Shown here in pieces: positions 1 to 37,723 of a DNA stretch of 37,723 nucleotides. The stretch covers positions 1-37,723 of the IMG/VR virus record IMGVR_UViG_3300004369_000051; one strand, 5' to 3'. Every line of letters begins with the position of its first letter. The stretch's first letter is position 1. This DNA is from a virus. The position numbers and the translations under genes are program-made. Below the pieces are notes generated by a model. It saw only the letters and a list, made by a program, of their open reading frames with translations. It made no database searches and was not told the DNA's origin.

Positions 1-1
1 G

Positions 2-367
2 GTTTGCTGTGTGACGGTTGGGCGTGAAGAGGATTCAGGCAAAGAGCTTGAACTTTGCGCCCGTACTGGTGAAACATACAGGCAAACTTCCTATAACACT
101 TTTGGCGGTGTTCATTATGATCCTGAAACCGGAAAGCCTTCCGAGGATCAATCCAAGGCATTAAGAAAGAACTTCGCAGGCATTGGCTACCGTTACGACG
201 CTGACCGTGACGCATTTATCCCTCCCAAGCCATACAAGTCTTGGACTTTGAACGAGGGCACTTGCCTCTGGGATCCCCCTGTTGCCATGCCCACCGAGCC
301 CAATCCTGGTGGCTACCTTTGGGATGAAGGCAACCAGCGGTGGAACGCTGTCACCTTGCCTGGCTAA
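2..367 (+). CDS. Conserved phage structural-type protein, 5' end cut by window edge
   Basis: The frame is open through the left edge, so the start lies outside the window; the GTG at 11 is probably not the true start. The visible part ends with the conserved stretches QTSYNTFGGVHYD, QSKALRKNFAGIGYRYD and DAFIPPKPYKSWTL, followed by a Trp-rich tail. This pattern is common in a small conserved protein of cyanophages and other marine phages, usually encoded near tail genes. Only the first 20 or so residues are probably missing, judging from how such proteins usually begin. Its biochemical role is unknown and a minor virion role is an inference from position. Confident as a real gene, uncertain in function. 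Confidence 0.8.
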   Translation, partial: VCCVTVGREEDSGKELELCARTGETYRQTSYNTFGGVHYDPETGKPSEDQSKALRKNFAGIGYRYDADRDAFIPPKPYKSWTLNEGTCLWDPPVAMPTEPNPGGYLWDEGNQRWNAVTLPG

Positions 368-397
368 TGGACAGCCGTCTGTCACTGCAACTCCGCG

Positions 398-532
398 ATG
401 GCTGCTAAGAGCAAGACCCAGATGGGTCCGACGTTCAAGTCTCGGGCACGGTTCAAGAAGACGCACCAGGGCAGCAGCGTGCGCAGCAAACCACGCGCTG
501 GCAAGAAGAAATACCGGGGCCAGGGCCGCTAG
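398..532 (+). CDS. Small highly basic protein (44 aa)
   Basis: This ATG frame encodes 44 residues with about 14 Lys/Arg and no hydrophobic segment, ending KKKYRGQGR. It fills the gap between the preceding structural-type gene and the next small gene in the same orientation. The composition suggests nucleic-acid binding or packing within the virion, but no family is recognised and this is inference. The run of basic codons in one frame, with competing frames less protein-like, supports it as coding. No clear Shine-Dalgarno sequence precedes it, which is common in this genome. Confidence 0.6.
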   Translation: MAAKSKTQMGPTFKSRARFKKTHQGSSVRSKPRAGKKKYRGQGR

Positions 533-582
533 TGCAGGTATCGACGCAGTAGTTACGCTGCTATGGAATCCACTGAACGACG

Positions 583-828
583 GTGATCGAACTAGCGGCA
601 GCGGTTGCGGGCGCAGCTATAACCGTCGGGGCCATGGGGATTGGCTCTGCGGGCTCACGCAACCGCGAAGGCCGAGATGCAGTGATCCGACTAGCGGCAA
701 GCGTTGACAATGTGGCCACTCGCTTGGAGCAGCTGCATGTCGACATCAAGGCCGACAGAAGGGAAACCTTTGGCCGACTGAACACCTTGGAGCAACGGGT
801 GGCAAAGCTAGAGGCTTCACACGAATGA
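583..828 (+). CDS. Small membrane-anchored coiled-coil protein, holin/spanin-like candidate
   Basis: The 81-aa product has one hydrophobic Ala/Gly-rich segment at about residues 3-24 and then a charged helical region (about 35-78) with heptad-like Leu/Val spacing and an acidic end. The frame has a stop just upstream (574-576), leaving GTG at 583 as the first start; ATG at 634 would remove most of the hydrophobic segment. It overlaps the next gene by 4 bases (ATGA). One N-terminal membrane segment plus a coiled coil is typical of small phage lysis or envelope proteins, and the endolysin lies less than 1 kb away. Holin function is inferred only. Confidence 0.65.
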   Translation: MIELAAAVAGAAITVGAMGIGSAGSRNREGRDAVIRLAASVDNVATRLEQLHVDIKADRRETFGRLNTLEQRVAKLEASHE

Positions 829-1046
829 ACAAGCTGGAGATGCCACTGGAATTGGCTCTCCGCAAAGAGTCGACGCAGCGCCTGCTGCAGGATCTGTACG
901 AGGACCAGGACTGGGACGGATTGTTTGCTGCAGCTGAGATCCTGAACGCTGCTTGGCATCAACAGTCAACGATCAGCAAGTGGCTGGCCAAGGAAGCGGC
1001 CGACAACTTGGCTGAGAGTTATGAAGCAAGTCGCAAGCGTGGTTAG
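825..1046 (+). CDS. Hypothetical helical protein (73 aa)
   Basis: A 73-aa, mostly helical, charged protein with no membrane segment. Conserved-looking stretches are LALRKEST and WLAKEAADNLAESY. The start overlaps the preceding stop (ATGA), so translation is probably coupled. I have the impression that similar short proteins occur in other cyanopodoviruses near the lysis genes, but I cannot name a family. Function unknown. Confidence 0.7.
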   Translation: MNKLEMPLELALRKESTQRLLQDLYEDQDWDGLFAAAEILNAAWHQQSTISKWLAKEAADNLAESYEASRKRG

Positions 1047-1063
1047 CCTTTAGGTGTTGTCCC

Positions 1064-1213
1064 ATGGGAACCATGGATCAAGTCCTTTCTCATCCGGCCA
1101 CCTGGATTGTGGTGGCAGCTGCTAGCGAACTGATCGGCCTGAGCCCTTTGAAGAGCAACAGCGTTGTCCAGCTGGTGTTTCAAGTGCTGGGCATGTTGAA
1201 GACCCGGCGCTGA
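1064..1213 (+). CDS. Small membrane protein (49 aa), holin candidate
   Basis: The product has a hydrophobic stretch at residues 11-25 (ATWIVVAAASELIGL) and a second amphipathic segment ending in a basic tail, KTRR. Either ATG 1064 or ATG 1073 could start it. Very short proteins with the pattern AAASELIG...KSNSVVQL followed by a basic end are familiar from many cyanophages. Length, membrane segment, charged tail and closeness to the endolysin make it the best holin candidate here, but this is inference. Its TGA stop (1211-1213) abuts the stop of the convergent minus-strand gene, so the two coding regions meet at TGATCA with no space for a terminator. Confidence 0.7.
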   Translation: MGTMDQVLSHPATWIVVAAASELIGLSPLKSNSVVQLVFQVLGMLKTRR

Positions 1214-1516
1214 TCAGAACTCATGCAGATGCATCTGTAAGCAGATGGCACCTTGCCGATGAACCGCGTACAGCGTCGAGCCGCCATAGGCCGTATAGGC
1301 CCGTTGGAGGTACTCGTAGAGATCTGGATGCGTGTCCTTATGGGGCTCGATTAGCTCAATCAGGACAGCAAGGCGATCAGGAGGAAGAAGGCGCTTAATA
1401 GCCTTTCTTTCCTCCTCCGCCTTTGCCGCCTTTACCGCCTTTTTTGCTGCCGCCCATGGTTTTGGTGGGTTAGTAGGTCCAGCGTATGCGCGGACGGGAT
1501 GGTCTGCAGCCGACAT
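1214..1516 (-). CDS. Hypothetical protein (100 aa), last gene of the minus-strand block
   Basis: I place the start at ATG 1516 rather than the longer frame from 1603, because AAAGGA lies 7 bases upstream and the longer form would sit largely inside the endolysin. The protein begins MSAADHPVRAYAG, has a Lys/Ala/Glu-rich linker (about 22-40) and a conserved-looking C-terminal half containing LLPPDRLAVLIELIEPH and YEYLQRAYTAYGG. It overlaps the endolysin end by 47 bases. No family recognised. It also overlaps, in another frame, a 20-aa Gly/Lys ORF (1395-1457), so one of the two may not be expressed. Confidence 0.55.
   Translation of the reverse strand: MSAADHPVRAYAGPTNPPKPWAAAKKAVKAAKAEEERKAIKRLLPPDRLAVLIELIEPHKDTHPDLYEYLQRAYTAYGGSTLYAVHRQGAICLQMHLHEF
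1395..1457 (-). CDS. Glycine/lysine miniprotein (20 aa), tentative
   Basis: Just after the endolysin stop, an ATG frame encodes 20 residues made almost only of Gly and Lys (MGGSKKGGKGGKGG, ending KKGY). Short Gly/Lys-rich proteins of this type are, in my experience, found in cyanophages. On the minus strand CCCACCA lies 5 bases upstream of the ATG, a 7-base version of the element found before the early genes. It lies inside another plausible gene in a different frame. Low complexity makes chance occurrence possible. Confidence 0.4.
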   Translation of the reverse strand: MGGSKKGGKGGKGGGGKKGY

Positions 1517-2456
1517 GAATGAATCCTTTGGGTGCGCCATAGCCAAGTGAGTGGGGCCAGTGCTCATCGGCCCAGTGCTGAAGCTCCAGGACCGACATGC
1601 CATCTAGGTAAAAGTCGATGGCTCCGGTGTCAGGTGCGTCATAGAGGTGTTCGGAGCGCGATGCGCCACCAACTTCAGCGTTGATCTTTGGTGGGCGATG
1701 GCCACTTGTGATGATTGCAGGCTTTTTGAAGTGATCACGAGCCTTCTGCACGAACTGACAAAGCAGCAGGGCGGTGTCGCACTGGTGCTGCTTAGTGAAA
1801 CGACGTGCCTCTGATTGCAGGGTGAGTTCGCCGTAGGTGATGTTTGGGGTGATCTTGAAGTCAAACGGGCTGTTAGGGGAGAAGGGTTCAGTCCGATGCT
1901 TGGGACCGTGCTGTTGGATCAGCTCCAGCAGCTTGTTGGCGTAAGCGGGATCTGTTGCGTACTTCTCTTTGACCAGCCAGAAGGCAGCTTCTGTGATGGT
2001 GCTGGCGTTATTGACCCCGGAGTAGCCGTTGTAGTCCTTGTACCAGCGGCTAACGAGGTGATCGACGCAGGCCTGCAGGGAAGGGAAGTGCAGGAAGGAG
2101 TCAGCAACGGTGTGCCAGCGACCGTTAAGGAACTCTTTGGTGACGTGACTGCTGCCAGTGCCCTTGAGACCGAAGTAATTGTTGGTGTTAGAGGGGACGT
2201 GTTTGCCAAATCCGCTCTCCAGGGCCCACTGAGCAGCGACCAATTCAGGGAATTTGGCGCCTGCTTTGGCTGCAGCGTTGCTGATACCAACCCAATCGTT
2301 GCCGACCTGGTCGGCTTTATCGGGAACAGCGGAGCGATAGATGGATTGGAACTCAATAAGGGTTTCGGTGTCGGTGTTTTGCTCCAGGTACTCCCATGCA
2401 GCGATCTGATGAGGCAGTTCCTGGTAGTGCTTTGCGGCATCAGTGAAGCGAATCAT
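1470..2456 (-). CDS. Endolysin with glucosaminidase and M15 peptidase domains
   Basis: This 328-aa protein should degrade the host peptidoglycan at lysis. Residues about 45-185 look like a FlgJ/LytF-type N-acetylglucosaminidase: the putative catalytic Glu80 lies in AAQWALESGFGK, followed by NNYFGLKG. Residues about 245-328 look like an M15-type zinc D,D-peptidase, with SGHRPPKIN, GGASRSEH (His270), GAIDFY (Asp281) and GFIHVG (His314) as likely metal ligands. One enzyme could therefore cut both glycan and peptide. No signal peptide is visible, so a holin is probably needed. The start overlaps the upstream stop by 4 bases (ATGA). Domain assignment is by motif only. Confidence 0.88.
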   Translation of the reverse strand: MIRFTDAAKHYQELPHQIAAWEYLEQNTDTETLIEFQSIYRSAVPDKADQVGNDWVGISNAAAKAGAKFPELVAAQWALESGFGKHVPSNTNNYFGLKGTGSSHVTKEFLNGRWHTVADSFLHFPSLQACVDHLVSRWYKDYNGYSGVNNASTITEAAFWLVKEKYATDPAYANKLLELIQQHGPKHRTEPFSPNSPFDFKITPNITYGELTLQSEARRFTKQHQCDTALLLCQFVQKARDHFKKPAIITSGHRPPKINAEVGGASRSEHLYDAPDTGAIDFYLDGMSVLELQHWADEHWPHSLGYGAPKGFIHVGCRPSRPRIRWTY

Positions 2457-2740
2457 TGGTAGGGCAGGGGATCCCTGGGAAAGATCTGAGCATTTTTGAC
2501 GTCAAACGGAAGTTCTTCCCAAAAGTCACATGCACATGCGACTTCCCAGGCGATCTCTTCCGATTCAGCGACGACGACAGTCTGAAAGGAACCCTGCTGT
2601 TTGGCTCCGCCGTAACCAATGAACACACCAGGCAGTCGAACGACATAAGCCCGGCGTTCAGGTTGCACGAATTCAAATCCAGGAGGCAGAGCTGCCGGCT
2701 TTCGGAAGCGATTCCAGAGGGATGCCAAGAAATTGAGCAT
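2453..2740 (-). CDS. Hypothetical protein between terminase and endolysin (95 aa)
   Basis: ATG 2740 is preferred over a TTG five codons upstream. The N-terminus is hydrophobic and basic (MLNFLASLWNRFRKP), followed by a compact region with many beta-type stretches and two Cys. It overlaps the end of the terminase gene by 68 bases and the endolysin start by 4, so it is translated within the same minus-strand unit. In T7-like phages a spanin or other small lysis protein often lies beside the terminase; that role is possible but nothing in the sequence proves it. No family recognised. Confidence 0.65.
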   Translation of the reverse strand: MLNFLASLWNRFRKPAALPPGFEFVQPERRAYVVRLPGVFIGYGGAKQQGSFQTVVVAESEEIAWEVACACDFWEELPFDVKNAQIFPRDPLPYQ

Positions 2741-4391
2741 CGACGGCGTTCTCAATGTTTCCCATATACGCCTGAAGTTCTAGATCCCACAACTCTGCCT
2801 TCCGTTCTTTCATCGCTCTGTCTTCATCTATTGCCAGGGACTCGTTCCAGTACTGGATGGCACCGGCCAGGGCGTCGAGACGGTCGTCATGGGCCAGGCA
2901 GTTCTTATCGACGGTGATGTGCGTGAGCTGATGGAACAGCTGATAGGCCAGAGCGGTCTCGATTGGCTCGTCTTGACGACCTTTGCTGTCGAGTTCAACG
3001 ACAGAGCGGTTTACGACCAGGCGGTGCTGGTTCATGACGGGCTCCAGGGCGCTGATGATGCGGCGTTCTTTCTGGACGTTGCTGCGCACGGTTTCGATGG
3101 TGCACGGATGCTGTGCACGCAGATAGGGCTGCAGGAGGCTCTGCAGCATGCCTTGACCGAACTGATCCTCCAGGAGGACCAGGGTGACCTTTCGGCGCCT
3201 TGCAGCGGCTGCTAGGCCCTCCAGGACAGGTTCTGTGTAGCCATCGCTATAGGCACCGACCTCCAGGACGTACAAATTGCCATTCAGGTGGGCGACGATC
3301 GCGTAGGCGGTTTCGTCTGCACCACGACCAGACGGGTCAATGAACATGACGACGCCAGTGAATGGCAGCCAGTCGCCATGGATGAAGGCAGGGCGGTGGT
3401 AGTAGTCCCCGCTGAAGCCAACAGCTGGCAGGTCTGTAACTCGGTATTCAGCTCCTGCAGACCAGACAACCTTTTCAGGGGCGTGGTCATCGACCTCCAG
3501 GACCATGAGGTCTGTCAATCGAAGCGGGAAGCGCTCCAGGTCCGACAGGGTGGTGTCGAGCTGGAACTGCAAGGTGAACTGTGATCGGCCGTAGGAGGCC
3601 TCACGTTCCAGCAGGTCCAGTTCAGAGAAACGACGCGGGTCTGTGGGCTTGTTCTTTTTCTCTTCGCAGTCTTCTCGAATGACTGGCGCCAGGGCGTCGC
3701 CGTACTTAGCCGGGTTAGTGGGGTAACGCGCTGGCCAGATGCGGCAGTCATACCCCCGCATACGGAGCTTGTTGTAGACGCTCTCTTCGGTCTGAGGTGT
3801 GCCGAGCATCATGATCTCGCCACCGGGCTTGAGGATGGCGTTGAACTCACCGACACAGGTCGCCAACTTCTCCCGCATACCGACGGTCCAGCTGGTATTT
3901 GGCACCTCGCAGTCATCCGCCAGGATCAAGTCAGCACGACTACCCGTCAGCTGACCAAAGATCCCCACTGACTTCACAGATGGGCTTTGGTCTGGGATGG
4001 CAGGCCTGACGTCAAACCTGTTGCTTGCACTGCGCTGGTCCTCCCTGTCTGGCTCTAAGCACTGCAACAGGGGCATCTCCCTGATCAGTCGCAGGCAGAA
4101 CTGAGCAAAGTCATCGGCCCTGGTCTTAGAGGCCGACACCACCATGATCTTCTTCTGGGGGTCGTTCCTTAGCAGCCACAACACATAGGCCGCGGCCATC
4201 CAGCTCTTACCTACTCCTCGGAACGCTTCAACAATCCGACGGTTTGACCCCGTCTGCATGTACTCCGCAATGTCCAACTGCACTGGCGTTGGATCTGGCA
4301 GATGCAAATGCCTCCACACCACCACCAGGAAGTACCGGAAGTCCTTACTGAACGGCTCCGGTAAGCCTTGCCAGTTCCTTGTACGTGGCAT
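2673..4391 (-). CDS. terL: Terminase large subunit (T7 gp19-like)
   Basis: The 572-aa protein is the packaging motor that pumps DNA into the prohead and cuts concatemers. The ATPase half shows Walker A at 58-63 (RGVGKS, Lys62) and Walker B ending in LILADD with catalytic Glu162. The nuclease half shows FIDPSGRG (Asp352), LLEDQFG (Asp409) and HDDRLDAL (501-508), the acidic cluster expected of the RNase H-like nuclease. Length matches T7 gp19 (586 aa). Its ATG overlaps the TerS stop by one base. It is on the opposite strand from the virion genes, unlike T7. Confidence 0.95.
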   Translation of the reverse strand: MPRTRNWQGLPEPFSKDFRYFLVVVWRHLHLPDPTPVQLDIAEYMQTGSNRRIVEAFRGVGKSWMAAAYVLWLLRNDPQKKIMVVSASKTRADDFAQFCLRLIREMPLLQCLEPDREDQRSASNRFDVRPAIPDQSPSVKSVGIFGQLTGSRADLILADDCEVPNTSWTVGMREKLATCVGEFNAILKPGGEIMMLGTPQTEESVYNKLRMRGYDCRIWPARYPTNPAKYGDALAPVIREDCEEKKNKPTDPRRFSELDLLEREASYGRSQFTLQFQLDTTLSDLERFPLRLTDLMVLEVDDHAPEKVVWSAGAEYRVTDLPAVGFSGDYYHRPAFIHGDWLPFTGVVMFIDPSGRGADETAYAIVAHLNGNLYVLEVGAYSDGYTEPVLEGLAAAARRRKVTLVLLEDQFGQGMLQSLLQPYLRAQHPCTIETVRSNVQKERRIISALEPVMNQHRLVVNRSVVELDSKGRQDEPIETALAYQLFHQLTHITVDKNCLAHDDRLDALAGAIQYWNESLAIDEDRAMKERKAELWDLELQAYMGNIENAVDAQFLGIPLESLPKAGSSASWI

Positions 4392-4627
4392 CAGCCCGCC
4401 TTACGGCGAAACGTCACCACGTTCTCAATGTCCGGTAAAGCCTGCGCTAAATCCCCAAACGGTGTTCCCTCAACTGGCTGAGCTGTCACCTGGTTGTCCT
4501 TCAAAAACTGACGCAAGATCCCCAGCTCACTCGTCGTGATCGACCCGTCGTCCAACTTCCCCTTCAGATGCTCTGCCAAATCAGCATGCAGCTGACTCAA
4601 TAACTCGTTCGCATCCTTTCGGGCCAT
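4391..4627 (-). CDS. terS: Terminase small subunit (T7 gp18-like)
   Basis: A 78-aa protein directly upstream of TerL, of suitable size for a T7 gp18-like DNA-maturation protein (89 aa in T7). The N-terminal half is helical (about residues 6-42), followed by FGDLAQALPDIENVVTFRR. ATG 4627 is chosen over a longer frame from 4687 because AAGGTGG lies about 9 bases upstream and the extra 20 residues would come from a hairpin and poly-U stretch. The assignment rests on position, size and helical character rather than a diagnostic motif. Confidence 0.8.
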   Translation of the reverse strand: MARKDANELLSQLHADLAEHLKGKLDDGSITTSELGILRQFLKDNQVTAQPVEGTPFGDLAQALPDIENVVTFRRKAG

Positions 4628-4662
4628 ATCAAACCCACCTTGATCTCTCAAGCATAAACAAG

Positions 4663-4699
4663 AAAAAAAGAGCCCCCTACCCACCACAGGAAGGGGCCC
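4663..4699 (-). terminator. Hairpin plus U-run upstream of terS
   Basis: Read on the minus strand, a GGGCCCC arm pairs (with G-U pairs) with GGGGGCUC across a loop of about 12 bases and is followed by seven U. It looks like a rho-independent terminator, yet it lies upstream of terS in the same direction, so it would stop leftward transcripts entering from the control region. The loop, read on the plus strand, holds CCCACCAC at 4680-4687, the element seen before the early genes. Confidence 0.4.
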
Positions 4700-4826
4700 A
4701 CCAACAGGACACCTACACAGGCATCAACTGATCAGCTCACACACCCTACAACACCCCTCCCAAAACCCTGTCCACCACTCACTGTCCACATATGAAGAAG
4801 GGAGGAGAAGAACCACCACCACCCCC

Positions 4827-4899
4827 TCCTATAAGAGTCCTATAAGAATCCCATGAGATCCCATGACTGCTCATGAGATCCCATGACTTCCCTATAAGA
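4827..4899. repeat. CCTATAAGA boxes and 17-bp direct repeat
   Basis: CCTATAAGA occurs at 4828, 4839 and 4891. Between them CATGAGATCCCATGACT occurs twice without mismatch at 4852-4868 and 4872-4888 (20-bp period). The TATAAG cores resemble -10 boxes, but no TTGACA-like -35 lies at the right distance; many cyanobacterial promoters lack one. The three boxes recall the tandem early promoters of T7. They could equally be protein-binding sites for packaging or replication. Confidence 0.6.
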
Positions 4900-5062
4900 G
4901 GGCTGTTTGGCTGTTCATTATCTGGCCGCCAGGCCTTCTTTCGGCTGTTCCCCTTACCCATAGGTCCTCATTGAGTCCCCTCTGACTCCCTAATTCCTCA
5001 CAATGCAGCCCTATGGATCAATCACTCCCATCCCGTAAGACTCCTATGACTGTCCTATGGGT

Positions 5063-5079
5063 CTCTTGTAAGACAAGAG
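5063..5079. repeat. Inverted repeat, possible operator or hairpin
   Basis: CTCTTGT and ACAAGAG form a perfect 7-bp inverted repeat around a 3-base spacer. It is followed by a G-run but no T-run, so it does not look like a terminator. A binding site for a dimeric regulator is possible. Confidence 0.45.
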
Positions 5080-5142
5080 GGGAGAACCCATTTTTGGTAG
5101 AAGAATCTGAGGGGCTTACGCCTATAGGCCGAGCCTCGATCA

Positions 5143-5156
5143 CCCCCCTAGGGGGG
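5143..5156. repeat. Perfect 14-bp G/C palindrome
   Basis: Six C, TA, six G form a perfect palindrome. A second short stem (GCCC...GGGC, 5162-5178) and another run of six G at 5183-5188 follow. The clustered G-runs could fold into a G-quadruplex. Function unknown; a processing or packaging landmark is one possibility. Confidence 0.5.
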
Positions 5157-5199
5157 CTGTCGCCCTGCTTGTAGGGGCCGCCAGGGGGGTCTCTCCGAC

Positions 5200-5205
5200 T
5201 ATAAT
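5200..5205 (+). promoter_or_regulatory. TATAAT, candidate -10 box for the early operon
   Basis: A perfect TATAAT lies about 210 bases upstream of the first early gene. No clear -35 hexamer is seen 16-18 bases upstream. Its position and the absence of other perfect boxes nearby make it a reasonable early promoter candidate, but it may be chance. Confidence 0.3.
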
Positions 5206-5396
5206 TCCAGCAGGACCACTGGAGCCGCTGCTGCAGCAGGCTTTCTGGGGGGACTGTGAGACCCAGCAGGGACCACCACCAGGGCCACGGCGGCGCAGGC
5301 CGCAGGCCGGAGCCTCGCCGGAGCTGGTGGCTGTCTTTGTCGGACCGCACAGGCCAACCAGTAGGGCTGCCATAAAGCGGCGCCGGGGGTCTTGTA

Positions 5397-5416
5397 CCCA
5401 CCACGCACCTAGACAA
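5397..5416 (+). promoter_or_regulatory. Early leader element A (CCCACCAC) before gene at 5417
   Basis: CCCACCAC at 5397-5404 is followed by GCACCTAGACAA and the ATG. No purine-rich Shine-Dalgarno sequence is present. The copy before 5641 is nearly identical over this leader, including ACCTAGAC. A short GGCGCC palindrome precedes it at 5379-5384. Confidence 0.6.
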
Positions 5417-5569
5417 ATGGACATCACGATGCGCTCCTCGAAAGAGGAGATGGCCACTGCTGCGGTTGAACTGATCAGCGATCAGGCGCAGCAGGTGGCG
5501 GAGCTGCAGCAACGTCAGGCAGTCCTATGGGCCCTTGTAGGCCTGCTGACTGTCCTGGTGATGCTGTAG
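5417..5569 (+). CDS. Early small membrane protein (50 aa)
   Basis: This is the first gene of the early block. It has a charged, glutamine-rich helical N-terminal part (residues 5-35) and a C-terminal membrane segment (about 36-50, VLWALVGLLTVLVML) that ends the protein, as in tail-anchored proteins. The ATG is fixed by the leader element that also precedes other early genes. No homologous family recognised. First-expressed T7-like genes usually act on the host; an envelope-directed role is inferred from the anchor. Confidence 0.65.
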   Translation: MDITMRSSKEEMATAAVELISDQAQQVAELQQRQAVLWALVGLLTVLVML

Positions 5570-5577
5570 GCAGCACG

Positions 5578-5594
5578 GGGCCCTCTAGGGCCCT
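5578..5594 (+). terminator. Hairpin after first early gene
   Basis: GGGCCCT-CT-AGGGCCC is a perfect stem, followed by TCT rather than a long T-run. It is the first hairpin of the repeated intergenic module and is likely to cause partial termination or protect the upstream mRNA 3' end. Confidence 0.5.
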
Positions 5595-5596
5595 CT

Positions 5597-5640
5597 GCTG
5601 CCCTCTATGGGCAGCTCTTACCCACCACACACCTAGACCT
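5597..5640 (+). promoter_or_regulatory. Early leader module B (hairpin plus CCCACCAC) before 5641
   Basis: A second hairpin, GCTGCCC-TCTAT-GGGCAGC (5597-5615), is followed by TCTTA, then CCCACCAC at 5621-5628 and ACACCTAGACCT directly before the ATG. It shares the arrangement of modules before 5913, 6595 and 6972. No Shine-Dalgarno sequence is visible between the element and the start. Confidence 0.65.
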
Positions 5641-5838
5641 ATGACAACACCGGACATGACCTGGCACCCGCCAACGTCGCTAAAGGGCACCCATTGGCGC
5701 GTTGAATTGCTAGACGTATATGGCTATTGGCGCTGGTACACGGAGCACCTCACGGAGTACGACGCCGAGCGGTTCGCCGGATACAAGCGGCAGTATCACC
5801 CGCATGACAGCTGGCGAGTCGTTAAGGCGACGCGCTGA
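5641..5838 (+). CDS. Early hypothetical protein (65 aa), aromatic-rich
   Basis: A soluble 65-aa protein rich in Trp, Tyr and His (HWRVELLDVYGYWRWYTEHL). Its compact size, single-domain look and early position suit a host-takeover inhibitor, but no family is recognised. The start is set by the leader module. Confidence 0.6.
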   Translation: MTTPDMTWHPPTSLKGTHWRVELLDVYGYWRWYTEHLTEYDAERFAGYKRQYHPHDSWRVVKATR

Positions 5839-5849
5839 ACTCAGCACTG

Positions 5850-5868
5850 AGGCCCTGCGGGGCCTTTC
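5850..5868 (+). terminator. UNCG-loop hairpin after the gene ending at 5838
   Basis: AGGCCC pairs with GGGCCT around a TGCG loop closed by C-G, a very stable UNCG tetraloop, followed by TTCT. It is the first hairpin of module C. The short U-stretch suggests partial termination. Confidence 0.6.
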
Positions 5869-5869
5869 T

Positions 5870-5912
5870 GCTGGGCTCTTTGCCCAGCTTTTACCCACCA
5901 CAACAGACGACC
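5870..5912 (+). promoter_or_regulatory. Early leader module C (hairpin plus CCCACCAC) before 5913
   Basis: GCTGGGC-TCTTT-GCCCAGC (5870-5888) followed by TTTT looks like a second terminator in tandem. CCCACCAC follows at 5894-5901, then 11 bases to the ATG. Two terminator-like stems between two genes in one operon imply that each gene is transcribed or processed separately. Confidence 0.65.
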
Positions 5913-6395
5913 ATGACAATGACTGAAGCAGTCCCTAGCAACGCTGAGCAGAACGCTCGGGGCTGGGTTGAGACGATCACAGCAGCGCATGAGGCCTGGG
6001 GCTTTTGTTCTGCAGGGTTCCACCACCTGAGTCAGGAGGCGCGGAGCCTGTCGAGAGAGGCCAGGGCATGCATGAAAGAGCACGGCTTTGATGGCACCAA
6101 CCACGACGACGTGGCTGAGGCGATTGAAGAGGGCATGCGAGAGGCTGCCCTATCGGTTGAAGTGCGCAGCGGGTGGCAATCACCCGATGAGCACCTGGAG
6201 CCTGAGGAGTTTCAGATTTTGCTGACTTGGGGCGGCCCTGCGCTGCGACTGGTCGGGGAACTGGAAGACCTGCAGCCGTGCCGTAGCTGGTTTGAAGTGC
6301 AGGACTGGGGCACGCCCTGGACTGCGACGCACTGCCAGCACGAGAGGGAAGTCGAGGCGAAGAACTGGTTCGCTGGTCTCTTCTGGTTCGGCTGA
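5913..6395 (+). CDS. Conserved early phage protein (160 aa)
   Basis: The C-terminal half contains LLTWGGPALRLVGEL, SWFEVQDWGTPWT and a final NWFAGLFWFG. I recognise this pattern as recurring in conserved hypothetical proteins of many phages and plasmids, with no known activity. The N-terminal half is helical with charged residues and DGTNHDDVAEAIEEGM. ATG 5913 is fixed by the leader module; longer frames have no support. It is followed after 3 bases by a small membrane-protein gene, so those two form a unit. Confidence 0.75.
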   Translation: MTMTEAVPSNAEQNARGWVETITAAHEAWGFCSAGFHHLSQEARSLSREARACMKEHGFDGTNHDDVAEAIEEGMREAALSVEVRSGWQSPDEHLEPEEFQILLTWGGPALRLVGELEDLQPCRSWFEVQDWGTPWTATHCQHEREVEAKNWFAGLFWFG

Positions 6396-6398
6396 GCC

Positions 6399-6527
6399 AT
6401 GCATAGGCACTTCCCTATGGCGTTCTGCCTGGCTGCCTGCCTGCTGGCCTGGGGCTTGATCCTGGGTCAGCTGGCGGAGCCGAGCTACCCGGACCGTCGC
6501 ACCATGACGGAGTATCCGGGCCCTTGA
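6399..6527 (+). CDS. Small membrane or exported protein (42 aa)
   Basis: Begins 3 bases after the preceding stop. Residues 6-26 are hydrophobic (MAFCLAACLLAWGLILGQLA) after a basic start (MHRHF), then a short polar tail. It could be a membrane protein or, given the Ala/Cys-rich core, a signal-like peptide. No leader module of its own, so it relies on coupling with the upstream gene. No family recognised. Confidence 0.5.
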   Translation: MHRHFPMAFCLAACLLAWGLILGQLAEPSYPDRRTMTEYPGP

Positions 6528-6538
6528 TCCCATCACTA

Positions 6539-6558
6539 AGGGGCTGCGGCCCCTTTCT
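6539..6558 (+). terminator. UNCG-loop hairpin with T-stretch
   Basis: AGGGGC pairs with GCCCCT around TGCG (UNCG loop), followed by TTCT. It closely resembles the hairpin at 5850 and the capsid terminator at 20402. Confidence 0.65.
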
Positions 6559-6594
6559 GCTGGGTTCACCAGCACCACCCACCACAACGGACCT
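6559..6594 (+). promoter_or_regulatory. Early leader module D before 6595
   Basis: Second hairpin GCTGG-GTTCA-CCAGC (6559-6573), then CCCACCAC at 6578-6585, then AACGGACCT and the ATG. The GGACCT end is shared with module F, where it precedes a TTG start. Confidence 0.6.
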
Positions 6595-6906
6595 ATGAGC
6601 TACGCACTAAGCCGCTGCCCTGCGGACACAGTCGCCAGCCGTCACCCAGGCCAGCGGTTGTACTTCCATCTATGGGCGCACGATTTTGGAGAGGCTGAGC
6701 TGGTCGGCAGCTACGACACACACAAGGAGGCAAAGGCTGTGGCCGATCGCATCCTGTCGGAGCTGCGGGCTTGGGAGTACGCCTGCCCTTGGTTCAGCTA
6801 CGAACACGGGCCAGCGCTTGAGCCTTCAGTGATTGCGCCTGACTACTGCAACAGCAGCACCCCATACAGTGGCCCCTCAGCTGCCGGCTGGGGTCGCCAG
6901 GACTGA
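6595..6906 (+). CDS. Early hypothetical protein (103 aa)
   Basis: A soluble protein with an apparent alpha/beta core (QRLYFHLWAHDFGEAELVG, then a helix at KEAKAVADRILSELRAWEY) and a low-complexity Ser/Pro/Gly tail. No membrane segment or catalytic motif. The start is fixed by module D. No family recognised. Confidence 0.65.
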   Translation: MSYALSRCPADTVASRHPGQRLYFHLWAHDFGEAELVGSYDTHKEAKAVADRILSELRAWEYACPWFSYEHGPALEPSVIAPDYCNSSTPYSGPSAAGWGRQD

Positions 6907-6916
6907 CCCTCTCACT

Positions 6917-6933
6917 GGGCCCTACGGGGCCCT
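6917..6933 (+). terminator. UACG-loop hairpin after the gene ending at 6906
   Basis: GGGCCC-TACG-GGGCCC is a perfect stem with a UNCG-type loop. It lacks a long T-run (TCT only). First hairpin of module E. Confidence 0.55.
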
Positions 6934-6937
6934 CTGA

Positions 6938-6971
6938 GGGGCTCACAAGCCCCACTACCACCCACCACACC
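6938..6971 (+). promoter_or_regulatory. Early leader module E before 6972
   Basis: Second hairpin GGGGCT-CACA-AGCCCC (6938-6953) is followed by ACTACCA, CCCACCAC at 6961-6968 and only three bases before the ATG. The short spacing shows that the distance between element and start is not fixed (2-12 bases across copies). Confidence 0.6.
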
Positions 6972-7166
6972 ATGGACCTGTCGCAACTGGCCTCGATCGA
7001 GGCACGACTGCAGCGCCTAGACGATCAGCACAACCAGCTAACTGAGCGCCTGCACGCTGGGCTGTCGCGTTACGAGTTGCTGCGGATAAGCGGGGAGCTG
7101 CGTGCTGTCGGTGCGCAGATCAGCCACCTGCGCAACGCATGCAGCAGGCTTTACAACAGCCTGTAA
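6972..7166 (+). CDS. Early coiled-coil protein (64 aa)
   Basis: Almost wholly helical with Leu/Ile heptads from residue 5 to 60, broken only near GLSRYE. It probably dimerises. Such small coiled-coil early proteins may bind a host enzyme, but no family is recognised. The start is fixed by module E. Confidence 0.65.
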   Translation: MDLSQLASIEARLQRLDDQHNQLTERLHAGLSRYELLRISGELRAVGAQISHLRNACSRLYNSL

Positions 7167-7180
7167 CTATTTGTCGGTGG

Positions 7181-7227
7181 CCGGCTGCAGTGCAGTCATG
7201 CTCTGCCGGTCCCCACCACAAGGACCT
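7181..7227 (+). promoter_or_regulatory. Early leader module F before a TTG start
   Basis: A looser hairpin (CCGGC 7181-7185 with GCCGG 7205-7209) is followed by CCCACCAC at 7212-7219 and AAGGACCT, then TTG. Alignment with module D (AACGGACCT-ATG) places the TTG exactly where the others have ATG. Here AAGGA also gives a Shine-Dalgarno-like site. Confidence 0.55.
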
Positions 7228-7404
7228 TTGAAAGAACCCGCCCATCGGCTGTTGCAACAAGCAGCAGCCCGACTCAATGCGGATGGACACAGCGCACTAG
7301 CCGCTGATGTTTTGCAGCTGTCCAGGTACTGGACACCAGAGGCAGAGCGTCGCCTAGTTGGCGAGCCATCCGATGCCACGTTTCACCCATTGCATGACGC
7401 CTAA
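7228..7404 (+). CDS. Early hypothetical protein with TTG start (58 aa)
   Basis: The start is inferred from the leader element rather than from an ATG, since none fits in this frame after 7102. The protein is helical and soluble: KEPAHRLLQQAAARLNADG, then ADVLQLSRYWTPEAERRL. The stop overlaps the next ATG (TAATG), indicating coupled translation. No family recognised. Confidence 0.55.
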   Translation: MKEPAHRLLQQAAARLNADGHSALAADVLQLSRYWTPEAERRLVGEPSDATFHPLHDA

Positions 7405-7565
7405 TGAATGACCACCTGATGCCATCAGATCAAGAGCTGCAGCAAGCGTTCACCGAGTGGTGGATTGCTAGCTACGGCAACAAGCCCAACAGCCAGAACG
7501 TCGTTGTTTCTGCTGCGTGGGCCCGGTATGCACTTGAAGTGTTCTGCGTGCATTTCGATGACTGA
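7404..7565 (+). CDS. Small hypothetical protein (53 aa)
   Basis: Starts at the TAATG overlap with the preceding gene. It contains the stretch ELQQAFTEWWIASYGNKPNS followed by VSAAWARYALE. I believe similar short proteins, with a Trp pair and an N-rich turn, occur in the early regions of other cyanophages; function unknown. It overlaps the next gene by 8 bases. Confidence 0.6.
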   Translation: MNDHLMPSDQELQQAFTEWWIASYGNKPNSQNVVVSAAWARYALEVFCVHFDD

Positions 7566-7875
7566 CCTGCGAACCATGGCCCTGGTGCGCAACGAGATAC
7601 TGACTGCCCTGTTTAGTAAGTATCCGATCGCTCGGGCCAGGCCGATGCTGGTGCAGGAAATGAAGCAGCGGTTTGTTAATCGCAGCCATGACTGGCTGAC
7701 CGATGCAGTCAATGAACAGCTGCAGGTTCTGCGCAATGCCGGGTTGGTGAGACCTCTTGCCGGTGGCTTCACGCTTACCGAAAGGGGGAGAGCTGATCGA
7801 CTGGCCGCCAAACAACACATGAAAGCCCTCGGATTGATTGATGGAAGAACGACAGACACGACTGGCAGCGTTTGA
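7558..7875 (+). CDS. Winged-helix-like protein (105 aa), possible regulator
   Basis: ATG 7558 is preferred because it lies in the overlap with the preceding stop; longer forms would reread the upstream gene. Residues about 8-90 look like a winged helix: a first helix (ALVRNEILTALFSKY), a helix-turn-helix-like segment (MLVQEMKQRF, then a helix ending VLRNAGLVRP) and a short wing (GGFTLTERGRADRL). The phrase LRNAGLV...LTERGR is typical of winged helix proteins. It may regulate early transcription. Family not identified. Confidence 0.6.
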   Translation: MTDLRTMALVRNEILTALFSKYPIARARPMLVQEMKQRFVNRSHDWLTDAVNEQLQVLRNAGLVRPLAGGFTLTERGRADRLAAKQHMKALGLIDGRTTDTTGSV

Positions 7876-8143
7876 CCAGGCTGCCGAGAGCGCTACCCAC
7901 GACAGGGAGCACAGCTATGGCTCCCCACGACAGTCGTTTGCACGCATCGCTCAGATGTGGACAGCGATTCTGGATGTGGATGTGACGCCACACGACGTCG
8001 CCCTGTGCATGGCTGCGCTGAAACTCAGCAGGCTGTGCACAGACAACGATCACCTGGACAGCTGGGTTGATCTGGTTGGATACGCCCGCTGTGGCGTGCT
8101 GCTTGGCCCTACCTACGAGACCACTAATGACAACAGCTACTGA
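7841..8143 (+). CDS. DUF6378-like conserved phage protein (100 aa)
   Basis: The arrangement HDREHSYGSPRQSFARIAQMW, then VTPHDVALCMAALKLSRL, then DSWVDLVGYAR matches what I know of the DUF6378 family: an early H/YG box, a Trp, a Met/Lys/Arg helix and a final D..D..GY. The family is widespread in phages and its activity is unknown; the His/Asp-rich conserved positions suggest a nucleotide-hydrolase-like fold, which is inference. ATG 7841 overlaps the preceding gene by 35 bases; a TTG lies one codon upstream. Confidence 0.7.
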   Translation: MEERQTRLAAFDQAAESATHDREHSYGSPRQSFARIAQMWTAILDVDVTPHDVALCMAALKLSRLCTDNDHLDSWVDLVGYARCGVLLGPTYETTNDNSY

Positions 8144-8357
8144 GTCGAGCCTCTTGGAGAAGGTGCTTGACGCCTACTGGTCAGCCGAGAACAACCACCT
8201 GACGATCAGCAGCAAGCTGCGCATGCGGCCTGTCTTCCGTGCCATTGCGGAAGAGATCCGCACCTGGGCGCCACCTGAGTCGCAAGCCCGCATCTGCTGG
8301 CTGATGACCAACGAGATTGCTGATCGCTTGATTGGTGAGTCTGAGGTTGAAGCGTGA
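8127..8357 (+). CDS. Hypothetical protein (76 aa)
   Basis: Overlaps the preceding gene by 17 bases, beginning at MTTATESSLLEKV. Predominantly helical, with two aromatic/charged helices and RMRPVFRAIAEEIRTW. The next gene begins in its stop (GTGA). No family recognised. Confidence 0.6.
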   Translation: MTTATESSLLEKVLDAYWSAENNHLTISSKLRMRPVFRAIAEEIRTWAPPESQARICWLMTNEIADRLIGESEVEA

Positions 8358-8596
8358 AGCGAGGCAAGGACTACAACTACGTCCTGACCTGGGCGGAAGA
8401 CGTCAGACCTGTCGTTGGTGAAGGGCTCAGCCGTAGTGCTAACCCCAACGCCCCGCTGTGGGAGATCACCGTGGAGTTCGAGAGAACACCACGCATGAGG
8501 ACAACAATTCGCGCAGCCAATAAGGCTGAAGCAAAAAAGTTCGCCACTAATCGACACCCCGATGCAAAAAGAATCACCATCCACGGCAAGCGATAG
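8354..8596 (+). CDS. Hypothetical basic protein (80 aa)
   Basis: GTG start within the GTGA overlap. The sequence alternates strands and one helix (LWEITVEFE, TTIRAANKAEAKKFA, RITIHGKR), with a strongly basic end. It may bind nucleic acid. No family recognised. Confidence 0.6.
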   Translation: MKRGKDYNYVLTWAEDVRPVVGEGLSRSANPNAPLWEITVEFERTPRMRTTIRAANKAEAKKFATNRHPDAKRITIHGKR

Positions 8597-8618
8597 GCTG
8601 CCAAATGATGTCTTTGCA

Positions 8619-8918
8619 ATGACTGATGTAAAGCCAACGCAGGCTGACGCCAACAGCGATGGCAACGTCATGTATTACGGACCGCTGGCTGGATGGCATC
8701 AAGCCAACTGGTCACGGCCCTACATGGAGGACGTTACGCATTGGTCTTTCCTGCCAGATGCCCCGCCAAACCTGGCCCGTCGTGAGGCCCGGCTAGAGGC
8801 TGGCTTCAATTCTTGGTATAGCAATCAGTTTGCAACCAGCGAACCCGAGGTCAAGGTATTACTGCGCCTGGGCTATATGGCAGGGGCACACTTTGAAAAC
8901 AGAGGGTACAACTTCTAA
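8619..8918 (+). CDS. Hypothetical protein upstream of the integrase (99 aa)
   Basis: ATG 8619 avoids overlap with the preceding gene; ATG 8562 (118 aa) is also possible and neither has a clear ribosome site. The C-terminal half, rich in aromatic and charged residues (RREARLEAGFNSWYSNQF, LLRLGYMAGAHFENRG), looks like a conserved domain. The stop overlaps the integrase ATG (TAATG). No family recognised. Confidence 0.6.
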   Translation: MTDVKPTQADANSDGNVMYYGPLAGWHQANWSRPYMEDVTHWSFLPDAPPNLARREARLEAGFNSWYSNQFATSEPEVKVLLRLGYMAGAHFENRGYNF

Positions 8919-9994
8919 TGAAAAGCAAAGAAGAACGCGGCATCTACAAGAGAGGCAACACGTTTGTCGTTGACATCAGAGTCAAGGGCAAGCGAGCAGT
9001 TGAGGTGTGCCCCAGCCATGACGTTGCATTGATCAGACGTGATGAGCTGCGGGCACAGCTACGCCGTGCAGCACAGCAGCTGATCGGGCTGCCTGCTGCT
9101 GGCAACAGCTGGACCATGCACAAGGCACTGCGCACCAGCGCTGATGTGCGGTGGCGTGGCAGTAAGGACGGCACCAAGGCCATCAGCCGAGCCAAGGAGG
9201 CAGTTGAGTTCTTCGGGCGGGACACTGCCCTGGATGAGGTGACAACTGAGCGCATTGACCAGTGGGTCAAGGCACTCAAGGCCAAGGGCAATCAAAGCGG
9301 CACCATCAACCGCAAGCTGTACGCCCTGTCGGCACTGTTCACTGACGCCTTAGACCGTGGTGGCTGCAGCCGTAAGCCACGCATGCAGCGCCAGTCAGAA
9401 CCACCGCATCGCATCCGCTACTTGAGTGCAATGGAAGAGCGGCAGGTGTGCATGCACCTGCTGCAGTGGGGCGAGGTTGCCAGTCAGCAGGCTGTTGTCG
9501 TCTTACTGGACACCGGCATGCGGGTTGGTGAGCTGATGGCACTGCGCGTCAACGACGTCGACCTGGGCCACAACCTGATCAGCGTGTGGGAGAACAAGGC
9601 AGACCTGCCTCGCTCTATCCCGATGACTGATCGGGTGCGGCAGATCATTGGCGATCGGTGCATCACCCGCAAAGGCCTGGTGTTTGACGACCTGCAACGC
9701 AGCCACTTTGAGTACAGCTGGAACAAGGCCCGCAAGGAGATGGGCCTAGACAGTGACGATCAGTTTGTGCTGCATGCCCTGCGCCACACCTGCGCCACGC
9801 GCCTAGTGCAGCGTGGCGTCAGCCTTTACACGGTGCAGAAATTGCTGGGTCACAGCAGCATCACCGTCACCGAGAAGTACGCACACCTGTCAGGCCGTGA
9901 GCTGGCAGATGCAATCAACGTCTTGCAACAACCCACCACCCATGAGCACGGCGTTCTTCGGACAGCAGACAAGCAGCCGGTCACGGTCAGCTGA
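8918..9994 (+). CDS. int: Tyrosine recombinase / integrase
   Basis: The 358-aa protein has an N-terminal beta-rich arm (1-60), a core-binding SAM-like domain (65-150) and a catalytic domain (165-335). The active site is complete: Arg202 in TGMRVGEL, Lys227, His286/Arg289 in HALRHTCATRL, His312 in LGHSSI and Tyr321 in TEKYAHLS. It should carry out site-specific recombination. Integrases upstream of the RNA polymerase are known in several marine cyanopodoviruses. Its last 53 bases overlap the polymerase gene, so an attP cannot lie between them. No excisionase or repressor was recognised. Confidence 0.93.
   Translation: MKSKEERGIYKRGNTFVVDIRVKGKRAVEVCPSHDVALIRRDELRAQLRRAAQQLIGLPAAGNSWTMHKALRTSADVRWRGSKDGTKAISRAKEAVEFFGRDTALDEVTTERIDQWVKALKAKGNQSGTINRKLYALSALFTDALDRGGCSRKPRMQRQSEPPHRIRYLSAMEERQVCMHLLQWGEVASQQAVVVLLDTGMRVGELMALRVNDVDLGHNLISVWENKADLPRSIPMTDRVRQIIGDRCITRKGLVFDDLQRSHFEYSWNKARKEMGLDSDDQFVLHALRHTCATRLVQRGVSLYTVQKLLGHSSITVTEKYAHLSGRELADAINVLQQPTTHEHGVLRTADKQPVTVS
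9932..9941 (+). promoter_or_regulatory. CCCACCAC element before the RNA polymerase start
   Basis: CCCACCAC lies inside the integrase gene, ending two bases before ATG 9942. The early leader element thus recurs at the only other module-opening gene of the early/middle region. Here it is coding sequence for the integrase, so chance is not excluded. Confidence 0.4.
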
Positions 9995-12362
9995 GGATCA
10001 GCTCGCCCTTGAGCAGGAGATGGTTTCGCTTGGTGGTGACAGGGTCGACCTGTTCACCAACAAGCAACGCAAAAACCGCACGCAATCACTGAGCAAGTGG
10101 GGTGAGCACCTGACTGCCTTTGGTGTGGAGCAAATCATGGGGCACCTGCGCACCGTGAGGCGTCGCATCAAGGCAGGTAAGGCCGGGCAGAACTTTGCTC
10201 TGTTGCTGCCTGTCACCCTGCTCCCACCGCAGGTGGTGGCAGCAGCAGCTGTGCGCACTGTGATCGACAGCATCAGCTGCAACGACACGCTGCATTACGT
10301 GGCGATGGACGTAGCTGAAAAGCTATGGATCGAGACCATGCTCCGACGTGCCACCAAACAGGAGCTGTACCGCTACCGACGGGTGCGCAGCATCAAGCGT
10401 CAACGCCTGGCCTCCATCCTCCGCATGCAGAACACGGAAATATGGGAGCCCAAACAACGCATGGCAAGCGGTGTGTTCCTGGTGGAGTTGATCGCCCGTG
10501 AGTCGGGGATGATCGAGATTGTCCTGGACCGCAGCTTTAAGCCAGCACGACGGGTGGTGAAGGCCACTGAGCAGTGCATGCAGTGGATCTCTGATGTCAC
10601 CCAGCAGCAGCGGCTGATGACACCGAACTGGTTGCCGATGCTGGTGCAACCACGGCCTTGGTCGACACCACTGAGCGGCGGCTACCTCAACGAGCAGCTG
10701 CCTGTGTCACTGTTCAAGTCAGGCTCTGACGTCGTCGCTGCTAACTGCGATGGGTCCGAGCCATTCATGGCCGCGGCCAACCTGCATCAGACAGTGAGCT
10801 GGAAGGTCAATGGCTGGATGCTGGACCAGGTCAGCCATGCCTATGACAACAGCCTTGAGGTGGGCTGCCTGCTGCCACGTGAGGGGTGGCCGGTGCCGCC
10901 ATACCCCAAGCACCTGGACGATGGCGACGACGGCGTCGTGCGGTGGCGCAACAAGGCACGTCGCATCCACGAGAAGAACGACAAGACCCGCAACGCACGC
11001 ATCGCCCAGGCCAAATGCCTATGGGTGGCACGTCGTTTCGCCAGTGAGCAGGCCATATATTTCCCGATGTCGTTGGACTTCAGGGGCAGGTACTACTACC
11101 GGCCCCCTTATCTCAACCCCCAAGGCAACGACGTATCACGGTCACTGCTGCTGTTTGCAGAGGGCACACCGATCAGCTGTGAGCAGGACGCTGACTGGCT
11201 GCGGGTGCATGGCGCCAATGTCTACGGGCTGGGCAAGCAGGACTTCAGGTCACGCATTGACTGGGTGCACGAAAACCAGCTGCAGATTGAAGCGACTGGC
11301 CGTGACCCATGGCAGCACGCTGAGTTTTGGATGCGAGCTGATAAGCCATGGCAGTTCCTGGCGTTCTGTCGTGCTTACCAACAGTTCAGCGGTCAGGGCT
11401 ATGGGTACGTGTGTGACCTGCCCGTGATGCTGGACTGCACCTGCTCCGGGATCCAGCACTACAGCGCACTACTGCGCAGCACTCAGATGGGTGCATTGGT
11501 CAACCTGACGGATGACGACAGCGGTCCAGCTGACATCTACCGCACGGTGATCGAGCGGGTGCTGACCATCCTTCGAGATAGCGATGACCAGATGGCAGCC
11601 GACTGGCTGCAGCTGCAGCCCGACAGGTCGTTGGCTAAGCCGTGCGTGATGACGCTGCCGTATTCAGCGACGCGCAGCGCCTTCTACTTCTATGCATACA
11701 ACTGGGCCCTGGAGCGCAGCGAAGAGCTGTTTAACAACAAGACTTGGGTGAACCTGCCTGGCGCCACCAAGACCGTGCACTACATGGCACGGATCCTGCA
11801 CGAGCAGGCCACGTCGTTGGTGCAGCCAGCAGCTGAGGCAATGGAATGGTTCCGCAGTGTGGGAAGAATTGCCGGCAAGGCTGGTGTGCCCCTGCAGTGG
11901 CGCTCACCGTCGGGTTTGCTGGTGCATCAGAGTTACCCGAACACTCGGATGAAGCGGATCCGACTGAACTACCTGTCGGATGTGCGCTTAGATATTCGCT
12001 GTCAGGTGGATGACATCGGCCTGGACACACGTCGGATGGGCAATGCCCTTAGTCCGAACGTCGTGCACAGCCTGGACTCCAGCCACATGACACTGACCAC
12101 CATCCATGCCATGACCCATGGCGTGCGCAACTTGGGCGGCATCCATGACTGCTTCGCCACAACCCCTGCTGAGATGACGCAACTGCGCAACTCAGTGCGG
12201 GAGACGTTTGCTCAGATCTACAGCGGCGACTTGTTCGATCGCATCAGCTCTGAACTTCTGTCACAGATCCCCTCAGATCTGTTGCCGTCCATCCCTACCA
12301 GACCCACCCTGGGCCGGCTTGACCTGGCCCAGGTCCAGCAAAGCGACTACTTCATTACATGA
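9942..12362 (+). CDS. T7-type single-subunit RNA polymerase
   Basis: The 806-aa enzyme transcribes phage middle and late genes. Start 9942 is chosen because the longer frame from 9813 lies inside the integrase. Catalytic landmarks are all present: SLDFRGRYYY and NPQGND, DCTCSGIQHYS with Asp498, KPCVMTLPYSATRS with Lys566 and Tyr574 (the same 8-residue spacing as T7 Lys631/Tyr639), SPNVVHSLDSSHM, and GGIHDCFAT with Asp736. It is about 75 residues shorter than T7 RNAP (883), mainly between the two catalytic Asp and in the N-terminal part. The SSB gene begins in its stop (ATGA). Confidence 0.96.
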   Translation: MSTAFFGQQTSSRSRSAEDQLALEQEMVSLGGDRVDLFTNKQRKNRTQSLSKWGEHLTAFGVEQIMGHLRTVRRRIKAGKAGQNFALLLPVTLLPPQVVAAAAVRTVIDSISCNDTLHYVAMDVAEKLWIETMLRRATKQELYRYRRVRSIKRQRLASILRMQNTEIWEPKQRMASGVFLVELIARESGMIEIVLDRSFKPARRVVKATEQCMQWISDVTQQQRLMTPNWLPMLVQPRPWSTPLSGGYLNEQLPVSLFKSGSDVVAANCDGSEPFMAAANLHQTVSWKVNGWMLDQVSHAYDNSLEVGCLLPREGWPVPPYPKHLDDGDDGVVRWRNKARRIHEKNDKTRNARIAQAKCLWVARRFASEQAIYFPMSLDFRGRYYYRPPYLNPQGNDVSRSLLLFAEGTPISCEQDADWLRVHGANVYGLGKQDFRSRIDWVHENQLQIEATGRDPWQHAEFWMRADKPWQFLAFCRAYQQFSGQGYGYVCDLPVMLDCTCSGIQHYSALLRSTQMGALVNLTDDDSGPADIYRTVIERVLTILRDSDDQMAADWLQLQPDRSLAKPCVMTLPYSATRSAFYFYAYNWALERSEELFNNKTWVNLPGATKTVHYMARILHEQATSLVQPAAEAMEWFRSVGRIAGKAGVPLQWRSPSGLLVHQSYPNTRMKRIRLNYLSDVRLDIRCQVDDIGLDTRRMGNALSPNVVHSLDSSHMTLTTIHAMTHGVRNLGGIHDCFATTPAEMTQLRNSVRETFAQIYSGDLFDRISSELLSQIPSDLLPSIPTRPTLGRLDLAQVQQSDYFIT

Positions 12363-12994
12363 ACTACCAACAAGCCGAAAAGCTCAAGCTCACCACTCCG
12401 ATCTGCAAATTCAAGTACGCCTGGCTGGTCGAACCCGACACCAAGTTCGACGCACCAGTCTTCAAGGTCGTTGCTCTGATCCCTGCTGCCGAAGCAACTG
12501 CCATCGAGCAGCAGCTGGAGGAATTACTGGAACGCTTCAAGCTGCAGCTCAAGACAGCTGAACCCAGCCGCAAGTTCAAGCTGGCGTCTCCTGCCTTCGA
12601 GTACACCGAAGAGGATGGCGAGCCGGTGTTTGCGTTGAAGATGAAGCGCAAGGCATCTGGCATCAGCAAGAGCGGTCAGCCCTACACCTCGTCCGTTGCC
12701 CTCTTTGATTCGCAGGGCAAGCCGATCACAAACACAGCGCCCCTGTCCAAGATGGGCGCAGGCACCACTGGTCGCCTGACCTTTATTGCTCAGCCATACA
12801 ACTCCCCGTTTGGTGTTGGCATTTCGGTCAAGGTGCTGGCTGCTCAGATCATTAACTTCGTGCCGTATGGCGGGGGCAGTGACAGCCATGGGTTCACGCC
12901 AGTCGAGAACGGCTGGACCGAGGAGGACGCCGAGGCCGTGCCGTTCGACTCGTCCGCCCAGGTCAAGGACACCGGAGACTTCGGGGACTTCTAG
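12359..12994 (+). CDS. Single-stranded DNA-binding protein (T7 gp2.5-like)
   Basis: A 211-aa protein in the position and of the size of T7 gp2.5 (232 aa). The OB-fold-like body has beta stretches (KLTTPICKFKYAWL, VFALKMKRKASG, PLSKMGAGTTGRL, FGVGISVKVLAAQIINF). The C-terminus is acidic and ends with aromatic Phe (DTGDFGDF), the hallmark tail that contacts replication partners. It coats single-stranded DNA and normally stimulates the phage DNA polymerase and helicase, yet no polymerase gene is in the window. It overlaps the RNA polymerase stop by 4 bases. Confidence 0.9.
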   Translation: MNYQQAEKLKLTTPICKFKYAWLVEPDTKFDAPVFKVVALIPAAEATAIEQQLEELLERFKLQLKTAEPSRKFKLASPAFEYTEEDGEPVFALKMKRKASGISKSGQPYTSSVALFDSQGKPITNTAPLSKMGAGTTGRLTFIAQPYNSPFGVGISVKVLAAQIINFVPYGGGSDSHGFTPVENGWTEEDAEAVPFDSSAQVKDTGDFGDF

Positions 12995-13367
12995 GTTCCG
13001 CTCCAAGTTTGAGCAGGCAGTAGCCAGCTCACTGAATACACGGGGCTTGGCTTTCGATTACGAACGCCAGGCCCTGCCTTACAAGATTGAGGCCACATAC
13101 ACCCCGGACTTCTGCTTGCCGAACGGGGTGTTGGTCGAAACCAAAGGGCACTTCAGCCCAGAGGACCGACGCAAGATGTTGGCAGTGAAGGCTCAGCACC
13201 CTGACCTTGACATCAGGCTGTGCTTCCAGAATTGCAACGTCAGGCTCAGCAAGGCGCCACGTTCATTGACCTATGGGCAATGGGCGGAACGCCATGGGTT
13301 CATCTGGTGTCAAGGCCACATACCTACAAGTTGGTACGGCGATGCCATCCAAGTTCCTGCGGCATGA
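12990..13367 (+). CDS. Endonuclease I (T7 gp3-like), start codon unresolved
   Basis: The frame encodes a Holliday-junction resolvase: FRSKFEQAV (Glu matching T7 Glu20), YTPDFCLPNG (Asp55) and VETKGHF (Glu65 and Lys67), then HPDLDIRLCF. It would resolve branched DNA and break down host DNA. Homology begins at about 12993, directly at the SSB stop, but there is no ATG, GTG or TTG between ATG 12888 and the catalytic Glu. ATG 12888 would add an Arg/Pro-rich extension read from the SSB gene out of frame. A +1 shift from the SSB frame, a non-AUG start or a base error are alternatives. Confidence 0.8.
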   Translation, partial: SRFRSKFEQAVASSLNTRGLAFDYERQALPYKIEATYTPDFCLPNGVLVETKGHFSPEDRRKMLAVKAQHPDLDIRLCFQNCNVRLSKAPRSLTYGQWAERHGFIWCQGHIPTSWYGDAIQVPAA

Positions 13368-14949
13368 GGCATGCCCCCAATGCAACAGCAAAGACAACCT
13401 GGCTAGGTACGACGACGGACACGCGACGTGCTTTGGCTGCGGATACCAAGAACAACCAAAGAAGGACGACCCACCACCCATGCCTGTCCTGGCACCACCA
13501 AAGGCCAAGCTGCTGGACTTCATCAGCTGCAAGGCGCTGGCAAAGCGCGGCCTAACTGAACAAACCTGCAAGCTTTACGAGTACGGCACCACTACCCACA
13601 ACGGACAAGCCGTCCAGGTCGCCACCTATCGAGATCAAAAGGGTGCGCCTATTGCGCAGCACCTGCGGTACGTCGACAAGAAGTTCCGCTGGATTGGTGA
13701 CACCAGCAACGTGCAGCTATGGGGTCAGCACCTATGGCGCCAAGGCCATGGCGGTGGCACCAACATGTTCGTCGTTGTCACCGAAGGTGAGATCGACGCA
13801 CTCAGCGTCAGCCAAGTACAGGGCAACAAGTTCCCGGTTGTCTCTCTGCCTAACGGTGCGCAGTCGGCACGTAAGTACCTGGCCGGCAACCTGAAATGGC
13901 TGAGTCAGTTCAGCCGCATCGTGCTGTGCTTTGACAGCGACGAGCCAGGGATTGCAGCAGCTGAAGATGCAATGAACGTCCTGCCGCTGGGCAAGGTGGC
14001 GATCTGCCGTCTGCCCCGCAAGGACGCCAACGAAATGCTGATGGCAGGCGAGGGCGAGAAGCTCCGTGACCTGCTGTGGAAAGCAACCCCGGTTCGCCCA
14101 GACGGGATCGTCAACGCAGCTGATCTATGGGATGAGCTGATCCGACCTGGTGCTGTATCTGCCTGCGATTATCCATGGCCGCAGCTCAGTGCTGTCACCC
14201 GTGGTTTCCGTAAGGGAGAAATGGTCACGCTGACAGCAGGCAGTGGCACGGGTAAGTCATCCATCTGCAGGGAGTGGGCCTATCACTTTTTGCAGGCAGG
14301 CCTGCGCGTTGGATACATCGCCCTTGAAGAGTCACTGCAGCGCACGCTTCAAGGAATCATCGGTATTCAGCTGAGCAAACCCATCCACCTGGACCCTACC
14401 CTTGCCAAGGAGGAGGAGATCAAGGCGGCGTTTGACCAACTGCTTGGGACGGGTCGCCTCTTTCTCTATGACCACTTCGGGTCAATGGATCCCGATCGGT
14501 TGATTGAACAGATCCGCTACCTGGCTGACGTCGAACAGGTAGACGTTGTCTTCCTTGATCACTTGACCATCGTCATCAGTGGCCTCGCTGACCTTGATGA
14601 ACGACGGGCAATCGACGTCACATGCACCAAGCTCAGGCAGGTTGTTGAACAGACCGGGATTGGCTTGGTGCTGGTGTCACACCTCAAGCGACCTGAAGGC
14701 CGCGGCCATGAAGAGGGTGGGCAGACAAGCCTGTCGCAGTTGAGGGGAAGTCACGCCATTGCCCAGCTCAGTGACCTTTGCATAGGAGCAGAACGCAACC
14801 AGCAAGGAGACACAGCAGAGCGCAGTGAGTTGCAGTTGAGAGTTCTCAAGAATCGCTTCACCGGACAAACCGGCCCGGTCGACAGACTTCTGTATGACCA
14901 GGACACCGGGCGCTTGTGCGTGCCCATGTCCCATTACTTCGGCACGTAG
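13342..14949 (+). CDS. Primase-helicase (T7 gp4-like)
   Basis: The 535-aa bifunctional enzyme unwinds DNA and makes primers at the fork. ATG 13342 removes a stretch overlapping the endonuclease. Zinc ligands are Cys11, Cys14, Cys30 and Cys33 (CPQC...CFGC). The TOPRIM domain has VTEGEIDAL (Glu148) and CFDSDEPG (Asp198/Asp200). The RecA-like helicase has GSGTGKSS (Lys305), VDVVFLDHLTI and VLVSHLKRP, then a DnaB-type arginine-finger region near LKNRFTG. Met47, after the zinc finger, is preceded by CCCACCAC and corresponds to the T7 4B start (Met64). Confidence 0.95.
   Translation: MPSKFLRHEACPQCNSKDNLARYDDGHATCFGCGYQEQPKKDDPPPMPVLAPPKAKLLDFISCKALAKRGLTEQTCKLYEYGTTTHNGQAVQVATYRDQKGAPIAQHLRYVDKKFRWIGDTSNVQLWGQHLWRQGHGGGTNMFVVVTEGEIDALSVSQVQGNKFPVVSLPNGAQSARKYLAGNLKWLSQFSRIVLCFDSDEPGIAAAEDAMNVLPLGKVAICRLPRKDANEMLMAGEGEKLRDLLWKATPVRPDGIVNAADLWDELIRPGAVSACDYPWPQLSAVTRGFRKGEMVTLTAGSGTGKSSICREWAYHFLQAGLRVGYIALEESLQRTLQGIIGIQLSKPIHLDPTLAKEEEIKAAFDQLLGTGRLFLYDHFGSMDPDRLIEQIRYLADVEQVDVVFLDHLTIVISGLADLDERRAIDVTCTKLRQVVEQTGIGLVLVSHLKRPEGRGHEEGGQTSLSQLRGSHAIAQLSDLCIGAERNQQGDTAERSELQLRVLKNRFTGQTGPVDRLLYDQDTGRLCVPMSHYFGT
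13470..13479 (+). promoter_or_regulatory. CCCACCAC before an internal in-frame ATG of the primase-helicase
   Basis: The early leader element occurs at 13470-13477, two bases before ATG 13480, the same spacing as at the RNA polymerase. The codons read Asp-Pro-Pro-Pro-Met. Initiation here would give a 489-aa helicase form without the zinc finger. Confidence 0.35.
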
Positions 14950-14952
14950 GCC

Positions 14953-15276
14953 ATGAAACGTGAGCGGTTAGATCTGGGCGGCTGGATGGCCGTCGAAACA
15001 AGCGTCGATCACAACGGTCGATTCTTTATTGGCTATGCCAAGAACACCAGCTTCTACTTCCGATGCACCAATGAACTGCGCAGCTTCCTCAAGCTGCCAG
15101 CCGGCGCTGCCACCAGGCAGTTGCTGGATGACTGGCTGCATGGCCTGGACCAGCACGACGCCAGTCGTCATGCCCCAGATGCGGACAAGACAGCTGAGCT
15201 AAAGGCCACAGGCTTTGGGCCTGAGTGCCACCTAGACGAAACAGATCCCAACTACCAAACCCGCACTGTCATCTAA
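14953..15276 (+). CDS. Hypothetical protein in the usual DNA polymerase position (107 aa)
   Basis: In T7-like phages the family A DNA polymerase normally sits between primase-helicase and exonuclease; here the only gene in that interval is this one. It has an N-terminal beta-type region (GGWMAVETSVDHNGRFFIG), a helix near ELRSFLKL and a polar tail. I see no polymerase motif in it, so it is not a recognisable remnant. The exonuclease begins in its stop (TAATG). A DNA-binding or fork-accessory role is speculation. Confidence 0.65.
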   Translation: MKRERLDLGGWMAVETSVDHNGRFFIGYAKNTSFYFRCTNELRSFLKLPAGAATRQLLDDWLHGLDQHDASRHAPDADKTAELKATGFGPECHLDETDPNYQTRTVI

Positions 15277-16034
15277 TGACCAGGATCAACGACGGCGACT
15301 ACCTGCTGTACTTCGCTTGCTCTGCTTGCGAGGCAGACATCCGCTGGACAGAAGACATTCACACCCTGCACTTGGACCAGGGCGACGTGAAGGATCTGCT
15401 GTTCACCATGCTCGAACGGCAGGAGCAGATCACTGGCGACCCTGACGCGCTGATCTGCTTCAGCGACTACCCCACCTTCAGGCACCAGGAGTACCAGGAG
15501 TACAAGGCCAATCGAGCTGGACGTCGCAAGCCGTTGGGCTACATGGACATGCGTCAGTGGATGATGCAGACCTTTGACAGTCGTCTGATGCCAGGCCTTG
15601 AGGCAGACGACGTGATGGGAATTCTTGCCACCAATGGCACAGTGCCGTCGCCCATCATCGTTTCGCCTGACAAGGACATGCGGACAATCCCTGGTCGCTT
15701 GCTTGCCAGGGACGAGGTGGAAGAGATCAGCCAGTGGCAGGCTGACCGAACCTGGATGACTCAAACCCTGACGGGCGACACCAGCGACAACTACCCAGGT
15801 GTCAAAGGCGTTGGCCCCAAAGGTGCAGAGAAGATCCTTGGTGACAGCATCCTGCTTAAGGACATGTGGCCCAAGGTGGTGCAGGCCTTCACCAAAGCAG
15901 GTCTCACCCTGAATGACGCTGTGCTTAATGCACGCCTAGCTCGCATCTTGCGCGACGGTGACTATGACTTAACTGCTGGCCGGGTTCGCCTATGGGATCC
16001 GTCCACCGATCCTTACCTGAACAGCAATGAATGA
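15276..16034 (+). CDS. 5'-3' exonuclease (T7 gp6-like, FEN family)
   Basis: The 252-aa protein has the 5'-nuclease order: YFACSACEAD, FSDYPTFRH, MPGLEADDVMG, IVSPDKDM and LTGDTSDNYPGVKGVGPKGA, which is the acidic metal-binding core plus the helix-3-turn-helix DNA-binding loop. It should remove RNA primers and degrade host DNA. The start lies in the TAATG overlap; longer frames reread the preceding gene. The next gene overlaps its end by 8 bases. Confidence 0.92.
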   Translation: MTRINDGDYLLYFACSACEADIRWTEDIHTLHLDQGDVKDLLFTMLERQEQITGDPDALICFSDYPTFRHQEYQEYKANRAGRRKPLGYMDMRQWMMQTFDSRLMPGLEADDVMGILATNGTVPSPIIVSPDKDMRTIPGRLLARDEVEEISQWQADRTWMTQTLTGDTSDNYPGVKGVGPKGAEKILGDSILLKDMWPKVVQAFTKAGLTLNDAVLNARLARILRDGDYDLTAGRVRLWDPSTDPYLNSNE

Positions 16035-16203
16035 TGATCTCTGGCCAGCTGTTGACGAGGCAATCCTGAAACGACTGGAAGAAACTTTCCCGGAACTGTG
16101 CCCTGGGGAGACCTGGACTGATCGACAGATCTGGATTTACGTGGGACAACGCAACGTGGTACGCATGTTGCGTTCCATTTATCTTGAACAAAACGAGGCC
16201 TGA
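16027..16203 (+). CDS. Small conserved cyanophage-type protein (58 aa)
   Basis: Overlaps the exonuclease stop by 8 bases. A short helical protein with WTDRQIWIYVGQRNVVRM and a final acidic end. I believe similar short proteins with a W..GQR.VV pattern occur at the replication/structure boundary of other cyanopodoviruses. No activity known. Confidence 0.65.
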   Translation: MNDDLWPAVDEAILKRLEETFPELCPGETWTDRQIWIYVGQRNVVRMLRSIYLEQNEA

Positions 16204-16206
16204 CCT

Positions 16207-16524
16207 ATGTGCGGCGGTGGCGGTGCCCCCTCTCCTCCTGACAACAGCAAGCAGCTAGCGCTGCAGCGGGAACAGATGGACGAGCAGACGCGGCAGTTTG
16301 AAGTCCAGCGGGCTGAGCAGCAAGCACGCTATGAGGAGCAGAAGCGGATCGCTGAAGCGCCCCCGCCGCCTGCGCCTAACCCCACAGCTGAGGCACCTAC
16401 CCCTGCATTGGAGATTGCCCAAGCACCCAGCCCAACCCAGCGCACTGCTGGCTATGGACGCAAGCGCATGCGGGCTGACATCCCCGGCAGCGCAATCGGT
16501 ACATCCCTCGGCATCGTCGTCTGA
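16207..16524 (+). CDS. Small virion-associated-type protein (105 aa)
   Basis: Begins MCGGGGAPSPP, then a charged Gln/Glu/Arg coiled coil (about 16-50), a Pro/Ala linker (51-80) and a conserved-looking end GYGRKRMRADIPGS. It lies directly upstream of the portal, the place of T7 gp6.7/gp7.3-type minor virion proteins. The MCGGGG start recurs in small podovirus structural proteins. A Shine-Dalgarno-like GAGG precedes it. Function by position only. Confidence 0.7.
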   Translation: MCGGGGAPSPPDNSKQLALQREQMDEQTRQFEVQRAEQQARYEEQKRIAEAPPPPAPNPTAEAPTPALEIAQAPSPTQRTAGYGRKRMRADIPGSAIGTSLGIVV

Positions 16525-16527
16525 TAA

Positions 16528-18312
16528 ATGGATCTCCGTCTGACCAGCAACGTCGACCGTCAGTCCAAGCCTTACGGCATGGATGACGACATGACGGCTG
16601 CCGCCCGTTATCACTCGCTGGTCAGCAACAGGGATCCCTTCCTGCAGCGGGCCCGTGACTGCAGCAAGGTCACCATCCCAGGCTTAATCCCCGATGAAAA
16701 CTTCGGGGACCACGGTCGTCTCAAGACGCCGTATCAAAGCCTGGGCGCTCGGGGCGTGAACTACTTGGCCAGCAAATTGCTGATCACCCTGTTCCCGCCA
16801 AACTCTGCGTTCTTCAAGCTGGAAGTCGACAGCCTGGCACTGCGCGTCATGGACGCTGGGCCAGAGATCAAGACAGAACTGGACACTGCCCTGGTCAAGG
16901 TTGAGCACGCTGTCATGCAGGTGCTTGAGACCGCCAACGGCAGGGCCTCAATGCATGAAGCGTTCAAGCATCTGCTAGTTGGAGGCAACGCCCTCCTCTA
17001 CGTCTCTGAGGACGGCATCCGTGTTATTCATCTTGATCGCTATGTGCTGTGTCGTGATCCCATGGGGCACGTCACTGAGATCGTGGTGGAAGAGGAGGTC
17101 TACCCAGAAGCCCTGCCTTCCGACTTTCTGCCAGAAGAAGACGAGGAGATGGGTGAGTCGTACGACGGCCCCATCAAGAAAACCGTAAAGCTCTACACCC
17201 GGGTTGAGTTCGAGAACGGTAAGTGCCACTGGTATCAAGAAGCCAAGGGCAAGGAGATACCCGGCACCCATGGCATGTGCGACGAGGAGCACTCGCCTTG
17301 GATCCCCCTGCGGTATGACCGCATCGACAGCGAGGAGTACGGCCGCGGCTACGTCGAGCAGTATTACGGCGACCTGACTGCACTTGAATCCCTGTATCAG
17401 TCAGTGCTGGAGGGCAGTGCTGCCGCGGCCAAGATCCTGTTCTTGGTCAACCCCAACGGCACTACCCGCCCTCGCACCCTGGCCAATGCAGCTAACGGTG
17501 CAATCGTGCAGGGAAATGCTGCCGACGTCACGGTCGTGCAATCGCAGAAGGCGCAAGACCTGAGCATTGCAAGCGGCACCATTGATCGAATTGAAAACCG
17601 CCTGGCCTTTGCCTTCCTGTTGAACACTGCAATCCAGCGACCTGGTGAGCGGGTGACCGCGGAAGAGATCAAGTACATGAGCCAGGAACTGGATGCCGGC
17701 ATCTCTGGCCTGTACTCAATCCTTACCCAGGAGCTACAGCTTCCCCTGGTGCGTCGTCTGATGTACGTGCTGCGCAAGCAGCGCAAGCTGCCGGCGTTCC
17801 CCAAGAGCAGCGAGAACGGTCAGCCCCTGGTGAACCCCAAGCCTGTCACTGGCCTTGAAGCAATCGGCCGCGGCGATGACAGGAACAAGTTGATGGAGTT
17901 CATCATGACGGCGCAGCAAGCGCTGGGCCCTGAGATCATGGCCAAGTTCCTGAACATCGACGAGGCACTACGTCGTCTTGCAGCAAGCGGATCTATCGAT
18001 ACCACCAACTTGGTGAAGACACAAGAGCAGTTGGCAGCAGAGCAAGAACAAGCTATGCAGATGCAGCAACAAGCGTCTCAACAGGAGATGCTTATGGCTG
18101 GTCTCAAGTCGCCGGCCATGGCACAAGTGGCCGCTAACTACACACAACCTGGAGCCCCTTATGGCCCGCAGTATTCAGAGGAAGCAGGAGCCCCCGGCCC
18201 CCAACCCAACTCCCTCCCCAACATCCAAGGTCGAACCGACACAACTCCAACAGGCCCCATTGGCCAGCCTGGGCCAGGAGCCGTCGAAGGTGCCCCCGCA
18301 CCCGGCCTCTGA
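16528..18312 (+). CDS. Portal / head-tail connector (T7 gp8-like)
   Basis: The 594-aa protein forms the portal ring through which DNA enters and leaves. Typical podovirus connector stretches are seen: YQSLGARGVNYLASKLLITLFPPN, HLLVGGNALLYV, PLRYDRIDSEEYGRGYVEQYYGDL and TAEEIKYMSQELD. The last 80 residues are Gln- and Pro-rich and low in complexity. The 3' end (18161-18312) also encodes the start of another protein in the +1 frame. Slightly longer than T7 gp8 (536 aa). Confidence 0.93.
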   Translation: MDLRLTSNVDRQSKPYGMDDDMTAAARYHSLVSNRDPFLQRARDCSKVTIPGLIPDENFGDHGRLKTPYQSLGARGVNYLASKLLITLFPPNSAFFKLEVDSLALRVMDAGPEIKTELDTALVKVEHAVMQVLETANGRASMHEAFKHLLVGGNALLYVSEDGIRVIHLDRYVLCRDPMGHVTEIVVEEEVYPEALPSDFLPEEDEEMGESYDGPIKKTVKLYTRVEFENGKCHWYQEAKGKEIPGTHGMCDEEHSPWIPLRYDRIDSEEYGRGYVEQYYGDLTALESLYQSVLEGSAAAAKILFLVNPNGTTRPRTLANAANGAIVQGNAADVTVVQSQKAQDLSIASGTIDRIENRLAFAFLLNTAIQRPGERVTAEEIKYMSQELDAGISGLYSILTQELQLPLVRRLMYVLRKQRKLPAFPKSSENGQPLVNPKPVTGLEAIGRGDDRNKLMEFIMTAQQALGPEIMAKFLNIDEALRRLAASGSIDTTNLVKTQEQLAAEQEQAMQMQQQASQQEMLMAGLKSPAMAQVAANYTQPGAPYGPQYSEEAGAPGPQPNSLPNIQGRTDTTPTGPIGQPGPGAVEGAPAPGL

Positions 18313-18409
18313 CGTCATTGAGATTGGCGCTATCCCCGAGCGTCAGCCTGCCCCTGTCGAGCGCCCGACTGTGAGCGTCGACGACAAAGGAATCATTCAA
18401 ATCAACTGA
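18161..18409 (+). CDS. Proline-rich protein overlapping the portal gene (82 aa)
   Basis: Its first 152 bases overlap the portal in a different frame. GGAG lies 6 bases before the ATG, and the non-overlapping end (VIEIGAIPERQPAPVERPTVSVDDKGIIQIN, split here as IGAIPERQPAP and SVDDKGIIQIN) looks like real protein. It sits between portal and scaffold with an 8-base gap to the latter. It may be a minor head protein or assembly aid. No family recognised. Either the overlap is truly dual-coding, or only the downstream part is used. Confidence 0.55.
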   Translation: MARSIQRKQEPPAPNPTPSPTSKVEPTQLQQAPLASLGQEPSKVPPHPASDVIEIGAIPERQPAPVERPTVSVDDKGIIQIN

Positions 18410-18416
18410 GGTCTTT

Positions 18417-19244
18417 ATGCCCGAAGCCATCACCATCAAGCAAGATCCAACCCCAGCGTTTTCAACAGAAGATCAAGTACAGCTCAGCCCAGACGACAAG
18501 GTCGAACTGCAGGGTGAAGAGCCCCGCCTGCTGGCTGGCAAGTACAAGTCACCCGAAGATCTGGAGAAGGCGTACAAGGAACTGGAGAGCAAGCTCGGCC
18601 AGTCCAAGCCTGAGGCACCCGAGCCCGACCAGGTCGAAGCAACCGACGACGAGGTCGAACAGGTTGAAGCTGAAGCAGGTGATGCCAAAGAGATCTACGG
18701 CGACTACATCGGCAGTCGCCTAGAGGAAGCCGGCATCGACTTCGGTGACATGAACACCCGCTGGCAACAGACGGGTGAGCTGAGCGAAGCGGACTACGGG
18801 GAACTGGAAGGCGCCGGCTTTACCCGGCAGATGGTGGATGCCTACCTGGCAGGTCTGCAGTACACCGCCACCCAGGACAACGAGCTGGCTGCTCAGCAGA
18901 TCAATGGCATCAAGTCCCAGTACGGCGGCGAAGAAGGCTATGCAGCCATGACTCAGTGGGCAGCGCAAAACCTGTCAGAGACTGAGATCGGGGCCTTCAA
19001 CAGACTGGTCAACACCAAGGATCCAGACCAGGCACGCCTTGCAGTTGCTGGCCTTTACAGCCAGTACACCAATGCCGTTGGCCGTGAACCCAAGCTGTTG
19101 GGTGGTCGTGCACCTAAGGCATCGGGTGAGAAGTTTGAGTCGACGGCCCAGGTGGTCGAGGCGATGTCAGATCCGAAGTATCAATCCGATCCTGCTTTCC
19201 GCAAAAAAGTGCAAGAGAAACTCGCTCGCTCAAATGTGCTCTAG
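18417..19244 (+). CDS. Scaffolding protein (T7 gp9-like)
   Basis: The 275-aa protein lies between portal and capsid. It is highly acidic and helical, with ARLLAGKYKSPEDL-like text (LLAGKYKSPEDLEKAYKEL), an EVEQVEAEAG stretch, and a basic C-terminus ending RKKVQEKLARSNVL. A charged helical body and a basic helical tail that binds capsid are what is expected of a T7-type scaffold. GAGG precedes the start. A strong terminator follows 23 bases after the stop. Confidence 0.88.
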   Translation: MPEAITIKQDPTPAFSTEDQVQLSPDDKVELQGEEPRLLAGKYKSPEDLEKAYKELESKLGQSKPEAPEPDQVEATDDEVEQVEAEAGDAKEIYGDYIGSRLEEAGIDFGDMNTRWQQTGELSEADYGELEGAGFTRQMVDAYLAGLQYTATQDNELAAQQINGIKSQYGGEEGYAAMTQWAAQNLSETEIGAFNRLVNTKDPDQARLAVAGLYSQYTNAVGREPKLLGGRAPKASGEKFESTAQVVEAMSDPKYQSDPAFRKKVQEKLARSNVL

Positions 19245-19267
19245 CCTTTAACGGCAGAGCGGACTAG

Positions 19268-19289
19268 GCCCCCAGTTGGGGGCTTTTTT
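19268..19289 (+). terminator. Rho-independent terminator after the scaffold gene
   Basis: GCCCCC-AGTT-GGGGGC followed by six T. It separates scaffold from capsid transcription, so the capsid needs its own promoter in the next 130 bases. Confidence 0.85.
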
Positions 19290-19420
19290 ATTGACGCTTT
19301 ACATGCTTATCATTTGTCTACCTAGACCTTCTCACGGAAACGACGGCCCTCTGCGGAGGACACCCCCAGTGGAAGGAGGCGCGGTCGGGGTAACAACCCA
19401 ACTTTTCTAGGAGACCAGCA
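19290..19420 (+). promoter_or_regulatory. Capsid gene leader, probable promoter region
   Basis: The 131 bases between the terminator and the capsid ATG hold TTGACG at 19291 without a convincing -10 at 17 bases (TATCAT is only 11 bases away), so a phage-polymerase promoter is more likely than a host one. ACCTAGACCT at 19320-19329 repeats the text found before the early genes at 5641 (and in part 5417). A purine-rich region and AGGAG 8 bases before the ATG give strong ribosome binding, in contrast to the early genes. Confidence 0.45.
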
Positions 19421-20389
19421 ATGGCTGCCCCTAATTTTGACGCCTCGCGTCTTGGCCTAGTCAATAACACTGGCACGGCCTATGACGCACTTTTCCTTAA
19501 GGTGTTTGCCGGTGAAGTGCTGACCGCCTTCCGTAAGGCAACCATCTTCGAAGGACTGCATACAGTCCGCACGATCAGCTCAGGCAAGAGCGCCCAATTC
19601 CCCATCATTGGCCTTGCTTCGACTGCGTATCACACCCCGGGCACCATGCTGACCGGGTCGCAGATCAAGCACGCTGAAGCTGTCGTCAACATCGACGACA
19701 AGCTGGTTAGCCAAGTTTTCCTGGCTGACATTGACGAGGCCAAGAATCACTACGACGTGAGGTCGCAGTATTCGCTTGAGATGGGCAACGCTCTGGCCTA
19801 TCGCTTTGACCAGAACGTCGCAGCGATGGTTGCCAAGGCTGCTCGCACCGCCACCAACTTCAACACTGATCTGCCCGGCGGCACCCAGATCAACATCACC
19901 GCCGCTTCCAAAGCCGCTATCACTGGCGCTCAGTTGGCAACTACGTTGTTCAGCGCAGCCCAGAAGATGGACGAAAACAACCTGCCCCAGGACGGCCGCT
20001 ACTGCGTGCTGCCCCCTGCGCAGTATTACAAGCTCGTTCAAGAGACCAACGTCATCAACCGTGACTGGGGCGGCCAAGGCGCTTACGCCGACGGCACCGT
20101 TCTGCGCGTGGCTGGCATTGACATCGTCATGTCCAACCACCTGCCCACCACCAACCGCTCTGCGGTGACTGGTGAGAACAACGCCTACAACGCTGACTTC
20201 ACCAACAGCGTTGGCCTGATCTTTAACAAGCAGGCAGTCGGCACCGTGAAGCTGATGGATCTGAAGATGGAGCAAACCGGCTCCGACGTGCATGCCCTGT
20301 GGCAAGGCACCTTCATGGTCGGCTCTATGGCACTGGGCACCAACGTCCTGCGCCCCGACTGTGCAATCGAGATCACCACTTCCGCCTGA
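19421..20389 (+). CDS. Major capsid protein (T7 gp10-like)
   Basis: The 322-aa protein carries the T7-type capsid pattern: RLGLVNNTGTAYDALFLKVF, TVRTISSGKSAQFPIIG, TPGTMLTGSQIKHAE and VFLADIDEAKNHYDVRSQYS, ending with a C-terminal WQGTFMVGSMALG stretch. It forms the HK97-fold icosahedral shell. The close AGGAG site, own leader and flanking terminators imply high expression. No frameshift site for a gp10B-like minor form is evident near the stop, which is followed at once by a terminator. Confidence 0.95.
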   Translation: MAAPNFDASRLGLVNNTGTAYDALFLKVFAGEVLTAFRKATIFEGLHTVRTISSGKSAQFPIIGLASTAYHTPGTMLTGSQIKHAEAVVNIDDKLVSQVFLADIDEAKNHYDVRSQYSLEMGNALAYRFDQNVAAMVAKAARTATNFNTDLPGGTQINITAASKAAITGAQLATTLFSAAQKMDENNLPQDGRYCVLPPAQYYKLVQETNVINRDWGGQGAYADGTVLRVAGIDIVMSNHLPTTNRSAVTGENNAYNADFTNSVGLIFNKQAVGTVKLMDLKMEQTGSDVHALWQGTFMVGSMALGTNVLRPDCAIEITTSA

Positions 20390-20401
20390 TCGTTGCTACT
20401 C

Positions 20402-20435
20402 AGGGGGCTACGGCCCCCTTTCTTTTTTCTTTTGG
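20402..20435 (+). terminator. Terminator after the capsid gene
   Basis: AGGGGGC-TACG-GCCCCCT with a UACG tetraloop, followed by a T-rich run (TTTCTTTTTTCTTTT). It is the counterpart of T-phi after T7 gene 10. The tail genes downstream then rely on read-through. Confidence 0.9.
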
Positions 20436-20444
20436 AGTCTTGCT

Positions 20445-21050
20445 ATGGCTCAAGCCCGCACCAGCTTCTTGCAAGCCGTGAACCGTGTGCTGCAGATGAT
20501 GGGCGAGGCGCCCGTCAACAGCTTGAACGGTCAGTTCGGCCTGGCCAAGCAAGCAGAAGACACCCTGAACGACGTCAGCCGCAAGTTGCAAGCAGAGGGC
20601 TGGTCGTTCAATACCGACTACGAGCGCACCCTGGTGCGTAATGCCAGCAATCAGATTGAGGTGGGCGACAACGTCAGCCGTGTGGTGGTTGACCCCTACC
20701 TGTACTCAAACCTGGACGTCGTGCAGCGCGGCAGCAAGCTGTATGACCGACGCAACAACAGCTATACCTTCACCGTAGACCTCAAGGCAGACGTCACCTA
20801 CATCCTGGAGTGGGACGAACTGCCGGAGCATGCTCGCCAATACGTGATGACTCGCGGTGGTCGTCAGCTCCAAGAGGCAATCATTGGCAGCGCTGATCTG
20901 ACCCGCATGAACCTGACCCTGGAGCTGGAAGCTCGCAGCCAGTTTCTGGAAGAGGAGACCACTAAGAGCGAACACAGCATGCTGCGTGGCAATCCGAACC
21001 ATACAGGTGTAATCAGGACGTATCTGCCCAGCCGTGCGATTGCGCGTTAA
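20445..21050 (+). CDS. Tail tubular protein A (T7 gp11-like, gatekeeper)
   Basis: A 201-aa protein matching T7 gp11 in size (196 aa) and place. Typical stretches are FLQAVNRVLQMMGEAPVNSL, DTLNDVSRKLQAEGW and RGGRQLQEAIIGS. It forms the ring joining portal and nozzle. The ATG follows GGAG; longer frames cross the terminator. Confidence 0.92.
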   Translation: MAQARTSFLQAVNRVLQMMGEAPVNSLNGQFGLAKQAEDTLNDVSRKLQAEGWSFNTDYERTLVRNASNQIEVGDNVSRVVVDPYLYSNLDVVQRGSKLYDRRNNSYTFTVDLKADVTYILEWDELPEHARQYVMTRGGRQLQEAIIGSADLTRMNLTLELEARSQFLEEETTKSEHSMLRGNPNHTGVIRTYLPSRAIAR

Positions 21051-21053
21051 GCC

Positions 21054-23483
21054 ATGCCTCTCGTCAGCAGCTCGATACCCAACCTGATCAATGGGGTCAG
21101 CCAGCAGCCAGCGGCGCTGCGTCTGGCCTCGCAGGCCGAGTCAGTCATTAACTGCATGCCCAGCCCTGTTGAAGGGCTAAAGAAGCGTCCGCCGATCTAT
21201 CACCTGAACCGGATGTTCGCCGGTACAGCAGGGACTGGTCGTCCGTTTGTGCACATCGTCGATCGAGACGGTGCAATCCGGTATCTGCTGTTCATTACTG
21301 ACGGCAACATCCGGGTGTTCGACCTGAACGGGGCAGAGCAAACCGTCACCACCCCTGACGGTGTCGGCTACCTGGACATCAACAACGCATCAGATCCATC
21401 CAATCAATTCCGGGTGGCATCAGTCGCAGACGTCACCTACATCGTCAACCGTGAGGTGGAGGTGGCCATGTCTGCGGCCACGTCGACTGACTGGGGCACC
21501 AGGTCCATGGTCTTCTGCAAGACCGCGGACTACAACACCACCTACAGCATCACGGTCAACAGCACGACGGTCAGTTACACCACATCCCATGCTGGTGGCT
21601 CCAACCCGAGCACTGTTGAAATCGCCAGCAACCTGGCCAGCAGTCTTTCGTCAGCCCTTGGAGCTGGCTGGACCATCGCCGCTCAGGACTACATCGTCAC
21701 GATTGAGAAGAACGACGGCGGTGATTACACCCTGAAGGCGACTGACACTCGCAACGCGGAAGGAACAATCCCGATCAAGGGCACGATTGACACCATCACC
21801 GAACTGCCCCTGCTGGCTCAGCACGGGTTCACGGTCAAGATCGCTGGCAGTTCATCGACCAACTTCGACGACTACTACGTCCGCTTTGAAGCCAACGCTG
21901 GCAGTGGCTTTGGCCATGGCACCTGGCGGGAGACGGTCGCCCCAGGGATTGTCTTTGAGCTGGATGCAGCCACCATGCCGCACGTGTTGGTGCGCAATGC
22001 CAACGGCACCTTCACCTTCCAAGAGTTCAACTGGTCTGGTCGGGTGGCTGGTGATGCGGCCACAGCACCAGAGCCCAGCTTTGTTGGCAGCACAATCCAA
22101 AACATCACGCTGTTCCGCAACCGCCTGGTGCTGCTGGCAGACGAGAACGTAATCCTGTCTGCAGCTGATAGCTATGACCGCTTCTTCCCAGAAACAGTGC
22201 AGACGGTCATTGATAGCGACCCGATCGACATCAGCACTGGCGGTACAGAGATCAACTTCCTGGTCAGCAGCCTGGCCTTTGCCAACACGTTGCTGCTATT
22301 CAGCCGACACGGTCAGTTCCGCTTGGACACTGGCGCCACAACTGTTGGCACCAGCCTGACGCCAAGGACCGCGACCGTTACTGCCATCACTACGTTTGAG
22401 ATGCAGGCGACGGTCGACCCAGTGGGTGTTGGCCGGATGGTCTACTTCGCTATCCCCAAGGGTGAGTTCAGTGGGCTGCGGGAGTTCTTCCTGCCAGACG
22501 CCAGCGGCCCAGTGCCGTTGTCGGAAGAAGTGACAGCAGCTGTGCCGCGGTTTGTTCCTGGCAACCTGTCCACGCTGGTGGCATCAGTGTCGGAGGAGGC
22601 GATCGTTGCACTGAGCAGTGACCAGCCTGACCGGATCTACCTCTACAAGTTCTTCTTTGAGGACGACACCAAGCTGCAGTCCGCCTGGTCCTACTGGCAG
22701 GTGGAAGACGCCAAGGAAATTATTGGCGCTGACATCCTGGACAGCGACCTGTACCTGGTCGCCGAGTACAGCGACGGTGTCTACCTGGAGCGGGTGGCGC
22801 TGCGCCCAGAGACCGTCGACTCCAACACCAACTTTGAGATCCTGCTGGACCGCAAGACGACAGAGGCCAGTTGCTCTGTCGCATTGACCACGCCTGCTGG
22901 TCTGGACGTTCAGTCCACGATCACGCTGCCGTATCCGATGGCAGCAACTGGAACCATGGTTGTGGTCGGGCGCTTTGAAGCCGGCAACACCATCCAGCAC
23001 GGCCAGGTGCTGTTCCCGATTGGCGAAAGCCTGAACGGCGGCGCCGGGGGCAACGGGACGATGACAGTTCGAGGCGACCTGACCAACGCCGACTTCTACG
23101 TGGGCGAGCTGTACAACATGACGTATGAGTTCTCCACGCCATACCTGAAGGAGCAGCCGGCAGGTGGCGGCATTGCCGTAGCAGCAGGCCCCCGGTTGCA
23201 GCTGCGCACTTGGTCGGTGGTCTTTGACGACACGTCGTCATTCCAGCTGCGCATCACCCCGCAGGACCGTGATGCTCAGACCTATCCGTATGAAGGTCTG
23301 ACGGTTGGCGACGGCACTGTGCTGATCGGCGCTCCACAACTGGCTACCGGCAAGTTCCGCGTTCCAGTCATGGCGCAGAACACAGAAGCCAGGATCGAGA
23401 TAGTCAGCAACAGCCCTCTACCGTGCAGGGTGCAATCAGCCGAATGGGAAGGGTGGTATCACAGCCGTGCCAATCGCCTGTGA
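21054..23483 (+). CDS. Tail tubular protein B (T7 gp12-like nozzle)
   Basis: An 809-aa beta-rich protein, close to T7 gp12 (794 aa). It begins with the typical SSSIPNLINGVSQQPAALRL and contains ITLFRNRLVLLADENVILSA and GVGRMVYFAIPKGEFSGLRE. It forms the hexameric nozzle that seals the channel and carries the fibres. The next gene starts inside its stop (GTGA). Confidence 0.94.
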   Translation: MPLVSSSIPNLINGVSQQPAALRLASQAESVINCMPSPVEGLKKRPPIYHLNRMFAGTAGTGRPFVHIVDRDGAIRYLLFITDGNIRVFDLNGAEQTVTTPDGVGYLDINNASDPSNQFRVASVADVTYIVNREVEVAMSAATSTDWGTRSMVFCKTADYNTTYSITVNSTTVSYTTSHAGGSNPSTVEIASNLASSLSSALGAGWTIAAQDYIVTIEKNDGGDYTLKATDTRNAEGTIPIKGTIDTITELPLLAQHGFTVKIAGSSSTNFDDYYVRFEANAGSGFGHGTWRETVAPGIVFELDAATMPHVLVRNANGTFTFQEFNWSGRVAGDAATAPEPSFVGSTIQNITLFRNRLVLLADENVILSAADSYDRFFPETVQTVIDSDPIDISTGGTEINFLVSSLAFANTLLLFSRHGQFRLDTGATTVGTSLTPRTATVTAITTFEMQATVDPVGVGRMVYFAIPKGEFSGLREFFLPDASGPVPLSEEVTAAVPRFVPGNLSTLVASVSEEAIVALSSDQPDRIYLYKFFFEDDTKLQSAWSYWQVEDAKEIIGADILDSDLYLVAEYSDGVYLERVALRPETVDSNTNFEILLDRKTTEASCSVALTTPAGLDVQSTITLPYPMAATGTMVVVGRFEAGNTIQHGQVLFPIGESLNGGAGGNGTMTVRGDLTNADFYVGELYNMTYEFSTPYLKEQPAGGGIAVAAGPRLQLRTWSVVFDDTSSFQLRITPQDRDAQTYPYEGLTVGDGTVLIGAPQLATGKFRVPVMAQNTEARIEIVSNSPLPCRVQSAEWEGWYHSRANRL

Positions 23484-23947
23484 AGACGGGCTATCAACGA
23501 CGGGCCACGATTGATGACGTGGCCTTTGTTGCTGATGAGATGCGGCCAGAGGATGCGGCCGAAGTCCGGGCACAATCGGGCCACTCTCCCCGAGAGGCAT
23601 TGCTGTTCTGCTTCTTCATGAGCAAACCATGCATGGCCATGGTCGGCCGCAAAGAGAACGTAATTGGCATGTGGGGCGTCGTTCCCCAGGGCCCAACAGC
23701 TGGTCGGGTGTGGATGCTTGGCTGCCAGTCGATGCTTGATGACCACGGCGACCGTCGCACTTTTCTGAAAGAATCAAAGGCAGAACTAGCCAAGCTGCAT
23801 GAGCAGTACCCCGTACTGTTCAACGTGGTGGACGCAAGGAATGAGGTCCACGTCCGGTGGCTGCGGTACATGGGCTTTACCTTTATCCGTAAGCATCCAA
23901 ACTGGGGACCAGAAGGTCGCCTGTTCTACGAGTTTGTGAGGATCTAA
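23480..23947 (+). CDS. GNAT-like internal virion protein (T7 gp13 position)
   Basis: The start is set at GTG 23480, in a GTGA overlap with the nozzle gene; ATG/GTG codons further upstream would reread that gene. The 155-aa product has an acetyltransferase-like pattern: RRATIDDVAFVADEM, a central GMWGVVPQ strand, RVWMLGCQSML, then NVVDARNEVHVRWLRYMGF. T7 gp13 and cyanophage counterparts have a similar look and are needed for virion assembly. No substrate can be inferred. Confidence 0.75.
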   Translation: MKTGYQRRATIDDVAFVADEMRPEDAAEVRAQSGHSPREALLFCFFMSKPCMAMVGRKENVIGMWGVVPQGPTAGRVWMLGCQSMLDDHGDRRTFLKESKAELAKLHEQYPVLFNVVDARNEVHVRWLRYMGFTFIRKHPNWGPEGRLFYEFVRI

Positions 23948-23950
23948 AGC

Positions 23951-24730
23951 ATGTGCGATGCAGTAACAGCCGGCATTGCGTTTGCTGTAGTTGGCAGCGG
24001 CCTGGGGATCGCTTCGCAGGTCGTTTCTTACCAGCAGCAAAAAGCCAATGTCGCCTATCGCAATCAGGTAGCCGAGCAGGAGTATGAGTTTGCTCGGATG
24101 CAGGTGTCCTCAGCTCGTGAATATGAATCGCAGAAGAGCATCCTGCAAGACGACATCATTTCGCAGAACGCAACCATTGCAGCCCTGGCTCATGCCAATG
24201 ACATCGCCCAGCTGAACCTGGCCCTGTCTCAGGAGCAGGAGGCCGCGGCCCAGAAGAAGAGGGAAGCTGCCGTGGCAGGCCTGCAGATGCGCGGTGAGGT
24301 TTTGGCATCCGGCAAGTCCGGCGCTGTCGTCGACAGCCTGATCGCTGACTTCTACAGACAACAAGCCAACTTTGACTTTGCGACCAGCCGTAACCTGGCG
24401 TTCACCTTCCAGCAAGGTCAGCAGCAGAAGGTCGGGGCACAGGCCACCTACGCCAGCCGACTCGCCAGTCAGAACCCCTACTTGAAACAAACGATTCTTG
24501 ATCCGATACAACCGATCAAGACGCCAGACCCAAGCGCACTGCCTTACGTCCTAGGGGCTGGCTCTGCGGTTGCAAGCTCTATTGCAGCTGGCATGTCGCT
24601 TACCAGCGGACTGCAGGGCCTCAACGCAGCCAAGCCGCCTCCGGCGCCTGGCCTGCCCACCAACTCCCTGGGCGGGTCAGAGGTATCGGCCGCCGTGAAG
24701 TCCGGTTGGCAAGGCTCACTCTTGTACTAA
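23951..24730 (+). CDS. Internal virion protein B (T7 gp14-like)
   Basis: The 259-aa protein has an N-terminal hydrophobic segment (AGIAFAVVGSGLGIASQVV, about 7-25), a long charged helical region (27-120, with QEQEAAAQKKREA), GEVLASGKSGAVVDSL, and a second hydrophobic Ala/Gly segment (about 195-215). This matches gp14, which is ejected first and forms the outer-membrane part of the DNA channel. GAGG precedes the ATG. Confidence 0.85.
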   Translation: MCDAVTAGIAFAVVGSGLGIASQVVSYQQQKANVAYRNQVAEQEYEFARMQVSSAREYESQKSILQDDIISQNATIAALAHANDIAQLNLALSQEQEAAAQKKREAAVAGLQMRGEVLASGKSGAVVDSLIADFYRQQANFDFATSRNLAFTFQQGQQQKVGAQATYASRLASQNPYLKQTILDPIQPIKTPDPSALPYVLGAGSAVASSIAAGMSLTSGLQGLNAAKPPPAPGLPTNSLGGSEVSAAVKSGWQGSLLY

Positions 24731-24734
24731 ACCA

Positions 24735-27452
24735 ATGGCACGCATCTCTCTCGGTCCCGCCACTGGCGCAGTCGCTGGGGCACAAGACAGCAAGCGCTTG
24801 GTTGGCGCCACTCCGCAGGCCTCATCTGCGACCGCACTGGCTGGTCGTTCAATCAATCAGCCGGCGCTGCAACCAAAGGCCGCGCCAGTCAATACTTATT
24901 TCCAGCCAGGGGCCCCGACCCTTGGCGGCCCGGTCAAGATTCCTGCCCCGCCTGCGCTACCTGAGCCCAATCAGGACCTGGCGGCCCTCGCTAAAAGCCT
25001 TGGCGGCATTAGCCAAACGCTTGGCACCTGGGGCGATACCGCAATGACTGTCCAGAAGCAGCGGATTGCCGACGCCGATGCTGCTGGAAAGGCTGCAGCG
25101 TTTTCTTTTACGCAGCAGTACCCAGGCCAGGACTTTGCAGCACTGCGCGACTCCCTCTACAAAAAGGCGCAGGGCGGCGATGCGCAGGCTGCTGCGATGC
25201 ATCGCCAAATGCAGGCCCTTAGCCCGCTGCAGCTGGCTTACGCCAACCGCTATGTCGCTATGGCGAACCTGCGGATGGACCTGGACGCAGCAGGCGACAA
25301 ATGGAAGCAGATGACAGAGGTGCCGGGCGCTGGCGGCGGCATGGTGCCCAAGGAGTATTTGCAGCCAAACGATCCGCGAGCGATCGCTGCAATGCAAAGC
25401 CTGCTCCGCATCCCCAACGACCCCGTCGTCTGGAAAGAGTTTGAGCCCCTGGTCTACGCGAAGTACACCCAGCTCAGCTCCGCCCAGGCCGAAGTACACA
25501 GCAAGTGGAAAGAACGCGAATGGATCGCTTCCAGCAATAGGGCTGCGGCAGCAGCGCTGCAAAGCCCAAACATGACTGTTGAGCAGAAAGCTGCCTTTGT
25601 CAGTCAGACCCTTAACGACGCCCGCCTGGTCCTCGGGGTTGATGGTTATCAAAAAGTTGTCGAAAACGTGATGCCCCAGCTGCGGGCGACTGCTCAGCTG
25701 ATCAGCACGACAAGCGACAACGGCGTTTTGCGGACTGACACGACGACTGCCTCACAGCTCAACCAGCAAGTGAGCGAGATGCAGCGCCTGATTGTTGCAG
25801 GCCCCAATGGCGAACGACTGATCGACTACATGGCCGCTAAGGGCGGCGCGGTGGGCGTTGTCGAAAACTTGCGCAAGAGCATGGAGGACGCGGCCAGCCT
25901 TCGCAACAGCCTTGACGCAGTACAGGAAGCAACCGGCGAAGACATCGGCCGCGAGTACATCGCCAAGTACGGGCTCAATGATCCAGCCCTAGCGGCAGAC
26001 CGGCAGGCTTACGACACAGCTGTCCTTCAGGCCACGCAAGCAATGGCCAACGACCCACGCCTGGCGGGCAACGTCGTCGCCCTGGACAAGGCACAGAAAG
26101 CTGTGCAGAACTACGCCAGCACGTCGACTTCGCTTGGCTCAACCAGGGTTCAAGGCCTGTTTGCAGAAAATGCCGCAAGCATTGTTGGCCGTGACGACCT
26201 GACTGGTGAGCAGAAAGTTGCAGCCCTGAACCGGCTGATCGCAAGCGGCGCCGATGCAACAACAGTGCAAGGCGCAATGAAGCTGGCCCAGGAGCAGCGT
26301 CGTCGGGACGGGGCGCCCCAGGCCAGCGCCAACAAGTCGATGGTTGATCGCATCGTCAAACAGCGGGAGACGTTTCTCAAGCGTCCTGGCATTGGCGGCG
26401 TGGGTCTTACGAACGAGGAGGCAAGCGAAGCCCTGCAACTAAGGGCAGACCTGCAGCGCAACCTTGCACAGCTTGAGGCAAACCTCAAAGCAGAAGGCAA
26501 GAGTGACGCCGAGGTCGCCGTTGCGCAGAAGGAGTACCTGGACAAATACATCGGCAGCGACGCCCAGGCCCAAACTCTTAGGGCTGCTGACGCTCTGCCT
26601 CCTCAGGTCACAAACCCTGGCGAGTTTTACCAGAAGTACAACGGCCTCTTTAAGGCTGTGCCGACGCAGCTCAAGCAGCAACTGAACCAGGCAGTCAAGT
26701 CCGGCAAGGTTGTGCCGCTACAGGTCCACGACACAGAGCTGAAGCGCATCATGAGCGGCCAAGAGTTGTCGCCCCAAATGCAGTTCATCATTAAACAATC
26801 GGGCTACGGCAACAAAGTTGGCGAGTTCTTCCGCTTGCAGCAGGAGCAACACCAGCCTGGGGTCAAGTTGGACCCAGCCATCATTGAAGGCTTCAACAGG
26901 GCAGACGCCCTGAAGATCTCGCAGAACGCTGCCACCTACAACTACGGCGGCTTCGCAATGATCAACCCGGTGCGGGCGCAGCAGCAGCTGGTCGCCCTCT
27001 CTACCGCGGTCCTTAGTCGGCCCAAGCCAGTGACAACTGCACCGCAAGTTGCTGCTGTTTCCAGCCCGGCAGCTGTGACCGCAAGAATTGGCAGCTACGC
27101 AGTGCCTGTCTCGGGCGTTGGCGACACCGGCAGGGGTTATGGCGTGCCTGGTCAAAACGACGAGCAGGGGCGACCTGTCGTCCTAAGCCTTGGCGCAATG
27201 AACTCCTTCATGCAAATGGTGCGCGATTCAAAGGGCAAAGTGAGATCAGCAGACATCACCAGCTCGCAGCGTTCGACAAGCAAGAACGCCTCTGTTGGTG
27301 GCGTTTCCGGCTCGCCTCATCTCAGCGGCCGAGCAGTGGACATTCACGGCGACTCTCGCAAGTGGATGATCGCCAACGGCGCAAAGTACGGCTGGTATCT
27401 CGTTGATTACAAGAACAGCCACGGCGGGCACTTTGAATATCGCGGCGCCTAA
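24735..27452 (+). CDS. Internal core protein (T7 gp15-like) with C-terminal M15 peptidase domain
   Basis: A 905-aa, largely helical protein in the gp15 position; T7 gp15 is 747 aa. Residues about 1-770 are helical core sequence rich in Ala/Gln. The last 80 residues form a peptidase-like module: Met-Gln-Met helix, SADITSSQRSTSKNAS, GSPHLSGRAVDIHG (His862, Asp869) and SHGGHFEYRGA (His899), the zinc-ligand pattern of M15/VanY D,D-peptidases. This suggests local peptidoglycan cutting during DNA ejection, a job done in T7 by gp16. The domain call is by motif. Confidence 0.85.
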   Translation: MARISLGPATGAVAGAQDSKRLVGATPQASSATALAGRSINQPALQPKAAPVNTYFQPGAPTLGGPVKIPAPPALPEPNQDLAALAKSLGGISQTLGTWGDTAMTVQKQRIADADAAGKAAAFSFTQQYPGQDFAALRDSLYKKAQGGDAQAAAMHRQMQALSPLQLAYANRYVAMANLRMDLDAAGDKWKQMTEVPGAGGGMVPKEYLQPNDPRAIAAMQSLLRIPNDPVVWKEFEPLVYAKYTQLSSAQAEVHSKWKEREWIASSNRAAAAALQSPNMTVEQKAAFVSQTLNDARLVLGVDGYQKVVENVMPQLRATAQLISTTSDNGVLRTDTTTASQLNQQVSEMQRLIVAGPNGERLIDYMAAKGGAVGVVENLRKSMEDAASLRNSLDAVQEATGEDIGREYIAKYGLNDPALAADRQAYDTAVLQATQAMANDPRLAGNVVALDKAQKAVQNYASTSTSLGSTRVQGLFAENAASIVGRDDLTGEQKVAALNRLIASGADATTVQGAMKLAQEQRRRDGAPQASANKSMVDRIVKQRETFLKRPGIGGVGLTNEEASEALQLRADLQRNLAQLEANLKAEGKSDAEVAVAQKEYLDKYIGSDAQAQTLRAADALPPQVTNPGEFYQKYNGLFKAVPTQLKQQLNQAVKSGKVVPLQVHDTELKRIMSGQELSPQMQFIIKQSGYGNKVGEFFRLQQEQHQPGVKLDPAIIEGFNRADALKISQNAATYNYGGFAMINPVRAQQQLVALSTAVLSRPKPVTTAPQVAAVSSPAAVTARIGSYAVPVSGVGDTGRGYGVPGQNDEQGRPVVLSLGAMNSFMQMVRDSKGKVRSADITSSQRSTSKNASVGGVSGSPHLSGRAVDIHGDSRKWMIANGAKYGWYLVDYKNSHGGHFEYRGA

Positions 27453-27511
27453 TGGCCAGTGCTGCACTAATCCCCGATGATGGCCACAAGTACCTGTTGA
27501 GCGGTAAGTAA
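27452..27511 (+). CDS. Possible 19-aa miniprotein between the two large core genes
   Basis: A TAATG overlap starts a 19-codon frame (MASAALIPDDGHKYLLSGK) that ends 4 bases before the next gene. The spacing is what coupled translation would need to carry ribosomes across this 63-base gap. It may be a translational bridge with no function of its own, or chance. Confidence 0.35.
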   Translation: MASAALIPDDGHKYLLSGK

Positions 27512-27515
27512 GTCC

Positions 27516-30500
27516 ATGTCTGACTTCAAGTACGTCAAGAACGCTGACGGCACCGTCACCAAGACGTATGTCGGTCCGACAGCTCCCGCCAAGCCTGCAG
27601 CAACGGCACCTGACCCACAGGCAAGGGGCTATGGCCCGCTCACGATTGCCAGCAATCCAATCCTTTCTACGGGCGCGTCGCTCAATACCGGCTTTCAGGC
27701 CTTCTATGACGAGCTGATGCGCCAGAAGCAAGGTGACCGCAACCTTGCGAGGGCTTATCAGGTGGGCCTTGAGGCCTATGCAAACGACCTGCAGCGCCCT
27801 GGCTCTGGTCGCGGTCTGCAGCGAGTAGTGGCCGGCGGCGGCCGCAACCTCGCTCAGAGCTTGGCAAACCTGCAGGGCCTGGGCAAAGAAGTCAGCGCAG
27901 GCGACTCGCCGTTCCCCCTGCTGAACGCTCCACTGCCGCCGATCAAGCCCAAAGGTGACCTTGAAAAGTTTGGGCAAGACATGGTCACCACGTCGCTTGC
28001 CTGGGTTCCAGCCACGCGACTGCTGTCTATTGGGGCAAGAGGTGCGCTGATGGTTCCTGGCGTGGCATCGGCCACTGCCCCGATTGTGCAAGCGGGCAAG
28101 ACCGCGGCTGCCTTTGCAAAAGGTGCCGGCCCTGTCGTTCCTTTCGTCAACAAGCCAGTAGGCGCTGTCGCGGTAAAAGCCGGCCAGCTTTACACCGAGG
28201 GCGCAGGGACCGGCTACCTGGTCGACCTGTTGGCATTTAGCCCTGAGGCTCAGGCTGCTCAGAAGGGAGCAGAGGACTGGGTCAACAAGAACGAAGGCAT
28301 CATTCCCGGCTTGCGCGAATACGTGCAATCCGAGCCTGGCGATACGCAGGCGGAAGCCCGTTTCAAGCAGGCAAACATGGGTGCGGCCGTCACTGGCCCA
28401 GCGTTCAACTACGGCCTGTTTGGCATCAGTCGCGTAGCGCGAGGCTTGTTCAACATGAGTCGCAAAGCAGCGACTCGCAGGCCCGCAGCTGATCCGCCGA
28501 CTGTTGACGTCGACGTCGTCGATCCGGCTAATCCCGTCAACCCAACGTCTGGGCCTAATGCCCCAATGCCTGTTGGTGGCATCAAGAAGGGCGGCCAGGC
28601 AGCAGCTGACCTGGAGCGCCTGCAGTCCCGTCAGCCGCGGCCCTACGAGACCCCTGGCGTTGCGACACAGGAGCGCCTGGACCTGCCCAATAAGCCGTGG
28701 CAGCCAACTCCTCCGGCCACTGACGAGGAGATCGTTGCGGCGGCACGCGAAATTGTCAGCGCACAGTCGGACCTGGACCGCGCAGCAGTCCGCGCCAAGA
28801 GCACCGTGCCCGACGAGGTCGGCGCACCTGATCTGGCACAGCAGCCGACTGCTGCCCCCACCCGGTCGATGGTCCGGCAGGTCAGCCCACAAGAAGTGGT
28901 GGCTCGACCCCAGGAGATGCAATACAAAGCCGCTGGCCAACTGAACCGTTACGGCACGTCAGGCTCCCTGACCAAGGCGGAAGTATTTGACGAACAGCTT
29001 GGCGGGCTGATCAGCGTCTGGCGCGACCCCGCTACTGGCGAGCTAGTCGTCGTCAACGGCCACAACCGCCTGCGCTTGGCACAGATGAAGGGCGCAGAGG
29101 CGATCAACGTCATGGAGATTCCCGCGGCCAGCGCCCAGGAAGCTCGTGCCATTGGCGCCCTGCAGAACATCGCGGAAGGCCAAGGCACTGCATGGGACGC
29201 GGCCAAGCTCATGCGCGACATGAGCTACACCCCCGGCAGCCTGCAAGAGAAAGGCATTGACCTGGGCGGTCGCATTGCACGCGACGCCGTACCCCTGGCC
29301 CGCCTGCCTAAGGAGATCTTCGAGAAGGGCGCAACTGGCGGCCTGTCGTTGGACAAGGCCATTGCCCTTGGCTCTGTTGAGGGCCTGGACGAGGCCGTCG
29401 TCCGCGACGTCGCAGCACGCGCTGCTAAGGGCAAATTCAGCGCCGACAAGATTGCCCAGGCAATGCAAGAGGCACGCTTTGCCACTACGCAGGGCCCTGC
29501 AGGTGGCGTGCTGCCTGGGATGGAGGAGCTGTTTAAGACCTCCAACTTTGATCGGCTGCTGAATGTCCGCACCGAGGCCTACCGCGCACTGCGCGAGCAG
29601 ATGGTGGCCCTGTCGTCTGCGGCAAACCTGAAGCGCACCGGGATCCTGGAAGCTGCCGGCAATGTCATTGACGTTGAAGGCAGCCGTGCGGCCAAGGATC
29701 AGGCCGCAGCAGCGCTAAACCTGTTCAACCAGGTGACTGGCTACGTCGGCCCTGTCCGTGAACTGCTGACCGAAATGGCCGGGCAGATCAAGGGCAACGT
29801 CAGCGCCAAGAAGGTGGTGGCCGAGAACCTGGACCGCTTGCGCAATGCCATTGAGGCCGAAGTCAACGGCGGCCGCCTGCCCCTAGAAGAGCAGCCTGCA
29901 CCTACTCGCCAGCTGACCCCAGAACAAGAGCGAACCCTGCTGGGCTCTGAAGGTCGTGTGCAAGCCCTGCAAGAGCTGGACCCACAGCGCCTTGCGCAAG
30001 AGCGACAGCAGGCTGTCAAAATTCTTGAGGCGCAGGAGCGTCAAACCGCAGAACGTCTGTCGACCGCTGCGCAGCGGGTCTCGCCTGAGGCCGTGGCTGA
30101 CGCAGATCGCTACGGCCTGAACCCGCGGTACGTCCAGAAATGGATGGACCTGCCCGAGACGGCTCTGGCAACAGAGATGCGATTGCTGGCTGGAAACGAG
30201 CTGAGCCAGCGGCAATACACCAGCCGCGTGCAGCGCCTGCAAGCGATGGACGCAAACGACGCTGCCGTCTTTCAGTACATGGACGAAATGCCCGGGTCTA
30301 ATAGCGCCAAGGAGCTGTCACAAGAAGCCTTTGACGCCAAGTACGGCGACACCCAGCCAGTCCTGACCCCACGCGCAGAGCTGAACAAGGTCACCCGCGA
30401 GCTGGATCGTCACGACTTGGCCGTAGCTGCCGTCGACTGGTACAACGACTGGGCCGCCAGGCCCAAGGGTGAAGTCAAGCGCCAAGCGGTTGATGCGACG

Positions 30501-33500
30501 CCTGCCCAGAAGATTCAGGCACGAGAGGAAGCCGAGGACCTGGTCGACAACGCGATGGGCACCCTGCTGCCAGAGCAGCGGGATGAGGCTGAGGCATTGA
30601 TTCGCCGGGCCCTTGCGGGCGAAGTCACCCCTGAGCAGCGGGCAATGCTGGAAGGCAAGCCTGCGGCTGGCCCTGCCTTCACCCTGCCTGAAGGCCTGAG
30701 CAAGGCAGCCCCACGCTATGGCTACGGCCGCAAGCAGTTCACTCTGCAATTCGCCAGCGACCTGGACCGCACCGCTTACGTGCTGGCCAATGACGTCAAG
30801 ACGCGATCGAAGTCTGCCGGCAAGTTTGAAGAGGCCGTTGCTGCAGCGGGCCTTGACCTGCCCGCCATTCGCTCCCACGGCGACCAGGTCCGCAGCTACA
30901 TCAAAGGCCTGGCCAAGGATGCCCAGCCTGGCCGGATTGACATTCCCGATCAGGGCTTTGGCGGCCGTGAAGCGCCCCTGGCCAGCGAAGCGCCTGCCGG
31001 CCGGGGCGCTGTGGAGCCCGCTGGCGAGGGCATGACGGGCTTGCGTGCAGCGGTCGTCAAGCGCGAGCGAGACATTGCCCGCCAGACAGTTGACGCAATG
31101 CGCCGCGAGCTTGATCGCTGGGGTGCCAGCAACCCCGAACCCGTTGGCGACGCTGCTGCACGACTGCGCTGGGTCAAAGAGCGCAGCTCTCGCGTGCAAG
31201 ACGTCGTTGATGCCAGCGACGCCATGCTGGAGGCGCTCAAGGCGCCGGTCGGCAAGGGCCAGGTTGTAATCCCTGAGCGCTATGGATTCCAGTGGGCACA
31301 GCTAAGCCCTGACGTCAGAAGAGGCGTCGGCCAGACGATTGCCGAAGACCTTAAGCGGATGCTTGGGGACGAGATCGGCCTGCGCTTCGAGGATGGATTC
31401 TTTCTCCATCCCAAGGCAGACGCCTGGGGCGGCACCGGCAACCCCGCTGACCTGTCGTTTGCTAACGGCGTCTTTGACCCGTTTGAAAACCTGATCACGC
31501 TCTACAACTTCCGCTACCTGATGGGAGGCGTGCAGCGCAAAATCTCAACTGCATGGCACGAAGCGTTCCACGCCATTCAGTACAACTTCCTGACACTGCA
31601 GGAGCTGAGGGCCCTTAATGGCTGGTTTGCTCAGGTCCGCCTGGGCCAGTCCAAGCGGGCTGACGCGAAGGGCCTACTTGAGCAGCAGGCAACCTCCTAC
31701 GAGAGGTACGTCTACGCCCGCGAAAACGGCCTACCTGTCGCGGCCTACATGCTCAAGGTTCCAGCAAAGCTTCTTAAGGGCACAGACCTGTCCCCCGAGA
31801 AAAAGGCAATGGTTGATGCCGCAGCTGGCATCATCGAGACCTTTGACCGCCTGACGGACTTCGTGGAGAAGGTGGGCAACTTCCTCTCCACCCGTGGCTG
31901 GACGTCGACCAGGCAGCTGTTTGAGGACGCCTACAGCGGACGCTTGGCTCAGCGTGGCCCTCTTGGCAACGCGCTTGAGGAGGGCGGCGAAAGAGCCAGG
32001 GTTCTTCGCGCAACCAAGAGGAAGGGTGAAATTGGCATTGAGGGCAGGTTCCAGGGCCTGGCTTCCGAGATGGAACCGCCAAAGCCTCCTGGTACACGGT
32101 CCCCTGACCTGGGCGACGACGACCCTGACTGGGTCACTCGCTGGACTCGCACCCTGCAAGAGAACAAGGAGCGCCTGCTCAGCGGCGAAACCACGATGGA
32201 AGAGCTGTATGCGGCCAACAAGTTCGCCAAGCCACGCAGCCCTTCTGGCGCCCAGGTCTACACAGGTCAAAGCGAAGACCTGATCCCTGGCCTGTCGGCA
32301 ATGAGCGACGTGTCGCCTGGCCGCCCCGAGATGACTGGGTTCCGCATCTTCAATGGACTAGAGGTCCAGCAGATGAACCAGCAATGGTTCGACCGTCACG
32401 GTGAAGACGGGCAGGCTATCCTCTCCGGCCTAGACAAGCTGACTGGTGGCTTTAGCGAATACGAGCATGGCGCCTTGAACCGCGCCATGGATTACGCAGA
32501 CAAGCTGCAGGTCCGCGCACAAGAAGAGGCTGCGATCTGGCTCACCAGCGCAGGCGACCCCAACATCAACCGTCAAGTGCAACTGTCGCGGCTGATCGTC
32601 GCGGCTGACTCCGCCCGTCGGATGCACATTGCAATCGCCAAGGTCACCCGCCCCTGGGGTCAGCTGGGCCTTGAGATGCAAATGCCCAGGGACTACGGCT
32701 ATGGGCCGTCCACTGGTCAAGCTGTTGACGTGCCTGCCACTGCTGTTGTTGAGGGCCAAGCCCCAGCTGCAGCACCGGCCGCGGCCCAGGGCGAAGCTGG
32801 CAACGTTGTTGAAACCGCTCTGCGCGAGGAGCTGGACGTCCCTGCCGGCACCAACCCAGTCGTCGACGAGGTCGCATCCAAGTTCCCCGATCTCCGGGAA
32901 GCAGTGGAAGGCGGGGAGATGACGATCGACGCGGAGGCTGTCGCTGATGAAATTGCCAACACCCTGCTGGTGATGGGCGATCAGCCGGCAATGCGCACCA
33001 AGCTGTGGCGGGCATTTGACTCGCTGCCTCCTGGCGCAAGTGACCGCGAGAACCCTCTTAACGCCTTGCAAATTCTGCGCAGCAGCAACCTGCTAACCAG
33101 TGGCGTGACGGTGTCGAAGAACCTGTTCAACGGTGTCTTCAACCTGTCCCGCTTGACGGTTTCGCAGGCTGTCGGCGGCGCCCTGGAGCGCGACTGGGAG
33201 CGAGCCCTGTACTCGACCCAAATGTTCGGCAACTACCTGAACAACATCGGCCAAGCGTTGCGCGTTGCAAGCACCACCTGGCGGACAGGTCGGCCCACCT
33301 TCAACATCGACTCCAGCTCGCTGGACTTCCTGGATCGCATTGCGGCCCGCGAAGCCCAGGCAGAGCTGGCTGGCACGGCAGCAAATGCCCGCACGGGCTA
33401 CACGCTGAACACGCTTGACATGAGCCAGCAGTTTGCGGAGAGCCGGGCTGGCAAGTTCGCCAACGGCTTGTGGCAAACCCTGGGCACCGTTGGCGGCCGC

Positions 33501-35375
33501 GCCGCAATCACGATTGACGCTTTCAACAGCTCGCTGGCGGGACACTCCTACGAGTTCTTCCGTCACATGCCGCGAGGCATGGAGCTGGCCGTCAACGCTG
33601 GCCACGAGAAGTTCAGCAAGGAAGCGTTTGACTACGCCTACAAGTACGCCGAAGCAAGGGTCGACCAGGCCATCCGTGACGTCGTCGTCAACGGCGAGAC
33701 GCTGGCTGACATGGCGATGCAAAGCCCACATGCCCAGAAGTTCATGGACGCCGTGAACTTCACCGACAAGATCTGGGCTGATCTAGAGCCACGCGATCTT
33801 GCCCAGGGCATGCAGATTGGCAAGGCTCAAGGCTTGAGCGGTTCAGAGCTAACCGACTTCGCCCGCAAGTACGTCGACGAGGGCCTCTGGTATCACAAGG
33901 CAGCAGACGCCATGCTCAATGGCCCGCTGCCGGCGGGTCGCCTGGCCTCCCTGCCCGGGGAAGCGCTGGACACCCTGTCGAACATGAAGTTCGTCGGCCC
34001 GGTGTTCCGGTTCATTCAGCCGTTCCAACGGGTGCCGTCAAACATCATCAAGTCCACGGCTCGCAACACCCCTGCTGCCGTCTTTGTAGACACCTGGTGG
34101 CGTGACGTTGCAAGCTCCGACCCCGGCACCCGTCAGCGGGCCCTGGGCGAGTTTGCTGTGGGCTCAGGCGTGGCTGTTGCCTTGTGGACCGCGTCAAACC
34201 TTGGCCGCATCCGCTTCAACGGCGGTGGGCCAATCGACCCGCAGCTCAAGGAGAAGTGGCTGAAGGACCGGCAGATGCCCTACAGCGTGCAGTTCTGGGA
34301 TGAGGACGAAGCTCGCTGGGGTGACGCCTGGTCTGTCGCAGCGTTTGAACCATTTGCCAGCTTGCTTGGCGGGTTTGGCGATTACAGCGACACCGCCGCA
34401 ATGATGACGACTGAGCAGCGCGAGCAGGCAGGCGCCTCACTGGTCTTTGACCTGATGAAGCTGCAAGCAAGTGGCTTGCTGAGCAAGACCTACTTCTCTG
34501 GGATTAACGAGCTGTATGAAGCTGCGTTTGATCCCAGCAAGGTCTTCACTGGACCCAATAAGCGCAGCGCTCAAAGCCGCTTCCTGCAGCGCACGATTGC
34601 CAGCATGGTCCCCTACAGCTCAGCGCTACGGCAGGCGCGTCGTTCAACTGACCCGATCAGCCGCAGCGTCATGCCTTCTACGGAAGGTGGCTTTGGCGGC
34701 TTCTGGCAAGAGACCTGGGACGAAATCAAGAACGCATTGCCTGGTTTCTCCCAGGAGTTGCCGGCCAAGCGCGACTGGACTCTTCCTGGGGCCCCTCCCG
34801 TCTACACCCCAAGCCTGATGTGGAGCAACGAGCTGGCAGAAAACGCACCGTTTGCAGCTGCTCTTATGCAGTTCGTGCCATTTGTCTCTGCATTTGCCAA
34901 GGGCTACCAAGCAGGCGACCCGGTACAGCAGGAAATGTTCAACATGCACGGGAAGGGCACTGCCTTCTCCGGGCCCAGGGCGTCTGACTTTGGTCGGGAA
35001 ATGTACCTGTCTCCAACGGAGCTGGGCACCTACCAGGAAATGTTTGCGACCGTCAAGGACGAGAGTGGACGCACCTGGCACACGACGGTCGAATCGCTGA
35101 TTCGCACCCGCGATTACCAGTCCCTCCCTGTTGAGCCTCCTTCCGGCCAATACGTCAGCTACCGGGCGGCAATGATCCAGTCGGAGATTGACCGCTACAA
35201 GAAGCTGGCCAAGGACCTGTTCTTGAACACAACGCCGAAGGGCGCTGAAATCAAGGCATCACAAGAACAGCTTCAGGGTCGTCAGGATGAACTCAATTAC
35301 ATCCGTCAGTACGGTGTGCCTGGTGCTTCAGCGACTGGCGCTGACAACTTTCAAATCCTGGAGCTGAACCGCTGA
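27516..35375 (+). CDS. Giant internal core protein (T7 gp16-like), polyvalent type, 2619 aa
   Basis: About twice T7 gp16 (1318 aa). Residues 1-320 have hydrophobic stretches. Residues about 485-570 look like a ParB/sulfiredoxin-type domain (VVNGHNRLRLAQ near 514, then an Ala/Glu helix region). About 1060-1150 is a domain with RKQFTLQFASDLDRTAYVL and RSHGDQVRSYIKGLAKD that I associate with large phage polyvalent proteins. His1348-Glu1349...His1352 (WHEAFHAIQ) is a zincin HExxH motif. Residues about 1830-2619 resemble the core-protein C-terminus (ILRSSNLLTSGVTVSKNLFN). It is probably ejected into the host and may protect or help the DNA. No frameshift seen. Tail fibre begins in its stop (TGATG). 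Confidence 0.88.
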   Translation: MSDFKYVKNADGTVTKTYVGPTAPAKPAATAPDPQARGYGPLTIASNPILSTGASLNTGFQAFYDELMRQKQGDRNLARAYQVGLEAYANDLQRPGSGRGLQRVVAGGGRNLAQSLANLQGLGKEVSAGDSPFPLLNAPLPPIKPKGDLEKFGQDMVTTSLAWVPATRLLSIGARGALMVPGVASATAPIVQAGKTAAAFAKGAGPVVPFVNKPVGAVAVKAGQLYTEGAGTGYLVDLLAFSPEAQAAQKGAEDWVNKNEGIIPGLREYVQSEPGDTQAEARFKQANMGAAVTGPAFNYGLFGISRVARGLFNMSRKAATRRPAADPPTVDVDVVDPANPVNPTSGPNAPMPVGGIKKGGQAAADLERLQSRQPRPYETPGVATQERLDLPNKPWQPTPPATDEEIVAAAREIVSAQSDLDRAAVRAKSTVPDEVGAPDLAQQPTAAPTRSMVRQVSPQEVVARPQEMQYKAAGQLNRYGTSGSLTKAEVFDEQLGGLISVWRDPATGELVVVNGHNRLRLAQMKGAEAINVMEIPAASAQEARAIGALQNIAEGQGTAWDAAKLMRDMSYTPGSLQEKGIDLGGRIARDAVPLARLPKEIFEKGATGGLSLDKAIALGSVEGLDEAVVRDVAARAAKGKFSADKIAQAMQEARFATTQGPAGGVLPGMEELFKTSNFDRLLNVRTEAYRALREQMVALSSAANLKRTGILEAAGNVIDVEGSRAAKDQAAAALNLFNQVTGYVGPVRELLTEMAGQIKGNVSAKKVVAENLDRLRNAIEAEVNGGRLPLEEQPAPTRQLTPEQERTLLGSEGRVQALQELDPQRLAQERQQAVKILEAQERQTAERLSTAAQRVSPEAVADADRYGLNPRYVQKWMDLPETALATEMRLLAGNELSQRQYTSRVQRLQAMDANDAAVFQYMDEMPGSNSAKELSQEAFDAKYGDTQPVLTPRAELNKVTRELDRHDLAVAAVDWYNDWAARPKGEVKRQAVDATPAQKIQAREEAEDLVDNAMGTLLPEQRDEAEALIRRALAGEVTPEQRAMLEGKPAAGPAFTLPEGLSKAAPRYGYGRKQFTLQFASDLDRTAYVLANDVKTRSKSAGKFEEAVAAAGLDLPAIRSHGDQVRSYIKGLAKDAQPGRIDIPDQGFGGREAPLASEAPAGRGAVEPAGEGMTGLRAAVVKRERDIARQTVDAMRRELDRWGASNPEPVGDAAARLRWVKERSSRVQDVVDASDAMLEALKAPVGKGQVVIPERYGFQWAQLSPDVRRGVGQTIAEDLKRMLGDEIGLRFEDGFFLHPKADAWGGTGNPADLSFANGVFDPFENLITLYNFRYLMGGVQRKISTAWHEAFHAIQYNFLTLQELRALNGWFAQVRLGQSKRADAKGLLEQQATSYERYVYARENGLPVAAYMLKVPAKLLKGTDLSPEKKAMVDAAAGIIETFDRLTDFVEKVGNFLSTRGWTSTRQLFEDAYSGRLAQRGPLGNALEEGGERARVLRATKRKGEIGIEGRFQGLASEMEPPKPPGTRSPDLGDDDPDWVTRWTRTLQENKERLLSGETTMEELYAANKFAKPRSPSGAQVYTGQSEDLIPGLSAMSDVSPGRPEMTGFRIFNGLEVQQMNQQWFDRHGEDGQAILSGLDKLTGGFSEYEHGALNRAMDYADKLQVRAQEEAAIWLTSAGDPNINRQVQLSRLIVAADSARRMHIAIAKVTRPWGQLGLEMQMPRDYGYGPSTGQAVDVPATAVVEGQAPAAAPAAAQGEAGNVVETALREELDVPAGTNPVVDEVASKFPDLREAVEGGEMTIDAEAVADEIANTLLVMGDQPAMRTKLWRAFDSLPPGASDRENPLNALQILRSSNLLTSGVTVSKNLFNGVFNLSRLTVSQAVGGALERDWERALYSTQMFGNYLNNIGQALRVASTTWRTGRPTFNIDSSSLDFLDRIAAREAQAELAGTAANARTGYTLNTLDMSQQFAESRAGKFANGLWQTLGTVGGRAAITIDAFNSSLAGHSYEFFRHMPRGMELAVNAGHEKFSKEAFDYAYKYAEARVDQAIRDVVVNGETLADMAMQSPHAQKFMDAVNFTDKIWADLEPRDLAQGMQIGKAQGLSGSELTDFARKYVDEGLWYHKAADAMLNGPLPAGRLASLPGEALDTLSNMKFVGPVFRFIQPFQRVPSNIIKSTARNTPAAVFVDTWWRDVASSDPGTRQRALGEFAVGSGVAVALWTASNLGRIRFNGGGPIDPQLKEKWLKDRQMPYSVQFWDEDEARWGDAWSVAAFEPFASLLGGFGDYSDTAAMMTTEQREQAGASLVFDLMKLQASGLLSKTYFSGINELYEAAFDPSKVFTGPNKRSAQSRFLQRTIASMVPYSSALRQARRSTDPISRSVMPSTEGGFGGFWQETWDEIKNALPGFSQELPAKRDWTLPGAPPVYTPSLMWSNELAENAPFAAALMQFVPFVSAFAKGYQAGDPVQQEMFNMHGKGTAFSGPRASDFGREMYLSPTELGTYQEMFATVKDESGRTWHTTVESLIRTRDYQSLPVEPPSGQYVSYRAAMIQSEIDRYKKLAKDLFLNTTPKGAEIKASQEQLQGRQDELNYIRQYGVPGASATGADNFQILELNR

Positions 35376-36703
35376 TGGCCTACGCATTTGTCGTCTACAC
35401 CGGGAATGGGAGCACTACACAGTTCTCCATTCCCTTCTCTTACATCCGCAAGGAGCACGTCAAGGTCTACGTGAATTACGTGGACACGGCTTACACCTAC
35501 GTGAATGACACGACGGTGTCTGTCTCTACTGCCCCTGGCAGCGGTGTTCGAGTTGAAGTGCGCCGGGTCACACCGGCCAACACTCCCCTGGTGGACTTCG
35601 CAAACGGCGCAGTCCTCACCGCAGCTGACCTGGATACCGCCAACCTGCAGCAGCTGTATCTGCAGCAGGAACTGGATGATGACCTGGGTAAAACCGTCCA
35701 GGTCGACGACACGACAGGCCTGCTGACAGCTGGCGGCCAGCGCATCACCAGCGTCGGCACTCCTACTGCCAGTAATGACGCCACCACCAAGAGCTACGTC
35801 GACACCGAAGACGCCACCTTTATCAAGCGTGATGGCACCAGGTCGCTGACGGGCAACTTGCCTGCTGGCAGCAACAAGATCACTGGACTGGCAACACCTA
35901 CCGACAGCGGTGATGCCAGCACTAAGGGCTACGTCGATGGCCTGATTACTACCAACCAGGGCTACGCAACGGCCGCGGCAAACAGCGCCGCAGCTGCTGC
36001 AACCAGTGAAACCAACGCTGCGACGTCGGAGAGCAACGCTGCCGATAGCGCCACTAATGCAGCTGCTAGCGCCACGGCCGCAAGCAATGCGCAAACCGCT
36101 GCAGAGACCGCCAGGGATCAAACCTTGGCTGCTTATGACAGCTTTGACGATCGCTACCTGGGTGTCAAAACAAGCGATCCAACGCTTGATAACGACGGCA
36201 ACGCCCTGGTGGCAGGTGCGCTGTACTTCAGCAGCACGCTGAACGAGATGCGCCTTTATACAGGCGCCGTCTGGATAGCTGCATATGTGTCTGGCAACGC
36301 TGCAAGCATTGGCTTCACGGCTACTGGCACGATCTCTGCCACCACCGTCCAGGCAGCCATTCAGGAGTTACTGGACGAGACGTCGCACAAAACAGCAGCA
36401 ACTGGTTCTTTGGCTTTGCCGACAGGCACTACCGGGGAGCGAGACGGCAGCCCATCTGCTGGCTACCTTCGGTTCAATACAACTGATGGGAAACCGGAGG
36501 TCTACAGCGGCAGTGCTTGGGGATCAGTTGGTGGCGGTGCCACTGGCGGGGGGTCTGACACTGTGTTTCACGTCAACGGAAACACCGTCAATGCTTCCTA
36601 TTCGATTCCATCTAGCTCTAATGCCGTATCCGCCGGCCCGATAACAGTGGCAAACGGGGCCGTTGTTACTATTCCCTCAGGCAGTGCCTGGGTCATCGTT
36701 TAA
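35375..36703 (+). CDS. Tail fibre protein (T7 gp17-like N-terminus)
   Basis: The 442-aa protein begins with the T7 tail-fibre attachment domain (YTGNGSTTQFSIPFSYIRK, VRRVTPANTPLVDFANGAVL, ADLDTANLQQLYLQQE; about 1-115). Repeats with SYVDTEDATFIKRDG and GYVDGL follow, then an Ala/Asn/Ser/Thr-rich trimeric coiled coil (about 195-245) and a beta-rich tip. The N-terminus docks on the nozzle and the tip may hold the receptor-binding part or dock the next fibre protein. Confidence 0.9.
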   Translation: MAYAFVVYTGNGSTTQFSIPFSYIRKEHVKVYVNYVDTAYTYVNDTTVSVSTAPGSGVRVEVRRVTPANTPLVDFANGAVLTAADLDTANLQQLYLQQELDDDLGKTVQVDDTTGLLTAGGQRITSVGTPTASNDATTKSYVDTEDATFIKRDGTRSLTGNLPAGSNKITGLATPTDSGDASTKGYVDGLITTNQGYATAAANSAAAAATSETNAATSESNAADSATNAAASATAASNAQTAAETARDQTLAAYDSFDDRYLGVKTSDPTLDNDGNALVAGALYFSSTLNEMRLYTGAVWIAAYVSGNAASIGFTATGTISATTVQAAIQELLDETSHKTAATGSLALPTGTTGERDGSPSAGYLRFNTTDGKPEVYSGSAWGSVGGGATGGGSDTVFHVNGNTVNASYSIPSSSNAVSAGPITVANGAVVTIPSGSAWVIV

Positions 36704-36715
36704 CAGGAGGAACCC

Positions 36716-37342
36716 ATGCCAATCACCATCAACGGATCAGGGACACTTACGGGGCTTTCGGCAGGTGGACTTCCCGACGCCTCAATTACGTCTGATGACA
36801 TTGCAGCAGGTGCAGTCACGGCAGCCAAGTTGGCAGCAGGTGCTGGAGGGAAGATTCTGCAGGTGGTGAGCACTCAATACGCAACACCAACCTCAGTCAG
36901 TCAATCAGGGCAGGTTCATGCTGATATGCCTTTTAGCGTAAATATCACGCCAACAACATCCACCAGTTTAATGTTGGTTTCATTTTCCCTTATGGGAGAA
37001 ACGGGAAGCTCACCTTGGAACACAATGGCATCATTTTCACGCACTATTTCTGGTGCAAGAACCGTTGTGCTGCCATCGTCTTATGGCAGTAGAAGTCCTG
37101 GATTAGTTGCGTTTGCTGATAACTACGGACCCACCGACGACGATTCAACACCTGGAGGCTTTTACTGTCATATGTTCCCCGACTCTGGACGGCCAGCGAA
37201 TACAAACACAATTACATATACTCCAACGGCTCTTCAACAAGCATCCAGTTCATTTTACTTAAACAGAAACGTTGGCAACAGCGACTCAACCGATAAGGAA
37301 AGAGGCATCAGCTGGATCACTGTTATGGAGGTAGCAGCGTGA
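36716..37342 (+). CDS. Distal tail fibre / receptor-binding-type protein (208 aa)
   Basis: A strong AGGAGG precedes the ATG. The N-terminus (ITINGSGTLTGLSAGGLPDA, ITSDDIAAGAVTAAKLA) is the short repeat type common in cyanophage fibre proteins. The rest is Ser/Thr/Asn-rich beta sequence. From about 36880 the DNA is clearly richer in A/T than the rest of the window and uses different codons, suggesting recent exchange of the host-recognition tip. Confidence 0.75.
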   Translation: MPITINGSGTLTGLSAGGLPDASITSDDIAAGAVTAAKLAAGAGGKILQVVSTQYATPTSVSQSGQVHADMPFSVNITPTTSTSLMLVSFSLMGETGSSPWNTMASFSRTISGARTVVLPSSYGSRSPGLVAFADNYGPTDDDSTPGGFYCHMFPDSGRPANTNTITYTPTALQQASSSFYLNRNVGNSDSTDKERGISWITVMEVAA

Positions 37343-37674
37343 TGGACTGGCACAGAGGAATTAGAGCAGCGTATCCCAACGCAGTGCTTACCATTCAAGG
37401 CAACACTCTTGACGATCTTGTCGTCACTAACCAAGAGACTAACGAACCGTTTGTGTTTGACCAAGCTCTTGCTGAAGCTGCCTGGAATGAGATTGCAGCC
37501 GAAGCTGCTGCTACCCAATACCAACGCCAACGCCAACCTGAATACCCACCCATCAGCGATCTTGCTGACGCTCTTTACTGGGCATCAGAAGGCGACAACA
37601 CCAAACTCGACGCTTACTACGCAGCTTGTGCTGCAGTCAAAACTAAGTATCCCAAACCGGAGGTGACCCCATGA
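37342..37674 (+). CDS. Tail-fibre accessory/assembly-type protein (110 aa)
   Basis: Starts at ATG 37342, overlapping the previous stop by one base (TGATG); GTG 37339 is possible. GGAGG lies 11 bases upstream. The ending YPPISDLADALYWASEGDNTKLDAYYAACAAVKTKYPKP, seen as PPISDLADALYW and AACAAVKTKYPKP, is the pattern of small proteins next to phage tail fibres that resemble fibre-assembly chaperones. Role by family resemblance and position. Confidence 0.7.
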   Translation: MDWHRGIRAAYPNAVLTIQGNTLDDLVVTNQETNEPFVFDQALAEAAWNEIAAEAAATQYQRQRQPEYPPISDLADALYWASEGDNTKLDAYYAACAAVKTKYPKPEVTP

Positions 37675-37723
37675 CCTTACGTCTCAACGGTTCCACATCC
37701 GGCTATGTGGAGATCGACGCCCC
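37671..37723 (+). CDS. Start of a tail-fibre-type protein, cut by window edge
   Basis: ATGA overlap with the preceding gene and a GGAGG-like site (CCGGAGGTG) upstream. Only 17 residues are visible (MTLRLNGSTSGYVEIDA). The phrase LRLNGSTSGYVE recurs in tail-fibre or structural proteins of cyanophages. The rest is outside the window. Confidence 0.65.
   Translation, partial: MTLRLNGSTSGYVEIDA

Follow-up and report, generated by a model that had tools for sequence, protein, structure and literature searches.

Phages are known to encode antisense RNAs that act on the translation of their own messages. The c4 antisense RNA of phages P1 and P7 carries its complementary sequences probably in loops and blocks translation of the ant mRNA around the ribosome-binding site, the sar RNA of phage P22 pairs with the ant mRNA and hinders translation initiation, and OOP RNA of lambda and CfrI of the cyanophage S-PM2 are further phage antisense RNAs; the RNAs covered by this review mostly have one phage target (PMC12197685). 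Our analysis of a 37.7 kb virus record from IMG/VR (the whole of this stretch is called the window below) leads us to think it likely that an antisense RNA encoded by the phage itself targets a short element found just before early-gene starts, CCCACCAC; this RNA would derive from the leader of the terminase small subunit gene (terS), act in trans and shut early translation off.

As proposed here, this RNA would resemble c4 in being phage-encoded and in having a loop complementary to a ribosome-binding region, and it would share with P22 sar the antisense pairing at translation initiation. Unlike c4, which has ant as its one target and a role in immunity, a single loop would face many early targets, and the RNA would come from the terminase leader of a T7-like phage. 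Sar likewise has a single target and is described for lysogeny establishment, whereas the short target described here is repeated before unrelated genes. OOP and CfrI, which are directed at cII and psbA, are both cis-encoded, whereas the present RNA would reach distant genes through 9-10 nt; what it shares with CfrI is the cyanophage origin. Our literature search found no relevant report on the motif, nor any on leader or antisense RNAs in the MPP-C-type group.

The window encodes a T7-like RNA polymerase (RNAP), an integrase, a primase-helicase and the terminase small subunit, with both TerL and TerS on the minus strand. With its T7-like RNAP and a TerL related to that of P-SCSP1, it groups with the MPP-C-like cyanopodoviruses, and its nearest isolates are MPP-C cyanopodoviruses of the P-SCSP1 series (RNAP 60%, TerL 79% identical). 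A DNA polymerase gene, which such a virus should lack, did not stand out among its open reading frames. P-SCSP1 is an MPP-C cyanopodovirus of Prochlorococcus MED4, and the description of the MPP-C group leaves promoters unmentioned (PMC9860041). Since the GC content of the early region in the window (0.59) far exceeds that in P-SCSP1-type isolates (0.39), the host of this virus is probably a picocyanobacterium other than theirs. Searches with RNAP and TerL gave well over 100 related contigs, and the clade-wide motif count uses the early regions of 33 non-redundant relatives whose RNAP is 57-98% identical. A search of the phage collection for near DNA relatives of the early region returned none, neither one early protein nor an over-long DNA pattern gave matches among the viral contigs scanned, and no TerL relatives were found in host genomes. 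The features of the locus are collected in Table 1.

Table 1. Positions in the window of the putative target sites, the hairpins and the terS leader; "target" and "anti-target" refer to the proposed pairing
Feature	Position	Strand	Remarks
terS (terminase small subunit)	4391..4627	-	phrog_891, 3.8e-13; leader carries hairpin B
Hairpin B of terS leader	4670..4699	-	covarying stem, loop complementary to candidate target motif
Candidate anti-target loop 5'-UGUGGUGGGU-3'	4679..4688	-	exact complement of early motif
Candidate target motif ACCCACCAC	5396..5404	+	early gene 1 (ORF 5417-5569)
Two hairpins before gene 2	5578..5615	+	5578-5593 and 5597-5615
Candidate target motif ACCCACCAC	5620..5628	+	early gene 2 (ORF 5641-5838)
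Two hairpins before gene 3	5849..5888	+	5849-5866 (UGCG loop) and 5870-5888
Candidate target motif ACCCACCAC	5893..5901	+	early gene 3 (ORF 5913-6395)
Two hairpins before gene 4	6538..6573	+	6538-6555 (UGCG loop) and 6559-6573
Candidate target motif ACCCACCAC	6577..6585	+	early gene 4 (ORF 6595-6906)
Two hairpins before gene 5	6917..6953	+	6917-6932 (UACG loop) and 6938-6953
Candidate target motif ACCCACCAC	6960..6968	+	early gene 5 (ORF 6972-7166)
Candidate target motif CCCACCAC	7212..7219	+	early gene 6 (TTG start, 7228-7404)
Candidate target motif, RNA polymerase	9931..9939	+	CCCACCAC at 9932, 2 nt before ATG 9942
Candidate target motif, primase-helicase	13469..13477	+	CCCACCAC at 13470, 2 nt before ATG 13480

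The window contains 10 copies of CCCACCAC, all on the plus strand, against 2.14 expected, and none of 100 shuffled sequences reached 10. The exact sequence matters, because the excess is gone once a single mismatch is allowed (53 against 49.6 expected). An earlier, sequence-only reading of this DNA had placed the element ahead of six starts, and there it is present (at 5397, 5621, 5894, 6578, 6961 and 7212), with gaps of 12, 12, 11, 9, 3 and 8 bases to the ATG codons at 5417, 5641, 5913, 6595 and 6972 and the TTG at 7228, respectively. The copies at 9932 (RNAP), 13470 (primase) and 4680 (hairpin loop) had gone unnoticed. The RNAP copy sits within the 3' end of the integrase gene and is kept in the close relatives L002-L004; the one in the primase-helicase gene precedes an in-frame internal methionine, codon 70, directly after the zinc-binding domain, and is also found in L003-L006, L021, L022 and L060. 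The copy at 4680 lies on the far side of the early region and is kept even in the isolate P-SCSP1u, whose early copies are inexact. Start-proximal copies are found in early and replication genes, and the late genes of the window have none; a copy at 20144, inside the capsid gene, looks incidental.

Across the 33 early regions, the early strand carries 97 copies of CCCACCAC and the opposite strand 5. Of the 97, 55 are start-proximal, meaning that an ATG which begins a frame of 40 codons or more follows within 0-16 nt. When the letters are rearranged, the remaining permutations average 6.8 early-strand and 2.4 start-proximal copies, and the only one approaching the count of CCCACCAC is CACCCACC, which overlaps the motif. 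The enrichment before starts in relatives, which the sequence-only reading had put forward as a check, is strongly positive (55 against 2.4), and its view that the element is tied to the translation starts of early genes is supported as well. Where records are complete or long, the copies are concentrated toward the end that bears terS and lie on the early strand; the motif also precedes the start of a putative integrase (judged from its N-terminus) in L038, L040, L049 and L060. Conservation covers (C/A)ACCCACCAC(A), 9-10 nt, and breaks off sharply; this stretch coincides with the complement of the hairpin loop.

A distribution of this kind, with every copy on one DNA strand and near gene starts, would also be expected if CCCACCAC were a DNA sequence bound by a phage protein, either a regulator or the phage RNAP at its promoter, with the terS copy as one more site whose hairpin is incidental or a terminator. 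The terS region would share such a site, changes in the sites could be matched by evolution of the protein, and CCACCAC is also part of another conserved element of the control region (window 4772-4778). However, T7-type promoters are about 17-20 bp long, and a conservation that stops sharply after 9-10 nt is too short for one; for comparison, the promoter motif of LUZ100 has 17 bp (PMC10134795). Furthermore, the control region has a separate T7-like element (CTGTCCACTATAGAAGAAG / GGACACTATAGGAGA), some ATGs follow after 0-4 nt, which would make their messages leaderless, and the strand-specific G.U pairs of the hairpin described below would be pointless in duplex DNA. A phage promoter was rejected as the main reading because the conserved stretch is too short and the other T7-like element is present; the motif is also without copies at the late genes of the window, which a T7-type promoter would precede as well. 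A DNA site of either sort seems to us very unlikely.

The position of the motif 0-18 nt before starts, single-stranded and often without a Shine-Dalgarno sequence, together with the copy ahead of the internal primase start, could also be read as an unstructured, CA-rich landing or enhancer sequence that is recognized by the ribosome, a host factor or a host RNA. Yet a general enhancer would not demand an exact 9-mer, nor would it be expected to be restricted to early and replication genes, it would have no reason to change alongside a viral hairpin loop, and in the AT-rich members an ordinary Shine-Dalgarno sequence is often present too. We thus consider this explanation hardly probable, and a host rRNA or sRNA as the partner of the motif is unlikely because the motif changes together with the viral loop. 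The sequence-only reading had described the starts as mostly lacking a Shine-Dalgarno sequence, which holds for the GC-rich members, where one lies between motif and ATG at 6 of 44 sites, and less so for the AT-rich ones (13 of 32). Its suggestion of a general translation signal or a protein site gives way to the complementary terS-leader loop, which explains the element better.

The two hairpins that had been noted ahead of four of the motif sites are there, as are the C(UNCG)G loops in three of the first hairpins (at the sites 5894, 6578 and 6961). The first hairpin, which that reading took to end or protect the upstream mRNA, has a weak T tract. Clade-wide, the 71 nt upstream fold with a mean z of -1.78 at 76 motif sites and -0.52 at 198 other starts (p 1.5e-11), and the unpaired fraction of the motif is 0.72 against 0.44. 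The upstream hairpins thus have statistical backing across the clade, and the idea that selection holds the architecture is supported. As had been surmised, the unit also resembles a cassette that can be exchanged: the second sites of L036 and L033 precede unrelated proteins.

We now turn to the putative source of the antisense RNA. Hairpin B is part of the 5' leader of terS, a leftward gene, and its stem sequence varies between genomes. When 24 distinct elements are aligned, 99.3% of the cells of the 12 bp stem are paired and 50 carry a change on both sides (0 of 500 shuffles); the pairing falls to 64-71% when the partner is slid by one column. The loop TCCTGTGGTGGGT is invariant in this alignment, and RNAalifold recovers the structure independently. 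Each of 40 elements folds better as the leftward strand, on which the outer stem has 69 G.U pairs, against 10 on the other; a reading on the early strand turns the leftward G.U pairs into mismatches. Selection therefore acts on a leftward RNA, which the strand-specific covariation implies. A search of Rfam with the window and six relatives gave no match at the gathering score to any described RNA family, c4 included. AT-rich relatives have a leftward sigma70-like promoter (TGGACA-16-TATATT) upstream of the leader; among GC-rich members no clear one was found, and none in the window is convincing. Seven T follow hairpin B in the window, as in a terminator, and a U tract at this position is present in 8 of 39 genomes, the window included; part of the transcripts may therefore end there as a free small RNA. 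A possible pairing of a second loop, loop A (AUCCCC), with early hairpins, seen by eye in AT-rich members, was discarded, since the order of the segments is wrong for simple pairing.

If loop and motif pair, variants of the loop should be matched by variants of the motif. Two loop variants were found beside the standard loop, GUAGUGGG (A class) and GUGGCGGG (C class). In the TerL tree the A class forms one clade (L080, L084, L085, L096, L098, L107, L118, L121, L146, L147, L149, L150 and L152), and the C genome is the sister of a genome with the standard G. Six non-redundant members of the GUAGUGGG clade are covered by enough sequence; all six have CCACTAC in a start-proximal position and none has CCACCAC. 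The CCACTAC sites come right after a hairpin and ahead of AAAAAGGAG or a similar stretch. In L008/L036, with loop GUGGCGGG, both early cassettes have CCCGCCAC, and in one of them, CUCAACCCGCCAC, the complementarity to the loop extends over 13 nt. The first gene of this pair (MTYEESF...), which has the other site, is the ortholog of a gene in L033, a genome with CCCACCAC, where it bears CUACACCCACCAC, which is complementary to L033's own loop and flank.

An unchanged site facing the A or C loop would lose 5-8 kcal/mol relative to the standard pair, and G.U intermediates are possible for both changes. For the A class the gain in pairing energy is negligible (-13.8 against -13.5), such that the argument there lies in the missing A.C-mismatched form; and as P-SCSP1u, with the standard loop, has one CCACUAC (as G.U), this first change rests mainly on the absence of CCACCAC. 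Among standard-loop genomes, 28 of 32 have start-proximal CCACCAC (87 sites), and none of the 22 genomes scored as lacking the hairpin has it, only about a dozen of these, in two clades, being informative. This class is partly uninformative because it includes eight rows of a distant clade (TerL identity 55-56%), in which TerL probably points rightward as in P-SCSP2, and because L065 and L075 were scored hairpin-less by the cut-off while having a far hairpin, L065 together with motif sites. There are counterexamples: L110, without hairpin B, has one CCACTAC before a start and L122 has one CCACCAC, and the hairpin carriers L039, L042 and L059 have no start-proximal CCCACCAC. Taken as a comparison of sequences, it is well supported that compensatory change, in only two independent events of which the second is seen in one lineage, backs the loop-motif pairing.

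The mechanism that we propose builds on computed features, namely the motif, its position, the leader hairpin with its working strand, the exact complementarity and the coordinated change. The antisense RNA would be the 5' leader of the terS-terL message, transcribed leftward; it may also exist as a free small RNA in genomes whose leader stops at a terminator, as the sequence of the window suggests for this virus. Hairpin B would present the loop UGUGGUGGGU for pairing in trans with ACCCACCAC(A), which would stay single-stranded just 3' of a hairpin and 0-18 nt before most early-gene starts; in some members the targets would include RNAP, the integrase and the internal primase start. The complementarity to the ribosome-binding regions of the targets spans 9-13 nt and falls 0-18 nt before starts, such that pairing would blanket these regions and block initiation, and early translation would be expected to stop jointly, at a time after leftward (terminase) transcription begins. 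The upstream hairpins would serve to keep the motif single-stranded and to separate neighboring cassettes. The inner part of the loop pairs with itself (CCU/GGG), and target pairing therefore needs some opening. We infer co-expression of both RNAs, the pairing event, the timing and the repression, the latter from the position of the sites only. To our knowledge, gene timing in T7-like cyanophages is poorly known.

It is also conceivable that the pairing is real, with another partner or the opposite sign, i.e., that early messages control terS translation or termination in the leader, or that the RNA stabilizes or activates the early messages. The hairpin of L039, L042 and L059, genomes with few or no early targets, may therefore have a role of its own for terS. 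However, one loop with many targets at ribosome-binding regions is the layout of a trans-acting repressor, and the targets are under no inhibitory structure that pairing might relieve, so that we regard these variants as unlikely. A trans-acting repressor from the terminase leader thus remains our preferred explanation. Whether it extends to a principle is an even bet: a T7-like lineage would run its early-to-late switch post-transcriptionally, with one terminase-leader loop silencing nearly all early genes through a standard cassette that incoming genes acquire, and with loop and cassettes co-evolving.

If true, a widespread marine phage group has a single RNA as a shared off-switch for early genes, and a multi-gene regulon in which loop and targets change in a coordinated way would be a clear step past the single-target phage RNAs. 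The target motif would then flag, for annotation, early genes with no assigned function, and the natural loop classes would provide a ready-made test of specificity.

The pairing predictions for the cultured relative P-SCSP1u, which has the terS hairpin, make the antisense idea testable in a laboratory system. When its loop is compared with 38 annotated leaders, the top two belong to early genes, namely leader 37134 (AAUCCACCAGGAGAAAUU, -21.8 kcal/mol) and leader 79 (CAACCCACUACAAAAAGGAG, -21.2 kcal/mol), and the next follows at -17.2; in 500 permutations of the loop, two leaders with energies this low never appeared. As at the sites in the window, a small hairpin, GGTAGATTTTCTACC, precedes the second of these sites, that in leader 79.

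A T7-promoter-like element adjoins terS in a single copy per genome, as CTGTCCACATATGAAGAAG in the window, its homologue CTGTCCACTATAGAAGAAG in the cultured relative P-SCSP1u and the similar GGACACTATAGGAGA in P-SCSP2. CTGTCCACATATGAAGAAG is perhaps the promoter for the phage RNA polymerase near the genome end. Short TCCTATAAGA / TCCCATGAGA-type repeats are also present in the window. They recall the T7 repeats adjoining the terminal repeat, and the genome ends may be located in this region.

Positions of the elements in the window and in related genomes
Feature	Genome	Position	Orientation	Context
CTGTCCACATATGAAGAAG	window	4782-4800	rightward	
CTGTCCACTATAGAAGAAG	P-SCSP1u	36737		
GGACACTATAGGAGA	P-SCSP2	34756		
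TCCTATAAGA / TCCCATGAGA	window	4828-4910		
CCCACCAC	window	13470-13480		before internal primase Met
ACCTAGACCTTCT	window	19320-19332		upstream of major capsid gene
ACCTAGACCTTCT	P-SCSP1u (L024)	10344		upstream of major capsid gene
CCACTACAGGAGG	L110	4042	early strand	before a start
TerL	P-SCSP2	33033-34754	plus	

Because CCCACCAC precedes an in-frame Met directly after the primase zinc-binding domain, the sequence suggests a short primase-less form similar to T7 gp4B. This arrangement is common to the window and to seven related genomes (L003-L006, L021, L022 and L060). The P-SCSP2 genome, whose TerL (52% identical) differs in strand from the rest of the clade, has no CCCACCAC. Two exceptions to the match between hairpin B and the early motif are L110, where CCACTACAGGAGG precedes a start though the genome is without hairpin B, the terS-leader hairpin whose loop is complementary to the early motif, and L122, with a single start-proximal CCACCAC.

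ACCTAGACCTTCT is kept 5′ of the major capsid gene in both the window and P-SCSP1u, and the leaders of the window's early genes 1 and 2 also contain ACCTAGAC. In the terS leaders of L044, L064, L046 and L096, hairpin B is preceded on its 5′ side by an additional hairpin (A), whose loop contains UCCCC in several AT-rich members, resembling the complement of the GGGA found in the early hairpins.
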